Positions 1 through 40,636 of a stretch of 40,636 nucleotides of DNA are shown here, in pieces (position 1 is the first letter of the stretch; each line of letters begins with the position of its first letter). A program made the translations under genes and the position numbers. Under the pieces are notes generated by a model. The model saw nothing but the letters and a program-made list of their open reading frames with translations. It did not search any database and had not been told where the DNA came from. Origin of the DNA: Desulfuribacillus stibiiarsenatis (GTDB lineage: Bacteria > Bacillota > Bacilli > Desulfuribacillales > Desulfuribacillaceae); the NCBI RefSeq assembly GCF_001742305.1, contig NZ_MJAT01000008.1, forward strand, positions 1 through 40,636. Direction: 5' to 3'.

Positions 1-2
1 CT

Positions 3-197
3 ACTCCTAAAGGGGCCTCCGCTAGTGCCGCTATATACAGCATCATCGAGACAGCAAAAGCAAATGGACTGAACATATACAGCTACCTAAACTATCTTCT
101 CTTATACATGCCGGATACTGATTACCGGAATAGGCCAGAAGATTTAGAAGATTTAATGCCTTGGTCTCCGCGTATACTAGCTGAATGCAAGAACTAG
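3..197 (+). CDS. IS66-family transposase, C-terminal part (cut by window edge)
   Basis: The first 64 codons in frame 3 read as the end of an IS66 TnpC transposase. The motif SAAIYSIIETAKANGL and the closing DLMPWSP segment are typical of the C-terminal end of this DDE transposase family. The protein would catalyse cut and paste of its own element. The 5' part lies outside the window, so it cannot be said whether the gene is intact. The next gene faces the other way, so the element borders the Panacea module. The family call is firm because the motif order is right; the activity is unknown. Confidence 0.85.
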   Translation, partial: TPKGASASAAIYSIIETAKANGLNIYSYLNYLLLYMPDTDYRNRPEDLEDLMPWSPRILAECKN

Positions 198-247
198 TGC
201 CACATGGTATTAGTTCTTTTTTGGCACCCTGTTATTGAGCGGTTACC
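198..247 (+). mobile_element. Likely right end of the IS66 element
   Basis: About 40 bases after the transposase stop the sequence GAGCGGTTAC appears, which resembles the complement of the GTAA-starting terminal repeat of IS66 elements. Only one end is in the window, so the repeat cannot be matched to its partner and the target duplication cannot be seen. Confidence 0.35.
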
Positions 248-284
248 ATTAATAACTCCTCCTTAGATCTTTAGAAATAAAAAA

Positions 285-304
285 ATCACCACATTTGTGG
301 TGAT
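285..304 (-). terminator. Rho-independent terminator after the 34-residue peptide gene
   Basis: ATCACCACA and TGTGGTGAT form a nine-base-pair stem with a two-base loop. On the minus strand it is followed by a T run. It lies just after the stop of the small membrane peptide gene and also separates it from the IS66 end. Confidence 0.8.
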
Positions 305-314
305 CAACATTGTC

Positions 315-419
315 TTAATCAATTTTTCTTAGCAACCAGTCTATAAATCCCAGAATTTGCGAATTAAAGAATCCGACTAGTAGTACTATGAGTAATATGT
401 AAAGAAATATATAAATCAA
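315..419 (-). CDS. 34-residue hydrophobic membrane peptide
   Basis: A TTG start follows a strong AGGGAGG ribosome binding site at a normal distance. The peptide starts MIYIFLYILLIVLLVGFF and ends DWLLRKID: one membrane span followed by a short tail with a tryptophan and basic residues. The gene is enclosed by its own terminators, at 285-304 and 441-466. Size, single span and basic tail recall type I toxins of the Fst/Ldr kind, but no antisense RNA was identified and the likeness is only in layout. It could also be a small accessory membrane protein. Confidence 0.5.
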   Translation of the reverse strand: MIYIFLYILLIVLLVGFFNSQILGFIDWLLRKID

Positions 420-440
420 AAGTCTCCCTCCCTAAAATAA

Positions 441-466
441 AAAGCACTCTATTGTAGAGTGCTTTT
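441..466. terminator. Bidirectional hairpin terminator
   Basis: AAAGCACTCTA pairs with TAGAGTGCTTT around a four-base loop, with A and T runs on both sides. It can end the minus-strand transcript of the 644-residue membrane protein gene, whose stop is about ten bases away, and it isolates the small peptide gene. Confidence 0.8.
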
Positions 467-478
467 ATTTCTAAAAAA

Positions 479-2413
479 TTATAATGATTGGAGTAATATC
501 TCTTTATATCTTTGTAAAAAGCTATTATCATTTAGAAATTCTAGACCATATTTTTCTTTATTATTTTTAATTCCTTCGAATAAGTGCTCGCAATAAGATT
601 CATTTACAGCTAGATTGACAAATTCAACTGGATTGTTATTCGGTTGTAAATTCATACGGTTTATATAAAGTTGTTGACCTAACAATAAGAACTTCAAACG
701 CGAACAACTATAATCGAATGTTTCTGAGTTAAAATGGAAAGTACCATCAATTATCTTATTTTGATAATCAATATTGCAAATTAAATCTTGGTTTTCTCTT
801 ACACTAGAAACGACATTCTCTATGTTAAACATTGAAAGCGCTAAGATAAGCTTATCACTCTTAAAATTCGAAATAAGAAACTTTATTAAAAAGCCAGACA
901 TAGAATGTGACAATAATTCTATGCTTTTTAACAGTGTTTTTAATAATGTGAATATCTCTAATTGTGTGTATTGATTTGCAATACCATTTTGAATAGAATT
1001 GGTCGGATAATTGTTGTTATTAATATTTACTCCATTAGATGTACTGTTTTTTGCTAGAGAATATGTAACTGAGCAAATAGTATTAATATCATTTTTTAAT
1101 AGTGATTGAGTTAAAAGTAATTCGTAAATACTAATAGAATCCTCTTTATTTATCTTTTCTAGTCTAGTAAGAAAAGGTTCAAAGCGAATAATATCCTTTT
1201 TAAGTAGCATCATAGATAACTCATATATTGAATTTAAATAAATGACTCTTAAATCAATAGTTGCTTCTTTCGGATATATATCAAAAATAACATCTATACA
1301 GTTTGTCATCTCTTCTATTTGATATTTATCACAATGGTAAAGAGTTAATGATATTTGATTTCTTAAAATTGCTTTATTTAGCAATTTAAATTCTTCAGAA
1401 TCAACATTATTGAGAACTGCATAGGTATAATTATCATATAGCCTTTTTTTCTTTTCTATATATATACTTAGTATAATATTAAAAAGTTTATTAGACGAAA
1501 TTTTATATAATTTATACATGTTATTGTTTAAACAAAATAATAGCATTTGGTATACACATTCAAAATAATAGTGAATACTATCGTATGTGTACACTCTTAT
1601 AGGCTTAAATATTTTAACCTTAGATATAAGTGGTAATATCCCTAATTCTATATTTAATAAATGTATATATTGTTTAAATTGCCACCGAAGATTTAGCATA
1701 TTTACAATATTTATTAAAAAGACTAAAGTTGAAATTATTGATATTAGAAAAAAAGTGCTCCAGATTGAATAAGCTATAAAATAATATAACGTTACGTAGT
1801 TCTCTCTTATTAGCATTTTCCTTTTTTCTATTTCCGATTTTATATCATTTTCTGAAAGACCGGGATTGCTTGAGACTAAAAATTCTATTTTTCTTTTTGT
1901 TTCCTTAGCCAATAGAGTTTCAATAGAACTATTTTTAATAGAAATATTTTTTTGAAGCATTAAGTTCTCCATAAAAAAACCAAGTGCAATAGTAACGATA
2001 CACATTACTATAAAGATTAATGATACAAGATGTTTTGAAATATTGTTTACAGAACTTACAGAAAAGCTTTTTTGCTCCTTAAAAGCAAACAAATATATTG
2101 TAAAACTAATTGAAGCAATCACACCTATAAATGTACTGCTCTTAGTTATTAATTCGATAGATAAAGAATCATTCGGATTATCTATTCCGATAATGTGATA
2201 AATGAATATAAGTATATCTGTTTTTTGGGAAATATCGAATATTAACCCGGCCCCAACAACTAGAGATCCTATAGAAATAACAACTACAATTGATGCTCCA
2301 ATAAGAAAGTTGATAATACTACCTATAATACTAAAAAAATAGCCACTAATAAATTGAACTATGGTTACTAGAGAGCCAACTATATATAAAAGGAATCTTT
2401 TGAAAAATACCAT
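479..2413 (-). CDS. Large membrane protein, candidate toxin/effector of a Panacea pair
   Basis: This is a 644-residue protein of no family I recognise. Its first 60 residues hold two or three hydrophobic spans. Further spans lie near 93-111, 129-147 and 212-241, with a charged coiled stretch at about 165-205 between them. Residues 245-644 form a soluble, probably helical region. It starts 10 bases after the Panacea-domain gene in the same direction, so the two are co-transcribed. Panacea domains are known antitoxins that neutralise many unrelated toxins, including membrane-acting ones, which makes this gene the expected toxic or effector partner. That role is inferred from position, not from the protein's own motifs. 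It is much larger than typical Panacea-linked toxins. Confidence 0.6.
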   Translation of the reverse strand: MVFFKRFLLYIVGSLVTIVQFISGYFFSIIGSIINFLIGASIVVVISIGSLVVGAGLIFDISQKTDILIFIYHIIGIDNPNDSLSIELITKSSTFIGVIASISFTIYLFAFKEQKSFSVSSVNNISKHLVSLIFIVMCIVTIALGFFMENLMLQKNISIKNSSIETLLAKETKRKIEFLVSSNPGLSENDIKSEIEKRKMLIRENYVTLYYFIAYSIWSTFFLISIISTLVFLINIVNMLNLRWQFKQYIHLLNIELGILPLISKVKIFKPIRVYTYDSIHYYFECVYQMLLFCLNNNMYKLYKISSNKLFNIILSIYIEKKKRLYDNYTYAVLNNVDSEEFKLLNKAILRNQISLTLYHCDKYQIEEMTNCIDVIFDIYPKEATIDLRVIYLNSIYELSMMLLKKDIIRFEPFLTRLEKINKEDSISIYELLLTQSLLKNDINTICSVTYSLAKNSTSNGVNINNNNYPTNSIQNGIANQYTQLEIFTLLKTLLKSIELLSHSMSGFLIKFLISNFKSDKLILALSMFNIENVVSSVRENQDLICNIDYQNKIIDGTFHFNSETFDYSCSRLKFLLLGQQLYINRMNLQPNNNPVEFVNLAVNESYCEHLFEGIKNNKEKYGLEFLNDNSFLQRYKEILLQSL

Positions 2414-2423
2414 ATTTCCTCAC

Positions 2424-2885
2424 CTAAGATAATAAGAGTTTATAATAATCTGTTATTTTGTCTTTAGAAATTACATTAGTGCTAGTCTCATTCGCCTTAA
2501 TTCCACCACGAGCTTCTAACCAAGGTCTTTCTTGATGGGAAAGTGTTTCTAAATACTTTCCTGTGAAAGAGCCATAACTTATCCATACTTCTTCTAAAAG
2601 TTTTTTTTGTTCTTCTGTTATATTAAGCGAAATTTCACTTGAGCATACTGGCAATATGTTATATCCATAGCCTTTGTAGACTTCGTATATTTCTCTATTC
2701 ACAGGCCCGTGCACCCAAGCTTCAAAATCTTCATCAAATAATGGCCGACCGTCAAATATAGCTAAATGCCAAGCTTGAGCATAGTATAATAATTTTTGTA
2801 ATTTTAGGTGTGTAATTTCATATTTAGAATTTGGTATATTTTTACATAAGAAAAAATTAGTTACGTCTTTTATAGATAACATCAT
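2424..2885 (-). CDS. Panacea (DUF4065/SocA-like) domain protein, probable antitoxin
   Basis: The 153-residue protein has the hallmarks of the SocA/GepA (DUF4065) family: THLKLQKLLYYAQAWHLA near residues 26-43, FEAWVHGPVNREIYEVYK near 55-72, and a C-terminal SHQERPWLEA motif. Such proteins act as antitoxins or proteolytic adaptors. The start chosen is the ATG after AGGAGGTGGTA; a longer reading from the upstream GTG would place that codon inside the ribosome binding site. It precedes the 644-residue membrane protein gene by 38 codon-free bases at most on the transcript, with no terminator between, as expected of an antitoxin-first operon. Confidence 0.85.
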   Translation of the reverse strand: MMLSIKDVTNFFLCKNIPNSKYEITHLKLQKLLYYAQAWHLAIFDGRPLFDEDFEAWVHGPVNREIYEVYKGYGYNILPVCSSEISLNITEEQKKLLEEVWISYGSFTGKYLETLSHQERPWLEARGGIKANETSTNVISKDKITDYYKLLLS

Positions 2886-2910
2886 TACCACCTCCTAATA
2901 ATTCAAGGCA

Positions 2911-2940
2911 ATTGTATCATTGTATTACGATTCATGTCAT
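2911..2940 (-). promoter_or_regulatory. Probable promoter of the Panacea operon
   Basis: Reading on the minus strand, ATGACA is followed after 18 bases by TACAAT, which carries a TG one base upstream (extended -10). It lies about 25 bases before the ribosome binding site of the Panacea gene and downstream of the 2946-2987 hairpin, so the pair has its own transcription start. Confidence 0.5.
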
Positions 2941-2945
2941 TAAAT

Positions 2946-2987
2946 CTTTCTGCCAGTTTGCTGCTTAACCGCAAATCTGGCAGAAAG
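2946..2987. terminator. Long inverted repeat at the end of the transfer operon
   Basis: CTTTCTGCCAG pairs perfectly with CTGGCAGAAAG, and the inner TTTGC/GCAAA continues the stem, with a nine-base loop. It lies directly after the tcpE-like gene. There is no strong T run, so termination is probable rather than certain; the structure marks the boundary between transfer operon and Panacea module. Confidence 0.55.
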
Positions 2988-2994
2988 AAACCAA

Positions 2995-3348
2995 TTACTG
3001 TTGAAAACGGACCCATTTCTGAACTTTTTTCCTAGTCCTGTTCAGAGTTTGACCCATGTTTCGATTCTTAGGCCGTGCGTAATATCGGATTACATCCAGA
3101 ACAAATCTGTGAATTCTCTTCCCATCTGGCTTTACTGCTCCATATAAGAACCACATAGTCATAGCAATCACAAAACCGCTTACAGGAGCCACCTGCACAG
3201 GGAGAATCATAAAAAAGATGGCTGTTGATATTAAAAAGGTCATTATGCTTACACTAAGCTGCAAAAACGTGACAGGGCCGAGCACAGGCCATACAAATTC
3301 TCGCTCAAACCTAAGTACCTTTGTATAGAATTTAATATTATGCTCCAA
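2995..3348 (-). CDS. TcpE-family conjugal transfer membrane protein
   Basis: The 117-residue protein has two closely spaced membrane spans at about 26-47 and 52-70 and a basic C-terminal tail, with the segment VRYYARPKN-like (IRYYARPKNR) that is typical of TcpE of Gram-positive conjugation systems (Tn916 Orf17 type). TcpE is an inner-membrane part of the mating channel. The TTG start follows GGAGGGCTATTC and overlaps the end of the upstream gene, which shows translational coupling. It is the last gene of the operon. In known systems the VirB4 ATPase gene follows here, but in this window a hairpin and the Panacea module follow instead. Confidence 0.75.
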   Translation of the reverse strand: MEHNIKFYTKVLRFEREFVWPVLGPVTFLQLSVSIMTFLISTAIFFMILPVQVAPVSGFVIAMTMWFLYGAVKPDGKRIHRFVLDVIRYYARPKNRNMGQTLNRTRKKVQKWVRFQQ

Positions 3349-3673
3349 GAATAGCCCTCCACGCTGCTCCTAACATGTTAATTGCATAATCTTTTGTATT
3401 AGAATTTAGGAGCGAAAGCCCAAGTCCGCCAAAGAAAAAGACTAACCCAAACCATAGAAACTTTCTTTGGATGCCTAACGTTATAAGATATATAGCCCAA
3501 GCCACAGCGGCTAGATACGTAGCCGTATCTACTATTCCTTCGAATAAGCTCTTTGGATTCCACGCAGCGTAAGTCGGGCCCATTACCAAGATAAATAAAA
3601 ACGTCAGAACTATACTCGCTGTTCTGACGTAGTGTTGTTGCTTATTTTCTAATTGCTTCTCATAAAGATTCAT
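3338..3673 (-). CDS. Small transfer-operon membrane protein (TcpD-like position)
   Basis: This 111-residue protein has a basic N-terminus, a span at about 18-36 that ends in an Ala-rich segment resembling a signal sequence, and two more spans at about 53-68 and 73-89. It lies between the TcpC and TcpE genes and overlaps both: the TAATG overlap at 3673 couples it to TcpC. Its position and topology match TcpD-like or VirB2-like small membrane proteins of conjugation channels. The sequence itself shows no diagnostic motif, so the role rests on context. Confidence 0.6.
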   Translation of the reverse strand: MNLYEKQLENKQQHYVRTASIVLTFLFILVMGPTYAAWNPKSLFEGIVDTATYLAAVAWAIYLITLGIQRKFLWFGLVFFFGGLGLSLLNSNTKDYAINMLGAAWRAILGA

Positions 3674-4539
3674 TATAATCCCACCTCAAATGTTTTAATT
3701 AGATATCTATCTACTGATTTCTCGGCAGTTATTTTGTAGATATGATTTAGTTCTAGACCCAGACCTTCTTTCTGTCTGGCAAGCACTACAAACTGAATCT
3801 CATCTCCTTTCTTGGCAATCGGAATTAATCTTACGAATTTAATTGTCCCTACCATGGGATTTGGTGCTAATTTCTGATCCTTAAAGAAGAATCCAATCTG
3901 GCTTTTATTCCCATTACCTAATGAACTTAGAAAACCTTCTACTAGCTTTTTCAGTTCAGCATCTTCATCTTCCGTAATGACAATAGGTGTGTGATTGATA
4001 TCTAGACCGTAACTTCGGTTTCGAGATTCTATAATAGGGCCTGAAAGTGGTTGTATCGCACCATCTTTGTACATTAGTGGGATTCTAACAGTTTCTACCT
4101 TTTGAATCGTTTCAGCTTCCCGGTTCTCGTTAAATATCTCTACTTCTCTTAGCATCATTACTTTTACCTCAGCGGTATTGTCGCTGAGTCTTATGACTTG
4201 ATCGACAGATGAAGCTATGACACGAGACCGGTATCGTGTATCGACACTGTAATTCATGATAGTTGGATTTAGAATTACATCTTGCCAAAGCTCTTTACCA
4301 TCTACATAATCAAACCATTTGTGAATAAGTACCGTTACAGCTCCATTGACCAAGGAAGGTTCGGAAAAGACATCGGCTTCCTCTTTTGTTACCTGGGTTA
4401 CTTCTTGTGTGATGTTATTGCCCCAGCCATCAAGCCAACCTAGTATGCCAACTCCGAAGATAATTAAGACTAAAACAGCAATCCCTTTGTTCAAAAATAT
4501 CTTCCATCGTGAAGTCTGGCTCCACTCTTTACCTCTCAT
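3673..4539 (-). CDS. TcpC-family conjugal transfer protein (VirB8-like)
   Basis: The 288-residue protein begins with a short basic cytoplasmic segment and one membrane span (about 17-36) followed by a large extracytoplasmic part. The stretch after the span (EPSLVNGAVTVLIHKWFDY) and the late VVLARQKEGLGLEL segment fit TcpC, which carries two NTF2-like domains related to VirB8 and is a scaffold of the Gram-positive mating channel. Start: ATG after AAGGAGGTGATACATA. It follows the replication-relaxation-like gene by 15 bases and overlaps the next gene, so the set is one operon. Confidence 0.8.
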   Translation of the reverse strand: MRGKEWSQTSRWKIFLNKGIAVLVLIIFGVGILGWLDGWGNNITQEVTQVTKEEADVFSEPSLVNGAVTVLIHKWFDYVDGKELWQDVILNPTIMNYSVDTRYRSRVIASSVDQVIRLSDNTAEVKVMMLREVEIFNENREAETIQKVETVRIPLMYKDGAIQPLSGPIIESRNRSYGLDINHTPIVITEDEDAELKKLVEGFLSSLGNGNKSQIGFFFKDQKLAPNPMVGTIKFVRLIPIAKKGDEIQFVVLARQKEGLGLELNHIYKITAEKSVDRYLIKTFEVGL

Positions 4540-4554
4540 TATGTATCACCTCCT

Positions 4555-5439
4555 TTACATATGAAAACCTTGAATGTATTGCAACTCATCATCCACTTTT
4601 AACACACCTAAAACCGGAGCAATCTCTTGTTTTATCTCGTAGTAGGGCATATTAACAATGGATGTGCGTTCGGAAGACTGACTAGTTTGCCAGACACTAG
4701 AAAGAACGCCCTCCTTCCCTAACTCTTCAAAGCTTGCTACAGCAAAGTATGGTGCATCTGCCTTGTCTACGAAAAAACGACTCCATGAAGAAAGCAGCTC
4801 TTGATGAAGTTTTTTCCCCATATAAACAAAAAGAAGAAGAATCTTATTGGATCCTCCTTCATAGCTCATTCTTAAAATATCGTAGTACGTATTCATCATT
4901 TCTCTTATTACAGATTTATCGGTTTTAGCAGATATTACACTTAAATACACAATACGTTTCTCATACCCTAAATTCGTGTTGTTTTGGCATTCAAACAACG
5001 CATTAAAAACTGGAATATAGCCTTTCTCATCTTCAGTATATCTTTTTAGTAGAGTTTTTCTTCCGGTCCACTCCGAGATGCTAAGTATCCCAGACTGGAT
5101 AATCTCACAGATCACTTGATTGGTAACTAAGATATTATAATAAGCTCCTGGTACCGTTTCCCACTCTTTTTCTCGGAAATAGTGAACTTCATTCCTTGCT
5201 TCGGCTATTTCTTTGGCAGCTCTTGGCGCTAGGTAGTATGCTTTTGCACCTCTTTTAGTAGCAAGGTCTATCTTGCGTATCTTTGGAGTTACCTCCATTG
5301 CATGTTTATCTTTAAAGGTACTTAACTTATGAATATATTCATATACCGTTTTGAGCTTATAGCCATTCACTATGGCTAACTGCTTCGCTGTCATGATTTC
5401 ATATTCATAAAGAGATTCAAGAATGTTATATAGTCCCAC
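4555..5439 (-). CDS. Replication-relaxation-like winged-helix protein
   Basis: The 294-residue protein opens with a winged-helix-like domain (residues about 1-90): LYEYEIMTAKQLAIVNGY, then a recognition-helix-like segment, then the GAKAYYLAPRAAKEIAEA stretch, an arrangement seen in replication-relaxation (Replic_Relax) proteins of Gram-positive mobile elements. Those proteins are linked to oriT processing. The remaining 200 residues are less distinctive. The GTG start overlaps the end of the upstream gene, and TcpC follows. No relaxase catalytic tyrosine or three-histidine motif is visible, so I call it an accessory or atypical relaxosome protein rather than a relaxase. Confidence 0.55.
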   Translation of the reverse strand: MGLYNILESLYEYEIMTAKQLAIVNGYKLKTVYEYIHKLSTFKDKHAMEVTPKIRKIDLATKRGAKAYYLAPRAAKEIAEARNEVHYFREKEWETVPGAYYNILVTNQVICEIIQSGILSISEWTGRKTLLKRYTEDEKGYIPVFNALFECQNNTNLGYEKRIVYLSVISAKTDKSVIREMMNTYYDILRMSYEGGSNKILLLFVYMGKKLHQELLSSWSRFFVDKADAPYFAVASFEELGKEGVLSSVWQTSQSSERTSIVNMPYYEIKQEIAPVLGVLKVDDELQYIQGFHM

Positions 5440-6241
5440 TTCCTTTCCTCCTAAACATATAATATGGATAATGCAAGTGCTTTGTTATAAACGGATTTAT
5501 CTTTTGCCATGTCCAATGGGGCAGAATAATACATTGGTTCCCTCGGTATACGATACCCATCACTTTCCATAGTTCCGTGTCACCCACTTCTCCGATAATA
5601 TACGGTATGTCATATATTGATGAATCCGATATATCGAGTGAATGCTGTTTGCTATATACTGATGTATCTGAGGTATCTGAGGTATTAAGTGTATCCGATG
5701 TACTGTCGTATTGATTTACCACTGGGTACTTGAATACCATGTCATACCGTACTGGTTGACCATATAATATATCTGATACCTCATAATCCTGTACTATACT
5801 TACTGATTTACGATACATAAATAGCCCCATCAATTCTTTTAGGAAGAAGTGATTGGGGCTTTCTTTGGCAGAATCTTTTTGAAAAGCAAGGGAGGCTAGG
5901 GATAACCATGTTGGTTCATCAGTCGTTATCAGTCCTTGTTCGACGATAATATTACCAAGCTTAATTTCTTCATCCATACGGGTGGCATCCTTTTGGTAGC
6001 CATCGTATTTATTCCTAGCTTTACTAAATTGAAAAGCTTTTCTCCATTCGTTCGTATTATCTACAGTAGATGTGATCCAACCGAAGTCTCTAATACGTTT
6101 CCGTATTGTTTCTTCGTAATGCTTCTTATCAAGTTTCCATATAGAAATAAGTTTTCGACGAATCTGACTAGAATGAACCTTTCCTAATTTCCTAAAAAAA
6201 TCAGGTTCTAAAGGACATTTTATATACTGGCTATGTCTCAT
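5426..6241 (-). CDS. Unknown transfer-operon protein with Ser/Asp/Thr-rich linker
   Basis: No family is recognised for this 271-residue protein. The ATG chosen is the second in frame, beginning MRHSQYIKC, because AAGAGGTG lies just before it; the earlier ATG has no binding site and would extend into the GC-rich block. Residues 1-180 look like a compact basic domain. About residues 190-205 form a low-complexity run of repeated TSDT units, followed by a C-terminal domain with WTWQKINPF. It overlaps the replication-relaxation-like gene by 14 bases, so it probably serves DNA processing or channel assembly. A similar Ser/Asp/Thr-rich run is in the 189-residue protein of the same operon. Confidence 0.6.
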   Translation of the reverse strand: MRHSQYIKCPLEPDFFRKLGKVHSSQIRRKLISIWKLDKKHYEETIRKRIRDFGWITSTVDNTNEWRKAFQFSKARNKYDGYQKDATRMDEEIKLGNIIVEQGLITTDEPTWLSLASLAFQKDSAKESPNHFFLKELMGLFMYRKSVSIVQDYEVSDILYGQPVRYDMVFKYPVVNQYDSTSDTLNTSDTSDTSVYSKQHSLDISDSSIYDIPYIIGEVGDTELWKVMGIVYRGNQCIILPHWTWQKINPFITKHLHYPYYMFRRKGSGTI

Positions 6242-6249
6242 GACTTTCA

Positions 6250-6480
6250 CCTCTTGTTCACCAGTTTGTTCGCTCACCCTCCGTGCTCTGTCGCTCGCCT
6301 TTCGTGCTTCGCTTGCCTTCGGCTCCGCCTCGGCCGTCCTCCTGCTCCGCCACTCGTCCGCGCAGGTCGTTCGTCACTCGTTCGTGTTGTTCCGTATGTT
6401 GCTCGATTCTCGTTTGTCTCACTCGTTCCTCGTTCCACAAACTCAAATCTGCGCCCACACTCCACACACTCACTCATTCC
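6250..6480. other. GC-rich block with strong purine/pyrimidine strand bias
   Basis: This block contrasts sharply with the AT-rich surroundings. The plus strand is nearly all C, T and G words such as CTCGTTCG and GCTCGC; the minus strand is a run of GAG, GAAC and GCGA words. No reading frame is excluded by stops for long stretches, so overlapping open frames appear on both strands, including a minus-strand one (6274-6477) that starts MSECVECGRRF after GGAGAGAGG. Their composition is low-complexity and I do not call them genes. The remainder up to 6649 (6481-6649) is AT-rich and holds nothing I can name. Origin-of-transfer or RNA-structural roles are possible. Confidence 0.5.
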
Positions 6481-6649
6481 TCTCTCCTGCTTATCCTATA
6501 TTTACACATCTTATAAACCGCACCATATCAAGGTTTATAGACGATTATGCGTGATTCACACTTCCATAGCTTTTACCACAATAATTACCTTATTTTTTTA
6601 CTGAACTTTTACTATTGCTCTTTCTATTACATTTACTATGGTTGTGAAT

Positions 6650-9148
6650 CTACATTTCAATGAATTTTTTAATCTTTTTCCCCTGTTTCCCTTGTAACGA
6701 TGGAACTAATGATTCCATCTCATCATTGGATACTGCATACCGTTTTATCATTTCTTTTTCTACTTCTTTAACAGGTTTACCATCACGTTCATTTGCATAA
6801 TCCTTAAAAGGTTTAGGGTCATAGATACCTTTTTTCAAGTATGGATTTTTAAAGCTAATGAGATGCGGCGTTTTTGAAAATCCTTCTTCAACTAAAATTG
6901 TTCCATAACCTTCGTTATCCGGTAGGTTTATGATGTTCTCTGAACGAATGCCTAGCCTTTTGCCAGCTTCTATCGCATTGTCAGGTTTCGATCGTAGCGA
7001 AATATAGTTTCCAACGTTTTTCAGGATTGAATTAAATAGCCGTTTATTCTCGATCTGTTCTGCGTATTGAGTAGCCATCCATAGGCCAAGTCCATATTTC
7101 CGATCCTCATCAATGATCTTAGCAGCTATTTCACTCAACCAGCCATGACATTCATCACCAAAAAAGACGTGTCCTCTTCTATCTTGTTCAGGAATATTGA
7201 AGCGTCCAAGTGCTGTGAAATGGTATTGAATAAGTAGCCATGTTGCCATTAACTTCATATTATCGGGTCCAATACCCGCTGCATCAATTAATAAGTTGTT
7301 CCCCCTGTCCATGAGTTCCCTTATATTAATGAATGTGCGAGTCTGTCCGAACATGTTACGCATGATATCGTATGATATGAGATTGTTTAATCGATTCCAT
7401 ATTGGCCCTAACACTTTATCGATATTTCCTTCTTCAGCTGCAAAGCTACCATGCCAAAATTCCATAAGGAATGGATCTGACTTTTGTACCTTTTGCAGGA
7501 TGGCCCTTCTGAACTCAGGATTTCGGAAAATTAAAGGAATATGCAGCGGTGTAACTTCCGTTTTACTTTTCAAAAGTGTTAAGACACCGTTTTTCAAGAA
7601 ATTCTCCATACGGACTGCATTACCAGCTGGATACAAGTCTTGAAGGCTTTTGACGAATATATCCGCAACATTTTCGTGATCTATACTTTCCATATCAAAT
7701 ACATTAATAGCTCGCGGAAAGTCCTTTTCCGACATTTTGATGTAATGGGTCCGATTATATAACTCTGGTGGTAAATGAGTGAGTACCTTTTCTACACAAT
7801 CACTATGTGGATCAAACATTGTAAACCCTGGTACCTGTTCACGTGGACTCTTAGCCTTTAGTTTCCCTTTTTCTTCTAGCACTTGTTGTCCAATTAAATC
7901 TACTTGCATTGTTCCTAGTAGATTCGTTTTACCAGAACCAGGGGCTGCTTCTATGAATCCATGGCTTAGAAATGATTCAGTTTTCACACGCATTATTTGT
8001 TCTTCAAACGAGCCATACGAATTACAAAGACCAATTCTAAGGCCTCGGTCTGATAACATAGCTTTAGGAGGCTCATACTTTTTCACTTCTTTAATGAGTG
8101 GCCAGCTACGGTAATTATTATTCGGAATTTGCAAGAAATTCGCCAGTTCACTACTAGCCATTAGCGATAGAATGCTTTTATATTTCTTTCTGCTATGAAT
8201 ATATGAAACTAGCTTTTTCCCTTTTTTCACTACCTTAAAGCCATTTACTAGATTCATACCTTGGAAGGTAGTTACTATGGTACCGAGACGGGAATTAGTA
8301 TTTTTCCCCTTGCCATATAATACAATTCCAACATGAAACGCTAATTGAGCAAAGCTCTCTCGCCCTTGCAAATACTTATCAAGTTCTTTCTGACTAGAAC
8401 TGGTAGTTTTGCGAGAACCAATTGCCCCTGAACTCTCATGTATAAAAGGATTATATTTGCCAAACAGCTCACTACCAATAGATGCAAGGCCCTTACTCAT
8501 GTAGTCTCCTACTTCTACAGATGGCAGTGAATCACTTAGATTCATATCCTTTTCTTTATACTTTAATAATCTACGGTCTTCTGGATAAATACTTAATTCT
8601 AACAATGTTGGTTCGTCTTCAGCTTTTAATAAACCTATGACTTGATCTAGGATTGGTAGTTGTTTATAGGAATAAGGCTGAAATGGAGCATTTTGTTTTC
8701 TTGCTTTCAGAGCCAAGGACGATCCATCCATAGTTACAATATCTTTTACAGGATTATCATCGAGTTTATTACACACGCTTGATGGGTATAAAGCTTCAAT
8801 TGTTTTCTTTATTTGAATTGCTCTAGTATTAGGTACACAAAGGAAAATCCTCACGGTTTTATTCATACCTAGAAAATACATTTTAAATCCAAGTGATCCA
8901 AATATTTTTCTCTTAAGACCATGGCGGCCCATATGTGAGAAGTTGTTTACAAAAGCAAGCTCTACTGATTCTTGAGGCTTGTCCTGATCACCAAGTTGAA
9001 TTTCAAACCACTGGACAAATTCTCGGTCTTTCTTTTGAGCGTTTTGTTCTAAGTATGACAAAATCCCTACCGTGAGTACTACCAATGTAAATAAAACCGC
9101 TCCAAAGCCAAATATTACGGTTTCTGATATTCCAAGTAACTCAAGCAT
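6650..9148 (-). CDS. VirD4/TraG-like type IV secretion coupling ATPase
   Basis: The 832-residue protein has one N-terminal membrane span (about 10-31), a middle domain to about residue 390, and a RecA/HerA-type motor. Walker A is APGSGKTN at 402-409, and a Walker B with acidic pair is GHVFFGDE at 658-665, followed by the WMATQYAEQI segment (about 689-698) that corresponds to the sensor region of coupling proteins. The family pumps or recruits relaxase-bound DNA to the mating channel at the membrane. It starts seven bases after the small membrane protein gene. Its position upstream of the TcpC-TcpE genes supports a transfer role. A VirB4 identity is less likely because of the N-terminal span and the motif spacing. 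Confidence 0.8.
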   Translation of the reverse strand: MLELLGISETVIFGFGAVLFTLVVLTVGILSYLEQNAQKKDREFVQWFEIQLGDQDKPQESVELAFVNNFSHMGRHGLKRKIFGSLGFKMYFLGMNKTVRIFLCVPNTRAIQIKKTIEALYPSSVCNKLDDNPVKDIVTMDGSSLALKARKQNAPFQPYSYKQLPILDQVIGLLKAEDEPTLLELSIYPEDRRLLKYKEKDMNLSDSLPSVEVGDYMSKGLASIGSELFGKYNPFIHESSGAIGSRKTTSSSQKELDKYLQGRESFAQLAFHVGIVLYGKGKNTNSRLGTIVTTFQGMNLVNGFKVVKKGKKLVSYIHSRKKYKSILSLMASSELANFLQIPNNNYRSWPLIKEVKKYEPPKAMLSDRGLRIGLCNSYGSFEEQIMRVKTESFLSHGFIEAAPGSGKTNLLGTMQVDLIGQQVLEEKGKLKAKSPREQVPGFTMFDPHSDCVEKVLTHLPPELYNRTHYIKMSEKDFPRAINVFDMESIDHENVADIFVKSLQDLYPAGNAVRMENFLKNGVLTLLKSKTEVTPLHIPLIFRNPEFRRAILQKVQKSDPFLMEFWHGSFAAEEGNIDKVLGPIWNRLNNLISYDIMRNMFGQTRTFINIRELMDRGNNLLIDAAGIGPDNMKLMATWLLIQYHFTALGRFNIPEQDRRGHVFFGDECHGWLSEIAAKIIDEDRKYGLGLWMATQYAEQIENKRLFNSILKNVGNYISLRSKPDNAIEAGKRLGIRSENIINLPDNEGYGTILVEEGFSKTPHLISFKNPYLKKGIYDPKPFKDYANERDGKPVKEVEKEMIKRYAVSNDEMESLVPSLQGKQGKKIKKFIEM

Positions 9149-9155
9149 AGGTTGA

Positions 9156-9404
9156 TCAACTTCCTAAGTTGCTAAATTTAACGATTACAATTACGATCAG
9201 TAAAAACGCGTGGATCCATTTATAAAATGAATCACGTTTATGTAATTGGATGAATGCTACGATAAAAGTAGCAGCACTAAACCAAAACATCCCGTTAACA
9301 CTTCCAATAACTGCTCCTAGTGCAGCTAACAACATAACAGCTGCAACAGATAATAGAAACTCCATTAAATCTCTCTTTTGTTTTTCTACGTTTGAACGAT
9401 TCAT
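9156..9404 (-). CDS. 82-residue membrane protein of the transfer operon
   Basis: The protein has a short basic head and three hydrophobic stretches (about 15-32, 37-52 and 60-76). No family is recognised. ATG follows GGAGGGCTTAACT. It lies between the 189-residue protein and the coupling ATPase with spacings of about 10 bases. A small membrane partner for the coupling protein, as in several conjugation systems, is a reasonable guess from place alone. Confidence 0.65.
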   Translation of the reverse strand: MNRSNVEKQKRDLMEFLLSVAAVMLLAALGAVIGSVNGMFWFSAATFIVAFIQLHKRDSFYKWIHAFLLIVIVIVKFSNLGS

Positions 9405-9416
9405 AGTTAAGCCCTC

Positions 9417-9986
9417 CTATTTTTTCCACATAACTGACTTGTTTTTTGGTTCCCTTTGCTTTTTATCATCTAGTGCATTAGATGATGCTGTATCTGACGT
9501 ATCTTGCGGTTCCTTTATTTCCAGTGATTCCAGTGTATCCATTGGTTGTTGTGGTTCCACTAGTTCCGATGATTCCGGTGAATCCATTACTTCTACCGCT
9601 TGCTCAATATTTTGCAGACTCAATGTATCTAGTGGTTTCGATGAATCAATGGATTCATCTTTTCCTCTATCCATCGGAACACGTTTATGCTGGTTACTGA
9701 GTACATCATGTTTCACTGTACTTTGAGTTACACTAGACTTGTGGACATTGGGAAAGTTGTAGATTCTCCCGGATGGTATTTCTCCCATATAGCCTCTGAC
9801 ACTTTCATATAGCTCTGGAGATTCAAATACTACAGATAGCACCTCTAATAAAAATGAATTCGCGTTCTTTATATTCGCATTTACTACATGAAAGAGTTCA
9901 GCAGGTACTTCCTTATTAAAATAGATTGTTACCTGCTTACCAGGCTTAATTGGCTTTTTTGGCTTATTGAGCTTAACCCTACTCAT
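9417..9986 (-). CDS. Unknown acidic-tailed protein, possible relaxosome accessory
   Basis: The 189-residue protein has a basic N-terminus (KLNKPKKPIKPGKQVTIYF) that could bind DNA, a small folded part to about residue 75, and a long acidic, Ser/Asp/Glu/Pro-rich tail with repeated DS, ES and SDT units (about 105-175). The head may be a ribbon-helix-helix or similar DNA-binding fold, but no motif is decisive. It starts after GGGAGGAAAGCCC, directly behind the terminator that follows HU, so read-through or antitermination is needed for expression from the HU promoter. Confidence 0.55.
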   Translation of the reverse strand: MSRVKLNKPKKPIKPGKQVTIYFNKEVPAELFHVVNANIKNANSFLLEVLSVVFESPELYESVRGYMGEIPSGRIYNFPNVHKSSVTQSTVKHDVLSNQHKRVPMDRGKDESIDSSKPLDTLSLQNIEQAVEVMDSPESSELVEPQQPMDTLESLEIKEPQDTSDTASSNALDDKKQREPKNKSVMWKK

Positions 9987-10016
9987 GGGCTTTCCTCCCT
10001 TCTAGTGATATAAAAA

Positions 10017-10039
10017 AGCCAACCTTTAAATGGTTGGCT
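10017..10039 (-). terminator. Terminator directly after HU, inside the transfer operon
   Basis: AGCCAACC pairs with GGTTGGCT, loop seven bases, followed on the minus strand by TTTTTTA. It lies between the HU gene and the next transfer gene, so it splits the operon unless it is bypassed. Confidence 0.85.
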
Positions 10040-10314
10040 TAGCTTGATACAGCTTCCTTAAATTTTTTACCTGGCTTAAAAGCAGGTACTTTTGAAGCTG
10101 GGATAGAAATTGTTTGCCCAGTTTGAGGATTGCGTCCGGATCTAGCAGCACGTTCTCTGACTTCGAAGTTTCCGAACCCAATAAGTTGGACCTTATCGTT
10201 ATTTACTAATGCTTCGGAAATACTACTTAATGTTGCTTCTACTGCCTTTGCAGCATCTTTTTTACTTAACCCAGTTACTTCTGTTACCTTGTTAATTAGA
10301 TCTGTTTTATTCAT
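10039..10314 (-). CDS. HU-family DNA-bending protein
   Basis: The 91-residue protein matches bacterial HU over its whole length: [12 protein letters not shown] at the start, [21 protein letters not shown] in two parts around residues 46-66 including the conserved RNPQTG tip of the DNA-binding arm, and a closing [15 protein letters not shown] bends and compacts DNA and assists relaxosome, replication and recombination complexes. The second in-frame ATG is chosen because GGAG lies at the right distance; the first ATG nearly touches it. It is the first gene behind the GCGGAG-element promoter and heads the transfer gene cluster. Confidence 0.95.
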
Positions 10315-10414
10315 GTTCATTCTCCTTTTAAATTATTATTTTCATAGAACTGGAGTGACTTGTTTACCATTATGTACAATCTTTTTGCTTCTAATCACCT
10401 CCTTAAAATATAAA

Positions 10415-10441
10415 AATCGCTGAGATTTTCCCCCAGCGATT
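10415..10441 (-). terminator. Leader terminator between promoter and HU gene
   Basis: AATCGCTG pairs with CAGCGATT; on the minus strand a TTTTTATATTTT tract follows. It lies about 20 bases downstream of the probable transcription start and about 100 bases before the HU start. An AAGGAGGTG with no fitting long frame follows it. A terminator in this place would act as an attenuator or antitermination target. Confidence 0.7.
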
Positions 10442-10461
10442 GATATTATTCGATTATATTA

Positions 10462-10506
10462 ATTATAGCAGAAATAATTAGTGAAAAACTCCGCAATTTC
10501 TCCGCG
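10462..10506 (-). promoter_or_regulatory. Promoter with bipartite GCGGAG element upstream of HU/transfer operon
   Basis: On the minus strand two GCGGAG words ten bases apart (word starts 16 bases apart are not seen; the words enclose AAATT) are followed by TTTT, then 17 bases, then a perfect TATAAT at 10462-10467. The region 10315-10726 has no gene; besides this promoter it holds the leader terminator and the 10584-10609 terminator. The same element and spacing recur at 20327-20371. The weak -35 suggests that an activator or special sigma factor uses the GCGGAG pair. Confidence 0.65.
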
Positions 10507-10583
10507 AAATTTATTCAGTTAAATCTGATTTCGTATGGACTATAACAAATTAACTCGTTTAAAAAACAAAGAGAGATATAAAA

Positions 10584-10609
10584 AAGACAAGTTATTTATA
10601 ACTTGTCTT
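10584..10609. terminator. Terminator after the GTPase gene
   Basis: AAGACAAGTT pairs with AACTTGTCTT around a six-base loop, with A/T runs on both sides. It ends the minus-strand GTPase transcript, whose stop lies about 120 bases upstream of it in transcription direction. Confidence 0.8.
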
Positions 10610-10726
10610 TTAAAAATTAGATTGACTTGGTTTGAACCTGTATTTAAGCAAAACTTCCTATCTCTAGTTTATTAATATGATTGGTGTATCTTTTCAAATT
10701 TACTTTATTGCTAAAGAACTCAATTT

Positions 10727-12697
10727 TTATTCCCACGTAAGGTTTGCATTACTTATGGTTGTATGACTAGCATTGCTTAACGCTTCTTTAATTACCTTAA
10801 CTAATTCTGGTTCGGAACATACTTCTTCTAGTAATTTAAGCAAAACACTTAATTTATGGTGTTTACTATACCACCAAATGTTCCTTAAATTCAAAGACTT
10901 TTTGCTAGAATTGACACCTAAATTGTCATATGCAAGCTTTTTAACTAAACCATTATATAAATGCAACTTAAAACTTACCCAACAAGCCTCAATCAAGTCC
11001 TTTTTGCTCGATTCATCCAAACAATCTACTACTTGATCATTTAATGTTATACTCTTAGAATGTTTTATAGCTTTAATAACCGTATTTTGAATGCTTCTAA
11101 ATGGATTGGAATAAATGTTACAATAAACTTGTGCATTAGAATTATGTCCATATCCATTCATCCATTGAGCTACTAATGTATTCACTGTATTGCCATGATA
11201 ATCATCAGAGTTTGCAACGTATTCTTGATATTGCTTTACAACACCAATTTTTAAATCTGCAATGATTTGAGGAGTAAAAATAGATAGTGATTCTTCAAAT
11301 ATCAAATATTGATCGTAAAACTTCATATTTTGTATTTCAGGAGTTTTAGCTTTTAACTTAATTGAAACTTGAGCACGTTTATATGCAGAATACCCCTGCT
11401 TTATTATTTCTTTAGCCGTAAAATCCATCAAAAATCTTTCTGGAAGATTGAAATTGGTTTTTTTACTAGTGCTACTAATTACAGAACCAACTTTAAATCG
11501 AATCTGATCCTTTACTAATTCTTTAATTAATTGGTTAAAACTATTTTCTTCTTGTGGTATATATCTATTAAGCAACTGTGTAATTAAGTCGTTATTCAAC
11601 TCATCTTCATCATCTTCATCGTCACTACTATATGATGAAAATATTTCATCTATTTTATTTATTACTGGAATAACATGGCATGAATGAGCAGAATCTAACA
11701 AATTCTTTACTATTTTCTCGATACCGTCATCATCTGCGTACTCCTTAAATAAAATAATGCCATTGTATCTTTGTCCAATAAGTATTGCTTCAAGGTTTTC
11801 GTTTATATTCTTGCTTCCGTCATGTGTGAGTCCGTAGCTATCTGTAATAACAAAATGATCAGGCCAATCATTATTACACATTGGCAATTCTAAAAAAATC
11901 TCTTCAACCATAGAAATAGAACTAACATCATCTTGCGACTTATAATTTCTGTTTGAATTATTTATAGATAGTAATGCCTTTTGCAATGATGATCCATTCA
12001 AAAATTTACCTTCAAAGTAAACATCCTCGTCATTATCATCATTATCATTTTTAAAAGCAAAACCACTATTTATTATATTACTAGTAGCCTTTTCGTATAG
12101 CCATTCAAAAATGTCATTAAAATTCGATTGAATAACTGAGCTAGTGCTAAATGCTGATGCTATCTGTAGCCTAAGATCTTCTTGCTTATCTTTTACTTTA
12201 TCTAAACTACGCTTTTCTTGGTAAAGATACTGCATTTCCATGTAGATTTTATCGTGTATCATTTTCACAAAAACATCTTTGTCGTCTGCTATCAACTTGT
12301 CAATGTTAAAGAATTTTGTATAATCTTTAGTAGCTATATCGTTAAGTTGTTTCTTAATCCATTCACTTTCTTCATATGGACTCATATTTTTGGGTAGCCC
12401 TGAAACATATTGCCCCATAAGTCTCTCAAGCCCTGAAAATAAATTCTCAGCAAACAAAATTCTTAATTTCTCTTTTGATTTAAATTTAATACCAACTGTT
12501 ACTTTATCTATGTCCTTCTTAAACAAATAATGCATCAGTACTGTAGTCGTAGATTTAATCCCATCAAGTACATTAAATGATTTTTTAAAATCTTTTAGAA
12601 TTAAGTGCTTAATAAAAGTGGATTTTCCAACACCTGATTTACCAATAAGCAGCAATATCATTCCTGCAAAGCTCTGAACCAATTCATTTATTCTCAT
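10727..12697 (-). CDS. Large P-loop GTPase of unknown family
   Basis: The start is the ATG (MRINELVQ) after GGAGGATACAAAC, giving 656 residues; a longer frame would run through the leader hairpin. GTPase motifs are clear: G1 GKSGVGKST at 19-27, a TTT segment near 50-52 for G2, G3 DSYG at 286-289 and G4 NKID at 347-350. The 230-residue insert between G2 and G3 is helical and has an acidic stretch near 217-226. The remaining 300 residues are unassigned. The layout recalls large self-assembling GTPases (dynamin or septin-like) more than translation factors. It is a lone gene under its own attenuated promoter, so it is likely cargo, possibly for defence or stress. Confidence 0.7.
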   Translation of the reverse strand: MRINELVQSFAGMILLLIGKSGVGKSTFIKHLILKDFKKSFNVLDGIKSTTTVLMHYLFKKDIDKVTVGIKFKSKEKLRILFAENLFSGLERLMGQYVSGLPKNMSPYEESEWIKKQLNDIATKDYTKFFNIDKLIADDKDVFVKMIHDKIYMEMQYLYQEKRSLDKVKDKQEDLRLQIASAFSTSSVIQSNFNDIFEWLYEKATSNIINSGFAFKNDNDDNDEDVYFEGKFLNGSSLQKALLSINNSNRNYKSQDDVSSISMVEEIFLELPMCNNDWPDHFVITDSYGLTHDGSKNINENLEAILIGQRYNGIILFKEYADDDGIEKIVKNLLDSAHSCHVIPVINKIDEIFSSYSSDDEDDEDELNNDLITQLLNRYIPQEENSFNQLIKELVKDQIRFKVGSVISSTSKKTNFNLPERFLMDFTAKEIIKQGYSAYKRAQVSIKLKAKTPEIQNMKFYDQYLIFEESLSIFTPQIIADLKIGVVKQYQEYVANSDDYHGNTVNTLVAQWMNGYGHNSNAQVYCNIYSNPFRSIQNTVIKAIKHSKSITLNDQVVDCLDESSKKDLIEACWVSFKLHLYNGLVKKLAYDNLGVNSSKKSLNLRNIWWYSKHHKLSVLLKLLEEVCSEPELVKVIKEALSNASHTTISNANLTWE

Positions 12698-12741
12698 GTT
12701 TGTATCCTCCATTTTTTTGTATAGTTCAATAAATATAAAAA

Positions 12742-12764
12742 GGGCAATGCATAAAGCATTACCC
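12742..12764 (-). terminator. Attenuator terminator just upstream of the GTPase start
   Basis: GGGTAATGC pairs with GCATTGCCC (one G-U pair, five-base loop), followed on the minus strand by TTTTTATATTT. It lies between the leader peptide and the GTPase ribosome binding site, about 45 bases before the start codon, the usual place of a transcription attenuator. Confidence 0.8.
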
Positions 12765-12771
12765 TTGGAAT

Positions 12772-12804
12772 TTATGAACCATGCCAGAAGAAATAGAATA
12801 CCAT
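12772..12804 (-). CDS. Ten-residue leader peptide MVFYFFWHGS
   Basis: ATG follows GAGGTGATGGAT, and the frame ends at TAA eight bases before the terminator stem. Six of ten residues are aromatic or histidine. A short translated frame ahead of a terminator is the standard arrangement for ribosome-mediated attenuation, in which stalling in the leader prevents terminator formation. An in-frame ATG two codons upstream is possible but too close to the binding site. Translation is inferred. Confidence 0.45.
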   Translation of the reverse strand: MVFYFFWHGS

Positions 12805-12867
12805 ATCCATCACCTCTCATTTCATAAACACCAGCAACAGGGTTTCTGCAACCAGCATAATAATTGT

Positions 12868-12896
12868 ATTATACCATTAATTTCGAAAATAGGAAG
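12868..12896 (-). promoter_or_regulatory. Promoter of the attenuated GTPase transcript
   Basis: On the minus strand CTTCCT, 17 bases, TATAAT with an upstream TGG (extended -10). The -35 is weak, which the extended -10 can offset. Transcription would start about 60 bases before the leader peptide. Confidence 0.55.
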
Positions 12897-12920
12897 TTTT
12901 TTTGCAAAAAAGTAGTTTTA

Positions 12921-13028
12921 TTAACGTACTTTTTCAATAATCTCACTTAAAACCATTAACATAAGTCCTATGAATCCTAAGGCTATCACAAAAATCAATA
13001 TAATCGCTCCTTTGAAAGCTGGAATCAT
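12921..13028 (-). CDS. 35-residue hydrophobic membrane peptide coupled to the resolvase
   Basis: The ATG overlaps the resolvase stop codon (TGATG), and GGAG lies 11 bases upstream inside the resolvase gene, so translation is coupled. The peptide has one span (AIILIFVIALGFIGLMLMV) and a charged tail EIIEKVR. A TTG start after AAAGGAG inside the frame would give a shorter 25-residue form. It is not similar to a known family. It is one of three single-span peptides in the window. Confidence 0.5.
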   Translation of the reverse strand: MIPAFKGAIILIFVIALGFIGLMLMVLSEIIEKVR

Positions 13029-13663
13029 CACTTCACTTGCTCCGAATAATTCATCTCGTATTGCTTAATAATCTTATAAAACGTATTCTTCTTAACATCC
13101 AGGATACTCTGAAATGTGACAGCTGTTATTTTACCCTTTTTCCATTCCTGATAGTGTTTATCCAGCAGTTGCCTTTGGTGTTTAGTAAGCGTATCTAGAT
13201 TCATCTTCGGCCTACCAAGATGCTTACCCTTTGCTTTGGCTGCTGCTATACCTTCACGTTGTCTAGCTTCTATTTTATGGCGTTCTTTTTCCGCCATGTA
13301 AGATAATAACTCGAATACGATATTAGAAATCAGACTCTTTTCAAGATCCGTCTTGTTATTTGTATTCAGGATAGGAGTATCGATTATTGTAATCTCAACA
13401 CCCATTCTCCGAAGTTCGTTCCATTCCTTTTTTATCTGGTCCATACTTCGACCAAGGCGATCCAATTCCTTTACTATGATTTCATCACCAGGACGAAGGA
13501 TTAATTTCAAGGCTTGATATGCGACTCTTTCGAAGTTCTTTCCAGTAGCCTTGTCGATAAATATATCTCTATCATCCAGATTATAAGGTTTAAGCGCTTC
13601 TAATTGTCTATCAATACATTGGTCTTTAGCACTTACTCTCACATAAGCAAATGTTTTATTCAT
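13028..13663 (-). CDS. Serine resolvase/invertase
   Basis: The 211-residue recombinase has the catalytic N-terminal domain with Ser11 in AYVRVSAKDQ, the ELDRLGRSMDQI segment near residue 66, the long E-helix region, the ARQREGIAAAKAKGKHLGRPK linker in two parts (about 133-153) and a helix-turn-helix C-terminus. The length and order are those of small serine resolvases, which separate plasmid multimers or transposition cointegrates. Start: ATG after AAAGGAGCATTGAA. Repeats upstream (13700-13821) may be its site. Small invertases (DNA inversion) cannot be excluded. Confidence 0.9.
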   Translation of the reverse strand: MNKTFAYVRVSAKDQCIDRQLEALKPYNLDDRDIFIDKATGKNFERVAYQALKLILRPGDEIIVKELDRLGRSMDQIKKEWNELRRMGVEITIIDTPILNTNNKTDLEKSLISNIVFELLSYMAEKERHKIEARQREGIAAAKAKGKHLGRPKMNLDTLTKHQRQLLDKHYQEWKKGKITAVTFQSILDVKKNTFYKIIKQYEMNYSEQVK

Positions 13664-13699
13664 TTCAATGCTCCTTTTTACTTATCTGATACATTTATA

Positions 13700-13821
13700 A
13701 CACTACATACGTTTGGATAGTGTGCTAGGGATTTTATAAACAGTTGCAAAGTATTTTAATACCTTTATAAACTTTTATTCTTTTTATTATCTTTATTCCT
13801 TAAACGTCTGCCTTTATAAAC
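13700..13821. repeat. Repeats upstream of the resolvase, possible res site
   Basis: ACACTA and TAGTGT form an inverted pair around 12 bases (13700-13723). The word TTTATAAAC then occurs three times, at 13733, 13764 and 13813. Resolution sites usually lie upstream of the resolvase gene as several imperfect inverted repeats, and this region of about 300 bases has no gene. The match to a specific res consensus was not tested. Confidence 0.4.
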
Positions 13822-13873
13822 CACTGAAATATCCTTAAGTCAAAATAGGATCTTATAGATTCCCAAAATAAAA

Positions 13874-13893
13874 AACCACCTATTCAGATGGTT
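13874..13893 (-). terminator. Terminator of the TcmP/three-Cys/PIN operon
   Basis: AACCATCT pairs with AGGTGGTT around a four-base loop, followed on the minus strand by TTTTTTATTTT. It lies about 70 bases after the PIN-domain gene stop. Confidence 0.75.
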
Positions 13894-13962
13894 AAATAAA
13901 ATGTTTCTAGTCACTTTAAACTCATTTGATATATATCTAAATCTGGTACTCTTATTAATTAA

Positions 13963-15183
13963 TCAAAGCTTATATTCATAATCTTCTTCATATTGTGGTA
14001 TGACATAGTTTAAATTTTTTAATTTATTAACTTCTATATCAACAGACCACGGATCATTTCCTTCTATGTATTCTAATATTGAAAAATTCGCTTCGTCTAT
14101 ATCTTTAGTTGTATCAATATCTAAAAGAAATTTCACCAATAATGTAATTTCTATCTCATCTTCGCCAACCGATGTAAATTTCTCATCTCTAGTATCATAA
14201 ACTGGATTGTAAGCATATATCTCTACATTTTTTTCTACTATTACACTAGCTGTTACCATAATATCATCGCCTAATATTTCAATATCTTCTAAACTTACAT
14301 TTACTATATCTCCATCAAAATAAGTTTGTATGTACCCGTCAATAAAATAATTTGAACGAATATTCTCCGGACTTAAGTTAGAAATGTAATCATCTACTTC
14401 TGAAAGAATCTGATCGGAAAAGTACTTCAGAATAATTTCTTCGGCCATACCATTTTTCATATCACTTAAAAACTTATTATACAAATCTTGTGATAAAATA
14501 TGCGAATGCAATTCTTTTACTTTATTATCATTAATCGTTAAAAAATCTTCTATTGACTTATAAGCTTTGATATCAACGTTTCCCTTAATATCATGATGAA
14601 TTTGATATTGACCATCCGGGGTAGCTTTCGTTATAACATCACAATAAGCCTTAATATCATTAGAAATAAAATGACAATCATCTATACTATTTTTCTCGAT
14701 AAATAATCGATACGAGTACCAAATTATAGCATCTCTAATTTCTTTCTTAGGGTAATTAAACGCATCGTTATCTTTTGTTTTTACATGACATTGCTTTATA
14801 AACGGGGCTTTTTCATACATATCAATTTCTACAATATGTTTTAATATATCAGCTTCATAATCGACAATTATCAATTGGTCATTTTTTTGATATTGATAAA
14901 ATTTATCATGAAATTCCTTAATAAGATCATCTAAATTTGTATTCATTTGAAATATATGGTCATTACCCTCTAAGTATGGCCTAAGTTTGATGTACGCTGA
15001 TTGGATATCCGCTAGTTGTTTCTTTAAAAATTCTAAGTGAGCTCTCAAAAGTTCCTCATATACAGTAGGGTTAATCACAATATATACATCGTCAAGTTTT
15101 GCCAATTTCATCAAAAGTTTATTCTTACCTTTTGTAAAGAAAGGATCCTTGTAAATGGTGTTGGTATCTAAGAAAATATACAT
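13963..15183 (-). CDS. PIN-domain protein, last gene of the TcmP operon
   Basis: The 406-residue protein starts MYIFLDTNTIYKDP: Asp6 and the TN pair are the first catalytic acidic motif of PIN nucleases, as in DUF4935-type PIN proteins. A second acidic cluster is likely in the 165-180 region (ISNDIKAYCDV). The PIN part covers about residues 1-190; the rest is acidic, beta-rich and unassigned. PIN domains cleave RNA, often as toxins. It starts 12 bases after the three-Cys protein gene and so belongs to the same transcript. The extra C-terminal half of about 200 residues is unusual for a toxin PIN and may bind a partner. Confidence 0.75.
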   Translation of the reverse strand: MYIFLDTNTIYKDPFFTKGKNKLLMKLAKLDDVYIVINPTVYEELLRAHLEFLKKQLADIQSAYIKLRPYLEGNDHIFQMNTNLDDLIKEFHDKFYQYQKNDQLIIVDYEADILKHIVEIDMYEKAPFIKQCHVKTKDNDAFNYPKKEIRDAIIWYSYRLFIEKNSIDDCHFISNDIKAYCDVITKATPDGQYQIHHDIKGNVDIKAYKSIEDFLTINDNKVKELHSHILSQDLYNKFLSDMKNGMAEEIILKYFSDQILSEVDDYISNLSPENIRSNYFIDGYIQTYFDGDIVNVSLEDIEILGDDIMVTASVIVEKNVEIYAYNPVYDTRDEKFTSVGEDEIEITLLVKFLLDIDTTKDIDEANFSILEYIEGNDPWSVDIEVNKLKNLNYVIPQYEEDYEYKL

Positions 15184-15195
15184 AATATCATCCTT

Positions 15196-15969
15196 TTATT
15201 TTGTCAAAGTACCATCTTTTATATAATATTCAATTTCGCGTGCATTACAGAAATCGATTAGTTTTTCACACAAATTATTATAAAAGCTTCTAACTCCCGG
15301 ATACTTTGATACCGTTGTATTATAATTAGTCCTTCCGAAAATGATTTTATCTGCGAAAGAAACCGATTCCAAAATCTCTAAAAAATCTTGATCAATAATG
15401 TTTGGCGTAGGATATGGTTCAATACTTACCCATGTCTTACATCCTTTTTCATGTAATTTTCTCAAGCTGTTAATTCTATCTATATATGGCGCAGAGTTCT
15501 TCTCAATTTCCTTCCTAAAAGCTTCGTTTAATGAAATCAGTGTAATACCATACTGATTGTCCAAAGAAAAGTCGGCTAGCACCTCTGGTAAAATCCCTTT
15601 TGTTAATACAGTACACTTAATTCCGTTGCTGTTTAATTTTTTTATGATTTCAATGCTCAAATCAGAAATCTCTTCATATTGATACATGAAAGGGTCCGTT
15701 GTAAAACTTAAATGGACTGACTCTATTTTACTTTTATGTTTTGGGATTTCTTTTTCCAATAACTCTAAAGCATTGGAAACAATACAAGGCTCCAACCACT
15801 CTTCGAAACTTTTTACCTTTCCGAATCTCTTAGCCATTAAAAATGCATAACAAGGATATAAGCATCCATGAGAGCAGCCTTGTACGTGATTGATTGTATA
15901 ATCGCCATATTCTACGTTCGTTTTATACAATAATGATTTTCTCTGGATATAATCAGTGACACTTTTCAT
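15196..15969 (-). CDS. Three-Cys-motif (radical-SAM-like) protein, TcmP partner
   Basis: The 257-residue protein carries Cys32, Cys36 and Cys40 in GCSHGCLYPCYAF, a CX3CX3C arrangement near the N-terminus. The following SFTTDPF segment (about 89-95), a TVLTKG strand and a WVSIEPYP segment fit the barrel of spore photoproduct lyase/DUF5131-like proteins. The usual radical SAM motif is CX3CX2C, so the extra residue is notable. Such proteins are predicted to hold an iron-sulfur cluster. The gene overlaps the TcmP gene by 17 bases, which matches the known pairing of three-Cys proteins with TcmP. The substrate is unknown. Confidence 0.75.
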   Translation of the reverse strand: MKSVTDYIQRKSLLYKTNVEYGDYTINHVQGCSHGCLYPCYAFLMAKRFGKVKSFEEWLEPCIVSNALELLEKEIPKHKSKIESVHLSFTTDPFMYQYEEISDLSIEIIKKLNSNGIKCTVLTKGILPEVLADFSLDNQYGITLISLNEAFRKEIEKNSAPYIDRINSLRKLHEKGCKTWVSIEPYPTPNIIDQDFLEILESVSFADKIIFGRTNYNTTVSKYPGVRSFYNNLCEKLIDFCNAREIEYYIKDGTLTK

Positions 15970-17110
15970 ATCCTCTCCTCACCTTCATATCCTTTTTATA
16001 TGAAATCCATGTAGCTCTTCTTCCAGTTTCCGTGATCGGTGGATTTCTTGATACAACAATCGAATTCATAGCCTCTAATTCTTTAATGGCAGCGTTAATA
16101 TCTGATTCAGAATACAGAGGCCCCTTTTCTAAATAAAATGATACCAATATATCATCATAACTTTGGTCGGCAGATGAAATGAAGTTCATTATTACCTCTT
16201 TTACACCATCACCTTTACTATAATCGAAAAGTGTCATTTGTCCACCATTAATCAGCTCGCTCGATTTTTTACACATGTTACTAGCCATCTCAACTAATCC
16301 ATGTTTGTGATTTGTAGCAAAAACCATCCTATATTTAGGCATATTCTGTATTTTAACTTTAATCGGTATATTGATAACATAAGAGAATACGTTACGAAGT
16401 TGGTTGCAGTATTCTTCAACAAATCGGTCTTCAGCTTGAAAAGCATCTATTGCTCCAGAATTATAATCAGTTATGATTTTCTGCCAATATGAACCATTTG
16501 CTACTCGATTCATGTTCGGTATGTCGTTCTTAGTGCTACCAGAATCGTTCTCTCTTTCTTCAAGAGCAGATATCTCCTCCGAAAGTGGCTTTGCGTTTAA
16601 AACCCTGCAACCCTCTCTAATAAACCCAAATGAATTTAAGTTTAGCAACATTTCCATACTCCTGCAGGAGTAAGATTTTAAAGAAGAAAAAATATCAAAA
16701 TGTAAGCTCTTAATTCCGAATGGATCAATATATAGAAAGACGTTCTGATATTTACAGCTTTCCAATATTTGATGTAATGAAGTTTCATATGCACCAGGAT
16801 AAATTGTGCATTTATATTGTTGTGTATTGTCCTTAAGGTCATTAGAATACATTTTTTCGATGAAACAAAAATCAATACTGTTGTGTACTTTTGATATTTT
16901 TAATGCCTCTTTTGCTATTTCTAATGCCATTAGTGGTGAACCAATTTCTCCATCATCAAAACGACCTTTCCCCGCAAAACAATCAATATATTTTACATTA
17001 GCCCTAGTTGCTAAGATCTTATTAAAATACAATTTTAGATAATGTCCTAATAACTTATCTTTCGTTTTTGACCATTCCTTTTTTTCAACAAAGAATGTAT
17101 CTTTTGCCAT
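15953..17110 (-). CDS. tcmP: Three-Cys-motif partner protein TcmP
   Basis: The 385-residue protein opens with FFVEKKEWSKTKDKLLGHYL and the YIDCFAGKGRFDDG segment (41-54), the pattern that defines TcmP. The DxFAGxG loop and the later YIDPFG (127-132) are placed like the cofactor and catalytic loops of a Rossmann-type methyltransferase, but a methyl transfer activity has not been shown here. The C-terminal 110 residues look like a winged-helix domain. It is the first gene of a three-gene operon with the three-Cys and PIN genes, and has its own promoter with two Spo0A-box-like sites. Confidence 0.8.
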   Translation of the reverse strand: MAKDTFFVEKKEWSKTKDKLLGHYLKLYFNKILATRANVKYIDCFAGKGRFDDGEIGSPLMALEIAKEALKISKVHNSIDFCFIEKMYSNDLKDNTQQYKCTIYPGAYETSLHQILESCKYQNVFLYIDPFGIKSLHFDIFSSLKSYSCRSMEMLLNLNSFGFIREGCRVLNAKPLSEEISALEERENDSGSTKNDIPNMNRVANGSYWQKIITDYNSGAIDAFQAEDRFVEEYCNQLRNVFSYVINIPIKVKIQNMPKYRMVFATNHKHGLVEMASNMCKKSSELINGGQMTLFDYSKGDGVKEVIMNFISSADQSYDDILVSFYLEKGPLYSESDINAAIKELEAMNSIVVSRNPPITETGRRATWISYKKDMKVRRGYEKCH

Positions 17111-17154
17111 CGCCCTATCATCCCATTTCTTAGTAGTTAGTAATAATTTTTACT

Positions 17155-17212
17155 ATTCTACAAAGAAATGAGATAACCTTCAACTCGACAAAACTAGTCA
17201 TTATTCGACAAA
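17155..17212 (-). promoter_or_regulatory. TcmP operon promoter with two Spo0A-box-like sites
   Basis: On the minus strand TTGAAG, 17 bases, TAGAAT (17155-17183). Immediately upstream of the -35 is TTTGTCGAG (17184-17192), and exactly 20 bases further is TTTGTCGAA (17204-17212), a perfect match to the 0A box consensus. Two boxes two helical turns apart against the -35 resemble Spo0A-activated promoters. Direct binding is inferred. Confidence 0.55.
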
Positions 17213-17278
17213 ATCTGCTATGGAAACTAAAGTTTTAGTGCCTAAAAAAACTCTAAAAGCCAATCTGAATTTTTTTAT

Positions 17279-17380
17279 CTAATCTTTTAGTACCCAATAA
17301 TGAGTAATGCATCCAGCAACACCAAGTACTGTTACAACATAAAGTATATACTTCCACCAATACAATAAGATTTCAATCAT
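17279..17380 (-). CDS. 33-residue single-span membrane peptide
   Basis: ATG follows AGGAGGCGAAAG. The peptide MIEILLYWWKYILYVV... has one span, a GVAGCITHYW segment and the end VLKD. It starts 10 bases after the 75-residue gene stop, in the same direction. The pattern of a Gly-Cys inside the span and a tryptophan near the end is loosely like Fst-type toxins, without enough similarity to assign it. It lies at the end of the transcript that starts before the nuclease/SNF2 genes. Confidence 0.5.
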   Translation of the reverse strand: MIEILLYWWKYILYVVTVLGVAGCITHYWVLKD

Positions 17381-17390
17381 CTTTCGCCTC

Positions 17391-17618
17391 CTAGCTTGCG
17401 TATAGTTTCTTTGCTTTTTCTATGATCAACTGTATGGAATCATAGTTACTACTCTTATTTGTAACCTCGTAGATAACAAAGTTTTGATTTTTCGAGTTAT
17501 GTTTACTTAGCCTCACCCGGTACCCTTCATCTGTAAGCATTTCTTTAAGTATTGGTGCATTATCTTTTAAAACAGGTACCAAGATTCTACCCATCTTCGC
17601 TTGATTAGCTAATATCAC
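17391..17618 (-). CDS. 75-residue unknown protein
   Basis: The start chosen is GTG at 17618 because AAGGAGG lies eight bases before it; a longer ATG-started frame has no binding site and would overlap the upstream gene by some 85 bases. The protein (MILANQAKMGRILVPVLK...) is small and mixed alpha/beta, with a helical lysine-rich end. No family is recognised. It overlaps the end of the 56-residue gene by 14 bases, which indicates translational coupling. Confidence 0.6.
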   Translation of the reverse strand: MILANQAKMGRILVPVLKDNAPILKEMLTDEGYRVRLSKHNSKNQNFVIYEVTNKSSNYDSIQLIIEKAKKLYAS

Positions 17619-17775
17619 GATATTTCCCTCCTTCAGCATGATCCAGGGATATAACTCTCCAGCCAGCTCGTAATTTTTTATTAAGCTCATGAAATGTTAA
17701 TGGCTCATACACAGTTACCTTTTGTTCGTTTTCAATTCTAAATAATAAATACCACCTCTTATTCTTACGACTCAC
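17605..17775 (-). CDS. 56-residue unknown basic protein
   Basis: A GTG start after AGGAAGGTGATCTTT gives MSRKNKRWYLLFRIENEQ... ending GGKYRDIS. It is basic, with two strands and a helix likely, and no known family. The end of this gene contains the ribosome binding site of the next one, so the pair is coupled. Its frame differs from the longer open frame over the same bases, which lacks a binding site. Confidence 0.55.
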   Translation of the reverse strand: MSRKNKRWYLLFRIENEQKVTVYEPLTFHELNKKLRAGWRVISLDHAEGGKYRDIS

Positions 17776-17801
17776 AAAGATCACCTTCCTAAAATAATTT
17801 T

Positions 17802-17820
17802 AGCACCTACATTAGGTGCT
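17802..17820 (-). terminator. Terminator after the Cys-rich small gene
   Basis: AGCACCT and AGGTGCT pair around a five-base loop, followed on the minus strand by AAAATTATTTT. It lies directly after the stop of the 61-residue Cys-rich gene, so the 56- and 75-residue genes need read-through or another promoter. Confidence 0.7.
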
Positions 17821-17823
17821 TAA

Positions 17824-18009
17824 TTAAGATGCTTCTTTTGTTTTAGATCTTGATGTCCGGTTATAATCAGAGCATTTTGTAACATACTCCTTTTTGCCTT
17901 TACACTTATACTCACAATACGATTTAGTATCCAGATCACTGATATCACATGTTTCAATCTTTTCGCATCTGGAACAATAGCAAAGCTTGCAATTCTCACC
18001 TAAATTCAT
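17824..18009 (-). CDS. 61-residue Cys-rich, probably zinc-binding protein
   Basis: Nine cysteines occur in the first 46 residues, as CKLCYCSRC, then C21, C32, C36 and C46. This density suggests one or two zinc sites. ATG follows TTAGGAGGTCAATATA. It lies 16 bases after the SNF2 gene in the same direction. No named family is recognised. Small zinc ribbons next to helicases on phages and plasmids often aid DNA or protein binding, but this is only context. Confidence 0.65.
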   Translation of the reverse strand: MNLGENCKLCYCSRCEKIETCDISDLDTKSYCEYKCKGKKEYVTKCSDYNRTSRSKTKEAS

Positions 18010-18025
18010 TATATTGACCTCCTAA

Positions 18026-19798
18026 TCACTTAACATTCATGTTTTTTAAGTTATCTATCACTACCTCCATTTGCTTATTTGCAAGAAGTTCTGATCGCTG
18101 TTGTTCATCTGGCGTTTCCTGCTTATCACCCATCAACTGTATAAACTGACTTTTCTTTAGCCCTACAGTCTCTAAGATTTGATCATCAGAAGTATTAGAA
18201 GCAATTAAGTAATAAGAAAATACAGTTCTCTTTTGACCGTCTCTAGCTAATCGGCCCTCACATTGATGATGAATACCAGCTGACCAATCAAGTTCACCAA
18301 ACACAATGAATCTACAAGCATGCTGCAGGCCATCAATTCCTTCCCCAGTTCTAAGAGACATCACCAATAGCTTCGAATCCCCATTCATAAATCGATCCAG
18401 GCTTTCATCTCGATTCTTTGACTTTCCATGTATGAACACTGGGTTATATTCTTTAAATTCTTCTTCCCAAATCTCGTACACCTGGTGGTGATAACCATAT
18501 AACAGAACCTTTTCCCCTGTATCCAGTAAACTTTTCACAAAAATAGCTACATGGGCAGCTTTCGCTATTCCTGTAGCTTTACGGGTTTCTTCCACTATTT
18601 TCGTTTTTAATTGCCCTTTAAGGCTCCATTCACTGGTCTCACTGTATTTCTTTGCTTTATCTAATGTTTCGTACTCCTTAAGTAACTTTTCGAATAGATC
18701 TTGGTCCATATCGATGTCAACTATACTACGGTTTAATGGTGGTAATTCCAGCTTAGCCTCATCTTCAGTCCTACGTAATAACAATCCTTCGTTTTTCAAA
18801 TGATTATTTAGCACCTCAGGCTCGGCAACAAGTTTGGTACCATAACCGGTACACCATTCCCTCGAAAAGCTTTCCCAATCCCCTAAACAGTGATGTTCAA
18901 TAATATTTAATACACTATGGATCTCATTGCCGTAATTGTAGATTGGCGTGGCCGACATACCTATTGAGTATTCAGCTTGTTCACTAAGCAAGGACGCTGC
19001 ACTATACTTTTGTGTACCTGTGTGCCGTAAATGATGGATTTCATCAAAGCCTACAATTGGGAAGCTGTAAGCATCTAATGCGTCCTTCCAATAACCGATT
19101 AACCCATAGTGTGTAATATACATAGGAACCTGTGGCAATTCATAAGGCTTGGTACCCGTGATGAAGTGAATATTGTCATCCCTATCAAATAATGCATAGT
19201 TCTGTCCCTTCATAACCGGAAGTTCTAGAAACTCGTCAATTTTTCTGCGCCATTGCTTCATCAAATGTTTTGGCACAACCAGTAAGACAGGCCACTGATT
19301 TACCGTTGCTACAAGTGCTAAAAATTGCACTGTTTTCCCAAGCCCCACCTCATCGGCCAATAATGTTTTCTTGAAATGTTGCATCCATGCTAAGCCCTCT
19401 TTTTGATACTTTCTTAATATTCCTTTGAATATCTTACCTGGATTCTTTTGATTTGGTTGAAAAAGTATTTTCCTACTTTCTATCGCATGGTTAACAATCT
19501 TAACGTATTCGCTATCCCACTTCTCATAACACTTAACCTCTAGTGGGTACCGGAGCATTAACCAATTAAGATCCCCTGTTGATCTCTTATTAGCCTTAAA
19601 TCTTGCCACACCAGATCCTCGACTATCAGCTGATGGAAATAATCTTTTTATTAGCTGCAGAACGATTGGTTGTGCATGTATGATCCAAGAACCGGTTCGG
19701 TCTTCATAATCAATACTTCCGTAGTACGTTGTTTCTCTCTGAGGCTGTAAATATGCTGGGGCAGAATAATTCCTACTCATTTGTTTAGCTGCATTCAC
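18026..19798 (-). CDS. SNF2-family helicase/translocase
   Basis: A 590-residue SF2 enzyme. Motif I is DEVGLGKT (149-156), motif II is DEIH (252-255), motif III is GMSATP (280-285), and motif VI is QCEGRLARDGQ (512-522). The first 110 residues are an extra domain. Such proteins move along duplex DNA with ATP. The GTG start overlaps the TGA of the nuclease gene, after GGGGGGTG; a further upstream GTG lies inside that site. The nuclease and SNF2 pairing occurs on many phages and plasmids, where it may serve replication or restriction-like processing. Confidence 0.9.
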   Translation of the reverse strand: MNAAKQMSRNYSAPAYLQPQRETTYYGSIDYEDRTGSWIIHAQPIVLQLIKRLFPSADSRGSGVARFKANKRSTGDLNWLMLRYPLEVKCYEKWDSEYVKIVNHAIESRKILFQPNQKNPGKIFKGILRKYQKEGLAWMQHFKKTLLADEVGLGKTVQFLALVATVNQWPVLLVVPKHLMKQWRRKIDEFLELPVMKGQNYALFDRDDNIHFITGTKPYELPQVPMYITHYGLIGYWKDALDAYSFPIVGFDEIHHLRHTGTQKYSAASLLSEQAEYSIGMSATPIYNYGNEIHSVLNIIEHHCLGDWESFSREWCTGYGTKLVAEPEVLNNHLKNEGLLLRRTEDEAKLELPPLNRSIVDIDMDQDLFEKLLKEYETLDKAKKYSETSEWSLKGQLKTKIVEETRKATGIAKAAHVAIFVKSLLDTGEKVLLYGYHHQVYEIWEEEFKEYNPVFIHGKSKNRDESLDRFMNGDSKLLVMSLRTGEGIDGLQHACRFIVFGELDWSAGIHHQCEGRLARDGQKRTVFSYYLIASNTSDDQILETVGLKKSQFIQLMGDKQETPDEQQRSELLANKQMEVVIDNLKNMNVK

Positions 19799-20202
19799 AA
19801 GGACACCCCCCACAATCGATTTAAGCCTATACTAACACACGTTTTACCGTTTATTTTTTCTGGAACCTTCACTCGATTATCACAGACTAAAATAACAGCC
19901 AATACACTTTCAAACTGTGCATATCTTTCTAATTGATCAATGACAAGATTTCGATTTGGCTTGCCTTTTTTAACCTCAATTATAATTCCAGTGTTATCAC
20001 CCGTATAAATAAAAAAATCCACGCGGTTTCGTGGGGCCAATACTTTTTCCTTCTCATATTCTACGTTGTTTTGATCAAGGATCCTTTTAATTTCGTATTG
20101 GATATCAAACTCAGAGGTTGTTACCGGAAGCCTTAACTGTTTTAAAAGTTTAATGATAAAAGGCACATTTACATTTTGATTTGCTAGGTTTCTAAATAGC
20201 AT
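19795..20202 (-). CDS. Small PD-(D/E)XK-type nuclease, SNF2 partner
   Basis: In this 135-residue protein the stretch RVDFFIYTGDNTGIIIEVKK (about 59-78) has the Asp followed by the I-E-V-K core of the PD-(D/E)XK fold, and a QLERYA helix follows (about 89-94), as in VRR-NUC or Holliday-junction-type nucleases. The N-terminal 55 residues may form a winged helix. It is the first gene after the GCGGAG-type promoter and overlaps the SNF2 gene, so the two probably form one machine. The exact subfamily is uncertain. Confidence 0.65.
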   Translation of the reverse strand: MLFRNLANQNVNVPFIIKLLKQLRLPVTTSEFDIQYEIKRILDQNNVEYEKEKVLAPRNRVDFFIYTGDNTGIIIEVKKGKPNRNLVIDQLERYAQFESVLAVILVCDNRVKVPEKINGKTCVSIGLNRLWGVSL

Positions 20203-20232
20203 TTACACACTCCCTTTCTTAAAAGTAAAAAA

Positions 20233-20251
20233 GCCACCCACGATAGGTGAC
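20233..20251 (-). terminator. Leader terminator upstream of the nuclease/SNF2 operon
   Basis: GTCACC pairs with GGTGGC, followed on the minus strand by TTTTTTAC. It lies between the promoter and the nuclease start, about 30 bases before the start codon. The word CTATCGTG is repeated in the leader, once inside this hairpin loop, which could allow alternative folding. Confidence 0.65.
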
Positions 20252-20326
20252 CCGTTGAGCACGATAGATTATCTACTAACCCGCGCATATTATTAAGTTG
20301 CTTACCGTATATTTCTTACTATAATC

Positions 20327-20371
20327 ATAATACCACATTTTTCAGTCGCAAAACTCCGCATTTTCTCCGCG
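20327..20371 (-). promoter_or_regulatory. Promoter with bipartite GCGGAG element upstream of nuclease/SNF2
   Basis: On the minus strand CGCGGAGAAAATGCGGAG is followed by TTTT, 17 bases and TATTAT. This reproduces the arrangement upstream of HU almost base for base, while the downstream sequences differ. An alternative pairing is TTGCGA, 16 bases, TATGAT. Confidence 0.65.
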
Positions 20372-20648
20372 TTTTTTTATTTATTAGCATTATTGTTATT
20401 GGCAAAATAAAGAATGCCATAAAAGTAAATCTATCTTAATAATATTAAGTATATAAAAGTAATTAATCAAAAATATAGGCCAGGAATAGTTGCGTACAAT
20501 GCCTACTACATCAATTCTTATAATCAAGGGCGTATGGAATTTAGGAATAATGCCTGTAGATAACGTATAATTTCTTATGGCTTTTGGGAGCACTTGATTG
20601 TGGATATTATTTATTTCATGGAATTTGGGAATATCCACAGACATAAAA

Positions 20649-20683
20649 ACGGTCAAAAATACATAATCTGTAATTTTGACCGT
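20649..20683 (-). terminator. Terminator downstream of the putative initiator gene
   Basis: ACGGTCAAAA pairs perfectly with TTTTGACCGT, followed on the minus strand by TTTTTATG. It separates the initiator transcript from the DnaA-box-like sites. Confidence 0.75.
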
Positions 20684-20784
20684 TAATTTGTATATTTTTT
20701 ATACTTGTTATCATCCAAGACTGTTATTGCCACCTCGTATTTCCATGACTGTAGAAATTGCTTCTATTATTACTAAACACGAAT

Positions 20785-20811
20785 AGACGGATCGTTTGAG
20801 TCTATCCGTCT
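20785..20811. terminator. Hairpin at the end of the putative initiator gene
   Basis: AGACGGAT pairs with ATCCGTCT with an 11-base loop, ending at the stop codon of the 324-residue gene. No good T run follows on the minus strand, so it may stabilise the mRNA end rather than terminate. Confidence 0.45.
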
Positions 20812-21786
20812 TTATGTTAACTGTGCTGCTGTATTTGTATTCCTCTTAGCAGCATTGGTTATATATCCTATGATATTTTTTGGCCATTCTTTTTCGTAGT
20901 CTATTTTCGATCGCAGCCTAAACATTATATCGTCAATCGCAGATACCCCATATACACAAGCTAAATTCACGATTGTCATCGCCTCACTGATCTTAAATTT
21001 CGTTGTGAATTGGTACATAATTAACATCTTTAATATCTGTGATGTAAGGCTGGATATAATATCGGGGGCTGTATTTTTCAAATCCATCAAGAAAGATAGT
21101 GTATCTTCATTCTTATCCACTACACTATCACCTAAAGCAAATTCCCATTGTTTCTTGGCATCATTAAATTCACCATGTACAGCTTTTACATGAATCAATT
21201 CATAAATATAACTATTTAATTCACAGGGCATTAACCCGAATATTTCACATAGTTTCTTCTGATCAAATTTTAATGATTCTTTTCGCTTGCCTATTCTAGC
21301 AAGTAGATATAACAATATACGCTTAGCTCTAGGTCGAATTAAGCGATTTATACCGGATATGATCGGTTTGATAGAAACGGTAATATATCCACCAAGATTC
21401 TTCTGTTCTTCGAGTGGAAGATCTTTATGATGGATTGGATTTGTTAAATGCATTTTTTGATAGTCTTTGAGAAATATAGTTTTCTTAGAATCTATATATG
21501 TAAATTCATCTTTATCCGCTAGTTTTCTAAAGGCTCTCATATAACTCTCTATTGGCATATTAAAGCTTAGTGCGGTCTTGTAATGCTCATAATTTTGTAC
21601 GATTCCTGTTGAGGGATCACAAACTGTATATAAGTATTCCATCAGTTCATTCTCTGATTTGGTCCATGTTCTTGACTTCTCTAATAAAAAGAGACGAGGG
21701 ATTTTAATAGAAAAGTTGAGTTTTGAAGGATATCTGTTTAACATTCTTCTACATGCCCGGTTGTATGTTGTCTGAAGAAAACTCAA
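20812..21786 (-). CDS. Putative plasmid replication initiator (winged-helix protein)
   Basis: The 324-residue protein has a central segment, PRAKRILLYLLARIGKRKES followed by KFDQKKLCEIFGL (about 147-185), that fits a winged-helix domain. An earlier helical domain spans about 30-110. The end, WPKNIIGYITNAAKR, is like the C-terminal GYI helix of several plasmid and phage replication proteins. No family is certain. The TTG start follows GGAGGGAAGTAGAA. Its place next to the gene-free region with DnaA-box-like sites supports the call; a transcription regulator remains possible. Confidence 0.45.
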   Translation of the reverse strand: MSFLQTTYNRACRRMLNRYPSKLNFSIKIPRLFLLEKSRTWTKSENELMEYLYTVCDPSTGIVQNYEHYKTALSFNMPIESYMRAFRKLADKDEFTYIDSKKTIFLKDYQKMHLTNPIHHKDLPLEEQKNLGGYITVSIKPIISGINRLIRPRAKRILLYLLARIGKRKESLKFDQKKLCEIFGLMPCELNSYIYELIHVKAVHGEFNDAKKQWEFALGDSVVDKNEDTLSFLMDLKNTAPDIISSLTSQILKMLIMYQFTTKFKISEAMTIVNLACVYGVSAIDDIMFRLRSKIDYEKEWPKNIIGYITNAAKRNTNTAAQLT

Positions 21787-21818
21787 TTCTACTTCCCTCC
21801 TCTCTTTATTATCTGTGT

Positions 21819-22505
21819 TTACATATATCCTAATGCATTCGCTAATGCAGCCAGCGCAGATGATTTTAGTTTACGTTCATAGAAATATGTCTTTTCGAAA
21901 GGTAATTCTGCTATTGTCTCTTCATCGCTTCTAGCATTTTGACCCCTAGTGAATGGTTCAATATACTTGATGCGCACAACTTCCTTTTGCTCTAATGTTA
22001 GACAACTTAATATCTTTTCCATGTCGTCTACTTTGAGCTTTAGTTCTAGATATCTAGCAAAAAACTCATCACATTTTTCTTCTAGTCTTATTAGCACCTT
22101 TTCGCTTTTACTAAGATGAATCTCTCCACCGACAACCCTTTCTAAATCACTATAGCTTGCAGTGTTATTAGGAAGATTATGTACATATAGTTTCTTGTCC
22201 TCAGAACGTTTTAGACAGTGCTTCATTTCTTTTAAGGCGCTAATATACTCTCCTTTTAACCATTGGACCACTTTTTTCTCATAAATTTTAGGAGAAGGAG
22301 CTTGGCATTCATCTATTACCAGCTGCTCACTTAAAAAATTGCTAATAGCTTCTTTATTCTTTGCCACTTTAATCAGTTGATCTTTAATCATATCTAGTTC
22401 TATCTGTATTTCGTTTCTAACATCCGGATGGACAATCTTCTCTAAATAGCGTTTTTGCCGTATATACAATTGCTTCAACTGCTTTTCACCGTTTGGTAGA
22501 CTCAC
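21819..22505 (-). CDS. ArpU/sigma-70-region-4-like regulator
   Basis: In the 228-residue protein the C-terminal 70 residues (EKILSCLTLEQKEVVRIKYI..., then SDEETIAELPFEKTYFYERK) follow the pattern of sigma region 4 and ArpU/Xpf-like phage late regulators: a long helix, an acidic loop and a helix-turn-helix. The rest is coiled-coil. GTG start after AAGGAGGAGCGCGGT. Such proteins switch on late phage genes. Here it is a candidate activator of the two GCGGAG promoters, which is an inference from its presence and from their weak -35 boxes. Confidence 0.6.
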   Translation of the reverse strand: MSLPNGEKQLKQLYIRQKRYLEKIVHPDVRNEIQIELDMIKDQLIKVAKNKEAISNFLSEQLVIDECQAPSPKIYEKKVVQWLKGEYISALKEMKHCLKRSEDKKLYVHNLPNNTASYSDLERVVGGEIHLSKSEKVLIRLEEKCDEFFARYLELKLKVDDMEKILSCLTLEQKEVVRIKYIEPFTRGQNARSDEETIAELPFEKTYFYERKLKSSALAALANALGYM

Positions 22506-22622
22506 ACCGCGCTCCTCCTTCCTATTAAATTCAATGTCTTTGCACCTTCTAAATTCACTGCTATTATTTGCAAATGTCTATAGTCCACTGTAAGTTATTT
22601 AGATGCACAGCCATCCTCTAGC

Positions 22623-22883
22623 TTAAACCCTCAAAAACAAAGGATAATATCCATGCATAGCCTTTGAAAAAGCAACGGGCTCTTCTTTTTCACCGACTTG
22701 CCTTTTCATGTTTTTGCATTGTGTTTTTGAATACAAATTTTTTGGTCTATTCTCGATTCCCTTATAGTACGGTTTTCCTGATAATCTAACGTATTTTGAA
22801 GTGTAGCATCCGTAACTATTTATCATTTCGATTGTTTCTCCATCTATAATGGTATTAACAGGCTCGTACCTTATATATCCCAT
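22623..22883 (-). CDS. 86-residue unknown protein
   Basis: The ATG that begins MGYIRYEPV is chosen because GGAGGGTCATTT precedes it; an upstream ATG lacks a site. The protein is basic and tyrosine-rich, with two cysteines in IEMINSYGCYTSKYV and KTQCKNMK. It has no known family. It lies between the ASCH gene and the ArpU-like gene in the same orientation and may be part of their transcript. Confidence 0.6.
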   Translation of the reverse strand: MGYIRYEPVNTIIDGETIEMINSYGCYTSKYVRLSGKPYYKGIENRPKNLYSKTQCKNMKRQVGEKEEPVAFSKAMHGYYPLFLRV

Positions 22884-22934
22884 AAATGACCCTCCATCCT
22901 GGTGAACATTCAAATCATTTTCTGTATGAGTATC

Positions 22935-23312
22935 TTATCTTTGTGTATCAATATACCGCCAACTTTGCGGAGCTGTAGTCAATCCAAGTTTTGAAATTAG
23001 TATAGGTTTAGGGTATTTTTTAACATTAGAAATATCCCAACCCGAAATCTTACCATTACCCATATAATCAATAATTTCATCCAGATGAACGCAACTACCA
23101 TCCTGAAATACTTGAGGAACATTAGTTGTTGTAATACCTTTGCAAATATACTCTCCTACTACTGCGCCAACGCCTTTTTTTGTTTCATAAATATAAACTT
23201 TAAAGGGAAAAGTAATGTCTCTTGGCTTTGATTTTCTTAATTCTTTTGTTTTTCTGCCGTCAAATATAAGCTTTGTCCATTTTGGATGAATGCTTTGAAT
23301 TATTTCTTTCAT
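22935..23312 (-). CDS. ASCH/PUA-like domain protein
   Basis: The 125-residue protein begins MKEIIQSIHPKWTKLIFDGR and continues KTKELRKSKP, the opening of many phage ASCH proteins; a VYIYETKKGVGAVVGEY strand pair follows. ASCH domains bind RNA or modified nucleotides. The ATG after GGAGGAATGAC is chosen; earlier codons MMIRRN would include the binding site. It lies in a row of small minus-strand genes typical of phage or plasmid early regions. Confidence 0.75.
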   Translation of the reverse strand: MKEIIQSIHPKWTKLIFDGRKTKELRKSKPRDITFPFKVYIYETKKGVGAVVGEYICKGITTTNVPQVFQDGSCVHLDEIIDYMGNGKISGWDISNVKKYPKPILISKLGLTTAPQSWRYIDTQR

Positions 23313-23329
23313 GTCATTCCTCCTGATCA

Positions 23330-23410
23330 TCATTGTCTTATAGATGTGTAATAACTAATCTTTTCGTATCCTTGTCTTTCGGCTTCATCCATTTTATGGA
23401 GTAATTGCAT
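23330..23410 (-). pseudogene. Probable gene remnant, 26 codons
   Basis: The frame ending MDEAERQGYEKISYYTSIRQ stays open for about 20 codons upstream of its only ATG, with no ribosome binding site and a stop before that. It therefore looks like the 3' end of a lost gene. Its stop overlaps the start region of the ASCH gene. On the other strand a 32-codon frame (23409-23507) has a weak GGAG before its ATG; I do not call that one. Confidence 0.35.
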
Positions 23411-23509
23411 GATATTATGCGTTGGCTTGAAGTCAGAGTTAGATTTGACAAAATTTATGGAGCATGTAGAAGCTACTCACGAAGATTTAACAGATGATCC
23501 AATGTGAAA

Positions 23510-23680
23510 TTAGCTTTCTTTAATAACTTTGCCATTACAAAGGATAGCAAATCTATTGTCGTAAGCAAGACTTAGAGCAGATAATACATATTCCGCATAT
23601 GGTTTCACATCACTCCAAGCTATGGCTGTCCAAATCAAACTGTCACCATCTTGAATCCCTTTACATATTTCATATTTCAT
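23510..23680 (-). CDS. 56-residue unknown protein
   Basis: ATG after GGAGTGATTTAAA. The protein begins MKYEICKGIQDGDSLIWTA and has a compact alpha/beta appearance; it ends NGKVIKES. No family is recognised. It stands among similar short genes in one orientation, so it is probably expressed. Confidence 0.6.
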   Translation of the reverse strand: MKYEICKGIQDGDSLIWTAIAWSDVKPYAEYVLSALSLAYDNRFAILCNGKVIKES

Positions 23681-23729
23681 TTTAAATCACTCCGTTGCAA
23701 TATAATCACGATCCGTTGCATCATCTTAT

Positions 23730-23828
23730 TTATGTGTAATAGATAGGCCATCTATTTCTACTGCGAATATTTTCTAACTCATTTTTTATTACATTTAAAC
23801 CATCCGGAGTTAATAAAGTCTTTGACAC
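23730..23828 (-). CDS. 32-residue unknown protein (weak)
   Basis: A GTG start lies eight bases after AAAGGA. The frame reads SKTLLTPDGLNVIKNELENI and ends RWPIYYT. It begins about 45 bases after the stop of the 80-residue gene. Its end shares the repeated TTACACATAAATAAGA-like sequence with neighbouring gene ends. It may also be a gene remnant. Confidence 0.35.
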   Translation of the reverse strand: MSKTLLTPDGLNVIKNELENIRSRNRWPIYYT

Positions 23829-23870
23829 TTGAACCAATCCTTTCAATTTATCTGCTACATATTCTAATCA

Positions 23871-24113
23871 TCAAGTGATAACCTTTAAATTTGGTTTGGT
23901 AAGTAGTAATCGATCTTTTAATATTTTTAACTCTTTCACATGATGGATATAGTTACCCATTATTGCATCTACTAAAAACAATAGGTACTCTCGTTCATCA
24001 AAAGGTATGTTATCGATATCATGCTCTAAAACCGATTCTCTCTGTGAATGACTACTTTGTACCATATCTTCTAGCTTCTTTTCTAAAATAGGATTGCATG
24101 TATGGATTTTCAT
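23871..24113 (-). CDS. 80-residue unknown protein
   Basis: A helical acidic-then-basic protein, MKIHTCNPILEKKLEDMVQS, ending TKPNLKVIT. It is preceded by AGGGGGAAGGAT. No family is recognised. It is co-oriented with the DUF551 gene upstream. Confidence 0.55.
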   Translation of the reverse strand: MKIHTCNPILEKKLEDMVQSSHSQRESVLEHDIDNIPFDEREYLLFLVDAIMGNYIHHVKELKILKDRLLLTKPNLKVIT

Positions 24114-24154
24114 ATCCTTCCCCCTATATGATTGAAGACTCAGCTCACATTCTC

Positions 24155-24382
24155 TTATTTATGTGCAACATACGGTTCTGGCTCGTAGTAAGGTTGCCAA
24201 GCTACTACTTGGTATTGGTCGCTATCGTCTAAGCTTTTAATCATAGTTATATGCCATCTACCAGATGAGCTTAGATACATCTTCGAACAGAAACCTTCTT
24301 CACCATTTGTAGGTTGTACCCACACCCAACAATCTTTTTTTGTTTCAGGCATTCTTTCATTTACATCTATCCATTTATTCAC
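24155..24382 (-). CDS. DUF551-like protein
   Basis: The 75-residue protein begins MNKWIDVNERMPETKKDCWV and ends with VVAWQPYYEPEP: the conserved W-V-ERxP start and the VxAWxP end match DUF551, a small phage/prophage family of unknown function. AAGGAAGGGATGATTTTG precedes the ATG. Its presence supports a phage-like origin of this cluster. Confidence 0.75.
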   Translation of the reverse strand: MNKWIDVNERMPETKKDCWVWVQPTNGEEGFCSKMYLSSSGRWHITMIKSLDDSDQYQVVAWQPYYEPEPYVAHK

Positions 24383-24443
24383 AAAATCATCCCTTCCTTA
24401 TTAACTAACTTATAGGGTTATCTAACTTGTCTTTCATTTAAAC

Positions 24444-24605
24444 CTATTCGCCCTCTTCAATAGAAATAGGAAGTTTTGCGTTAACCAAGCCCTGAAAACC
24501 TTCTAGCATAACTACAAGTGGTCCTGTTCCAAAAAGCTTAAATTCATCCGACAAGCAAGTCGTTATTTTCCCTTCATACTCTACTTTGTCACCATTCTTT
24601 AACAT
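24444..24605 (-). CDS. 53-residue unknown protein
   Basis: ATG follows AAGGGGTGAATTGATA. The sequence MLKNGDKVEYEGKITTCLSD has the look of a small SH3/KOW-like beta barrel, which often ends in a hydrophobic strand as here (GPLVVMLEGFQGLV). No named family fits. It lies upstream of the DUF551 gene in the same direction. Confidence 0.6.
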   Translation of the reverse strand: MLKNGDKVEYEGKITTCLSDEFKLFGTGPLVVMLEGFQGLVNAKLPISIEEGE

Positions 24606-24652
24606 TATCAATTCACCCCTTAGTACTGCGTATTATAATCAAATTACGCAAT

Positions 24653-24988
24653 CTAGATTGCATGTCTCATTTGCTTTCCGTCTCTTCTTCGAAAGCTGGG
24701 AATGTCGAATATTTGCTTTGAGCTTAGTTCTTGAATGTTTTTATGTAAATATTCTATATACTTGGCCTGAAAGTCTGACCTAGCTTTAGAGTTAGTAGTG
24801 ATATAAATGGAACTGATTTGATTCTTTAATGTTTTAACCGATTTATGCATCATCTTGGCTATTCCTACTGCGTTCTCGTTTGCTGTTAGAAGATGAAACG
24901 CAACTTCTCTTTCTGTGTTGGTAAGCTTATATTCACTGAGGAATTCATTAACTAATCTTTCCGGTAAATCATTTATGGAATTTAGCAT
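24653..24988 (-). CDS. LuxR/GerE-type HTH regulator, small
   Basis: The 111-residue protein has a GerE-like domain at about 20-70: KLTNTEREVAFHLLTANENA, then AKMMHKSVKTLKNQISSIY, which fit the first helix and the recognition helix of LuxR-type regulators. There is no receiver or ligand domain. It overlaps the upstream 69-codon frame by 7 bases. It may regulate the small-gene cluster or the partition genes. Confidence 0.7.
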   Translation of the reverse strand: MLNSINDLPERLVNEFLSEYKLTNTEREVAFHLLTANENAVGIAKMMHKSVKTLKNQISSIYITTNSKARSDFQAKYIEYLHKNIQELSSKQIFDIPSFRRRDGKQMRHAI

Positions 24989-25191
24989 GTTAATCTCCTT
25001 CCTATTGCCTTAATATTCATGTATTGATGTGATTCTTGGCTTTTGAGTGTTGGTAAGCTTAATAGATACAAACATGTTGGGAAAAGCACTAGACCTAAAA
25101 TAGAAATCATGATAAAATTTAGATAACCTATTGATTGGATGAAATGTAACAATTTCACCAGTCCTTTCTGAGAGAGATAATGCGGGAACAT
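24982..25191 (-). CDS. Small membrane protein, start uncertain
   Basis: The frame encodes one membrane span (ISILGLVLFPTCLYLLSL) and a basic tail. The first ATG lies inside the strong hairpin at 25171-25200 and has no binding site. Starting at the inner ATG (MISILG) would give 42 residues. AAAGGACTGGTG is the only site-like sequence and fits a GTG or TTG between these. The end overlaps the LuxR-type gene. Expression is plausible but not sure. Confidence 0.4.
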   Translation of the reverse strand: MFPHYLSQKGLVKLLHFIQSIGYLNFIMISILGLVLFPTCLYLLSLPTLKSQESHQYMNIKAIGRRLTC

Positions 25192-25206
25192 TATCTCTCT
25201 TTTTAT
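25171..25206 (+). terminator. Strong plus-strand terminator inside a minus-strand region
   Basis: AGAGAGATAATG pairs perfectly with CATTATCTCTCT around a six-base loop, followed on the plus strand by TTTTTATATTTTTATT. No plus-strand gene precedes it for several kilobases, so it points to an antisense transcript or shields the partition genes from one. Confidence 0.75.
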
Positions 25207-25226
25207 ATTTTTATTAGTCTTACGAG

Positions 25227-25709
25227 TTACAACTCTACCCCTTTACTTACAATGTCTTTAAGGGTTTGTAGACATTGCTCTTTCGATTCATTGTTCATTC
25301 TGCTATTCTCTGAGATGTAGGCTTGGTATATCTCTTCGAAGTAATCCTCATCTTCTAATAAATCATTCATGTCATCTAGGCTATAATCGTTGTCATATAG
25401 GTAATGGCGGATATTCGAGTGGTACTCACTCGTACCGAAGGCTCTTTCATACCACTCATTCGCTTTATCCCTCTCATCAGATCCATTCGATTGCCAACCG
25501 GTTAAATCTCCAACAAAAGATGATATAAGCTCCCCTGCATCTCGGAATCCAGCTTTATATGCCATTAGTTTCAAGTTGCTATACTCTTTGTCGGTGAGAG
25601 ATATTTTAATATCCTCGCGATTCGCCTTCGTATTTAAGTCTTCTCTCTGCTTTTGGGCATAATCGCTCAACATTTCTTTCCATTCAGCTTTTGGATCAAG
25701 TACAGTCAC
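25227..25709 (-). CDS. 160-residue unknown acidic protein
   Basis: The middle segment, DIKISLTDKEYSNLKLMAYK followed by AGFRDAGELISSFVGDLTG (about 33-72), resembles a ribbon-helix-helix-like or small helical DNA-binding unit as seen in phage proteins with a long acidic end. The rest is tyrosine- and acid-rich (YDNDYSLDDMNDLLEDEDYF). No family is certain. It follows the ParR-like gene by about 40 bases and may belong to the partition operon. Confidence 0.55.
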   Translation of the reverse strand: MTVLDPKAEWKEMLSDYAQKQREDLNTKANREDIKISLTDKEYSNLKLMAYKAGFRDAGELISSFVGDLTGWQSNGSDERDKANEWYERAFGTSEYHSNIRHYLYDNDYSLDDMNDLLEDEDYFEEIYQAYISENSRMNNESKEQCLQTLKDIVSKGVEL

Positions 25710-25748
25710 GTTTTCGCCTCCATTCGTTTGATCAATTGGGTTTTGTCC

Positions 25749-26141
25749 TTAATATCCGTACTCACTGTCCTCATCGTCTATAACGTTGTAACAAATGTCG
25801 TTCGATAAGCGTTCCATTGGTTTATCAATCTCTGTGTTTACTGGATATTGATGATTCATAACGAAACCTTGATTTGATAGTCTTTGAATCTCAACTGATA
25901 GTGACAAGACAATGGATTTTAGATCAGCGATTTCTCTACTAATTTGTAATTCATTAGATCTCTGATTCTGGTGGGTATTAGTTAATTGATTAGAACTGAA
26001 CGCTAAATCTTGTTCTGCCCACTTGATCGCTTGCTTGGTTAATAACCTTTGATCAGATAAAGAGTTTAGATAGTTATAAACTTCCTCTGTCATCCTGTCT
26101 GTAGTAATATTTAGCTGCTTCTTTCTACTCCTGGTTGTCAT
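25749..26141 (-). CDS. ParR-like partition adaptor
   Basis: The 130-residue protein has a basic N-terminus, RSRKKQLNITTDRMTEEVYN, and a following helix, which suits a ribbon-helix-helix DNA-binding domain; the rest is coiled-coil and acidic at the end. It overlaps the actin-like gene by 17 bases and follows it, exactly as parR follows parM. It would bind the centromere and the filament end. The family call rests largely on the operon. Confidence 0.65.
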   Translation of the reverse strand: MTTRSRKKQLNITTDRMTEEVYNYLNSLSDQRLLTKQAIKWAEQDLAFSSNQLTNTHQNQRSNELQISREIADLKSIVLSLSVEIQRLSNQGFVMNHQYPVNTEIDKPMERLSNDICYNVIDDEDSEYGY

Positions 26142-27363
26142 TTACTTCACCAACTTCAGTAGTTGGAACCGTAGTTTTTTCAATCAATCCCATTTTCGCA
26201 AGTTGGCTCTTAGCATATATCTCTCCGCCAAAGATATTGAGTTTTCGAGATTCATCAGGAAATATGTGATAATTACTTGCTATATCTTTATTTAATGCTT
26301 GTACTAATACTTGCTCAATGTACTTTTTCAGTATCTCTGACACTCCACCGGTCCAGATGTAATAAACTGTTTGTCCATGGGAGAAATGAAAGGTATTGAG
26401 TGCTTTAATAACTATAATACTTGCTAATTCCTGGAGCGCGTTTTCAATAATGCTTGTAAAATCGGTTTTCTTTTTTGTCGTTGGATCCTCATATTCAAAT
26501 ATTCCAAACTTAATATTCTCTAAAATAAACCGTTCTAAGGTTCTTACATCGCCGAAGTAATCCATCAGCTTTGTAGTTCTTAAATCTTCAAGGCTTTTTA
26601 AGTAACTTTTATCTGTAAAGGATGCAAAATCATCGGTGTCGGCTGGTTTGCGTAATCTAGGTTGTAGTTTCGTAAGGTCCAAAGTCTGTGCTCCCCAGTC
26701 GCAAATGACTGAATGTGACATATCAAACTTCGAGATATTTTTCGGGGCTAATTGGAGATCGAATTTGAGTGCGTATCTTGATGTTTCTCCTTCTACTCTG
26801 CATACTGCTTTCTTTACGGTAATATTTAATACTCGCTGGTAATTGGGAGTGATCAACTCTACTTCATGATTTTTCTCAAATCGTTGTTCCATCTTTTTTA
26901 GCATATCGCCGAAATTATCCGATTTTTTGATTAACCATATCGGTAGCATGGTAAGGAAATACTCAATATCTATTAAATAAACGTCTTGATTCAATTCGCT
27001 TTCGATAGATTGTTCTGGATCTGAAATAGACTGATTTACATGATAGAATGCTAGAGCTGCTAGCCAAGTTACAATAACCGTTAAAGACTCCGTTTTATCA
27101 TGCAGCTTGAAAATGTGTTCATTGCCGAAAATATCAGTCTCTGCCTTCCGCCCGACTTTGAAATATCTGTCTTTTCCATCAAGATTGATTTTGATAACTA
27201 ATTGTTCTTTTAGCTGTTCCATATCAACACTATCCGTAAATAACGAACTTGCCTTCTTCTCTGAAATTTCAGTAATACTTGATGGCATTTCGAAATAATT
27301 CCCATCGATTAGATGCTGGCTCATAGAGTTTCCGAAATCACTGATACAACGTGTAATGTTCAT
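26125..27363 (-). CDS. parM: Actin-like plasmid segregation ATPase (ParM/Alp family)
   Basis: The 412-residue protein has the three actin ATPase signatures: phosphate-1 SDFGNS (8-13), phosphate-2 CDWGAQTLD (221-229) and adenosine WTGGVSE (337-343). It fits ParM/Alp7A-type proteins, which polymerise and push plasmid copies apart. The symbol is given in the broad family sense. The ParR-like gene overlaps its end. It implies that the element is maintained as a low-copy plasmid at least part of the time. The sequence between about 150 and 210 is longer than in R1 ParM. Confidence 0.85.
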   Translation of the reverse strand: MNITRCISDFGNSMSQHLIDGNYFEMPSSITEISEKKASSLFTDSVDMEQLKEQLVIKINLDGKDRYFKVGRKAETDIFGNEHIFKLHDKTESLTVIVTWLAALAFYHVNQSISDPEQSIESELNQDVYLIDIEYFLTMLPIWLIKKSDNFGDMLKKMEQRFEKNHEVELITPNYQRVLNITVKKAVCRVEGETSRYALKFDLQLAPKNISKFDMSHSVICDWGAQTLDLTKLQPRLRKPADTDDFASFTDKSYLKSLEDLRTTKLMDYFGDVRTLERFILENIKFGIFEYEDPTTKKKTDFTSIIENALQELASIIVIKALNTFHFSHGQTVYYIWTGGVSEILKKYIEQVLVQALNKDIASNYHIFPDESRKLNIFGGEIYAKSQLAKMGLIEKTTVPTTEVGEVNDNQE

Positions 27364-27379
27364 AATAATGTTGCTCCTC

Positions 27380-27715
27380 TCATATTCTCTTTTTTCGATA
27401 TAGGATGATCCATACAGGTTGACCCTTTAAGCTTGTCTTAGATTGTATGTCAACTTCTTCCCAGTCAATTAGATATAGCTTAGCTATAGATATAGCTTGA
27501 TTGGGATCCGTAAACGGTAAACTGGCAAACCAACCGTAGTCAAAATTTTCAGAATTAAACATACTGAAAGTTCCTTTTATTATTAAATTCGATCTTCGGT
27601 AATTAAAGGTGATTTTGATTGAAAAGAAATTGAATGGTTTTAAGGGATTATTTACTAGTAAAAAACTGTTGTATTTCGAGGGAATATCGGATATAATGAG
27701 GGTGTCAAGCGTCAT
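27380..27715 (-). CDS. 111-residue unknown protein upstream of the ParM gene
   Basis: The frame ends 16 bases before the ParM start. The protein is rich in aromatic residues and ends WIILYRKKRI. Its start is doubtful: the first ATG lies within a large inverted repeat and has only a weak site, and the next ATG would give about 60 residues. No family is recognised. It may be a partition-linked small protein. Confidence 0.45.
   Translation of the reverse strand: MTLDTLIISDIPSKYNSFLLVNNPLKPFNFFSIKITFNYRRSNLIIKGTFSMFNSENFDYGWFASLPFTDPNQAISIAKLYLIDWEEVDIQSKTSLKGQPVWIILYRKKRI
27669..27697 (+). promoter_or_regulatory. Plus-strand promoter for a short antisense transcript
   Basis: TTGTAT, 17 bases, TATAAT. 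The -10 lies in the left arm of the 27681-27730 inverted repeat. A terminator follows about 65 bases later. Confidence 0.5.
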
Positions 27716-27730
27716 TATATCCGATTTTCC
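27681..27730. repeat. 19-base inverted repeat upstream of the partition genes
   Basis: The arms at 27681-27699 and 27712-27730 (GGAATATCGGATATAATGA type) match except for one base and enclose 12 bases that contain TTGACA on the minus strand. An arm pair of this size suits an operator, centromere or attenuating structure. Confidence 0.7.
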
Positions 27731-27766
27731 AAAGCGTGCTAGGTTCCTAACCTAGTGCGTTTTTTC
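27704..27766 (+). ncRNA. Candidate 60-nt antisense RNA
   Basis: It runs from the expected start of the 27669-27697 promoter to a hairpin with arms GCGTGCTAGGTT and AACCTAGTGCGT followed by TTTTTTCTTT. The wobble pairs of this stem form only in the plus-strand RNA, so it is a plus-strand terminator. The RNA would overlap the start of the 111-residue gene and the end of the 91-residue gene, as a copy-control or antitoxin RNA might. It is a prediction. Confidence 0.4.
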
Positions 27767-28014
27767 TTTGTCTGTTTTTCTATGTTGTATTTAGCTAGGA
27801 GTTTCTTGGCCCAGGCATCATGGAATTGCTTCTTTTTTTCCTGCAAGTCTTCTCGTAACTTCTCCATGTACTTAGCGCGTAACTCATAACTTTCTGCATT
27901 AGCTTCCTTAATACCTAAATCTAATCCTTGGCATATGAGCTCGATTGCATGTCCGTCTAGTTCTATTAAAGCCATTGCCTTTAATGCCTCTTCGTTTGGT
28001 TCAGCTCGTAACAT
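27739..28014 (-). CDS. 91-residue helical unknown protein
   Basis: The protein is almost entirely helical and charged, with a coiled-coil (RAKYMEKLREDLQEKKKQF) and a basic end KQTKKKRTRLGT. AGAGGAGGGAAACAA precedes its ATG. No family is recognised. Its 3' end is overlapped by the candidate antisense RNA. Confidence 0.65.
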   Translation of the reverse strand: MLRAEPNEEALKAMALIELDGHAIELICQGLDLGIKEANAESYELRAKYMEKLREDLQEKKKQFHDAWAKKLLAKYNIEKQTKKKRTRLGT

Positions 28015-28064
28015 TTGTTTCCCTCCTCTCTAATACTTGTCCAATACGCAGAGAATACTCTCTG

Positions 28065-28223
28065 CTATCCATTAACGACCTTTTTTATGGGGCTTTTCGT
28101 AGATGTAATTCTTAAAGGCTTAATAGATACACTTTGAAAATACGGGGAAAATGCATCATTGAAAGCTTTGGCAGCATCTGCGTTATTGAATTTCTCTTTT
28201 CCTAGCTTTAATTTGCTGCTCAT
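28065..28223 (-). CDS. 52-residue unknown basic protein
   Basis: ATG after ACGAGGTGATATGT. The protein starts MSSKLKLGKEKFNNADAAKA and ends KSPIKKVVNG. It is short, basic and helical at the front. It lies downstream of the first copy of the 136-base direct repeat, whose minus-strand side may hold its promoter. Confidence 0.6.
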   Translation of the reverse strand: MSSKLKLGKEKFNNADAAKAFNDAFSPYFQSVSIKPLRITSTKSPIKKVVNG

Positions 28224-28300
28224 ACATATCACCTCGTTACAGAATATGCGGTGATGATCATCGGACTACCATAGTTTCTCACCCAAATTCTATTATTTTT

Positions 28301-28436
28301 TCTACTACTGCCACTCGATACAAAATTAAGACCGATCAACTTAGAAAACTATGTTTTCTAGATAAAAATTCTAATATGAGAAGGTTTTTATTGAAGTTAC
28401 CTAGAATTTATTTCTTAGTTGTTAAATTTTACTAAG
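28301..28436. repeat. 136-base direct repeat, copy 1
   Basis: It matches 29151-29286 at about 93 percent by eye, with ten substitutions and no gaps. It contains the inverted repeat TAGAAAAC/GTTTTCTA. It lies between divergent genes. The match stops at ACTAAG, just where copy 2 continues into a ribosome binding site. Confidence 0.85.
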
Positions 28437-28466
28437 ACAACTATCTTTAAAATTCAGTTAAGTTTT

Positions 28467-28690
28467 ATAGGCTGGGCACATATTGGAGTGATCAATTTGA
28501 CTTGCCAACATTATTCATGTAAAAAATCTACTTTTTTTAGTGACAAACATATTTGCAAGGTATCCTTTGAAGATAGGAACATTGATGATAACCACTCTAA
28601 AATATTTTGTTTGACAAAAGAGGAATGGCATAGCACTGCCAAATATAAAGATTGTCCTTACTATAAGTAACTAAATTTAGCCCAGCCTAT
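28467..28690. repeat. 11-base inverted repeat enclosing a Cys-rich gene
   Basis: ATAGGCTGGGC (28467-28477) and GCCCAGCCTAT (28680-28690) are perfect complements and enclose exactly one small plus-strand gene. The right copy is followed by a run of seven T, so it may also take part in termination. Confidence 0.65.
28497..28670 (+). CDS. 57-residue Cys/His-rich protein
   Basis: A TTG start six bases after GGAGTG is chosen; the longer open frame begins within the repeat and has no site. The protein contains five cysteines and five histidines (CQHYSCKK, KHICK, IFCL, EWHS, KDCPYYK), suggesting a zinc-binding fold. No family is recognised. It faces opposite to its left and right neighbours and sits inside an inverted repeat, so it may be a small inserted cassette. 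Confidence 0.5.
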   Translation: MTCQHYSCKKSTFFSDKHICKVSFEDRNIDDNHSKIFCLTKEEWHSTAKYKDCPYYK

Positions 28691-28899
28691 ATTTTTTTAA
28701 ACTTTAAATTGTCAATAGCCTGTTGCATCACTTTTTGTTCGATTGTATAATCTACGCTATCTCTGACGACCATCGCTTCTATGACTGTTAAATCTCTTGC
28801 AATAATCAAGCGATAAATTGCATCACCCAAGCGATCAGTACAGTCTTTAAGTTTGCTTTTTAATTCATGATTTGTGCTCAGTTCTTTTCTTTCATTCAT
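28687..28899 (-). CDS. 70-residue helical protein, paralogue of the upstream gene
   Basis: Two helices are likely. The segment DLTVIEAMVVRDSVDYTI matches the upstream protein's ELTLEEIKVLAEQISNDI in spacing. The two-helix layout recalls Spo0E-like phosphatases, but their SxxxD signature is missing, so that function is not claimed. The ATG overlaps the upstream stop by four bases. Confidence 0.6.
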   Translation of the reverse strand: MNERKELSTNHELKSKLKDCTDRLGDAIYRLIIARDLTVIEAMVVRDSVDYTIEQKVMQQAIDNLKFKKI

Positions 28900-29120
28900 A
28901 GTGAAACCTCCGTTTCGACTATTCTCAACTTGTGTTTACATAACTTTGGTGTAATAACATTAAAACGAATATCATTAGAGATTTGTTCAGCTAGAACTTT
29001 GATTTCTTCAAGTGTGAGTTCTTCGCCCAAGATATATTCTTGAAAACATTTAACAAGCTCTTGCTGTATTTGAGCAATCTCAGCAGTAATAGACTCAACT
29101 ACTTTTTCTTGCTCTATCAT
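28896..29120 (-). CDS. 74-residue helical protein, paralogue of the downstream gene
   Basis: The protein starts MIEQEKVVESITAEIAQIQQ, then ELTLEEIKVLAEQISNDI, and ends with a cysteine-containing basic tail. AGAAGGTAGGGATGTTTA precedes the ATG. It forms a coupled pair with the 70-residue gene, and the pair probably arose by duplication. A heterodimer is possible. Confidence 0.6.
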   Translation of the reverse strand: MIEQEKVVESITAEIAQIQQELVKCFQEYILGEELTLEEIKVLAEQISNDIRFNVITPKLCKHKLRIVETEVSL

Positions 29121-29150
29121 TAAACATCCCTACCTTCTACTTTTTTTCTC

Positions 29151-29286
29151 TCTTCTACTGTCACCCGATACAAAATCAAGACCGATCAACTTAGAAAGCT
29201 ATCTTTTCTAGATAAAAATTCTAATGTGAGAAGGTTTTTATTGAAGTTATCTAGAATTTATTTCCTTGTTGTTAAATTTTACTAAG
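29151..29286. repeat. 136-base direct repeat, copy 2
   Basis: This is the partner of 28301-28436. Its right end joins directly to AAGGAGTGACATT, the ribosome binding site of the 107-residue plus-strand gene, so this copy appears to keep the original context of a divergent control region. Confidence 0.85.
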
Positions 29287-29296
29287 GAGTGACATT

Positions 29297-29620
29297 ATGA
29301 ATTCAAATCTTGATTACGATTGGAAGAATATCTTTCTTGGAACTTCTTCCAAAGACAGCATGAAGGCATATCCTGTATTGAGTTTCATCGTTCTTATCTA
29401 TACGTATTTAGCCTTAATCGCTGGTGGTGTGGTACTTATTGGTGCATTAAATGCATTATTCGATGGTGAGTTTTTTCAGTTTCTGCTTTACACAGTTGGG
29501 GCTGCGTTTCTATGGGCGATGATAAAACTAACCGCCGAAATTATCCAACTTGTTGTGAATATTGCAGATAATACTCGTCGTTCCGCAGAGTATTTGAAGC
29601 AAATAGCAGAAAAAGAGTAA
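29297..29620 (+). CDS. 107-residue membrane protein with two spans
   Basis: Residues about 27-50 and 61-88 form two membrane spans (YPVLSFIVLIYTYLALIAGG and FLLYTVGAAFLWAMIKLT); a charged helix ends the protein. The layout is like DUF4282-type small membrane proteins, but the match is not strong. ATG follows AAGGAGTGACATT. It is single, with its own terminator. Confidence 0.65.
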   Translation: MNSNLDYDWKNIFLGTSSKDSMKAYPVLSFIVLIYTYLALIAGGVVLIGALNALFDGEFFQFLLYTVGAAFLWAMIKLTAEIIQLVVNIADNTRRSAEYLKQIAEKE

Positions 29621-29633
29621 TACTGTAAATTTA

Positions 29634-29681
29634 GAGTAGGGGCAGTGGATGTTAATCTTTAAGTCCATTTGCCTCTTTTTT
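29634..29681 (+). terminator. Terminator of the 107-residue membrane protein gene
   Basis: AGGGGCAGTGGA pairs with TCCATTTGCCTCT imperfectly, followed by TTTTTTC. It lies directly after the stop. Confidence 0.65.
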
Positions 29682-29697
29682 CGATAGCTACGAAAAG

Positions 29698-29943
29698 TTA
29701 CGCTGTAGTTCTAGAATATTCCGTTATAACGGTTTCCGTTAGTTTGTTGTCATAAAAAACCTGGACATTAACTTGCAATGTGTCAGCAGCTATCATAATC
29801 CTCTCTGCAGTGTATTTAGTGCTTCCTGATGCTAAATGTTTATATCCTTGTATCGTCTTATAGCCAAGGCGTTTTGCCATATGTGTTTTTGATACTCCTT
29901 TAGCAATTCTGATTTTTTCTACATTTTCATTTACATTACTCAT
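29698..29943 (-). CDS. XRE-like HTH repressor, 81 residues
   Basis: The ATG that begins MSNVNENVEK follows ATAGGAGGTGAACAT; a longer frame would include the operators. The helix-turn-helix covers about 8-62: IRIAKGVSKTHMAKRLGYKT, then a recognition helix with TIQGYKHLASG. Its promoter spacer is itself an operator (29987-30003), so autorepression is likely. The 3' end of the gene contains a further operator-like sequence. It is divergent from a second XRE gene, as in phage and ICE switch regions. Confidence 0.75.
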   Translation of the reverse strand: MSNVNENVEKIRIAKGVSKTHMAKRLGYKTIQGYKHLASGSTKYTAERIMIAADTLQVNVQVFYDNKLTETVITEYSRTTA

Positions 29944-29960
29944 ATGTTCACCTCCTATAA

Positions 29961-30066
29961 TAACGATTTCCGTTAGTTGAATTATACTAACGATTTTTGT
30001 TAGTGTCAATATATAATTTAGATATTTTCTCATTTATCGTTAGTTTTATACCCAAATCCGTTAGTA
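29961..30066. promoter_or_regulatory. Divergent control region with repeated operators
   Basis: On the minus strand TTGACA (30004-30009), 17 bases, TATAAT (29981-29986): a consensus promoter whose spacer is the operator CTAACGATTTTTGTTAG in plus-strand sense. A second palindromic site, TAACGATTTCCGTTAG, is at 29961-29976, and half sites are near 30035 and 30056. Another full site, TAACGGTTTCCGTTAG, lies at 29727-29742 within the repressor gene. Confidence 0.75.
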
Positions 30067-30102
30067 ACTGCTATATTATAGATGATTGGAGGGTTGTTTT
30101 AT

Positions 30103-30504
30103 ATGTCTATAGGAACCGGGGATAGGATTAAATATTTTAGAAAGCTTCGTAAGTTTACACAAAAAGAATTAGGCGATAAAGTTAACCGTTCGCCTCAAGT
30201 TATTTCTAATTGGGAAAGAGAATACTCTGACCCAGACCATGAGGACATTGCATTATTGTCTCAAGCACTTAATTGTTCAACCGACTACCTCCTTGGAAGA
30301 ACCAATAACCCGTCCATTGCTGAAGTTCATAATATCGAGGATGAAAAAACTCCTGACGAGCAACTAAAGGAATTATTATCTGATCCTACGATGTTAGTTG
30401 CATTCTCTGATTATGATAATTGGTCAGACGACGATAAGAAAGAATTGATTGCATATTTACGGGCGAAAAAAATGTCGAGAGATGTAAATAAATTATCAGA
30501 ATAA
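30103..30504 (+). CDS. XRE-family repressor, 133 residues
   Basis: A classical N-terminal HTH covers about 6-62: RIKYFRKLRKFTQKELGDKV, SPQVISNWEREYSDPD, then ALNCSTDYLLGR. An acidic C-terminal part of 65 residues (TPDEQLKELLSDP..., DDDKKELIAYLRAKK) follows, as in SinR/ImmR-type repressors. ATG (MSIGTG) follows GGAGGG; the first ATG in the frame has no site. ImmR-type repressors are destroyed by ImmA peptidases, and an ImmA/IrrE gene lies 1.7 kb downstream on the same strand. Confidence 0.85.
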   Translation: MSIGTGDRIKYFRKLRKFTQKELGDKVNRSPQVISNWEREYSDPDHEDIALLSQALNCSTDYLLGRTNNPSIAEVHNIEDEKTPDEQLKELLSDPTMLVAFSDYDNWSDDDKKELIAYLRAKKMSRDVNKLSE

Positions 30505-30505
30505 G

Positions 30506-30539
30506 AAAAACGACACTCAAAAATAGAGTAGTCGTTTTT
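30506..30539. terminator. Terminator of the XRE repressor gene
   Basis: AAAAACGAC pairs with GTCGTTTTT, with further pairing CTC/GAG inside. It directly follows the stop. Confidence 0.75.
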
Positions 30540-30553
30540 CTGCTTTTATACCA

Positions 30554-30562
30554 TTTGTCGAA
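30554..30562 (+). promoter_or_regulatory. Spo0A-box-like site
   Basis: A perfect TTTGTCGAA, followed by TTTTGTTGAA. It lies about 150 bases upstream of the 139-residue gene in a gene-free stretch. Confidence 0.4.
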
Positions 30563-30714
30563 TTTTGTTGAAATATGAAATATGTTGTCGGTTTAATAAT
30601 AAGGAAGGTTGTGAAAAATTAGGTGAACGACGAAGATTTAACACACAGTAAAATATTATCACTTCTGCTTAAGCCATTATTTAAGATTTAAATAAGAAAG
30701 GTTGGTATGAGTCA

Positions 30715-31134
30715 ATGAAATCTACTCCTGGCGAAGCTTTATTCAGATTTTTCCAAACTGATTTGAACGAGAGTAATACAATAGAGTTAAGTTTTACTCC
30801 AAACATACCTATTGAAGAAAAGCAATATAAACACATTAGTCACAATTTATTACTTACCGTCACAGGATATCTTTTAATTCTAAACTTAGAGTCTTTAGAC
30901 AATAACAAACAAATCACGTTTTGTATCCCAGATATTAAAAACGTAGAGCTCAATAACGAAAGCTTAGATGATAATTATTGTAAATATTATTTAAATTGTC
31001 ACGTTCGTACTCACTATTACGAATATCAAGAACTAATTGAAATGAAAAATGCAGGAATTGAAATCAGCTCCAGAAAAATCGAAGAAATACTTAGAAATAT
31101 CAATATGACTTATAGAATTATAATTAAAAAGTAA
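30715..31134 (+). CDS. 139-residue unknown protein
   Basis: No family is recognised. The protein is mixed alpha/beta with a strand-rich core (LLLTVTGYLLILNLESL, KQITFCIPDIKNVEL) and a helical end (IEEILRNINMTYRIIIKK). The ribosome binding site is weak (AAAGG 14 bases upstream). Its stop lies within the first arm of the structured RNA that precedes the DUF3800 gene, so it may be the first member of that module. Confidence 0.55.
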   Translation: MKSTPGEALFRFFQTDLNESNTIELSFTPNIPIEEKQYKHISHNLLLTVTGYLLILNLESLDNNKQITFCIPDIKNVELNNESLDDNYCKYYLNCHVRTHYYEYQELIEMKNAGIEISSRKIEEILRNINMTYRIIIKK

Positions 31135-31217
31135 AAGACCCCGCGTCGCCGTATGGTAACGAAAGGTCTTTTAGATCTTATAGCCTCGCCGTGTGGTAAG
31201 GAGTTAACTAATTATAG
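31132..31217 (+). ncRNA. Structured RNA with two covarying hairpin repeats upstream of DUF3800
   Basis: Two copies of an 18-base hairpin, at 31144-31161 and 31184-31201, start 40 bases apart. Copy 1 is CGTCGCCGTATGGTAACG and copy 2 is CCTCGCCGTGTGGTAAGG. The outer stem changes from CGT/ACG to CCT/AGG, a compensatory change, while the CC/GG inner pairs and the CG/TA internal loop stay fixed. Each copy is followed by TTATAGC. Copy 1 is inside a larger stem AAAAGACC/GGTCTTTT. Structured RNA motifs upstream of DUF3800 genes are known; assignment to a particular one was not tested. Confidence 0.65.
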
Positions 31218-31253
31218 CAAAAAAAAATCCGTTTTGTCAATGGAGGGTAAGAT

Positions 31254-32231
31254 ATGAACAATTGTTCAAATTCAAAGGTTCAGTATTATCAGATATATTT
31301 TGACGAGTCAAATAAAATTGAAAGCAACCCTAATACTATATATTCATTTTATGGAGCACTTGGGATAGACCAACATTCCGCTACAAAATTAGAAAGTGAA
31401 GTTCAATCATTCTTAGGGAAAAATGAATTGCATTTTGTAGATTTCACTAGCGATACTTTAATAGACCGTTATTATAACGTGCTTAGTACAGCATTAAAAA
31501 AGAACATAAAAATCAATGTAATTATGCTAGTAAATATATCTGTGCTTAAATCTTCAAAATACTTAAATTTAAAATTAAATGATATTCGGAATTTATTCTA
31601 TATTAAAATACCAGAGCGTTTAATCTACGGAATAACGCGTGATATCGAGACTAATAACGCAAATGCCCAGCCTACTAATATCTATATTGATAAATCGGCT
31701 GAATACACAGCACTCTTGTTAAATTCAAAAATAAAAGATCAATTAAACGCTCAATCTGCTTATAGAAACCTAAAATATATAATTAACGAAGTTACGGATC
31801 ATGATTCAAAAGACAATATTTTTCTCCAAATAATTGATAATCTACTAGGTATCACTTCTTTTGTTATTGAGCAAAAGTATTCTAATAATAGTATAGCCTC
31901 AAAAGTAAAAAGCGAACTTATATATCGATTAATACACACAGGATTAAAAGATATGCAAGATAAAATCCGAATTTTTGTATGGAACATGGATAGTCAGTTA
32001 GTTGAAGTTTCTTATTCTAAATATCTTAATGATTTTCTCTTGCATAAAAATAATTATGACAACAAAGAAATGTTCAAATTAAAAACTATTATTGATAATA
32101 ATCCTAATGCTTTAGAAAGCTTTTACTTAAAAGAAATGGGTTATGCTAACTCTCGACTTAAAACTCTGAGAGGATATATAAATGAGCTAGAAGGAAGAGC
32201 AAGAACTTTTAGCAAAGATAAACGGAGCTGA
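31254..32231 (+). CDS. DUF3800-domain protein
   Basis: The 325-residue protein starts its domain with YYQIYFDESN (Asp17-Glu18-Ser19), the signature DES of DUF3800, followed by a beta hairpin SFYGALGID, a central acidic/Asp segment YIDKSAEY (about 145) and ISFLQIIDNLLG-like FLQIIDNLLG near 195, which match the conserved Asp positions of this RNase-H-fold-like family. A nuclease-like role is predicted for the family but not proven. ATG follows TGGAGGGTAAGAT. It is preceded by the tandem-hairpin RNA and followed after four bases by the ImmA/IrrE gene. Confidence 0.7.
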   Translation: MNNCSNSKVQYYQIYFDESNKIESNPNTIYSFYGALGIDQHSATKLESEVQSFLGKNELHFVDFTSDTLIDRYYNVLSTALKKNIKINVIMLVNISVLKSSKYLNLKLNDIRNLFYIKIPERLIYGITRDIETNNANAQPTNIYIDKSAEYTALLLNSKIKDQLNAQSAYRNLKYIINEVTDHDSKDNIFLQIIDNLLGITSFVIEQKYSNNSIASKVKSELIYRLIHTGLKDMQDKIRIFVWNMDSQLVEVSYSKYLNDFLLHKNNYDNKEMFKLKTIIDNNPNALESFYLKEMGYANSRLKTLRGYINELEGRARTFSKDKRS

Positions 32232-32235
32232 TCTA

Positions 32236-32715
32236 TTGTACCGTAGCATTTTAAGAAAGGTTAATAGTATTCATGCACAGTTTCAAATCGATGTATTCCC
32301 CGTGCCAATTCACATCATAGAGAATATAATATCTACCAATAAGTTTTGCTTTAGTCATCGTATAAAAATGAACCAGATGATTGTCATTGATAATACGATT
32401 ATATCTCCACCAAAGATTGATGATACGGCCGATTACAGATATAAATTAGCACACGAGCTCGGACATATTATCTTACATCCTAATAATCACTTTTTCGAAA
32501 CAAAAGTTGTTCATAACAGACGAGAAAAGGAAGCTGATGTCTTCGCTGCATATTTTCTTATGCCCGATAAACATATGTTGTTTACCCTAAACGCCGGTTA
32601 TCAAGAATATGATTGGATAGAGCTCTATGGAGTACCAGAAAAACTCATAACAATTAGAAAACAACTTATAATTGATTCACTTAATACAAAGTTAAGAACC
32701 GGGGAAGTTGTTTGA
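32236..32715 (+). CDS. ImmA/IrrE-family metallopeptidase
   Basis: The zinc motif HELGH is at 73-77, and the third-ligand helix EKEADVFAAYFLMP at 97-110, the exact pattern of ImmA/IrrE peptidases (M78). The length of 159 residues is usual for ImmA. A TTG start follows GGAGCTGATCTA. The gene is four bases behind DUF3800, so both are made together. ImmA cleaves a cognate XRE repressor after activation. Here the repressor could be the 133-residue XRE protein upstream, although the DUF3800 pairing may mean a different target. Confidence 0.9.
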   Translation: MYRSILRKVNSIHAQFQIDVFPVPIHIIENIISTNKFCFSHRIKMNQMIVIDNTIISPPKIDDTADYRYKLAHELGHIILHPNNHFFETKVVHNRREKEADVFAAYFLMPDKHMLFTLNAGYQEYDWIELYGVPEKLITIRKQLIIDSLNTKLRTGEVV

Positions 32716-32730
32716 GACCGTAAAACATTT

Positions 32731-32758
32731 ATAGCCCGAGATCGATATCTCGGGCTAT
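32731..32758. terminator. Bidirectional terminator between ImmA and lipoprotein genes
   Basis: ATAGCCCGAGAT pairs perfectly with ATCTCGGGCTAT around CGAT. It ends both converging transcripts. Confidence 0.8.
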
Positions 32759-32807
32759 TATAATATGCTGTATTTAACTTTGTTAGATTATTGATCTTAT
32801 CAAAGTC

Positions 32808-34610
32808 TTATTGGTATAGTATTCCATTCGTTATAATCAAACGTTGTGTTTCATAGCTATTGGTTTTATAGGAACATTGAAACACTAGACGTTCAATGCC
32901 TGTAACATCTAATTCATAATTAGTTGTTTTAAACCCTGGACCGATATTAATTTCCTTCAGCACTTTATCATCGCCTAAAATTTTTAATTTTGTTGATCCA
33001 TATTTGTCAGACGCAAAACGATGATCTATTCCTATACCAACGCTTAGCCTTTTATAATATTTGTTAAGCGCGAATCGTAATGTTGGTTCACTCCTTGCAT
33101 ATGATCCATGCATAATGTATGAATTTAGATGTGTTATGTTATCTACGTCTTTAATAAAGCGAGTTGACATGAATCCACTTTCTACATGTGTTTCAATACT
33201 CCCATTCACCCAGTATGCTTGACGCGTTAGCTGTTCGCTATTACTTACATGAATGTTACCACTCGTCAAATCTATATTGAATAGATGATCTAATACATAT
33301 AGTTTCACAAATTCATGTTCAGTGGATATATCTTGATCGAATTTATCAGAAATAATAAAGCTCTTTGGAATATCTTTAAAAAATTCCTCTTTATAGAATT
33401 GGCTTACTAATTTATTTGTTAATGGCAAATATAAATGATTCCGCCCATTAAACGAGAAGTCAATTTTTGGAGTAATAGTACCTTCAACAGTAATATTGTT
33501 GTTGTCTATTTTTATTTTTTTTATACCAATTGTAAATTGCTCATTAGAGTATGTTGCATCAGATGCAATTTCTAAACCATTTGTTTGGTGACGCTGCATA
33601 CCAGGCAATATAGTGCTATCTGTTGTATCGCTAAATAAAAGTGTCTTGTATTCGCTTTGATTCGCTAGTGCTGGGAAACGATAATCGACTCGAACTATCT
33701 TAAGACCCATATCTTTATCAAGATGCTGAATGCCAATAACATAATCTTTATAAAAACGAAATTGCTTTGAATTATTAGTATTGTGATTTCCATTGTCGAA
33801 GATAACTCTAGTCTCAAAATCGAAATTCATCTTTTCTGCAGCGTAACGAGCTGGTCCCTCGTATTTATAAAAAAGTGCATTCCGTTTATTATCTACACCT
33901 TCTCCTAGTAACGTAATCTTACTAGTACCATCATCATATAAAACTTGTCCTCTTGTCTTAATTTCCGTTGGAAACGTTATATATTTTTCTCGTTCCGAAT
34001 TAATCTTTTCTTGATACTGTACAATTACCTCTGGTTGTACTAACTCTGGCAGATTCTTACTTATTGAGCTTAAAGCAACAAGGTTAACTTCAGCTGTATC
34101 TAGCAGTAAATTTTCTATACCACGGTCTATCTCGTCTTTTAGTCTAGGATAAACAATGTCTTTAACTTTACTAGTATAAGCAACTCTAATTTCTTCAATT
34201 TCTTTGAACATTTTTGATTGAGCATAGCTCTCTAGTTTGCTGTGTAGTACGTAAATGTTATCAAGGGTTGATATGACCTGATTATAATTAGGATCTTCAA
34301 AGCTTACGTCATTAACATTATTCTTCACGGCCTCTAACTCTGATACGAGTTTATTAAGGTTTTCTTTTAATTTATTCGCGTTACTTAGTAGTTCCTCCGT
34401 TATCTTGTGCCTTCCATAACCAAACTTTAGAGTTTCAGGATCCATTCCTAAGATAGTATTATATGATTTAACTGCTTCTTCAATTTCTAAATTTTCCATT
34501 GCAGCTCGCGCTTTGTCCATTTCCTTCTTATAGCTAGAATCATTTCCACTACAAGCACTCAATAAGAGAATGGTAAAGATCAACAGTAAATACTTGAAAC
34601 TATTATTCAT
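32808..34610 (-). CDS. Large lipoprotein with NPCBM-like C-terminal domain
   Basis: A lipoprotein signal with the lipobox LSAC (Cys20) starts this 600-residue protein. Residues about 25-215 are helical, with a TPR-like AMENLEIEEAVKSYNTILG start; the middle is beta-rich. The last 110 residues (VGIGIDHRF..., ILGDDKVLKEI..., LDVTGIERLVFQC) have the strand pattern and the LDVTG element of NPCBM carbohydrate-binding domains. It would sit on the outer face of the membrane. It overlaps the upstream lipoprotein gene by eight bases. Confidence 0.7.
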   Translation of the reverse strand: MNNSFKYLLLIFTILLLSACSGNDSSYKKEMDKARAAMENLEIEEAVKSYNTILGMDPETLKFGYGRHKITEELLSNANKLKENLNKLVSELEAVKNNVNDVSFEDPNYNQVISTLDNIYVLHSKLESYAQSKMFKEIEEIRVAYTSKVKDIVYPRLKDEIDRGIENLLLDTAEVNLVALSSISKNLPELVQPEVIVQYQEKINSEREKYITFPTEIKTRGQVLYDDGTSKITLLGEGVDNKRNALFYKYEGPARYAAEKMNFDFETRVIFDNGNHNTNNSKQFRFYKDYVIGIQHLDKDMGLKIVRVDYRFPALANQSEYKTLLFSDTTDSTILPGMQRHQTNGLEIASDATYSNEQFTIGIKKIKIDNNNITVEGTITPKIDFSFNGRNHLYLPLTNKLVSQFYKEEFFKDIPKSFIISDKFDQDISTEHEFVKLYVLDHLFNIDLTSGNIHVSNSEQLTRQAYWVNGSIETHVESGFMSTRFIKDVDNITHLNSYIMHGSYARSEPTLRFALNKYYKRLSVGIGIDHRFASDKYGSTKLKILGDDKVLKEINIGPGFKTTNYELDVTGIERLVFQCSYKTNSYETQRLIITNGILYQ

Positions 34611-35304
34611 TTGTCACACCTCCTTCAGTCAATTTATCCTCTGTTTTATGTGCAACATATTTTCGGTATATAAAGTAACCTGCTACAATTAGAAGTATTG
34701 CTATTAAATAGTTTATGATATTTGACCCTTTCGCCTTATATATGACTATTGTATTTCTTCCGTCTATACGAATTTTATTCTTTTTACCATCAACAAATAA
34801 TACACCTTCAGACATGTATTCCACGTTGCTTGGTAGAGTAATAACTAAACCTACTGAATTTTTGTCAAAATTATTGATATTCAAAAGCGCATAATCTTTA
34901 TACTTTTCTAATTCATCTTTCGATACGTTGTTATTGTTTTGGTCTTTTAGATTGTTTAATAAAGACGGTTTATAGTCCATGAAGTCTTCTACTGTGACTA
35001 ATAAATAGGACTTGTCTAATTGAGTTACGTTTTCAAACTCAAGATTCGCAGTAAATGCGTTATTTTTGGTAGAAATACTATTTACTTTTATTACTTGTTT
35101 ACCAACTTCAGTGTTAATTTTAGCTATCTCTTTTTCTAACTCCTTCTTGACTTCTTCAGGTGGAATCAAGCTACCAGTTGCAATGGTGTAGGTTGCTTTT
35201 CCCGATCCATCTGGATTTAAACTTACTTGAATGTCAGCGCATCCAGTAAGCAGCATGACTAGCAGCATTGCACTCAATAATAATACATAAATATTTTTCT
35301 TCAC
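34603..35304 (-). CDS. LppM-like lipoprotein with C-terminal membrane span
   Basis: Signal with lipobox LTGC (Cys22), then the ADIQVSLNPDGSGKATYTI segment typical of LppM/DUF3153-type lipoproteins, and a C-terminal membrane span (about 199-215) followed by a basic cytoplasmic tail. It is thus anchored at both ends. It is the first gene of a two-gene operon with the large lipoprotein and has a promoter with a Spo0A-box-like -35 region. Function is unknown. Confidence 0.7.
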   Translation of the reverse strand: MKKNIYVLLLSAMLLVMLLTGCADIQVSLNPDGSGKATYTIATGSLIPPEEVKKELEKEIAKINTEVGKQVIKVNSISTKNNAFTANLEFENVTQLDKSYLLVTVEDFMDYKPSLLNNLKDQNNNNVSKDELEKYKDYALLNINNFDKNSVGLVITLPSNVEYMSEGVLFVDGKKNKIRIDGRNTIVIYKAKGSNIINYLIAILLIVAGYFIYRKYVAHKTEDKLTEGGVTNE

Positions 35305-35431
35305 TTTCTACAGCTCCTTTTGTCAAGTATCATTTTCCGAAATGCAATAATCCAAGCGTAATCCCATTAAGAGAAAATAGCGTTTTATTGCAACATATAA
35401 CATTTCTAAATGATGCTGTAAAAATCCTTCT

Positions 35432-35461
35432 ATTTTACAAAGCTTGTCAAATTTCGACAAA
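35432..35461 (-). promoter_or_regulatory. Lipoprotein operon promoter overlapping a Spo0A-box-like site
   Basis: On the minus strand TTGTCG (within TTTGTCGAA), 17 bases, TAAAAT. A 0A box that overlaps the -35 is the arrangement of Spo0A-dependent sigma-A promoters. It lies about 130 bases upstream of the lipoprotein start. Confidence 0.5.
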
Positions 35462-35550
35462 TTGTTACATTAGTGTTTTGTTTATTTTGCACATTTATGT
35501 TGAATTAGGCTAAAAATATTGTCTGCCTGCCATGGTTTAAAATCATAAAA

Positions 35551-35573
35551 ACGACACTCATATTGAGCGTCGT
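35551..35573 (-). terminator. Terminator downstream of the SIR2 gene
   Basis: ACGACGCTCA and TGAGTGTCGT pair on the minus strand with one G-U pair, followed by TTTTTATGATTTT. In the gene-free stretch 35305-35728 it stands between the SIR2 gene end and the lipoprotein promoter. Confidence 0.65.
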
Positions 35574-35655
35574 TCTAACTACCTCAGAACTTTATTAATA
35601 AAATCTAAACAGGTGCCGTTAGGTTATATTTCACAATATTGACACATAATAATAA

Positions 35656-35684
35656 TTGACATCTTATATCCTATGATATAGGAT
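35656..35684 (+). promoter_or_regulatory. Plus-strand promoter at the SIR2 gene end
   Basis: TTGACA, 17 bases, TAGGAT. The spacer and -10 contain the palindrome TCCTATGATATAGGA, a possible operator. Confidence 0.5.
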
Positions 35685-35690
35685 GTGACT

Positions 35691-35756
35691 AAATAAAACT
35701 TTAGTGCTTGGGAGCAAGGACAATCAACTTAGGGTTGGTTCGTCGTTGCTCCTTTT
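35691..35756 (+). ncRNA. Candidate 65-nt RNA antisense to the SIR2 gene end
   Basis: From the predicted start of the 35656-35684 promoter to a long hairpin, GGAGCAA...TTGCTCC with inner pairs AATCAAC/GTTGGTT, and then TTTT. The second half is complementary to the last codons of the SIR2 gene. No plus-strand gene follows, so it would be a free small RNA. The T run is short, which lowers confidence. Confidence 0.35.
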
Positions 35757-37342
35757 GCATTTACCAAAATATCATACAACAATAATAGTCTTCTTAGTTC
35801 AGTTGAAATAGAAATTTCACCCTTATCTTTTAAATCCGCTAAGTTAGCTATTAGAAATCGTTTTACTGTCTCTAGTTCTAAATCTTTAATATGATAGGAG
35901 ATTGTTGCATATATTTTATTTCTTTTACTATCCATTTTGCAGATTTCTTCGACACTTGTTTTTCTTTTAGTTAGTATCGATGATTGATTGATACTGTCAT
36001 AGTGCTCATCGAAATTTGTGCATTCAGATATTTTGTTAATAAGTTTTGCTTTTTCTGAAGTGTGCAGGTTACTGTTCTCTATTAAGTTTTCATCTAATAT
36101 TTTATTAATGGGGAATCTTCCGTTTCGACTAACTGCAAATCTCATTCTAGTATCATTACTTATTTCATCAGTATCAGAAATGTAATCCAGGCAATAACTT
36201 ACAATGTCAGGAATTTGAAATATATATTTAGCATCCCCAAGAGCTACAACAAGATTTCTATTTTGAATATTTTCTTCTAAATTATCTAATTCCTCTGGTG
36301 ATATAAGAACTGACTTTAACGTTCCTTTCTTACCTCTGTCAACTATAAGTTTTTTAACTATCTGTTGGTATTTTCTTAGTTCTGTAGGTGCTATCCCCTG
36401 ATTTATCTTACTAATTTTATCGTATATCAATTTGTAGTTGTCTGTTTTTATCACTTTAAGTTTGCAGCCCAGATCTCTTTCACTTATTACTTCTTGGATT
36501 AGCTGGTCTTCCCCCTGTTTCCTTTCAATTATTATAAGGCGATTTTCTAATATTTGAAGTTCTTGATCATTTAATGATCTTGTGAAATCACTTATGATTT
36601 TTCTTACGTTTACATCTGTTAGAGAATATCCCATGAATATAATAGGGGAGTGCATCATCATAGATATTATTTTTGCACTGATTAGCACAGAGTTTTTATC
36701 AAATCTTTCATAATCTTTTTCCGAAATAACAATATCAGTTGGACTTTCTACGCACCCATGTAATTTATATAGTTCAGCGCTCCCGAAAGTTTCTTGGAAG
36801 AAACCTTTTTGACCGATATATTTAGTTACTTTATTTCTACTTATCTCGTTATAAGAATTCTCTATAAAACAATCATAATTAGTTGTTAAAATAATCTGAG
36901 TCTTCATAAGCATATTCTTAAAGGAATTATATTCTTCTAATAGTTTCTCCTTTATAGTATATTGACTGAATCTTTTTGATATTGCCATTTTAAATGGGGA
37001 TATTTTAGTTTGATAAGCATCTTTCTGATTAAAGTTTGGTAAGGTAATTGAACCACTATTAAATGCTTCGTTAAATGACTCTTCCAAGATGGTTCCCATT
37101 CTTATATTTGAATAATGTTCTAATTCCTTTTCTGATAACCCAGGATTAACTGCCTTTAAAGAATCTATGTTTTTATTAAATTCCCCATAAAAGTTAAGAC
37201 CAAAGCCAACTGCGTTCCAAAATTCTTCTAATAAGCCAGTCCAATTCGGAAACCCATCTAGATAACGCTTTGAAATACCCGAACCAATAAATACTAACGG
37301 AAACTCATTGTTCTCAATTAAATCGTCTAATATTGTCCTCAT
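35729..37342 (-). CDS. SIR2-domain protein, candidate antiphage NADase
   Basis: The ATG after GGGAGAGATTGT gives 537 residues. SIR2 motifs: FIGSGIS (18-24) for NAD binding, LTTNYD (152-157), KLHG with the catalytic His (193-196), and FMGYSLTD (236-243). This layout, with an early GFPNWTGLLEEFW segment, is that of defence-type SIR2 enzymes that deplete NAD upon phage infection, rather than of deacetylases with a zinc ribbon, which is absent. The C-terminal 250 residues are a helical sensor-like region of unknown type. It is a single gene, so a stand-alone system such as DSR is likely. Confidence 0.75.
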   Translation of the reverse strand: MRTILDDLIENNEFPLVFIGSGISKRYLDGFPNWTGLLEEFWNAVGFGLNFYGEFNKNIDSLKAVNPGLSEKELEHYSNIRMGTILEESFNEAFNSGSITLPNFNQKDAYQTKISPFKMAISKRFSQYTIKEKLLEEYNSFKNMLMKTQIILTTNYDCFIENSYNEISRNKVTKYIGQKGFFQETFGSAELYKLHGCVESPTDIVISEKDYERFDKNSVLISAKIISMMMHSPIIFMGYSLTDVNVRKIISDFTRSLNDQELQILENRLIIIERKQGEDQLIQEVISERDLGCKLKVIKTDNYKLIYDKISKINQGIAPTELRKYQQIVKKLIVDRGKKGTLKSVLISPEELDNLEENIQNRNLVVALGDAKYIFQIPDIVSYCLDYISDTDEISNDTRMRFAVSRNGRFPINKILDENLIENSNLHTSEKAKLINKISECTNFDEHYDSINQSSILTKRKTSVEEICKMDSKRNKIYATISYHIKDLELETVKRFLIANLADLKDKGEISISTELRRLLLLYDILVNAKGATTNQP

Positions 37343-37427
37343 ACAATCTCTCCCGTTTTTTATAAATAGTAACATATTTTAGCAAAAAAAATAAGACTCT
37401 TCCTTATGACAAAGTCTGATTTCTTCA

Positions 37428-37569
37428 GTTCGCAAACGTATTGACTACAAGATTGCGAACCTTTAGTAGCTTGTGAAATGTTATTTTTAGCTAGAGCCAA
37501 TATGTAAATTTAGTATATTTTTGGAAGTTAAATTTCCTGCCTTATGTAATTTTTACAAATTTCGACAAA
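37428..37569. promoter_or_regulatory. Inverted repeat and Spo0A-box-like site upstream of the secreted-protein operon
   Basis: GTTCGCAA (37428-37435) and TTGCGAAC (37453-37460) are perfect inverted repeats 17 bases apart. A TTTGTCGAA in the minus sense lies at 37561-37569, about 120 bases before the start of the HEAT-like gene. No clear promoter hexamer pair was found in this 344-base gene-free stretch. Confidence 0.4.
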
Positions 37570-37686
37570 TTATTTGAAAATAGCATGTTATTATATGGAA
37601 ATAGAAATAAGAAAGGACTGATATATATAAGCTCTAAAGTTTAAATACACATGAATAAAATCGATACTAAAAAGGAGCATTATACT

Positions 37687-38736
37687 ATGAATGGAAGAGT
37701 ATTAATGGTTTCAGTTGTTCTCTGCTTAATAATACTTACTGGATTTTCGAGCTTGAATAAAATTGATTCAATAAAAATCAACTACGCTAACTCCAATCAA
37801 GAAAAAATATTATCAGATTTGTCAAAGAAGCCTCTATCTAAAGTATTTGAAGAAATTAATATTATTAGCGGTGATGGTATAAACAACTCAAATTTAATAG
37901 CTCATGCTAATACTGTATCTAAAAGGTTAAATGAGATATCTGATGAAGAAGTAGTAAAAAATATTAAAGATGAATCAAATAGTAATAATCTTAAAATAAT
38001 CTTAATTCAATCTTTACAAAATCAGTCAGGTAATTTAGATAAAAATATTGATTCCGAATTTTTGAAAATGGTAAAAAATAAAAACATAGATAAGGAAGTT
38101 AGAGAAAATCTGATTTGGACGCTTAACAATAATTCTGCAACAACAAGTACTCTTGAAGATATCGTATTTAATGATGATGAAAAACTAGCATTCCAAGCAA
38201 TGAAAAAAATAAGATCTTATGATTCTGAAAAAGCAATAAAAATAGCAGACAAAATAATTGCTAAATATTACTCTGATAAAATACAAAATGAGAGGGTTAG
38301 ATCTGCTGTTAAGGCAAAAGTCGAATTTTTTAGACATAACAAATCATTAACGAAAGAGTCTGATGCTTTTATATCATTATGTATAGAATTGTTAGAGAAC
38401 CCATCATATGAATTAATGAAAGATACAGCGATCTTTTCATTATCAGAACTACAAAATGAAGCAGCAATATCATACATATTATCTAGTAATGATGTTGAAG
38501 ACTACCTAAAAGTTTACTGTATAGACCAAAATTATACTACCCTCTTATCAATGATAAATAATAATTTATCAGATGAAAATATTGAAATAGTTATTAAAGC
38601 TATGAATATATACCCTATAACTGATTTAATAACTCCATTAAAAAAGGTAATGGAGCAATCACCAAATAAACAATTTTCAACTAGTTTAATTGAAACAGAG
38701 GGTAATCCTGTTAATAAAAAGTGGATTAACTATTAA
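37687..38736 (+). CDS. Secreted or membrane-anchored HEAT-repeat-like protein
   Basis: The ATG (MNGRVLMVSV) after AAGGAGCATTATACT is chosen over an earlier ATG with no site, giving 349 residues. Residues 5-20 form a signal or anchor; there is no lipobox cysteine. The rest consists of repeated helix pairs (DKEVRENLIWTLNNNSA, EKLAFQAMKKIRSYDSEKA, and others) typical of HEAT-like repeats, which bind proteins. It is very AT- and Lys/Asn-rich. It is coupled to a putative cysteine peptidase gene 19 bases downstream and may act as its partner. Confidence 0.55.
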   Translation: MNGRVLMVSVVLCLIILTGFSSLNKIDSIKINYANSNQEKILSDLSKKPLSKVFEEINIISGDGINNSNLIAHANTVSKRLNEISDEEVVKNIKDESNSNNLKIILIQSLQNQSGNLDKNIDSEFLKMVKNKNIDKEVRENLIWTLNNNSATTSTLEDIVFNDDEKLAFQAMKKIRSYDSEKAIKIADKIIAKYYSDKIQNERVRSAVKAKVEFFRHNKSLTKESDAFISLCIELLENPSYELMKDTAIFSLSELQNEAAISYILSSNDVEDYLKVYCIDQNYTTLLSMINNNLSDENIEIVIKAMNIYPITDLITPLKKVMEQSPNKQFSTSLIETEGNPVNKKWINY

Positions 38737-38755
38737 ATATAAAAGGAGGTTTCTT

Positions 38756-39361
38756 ATGAAGATGAAGTTTAGGTTAATTATTTTATTAGTAGTACTTGTT
38801 CTATCAGTACCAGTTAATATAACAGATGCAGCTACTGGTAATGCAGGATATGCTGTATATAGAGATGGTGTAATAGGTACTGGTATTTGGCATGCTGGAC
38901 TTATGAATTCTCCTACTTCAAATGATTGGTACCCTGTTACACATATTTTAGGTGATTCAAATGGAGTAATAAAGCATCAGTGGTGTTGTTTTATTGATAA
39001 TAATGTTTTCAAAGGTGTATATAGACCAAATCAAGCAATGACATCATATGCAAGAGATTTAGTAATAGCAACATCTCAAAAGCTTACAGAAGAGTCAATA
39101 TCTTATAATTTTTTATATCAAATTAATTACAACTTAAGTGGAGATCCAAATTGGGTTTACCCTGGTGACATAATTAGTTTAAGATGTGATGGTGTGGTTG
39201 AGTACTGCTATGAATGGCATGGTTTCAAAATTTATGGAGGTACATATTGGGATATAACTAGAAAGGGCGTAAAATATTTTGAGGAACATGCATCACTTTC
39301 TATAAACCCAAATACTCAAGCACAAAATTATATGACTCTAGTTCAAACTACGAAACCATAA
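38756..39361 (+). CDS. Secreted permuted NlpC/P60-like protein
   Basis: ATG follows AAAAGGAGGTTTCTT. A signal peptide (MKMKFRLIILLVVLVLSV) ends near Ala25. In the mature protein His46 in GIWHAGLM precedes Cys144 in SLRCDGVVEYCYEW, the His-before-Cys order of circularly permuted NlpC/P60 (YiiX/C92-type) enzymes. These hydrolyse amide or ester bonds of cell wall or lipids. Similarity is at the motif level only. It is the second gene of an operon with the HEAT-like protein and has a strong terminator behind it. Confidence 0.5.
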   Translation: MKMKFRLIILLVVLVLSVPVNITDAATGNAGYAVYRDGVIGTGIWHAGLMNSPTSNDWYPVTHILGDSNGVIKHQWCCFIDNNVFKGVYRPNQAMTSYARDLVIATSQKLTEESISYNFLYQINYNLSGDPNWVYPGDIISLRCDGVVEYCYEWHGFKIYGGTYWDITRKGVKYFEEHASLSINPNTQAQNYMTLVQTTKP

Positions 39362-39382
39362 TTTTTATACATCTATCAAAAA

Positions 39383-39427
39383 GTTTAGACTGTAGAGCAA
39401 TTTTGCCTCGGCAGTCTAAACCCTTTT
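39383..39427 (+). terminator. Terminator of the secreted-protein operon
   Basis: GTTTAGACTG pairs perfectly with CAGTCTAAAC, followed by CCTTTTT. The rest of the gene-free stretch to 39756 is very AT-rich; I see nothing else in it that I can name. Confidence 0.8.
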
Positions 39428-39756
39428 TAAGAGGTTTATGTAAACACTTGCGTCTTGTGCTGAGGCATTTTCATGTGATAGCGTCAAAATATTATCCTCT
39501 ATTATTTTTTATTATAAAAAAAGCTAAGCAGTGTGTATATGCAATCATTTTATAATTATAAGAAAAAGCTTAATACATTTTTTCGTAATAAATGCATAAT
39601 ATTATCGATCTAACTACAATAATACTATTTTAAATTATCAGTAGTAGTCAATAAGAAAATGGTAATGAATCCATTTCTAAAATATTTTAAATTAATGAAA
39701 AAGATTATCAAAAATTAACATTATTTTTTCAAACCATAATAAAAATGGGGATTAAA

Positions 39757-40194
39757 ATGAATAAGATAAAAATTTCAAATGTTTTAGTAGTATTATTTTC
39801 TTTGCTAGCTATTATATCTGGGATGTTGATAAATTTTAATTCATTCCTAAACGGTTCTAAAGCAAACATGTTAGATGTTTACGTCACCATTTCCTATGTA
39901 TTAATATGGATTTTAATCTTGTTATTCGGGACAGCAAGTTATAATAAAACAATAATAAGGTATTGCGTGTATTTTTGGTTTCTAAACGTATTTATGGCGT
40001 TTACAATAGTATATTCTTTTATTAGTGACACATATTTAATTTGGGAATTTCCATTAGCAGTAATATTATATGGTCAATGGCGTGGGTTTGCATATTATAT
40101 GAATAATTTCTATACTTCAGTATTAGTGCTATTGATTTCTTTTATTATGTGGATTACTTCGTACTTAGTTTCTCGAATAAACAAAGGTAACTAA
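39757..40194 (+). CDS. 145-residue membrane protein with four spans
   Basis: ATG follows TGGGGATTAAA. Hydrophobic spans lie at about 8-25, 40-57, 66-86 and 115-135, with a basic end SRINKGN. It has no recognised family. It stands alone after the secreted-protein operon, with similar AT richness. Confidence 0.6.
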   Translation: MNKIKISNVLVVLFSLLAIISGMLINFNSFLNGSKANMLDVYVTISYVLIWILILLFGTASYNKTIIRYCVYFWFLNVFMAFTIVYSFISDTYLIWEFPLAVILYGQWRGFAYYMNNFYTSVLVLLISFIMWITSYLVSRINKGN

Positions 40195-40220
40195 TTTTAA
40201 GGAAGTTGTGGACAATCTAT

Positions 40221-40250
40221 GGGGATAGAACTTGGACCCTTCCCCTATTT
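40221..40250 (+). terminator. Possible terminator of the four-span membrane protein gene
   Basis: GGGGA pairs with TCCCC over a 15-base loop, followed by TATTTTTAT. The stem is short. The remaining sequence to the window end (40251-40636) has no gene or repeat that I can support. Confidence 0.4.
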
Positions 40251-40636
40251 TTATACCGCACCATACATTACTTCCATTGTCGATCCTATTTTTCAGGCGT
40301 TGTAAAAGTAGTATGTCCCTTTCTCTCGCAGAGGCAGACTTAACAATTGATTAAACTTTGGATAACTCCCTTATGTCTTTACTTCGTTATGGAAGACTAT
40401 TTTATATTTGTAGTGATTATCTAAAAAGTAATCTGCAGGTGCGCCAACATGTTTATATTACCATGTCACTTTTTGTCCAATTAAAATGTAACACATTTGC
40501 ACCAGTAGCTTTGAAATTGATTTATAATATTTAATTATCTTTTATGGTTATAGAATGGATAAACTTAGCGTTGGTTTCATTTTACTCCAATTTGCAATGC
40601 TAAGCAAAGCAGTTCGCAAAGGGTATATATGTCATT

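Follow-up and report, generated by a model that had tools for sequence, protein, structure and literature searches.

In streptococci, the leader peptide MsrDL (MYLIFM, ending in UAA) stalls ribosomes at its stop codon, where they obstruct an intrinsic terminator (PMC10314930). A ribosome stalled near the end of the nine-residue TlrB leader prevents termination (PMC6851288). In the E. coli W28p construct, with a stop codon 5 bp from the terminator, termination fell from about 90% to less than 10% when the leader was translated (PMC4824070). Leader control of a GTPase, which an earlier note on this DNA had taken to be new for a large GTPase of unknown family, has a precedent in hflXr of Listeria (PMC6310831). 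Control of a non-resistance gene is likewise known from toiL-topAI of E. coli, in which the leader ORF senses translation stress (PMC12121999).

We examined a candidate leader-peptide attenuator ahead of a GTPase-like gene in the window, that is, the whole stretch of DNA analysed (40,636 nucleotides; 1-40636). The earlier note had described a promoter, a leader frame with its ribosome binding site, a terminator and a GTPase ribosome binding site within 200 bases, and all of these were present, on the minus strand. A promoter and a Shine-Dalgarno (SD) sequence with a short ORF were found 5' of an intrinsic terminator that itself lies 5' of the gene, as follows.

12876-12868, minus strand: extended -10 promoter element TGGTATAAT, identified by sequence; -10 perfect, -35 weak
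12816-12809, minus strand: leader SD GAGGTGAT, a perfect 8-nt match; anti-SD duplex -11.5 kcal/mol
12804-12772, minus strand: leader ORF MVFYFFWHGS with stop codon UAA, identified by translation
12766-12740, minus strand: intrinsic terminator hairpin of 11 bp, about -15.6 kcal/mol, with a U-tract to about 12731
12710-12706, minus strand: GTPase SD GGAGG, duplex -9.3 kcal/mol
10727-12697, minus strand: gene for an orphan GTPase-like protein of 656 aa, identified by motifs
10611-10582, minus strand: probable terminator of the GTPase transcript, an inverted repeat with 14-bp perfect arms followed by a T-run

From the position of TGGTATAAT, transcription is expected to start at about 12861. The leader frame consists of ten codons and a stop (ATG GTA TTC TAT TTC TTC TGG CAT GGT TCA TAA), and its SD is stronger than that of the GTPase and among the stronger SDs computed in the window. 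Only 5 nt separate the leader stop from the first stem base of the terminator, which is the only terminator in 1.5 kb (0.5 expected). Outside the terminator stem, AUGGUUCAUAAAU and downstream AUUUAUUGAACUAU also pair (12722-12784, minus strand), giving a long nested inverted repeat that takes in the last codons of the leader. All minus-strand promoter candidates found in the intergenic region lie 5' of the terminator, and none was found between the terminator and the GTPase start codon (ATG at 12697, minus strand); transcription of the GTPase gene must therefore cross the terminator. As the gene ends at 10727 and the probable terminator follows at 10611-10582, attenuator and GTPase look like one transcription unit.

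We compared this arrangement with chance. The promoter motif alone was not significant, as TGNTATAAT occurs four times in the window, always on the minus strand, against about six expected from composition. The background set comprised about 0.37 Mb (the window and 20 stretches of the same genome, one of which was masked) and contained 48 terminators with a predicted gene 10-150 nt downstream. An SD-preceded short ORF ended near only one of the 48, and that ORF was the leader MVFYFFWHGS. When the upstream 161 nt were shuffled with dinucleotides preserved, an ATG ORF whose SD was as good and whose end fell 0-15 nt short of the terminator arose in 0.08% of shuffles, and in 4.6% under a much looser ORF definition. 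The leader RNA also folded better than its shuffles (z = -4.3). The combined promoter-SD-ORF-terminator arrangement is not chance-like, and the attenuator reading put forward in the earlier note is well supported by the architecture together with two of these controls (the 48 terminators and the stricter shuffles).

Whether the position of a ribosome on the leader affects the terminator was assessed by folding the leader RNA with a ribosome-sized mask at each codon, assuming a footprint of 15 nt on either side of the P-site. The terminator formed whenever the P-site was at one of codons 1-8, most of its pairs having a probability of about 1. At codon 9 it was weakened (probability 0.3 for RNA extending to the U-tract and 0.9 for longer RNA), and at codons 10-11, the latter being the stop codon, the 5' arm was masked and the hairpin probability was 0. 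In silico, then, ribosome position on the leader alters terminator formation, and since no hairpin remains with the mask at codons 10-11, read-through would be favoured by a ribosome that pauses at the stop codon.

A base-paired antiterminator of the vmlR or hflXr type was also considered. As long as the 3' arm has not been transcribed, a fold is available in which RNA farther upstream binds the 5' arm of the terminator (ACCCU with AGGGU, plus neighbours). Pairing as strong was found in 758 of 2000 shuffles, so that no specific pairing beyond chance was evident, and at equilibrium the terminator was favoured by about 12 kcal/mol. We therefore do not claim an antiterminator.

Taken with the likenesses described below, these results lead us to favour, on balance, a ribosome-mediated transcription attenuator of the MsrDL/TlrB kind, in which ribosome arrest occludes the terminator. 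We regard it as likely that the locus is a genuine leader-peptide attenuator, whether it senses by arrest or by coupling. RNA polymerase would initiate near 12861 and transcribe the strongly initiated 10-codon leader. By default, transcription would end at the terminator at 12766-12740 and the GTPase would be off. Should a ribosome be held on the last codons of the leader or on its UAA, whether by a drug, by a small molecule or because peptide release fails, the leading edge of that ribosome would cover the 5' arm of the terminator; no hairpin would form, and the GTPase gene would be transcribed. Translation of the leader, termination in vivo, and stalling together with its cause are steps that we infer. 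Sensing of antibiotics or of ribosome stalling is plausible by geometry, as the 5 nt between stop and stem equal the distance at which a ribosome represses an E. coli terminator (PMC4824070).

MVFYFFWHGS contains neither R nor K and hence lacks the R/K-X-R/K macrolide-arrest motif of the Erm, TlrB and HflXr type. Nor was TTNTTT, the pause motif of msrDL and vmlR that would synchronise polymerase and ribosome, present between 12862 and 12733. Candidates for what the leader senses are a drug that blocks late elongation or release, a metabolite, or simple coupling of the pyrBI kind.

The orphan GTPase carries the motifs G1 (GKSGVGKS, at residue 19), G3 (DSYG, at 286) and G4 (NKID, at 347), and the interval between G1 and G3 is unusually long, with a very long insert. 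Its only matches to family models were sub-threshold hits to P-loop families (RsgA, Roc, MMR_HSR1 and Septin). By these models it had no HflX family match and is not HflX. No convincing homologues of the protein were found in relatives, in 398 genomes each of the phylum and the class, or in plasmids, phages and viral contigs, and a single-sequence structure prediction gave a mean pLDDT of 34, too low for use.

Searches with the leader were similarly unproductive. Rfam at gathering thresholds gave nothing, and the leader DNA had no match in plasmids; among phages an unannotated record gave a single AT-rich match of 45 nt, and 200 relatives yielded only short pieces at chance level. The peptide pattern gave only chance-level matches in the 398 phylum genomes and none in viral contigs, and in genome contigs none of the 80 matches listed combined a good SD with the leader layout. 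As neither leader nor GTPase had a homologue in the collections searched, no conservation or covariation supports the attenuator. The poor -35 of the promoter and a GTPase frame that remains open across the leader also count against it, as do the missing arrest and pause motifs and the chance-level pairing of the terminator arm.

Four other explanations were weighed. The high content of Phe, Tyr, Trp or His codons (6 of the 10) would suit an amino-acid attenuator of the pheL, trpL or hisL type that responds to scarcity of these residues, and the earlier note had stressed the aromatic codons. That emphasis did not survive the folding analysis, in which ribosomes modelled at codons 2-8 left the terminator intact; as it forms with ribosomes at the aromatic codons, sensing of aromatic amino acids is not supported. 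We consider such an attenuator highly improbable, given also that ribosomes at codons 2-7 leave the terminator formed, that the sole antiterminator pairing does not exceed chance, exists with no ribosome as well as with ribosomes at codons 1-5 and is weakened or lost at codons 6-10, and that the gene controlled does not encode a synthetase or serve biosynthesis or transport. The next explanation is a sensor of coupling, of the pyrBI kind and without arrest: a ribosome closely trailing the polymerase to the leader stop would prevent the hairpin, so that active coupled translation or a slowed polymerase would turn the GTPase on and blocked initiation would turn it off. The very strong leader SD and the lack of a known arrest motif would fit this explanation. 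The polymerase of Gram-positive bacteria is thought to outrun ribosomes, which counts against coupling, as does the failure to find a TTNTTT pause motif in the leader. A 5-nt spacing does strongly repress a terminator under coupled translation in E. coli and is used by pyrBI (PMC4824070), and we judge coupling without arrest unlikely.

Leader and GTPase may also be unrelated, the terminator merely ending an upstream transcript of the resolvase and small ORF, or promoter, leader and terminator forming a stand-alone tiny RNA or peptide. No terminator was found from the resolvase unit to 12766, and neither peptide nor GTPase has relatives that would link the two. Such independence would require the GTPase to have a promoter of its own within 12740-12710, and none was seen there; the rarity of an SD-preceded ORF ending beside a terminator (1/48; 0.08% of shuffles) also speaks against it. 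We think it improbable to a similar degree as coupling. Lastly, translation of the GTPase may begin at ATG 12820, in which case its N-terminus would form a hydrophobic anchor (MRGDGYGILFLLAWFINSKGNALCIALFIFIELYKK...) and the apparent leader would lie inside the gene. The frame is indeed open upstream to this ATG, giving 697 aa and spanning the whole leader, and hydropathy peaks at 1.5 over 19 residues; 11% of intergenic windows, however, are open by chance. Codon use in the extension fitted coding by one measure, only 2% of off-frame segments scoring as high, but 39% of open segments from true intergenic DNA reached the same score, which makes it uninformative, and an extension on grounds of codon use was rejected. 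The SD at 12820 is weak (-5.4 vs -9.3 at 12697), which favours the start at 12697, and the longer gene would contain a strong terminator. We regard a start at 12820 as quite improbable.

The window carries plasmid or conjugative features, including Alp7A-like, TcpC-like and HU-like proteins, a resolvase, and an ATPase of the conjugation type with matches in Bacillus and Staphylococcus plasmids. It also has defence-like genes (a TcmP partner, an SNF2 helicase and SIR2). The neighbouring recombinase is invertase-like, and an invertible promoter was considered and rejected for want of strong inverted repeats on either side of the promoter. Two copies of a 34-nt direct repeat (10303-10336 and 13652-13685; 82% identity) overlap the start regions of the HU and resolvase genes and enclose resolvase, attenuator and GTPase; they possibly mark a cassette boundary. 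Beginning at the end of the resolvase gene, a 35-aa hydrophobic ORF (MIPAFKGAIILIFVIALGFIGLMLMVLSEIIEKVR; 12922-13029, minus strand) without a Pfam match may encode a small membrane or toxin-like peptide. Ahead of the HU gene (10320-10480, minus strand) we noted TGCTATAAT, about 30 nt on a terminator-like hairpin (10441-10415), and past this a strong AAGGAGGTGAT that lacks a suitably spaced start codon. At 13963-17110 (minus strand), adjoining genes for a PIN-domain protein, a radical SAM protein and the TcmP partner match candidate defence models PDC-M30/M41. An SNF2-type helicase similar to DpdE/ZorD, with a small HSDR_N/Cas4-like nuclease 5' of it, lies at 18026-20202 (minus strand), and the two form a possible defence pair.

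Were the proposed arrest mechanism correct, the attenuator would tell when the orphan GTPase of a plasmid-like element is made, namely during ribosome stalling. The function of the GTPase would become directly testable, with ribosome rescue, drug tolerance or defence as its suggested purpose, and the known arrest peptides would gain one that lacks the established macrolide motif. A fuller version, in which a mobile element carries a new kind of large GTPase, kept silent until ribosomes stall at release or late elongation, that acts as a ribosome-rescue, resistance or anti-phage factor under an aromatic arrest peptide of a new sensing type, is speculative and unlikely to hold.

Four described systems come closest to the locus. 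In rli80-hflXr of Listeria monocytogenes a leader ORF and terminator also stand ahead of a GTPase-family gene, but that leader has 14 aa, an RLR motif and antiterminator/anti-antiterminator structures, and its target belongs to the HflX family, to which the present GTPase has no match (PMC6310831). The toiL-topAI system is alike in the proposed role, a stress-sensing leader ORF before a gene not for resistance, and differs in acting by translation repression and Rho with no intrinsic terminator (PMC12121999). Like tlrB (yxjB) of Bacillus subtilis, the locus has a short leader with its own SD and a proposed late stall that prevents termination, whereas tlrB has an RYR arrest motif, a NusG-dependent pause, a second, SD-sequestering hairpin and an rRNA methyltransferase as its target (PMC6851288). 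It shares with msrDL-msrD a very short hydrophobic leader, a UAA end, an intrinsic terminator directly after it and the expectation that terminator formation would be blocked by a ribosome halted on the stop codon. Unlike the present leader, msrDL encodes MYLIFM, in which L3 and I4 are needed, has the TTNTTT pause motif, responds to erythromycin and controls an ABC-F protein (PMC10314930); with a different peptide and no TTNTTT, our leader is not of the MsrDL type in these two respects. Its stop-to-stem distance of 5 nt is the same as in the W28p construct (PMC4824070). MVFYFFWHGS matches none of the compared known leaders by peptide; by layout the locus belongs with the ribosome-mediated leader-peptide attenuators.
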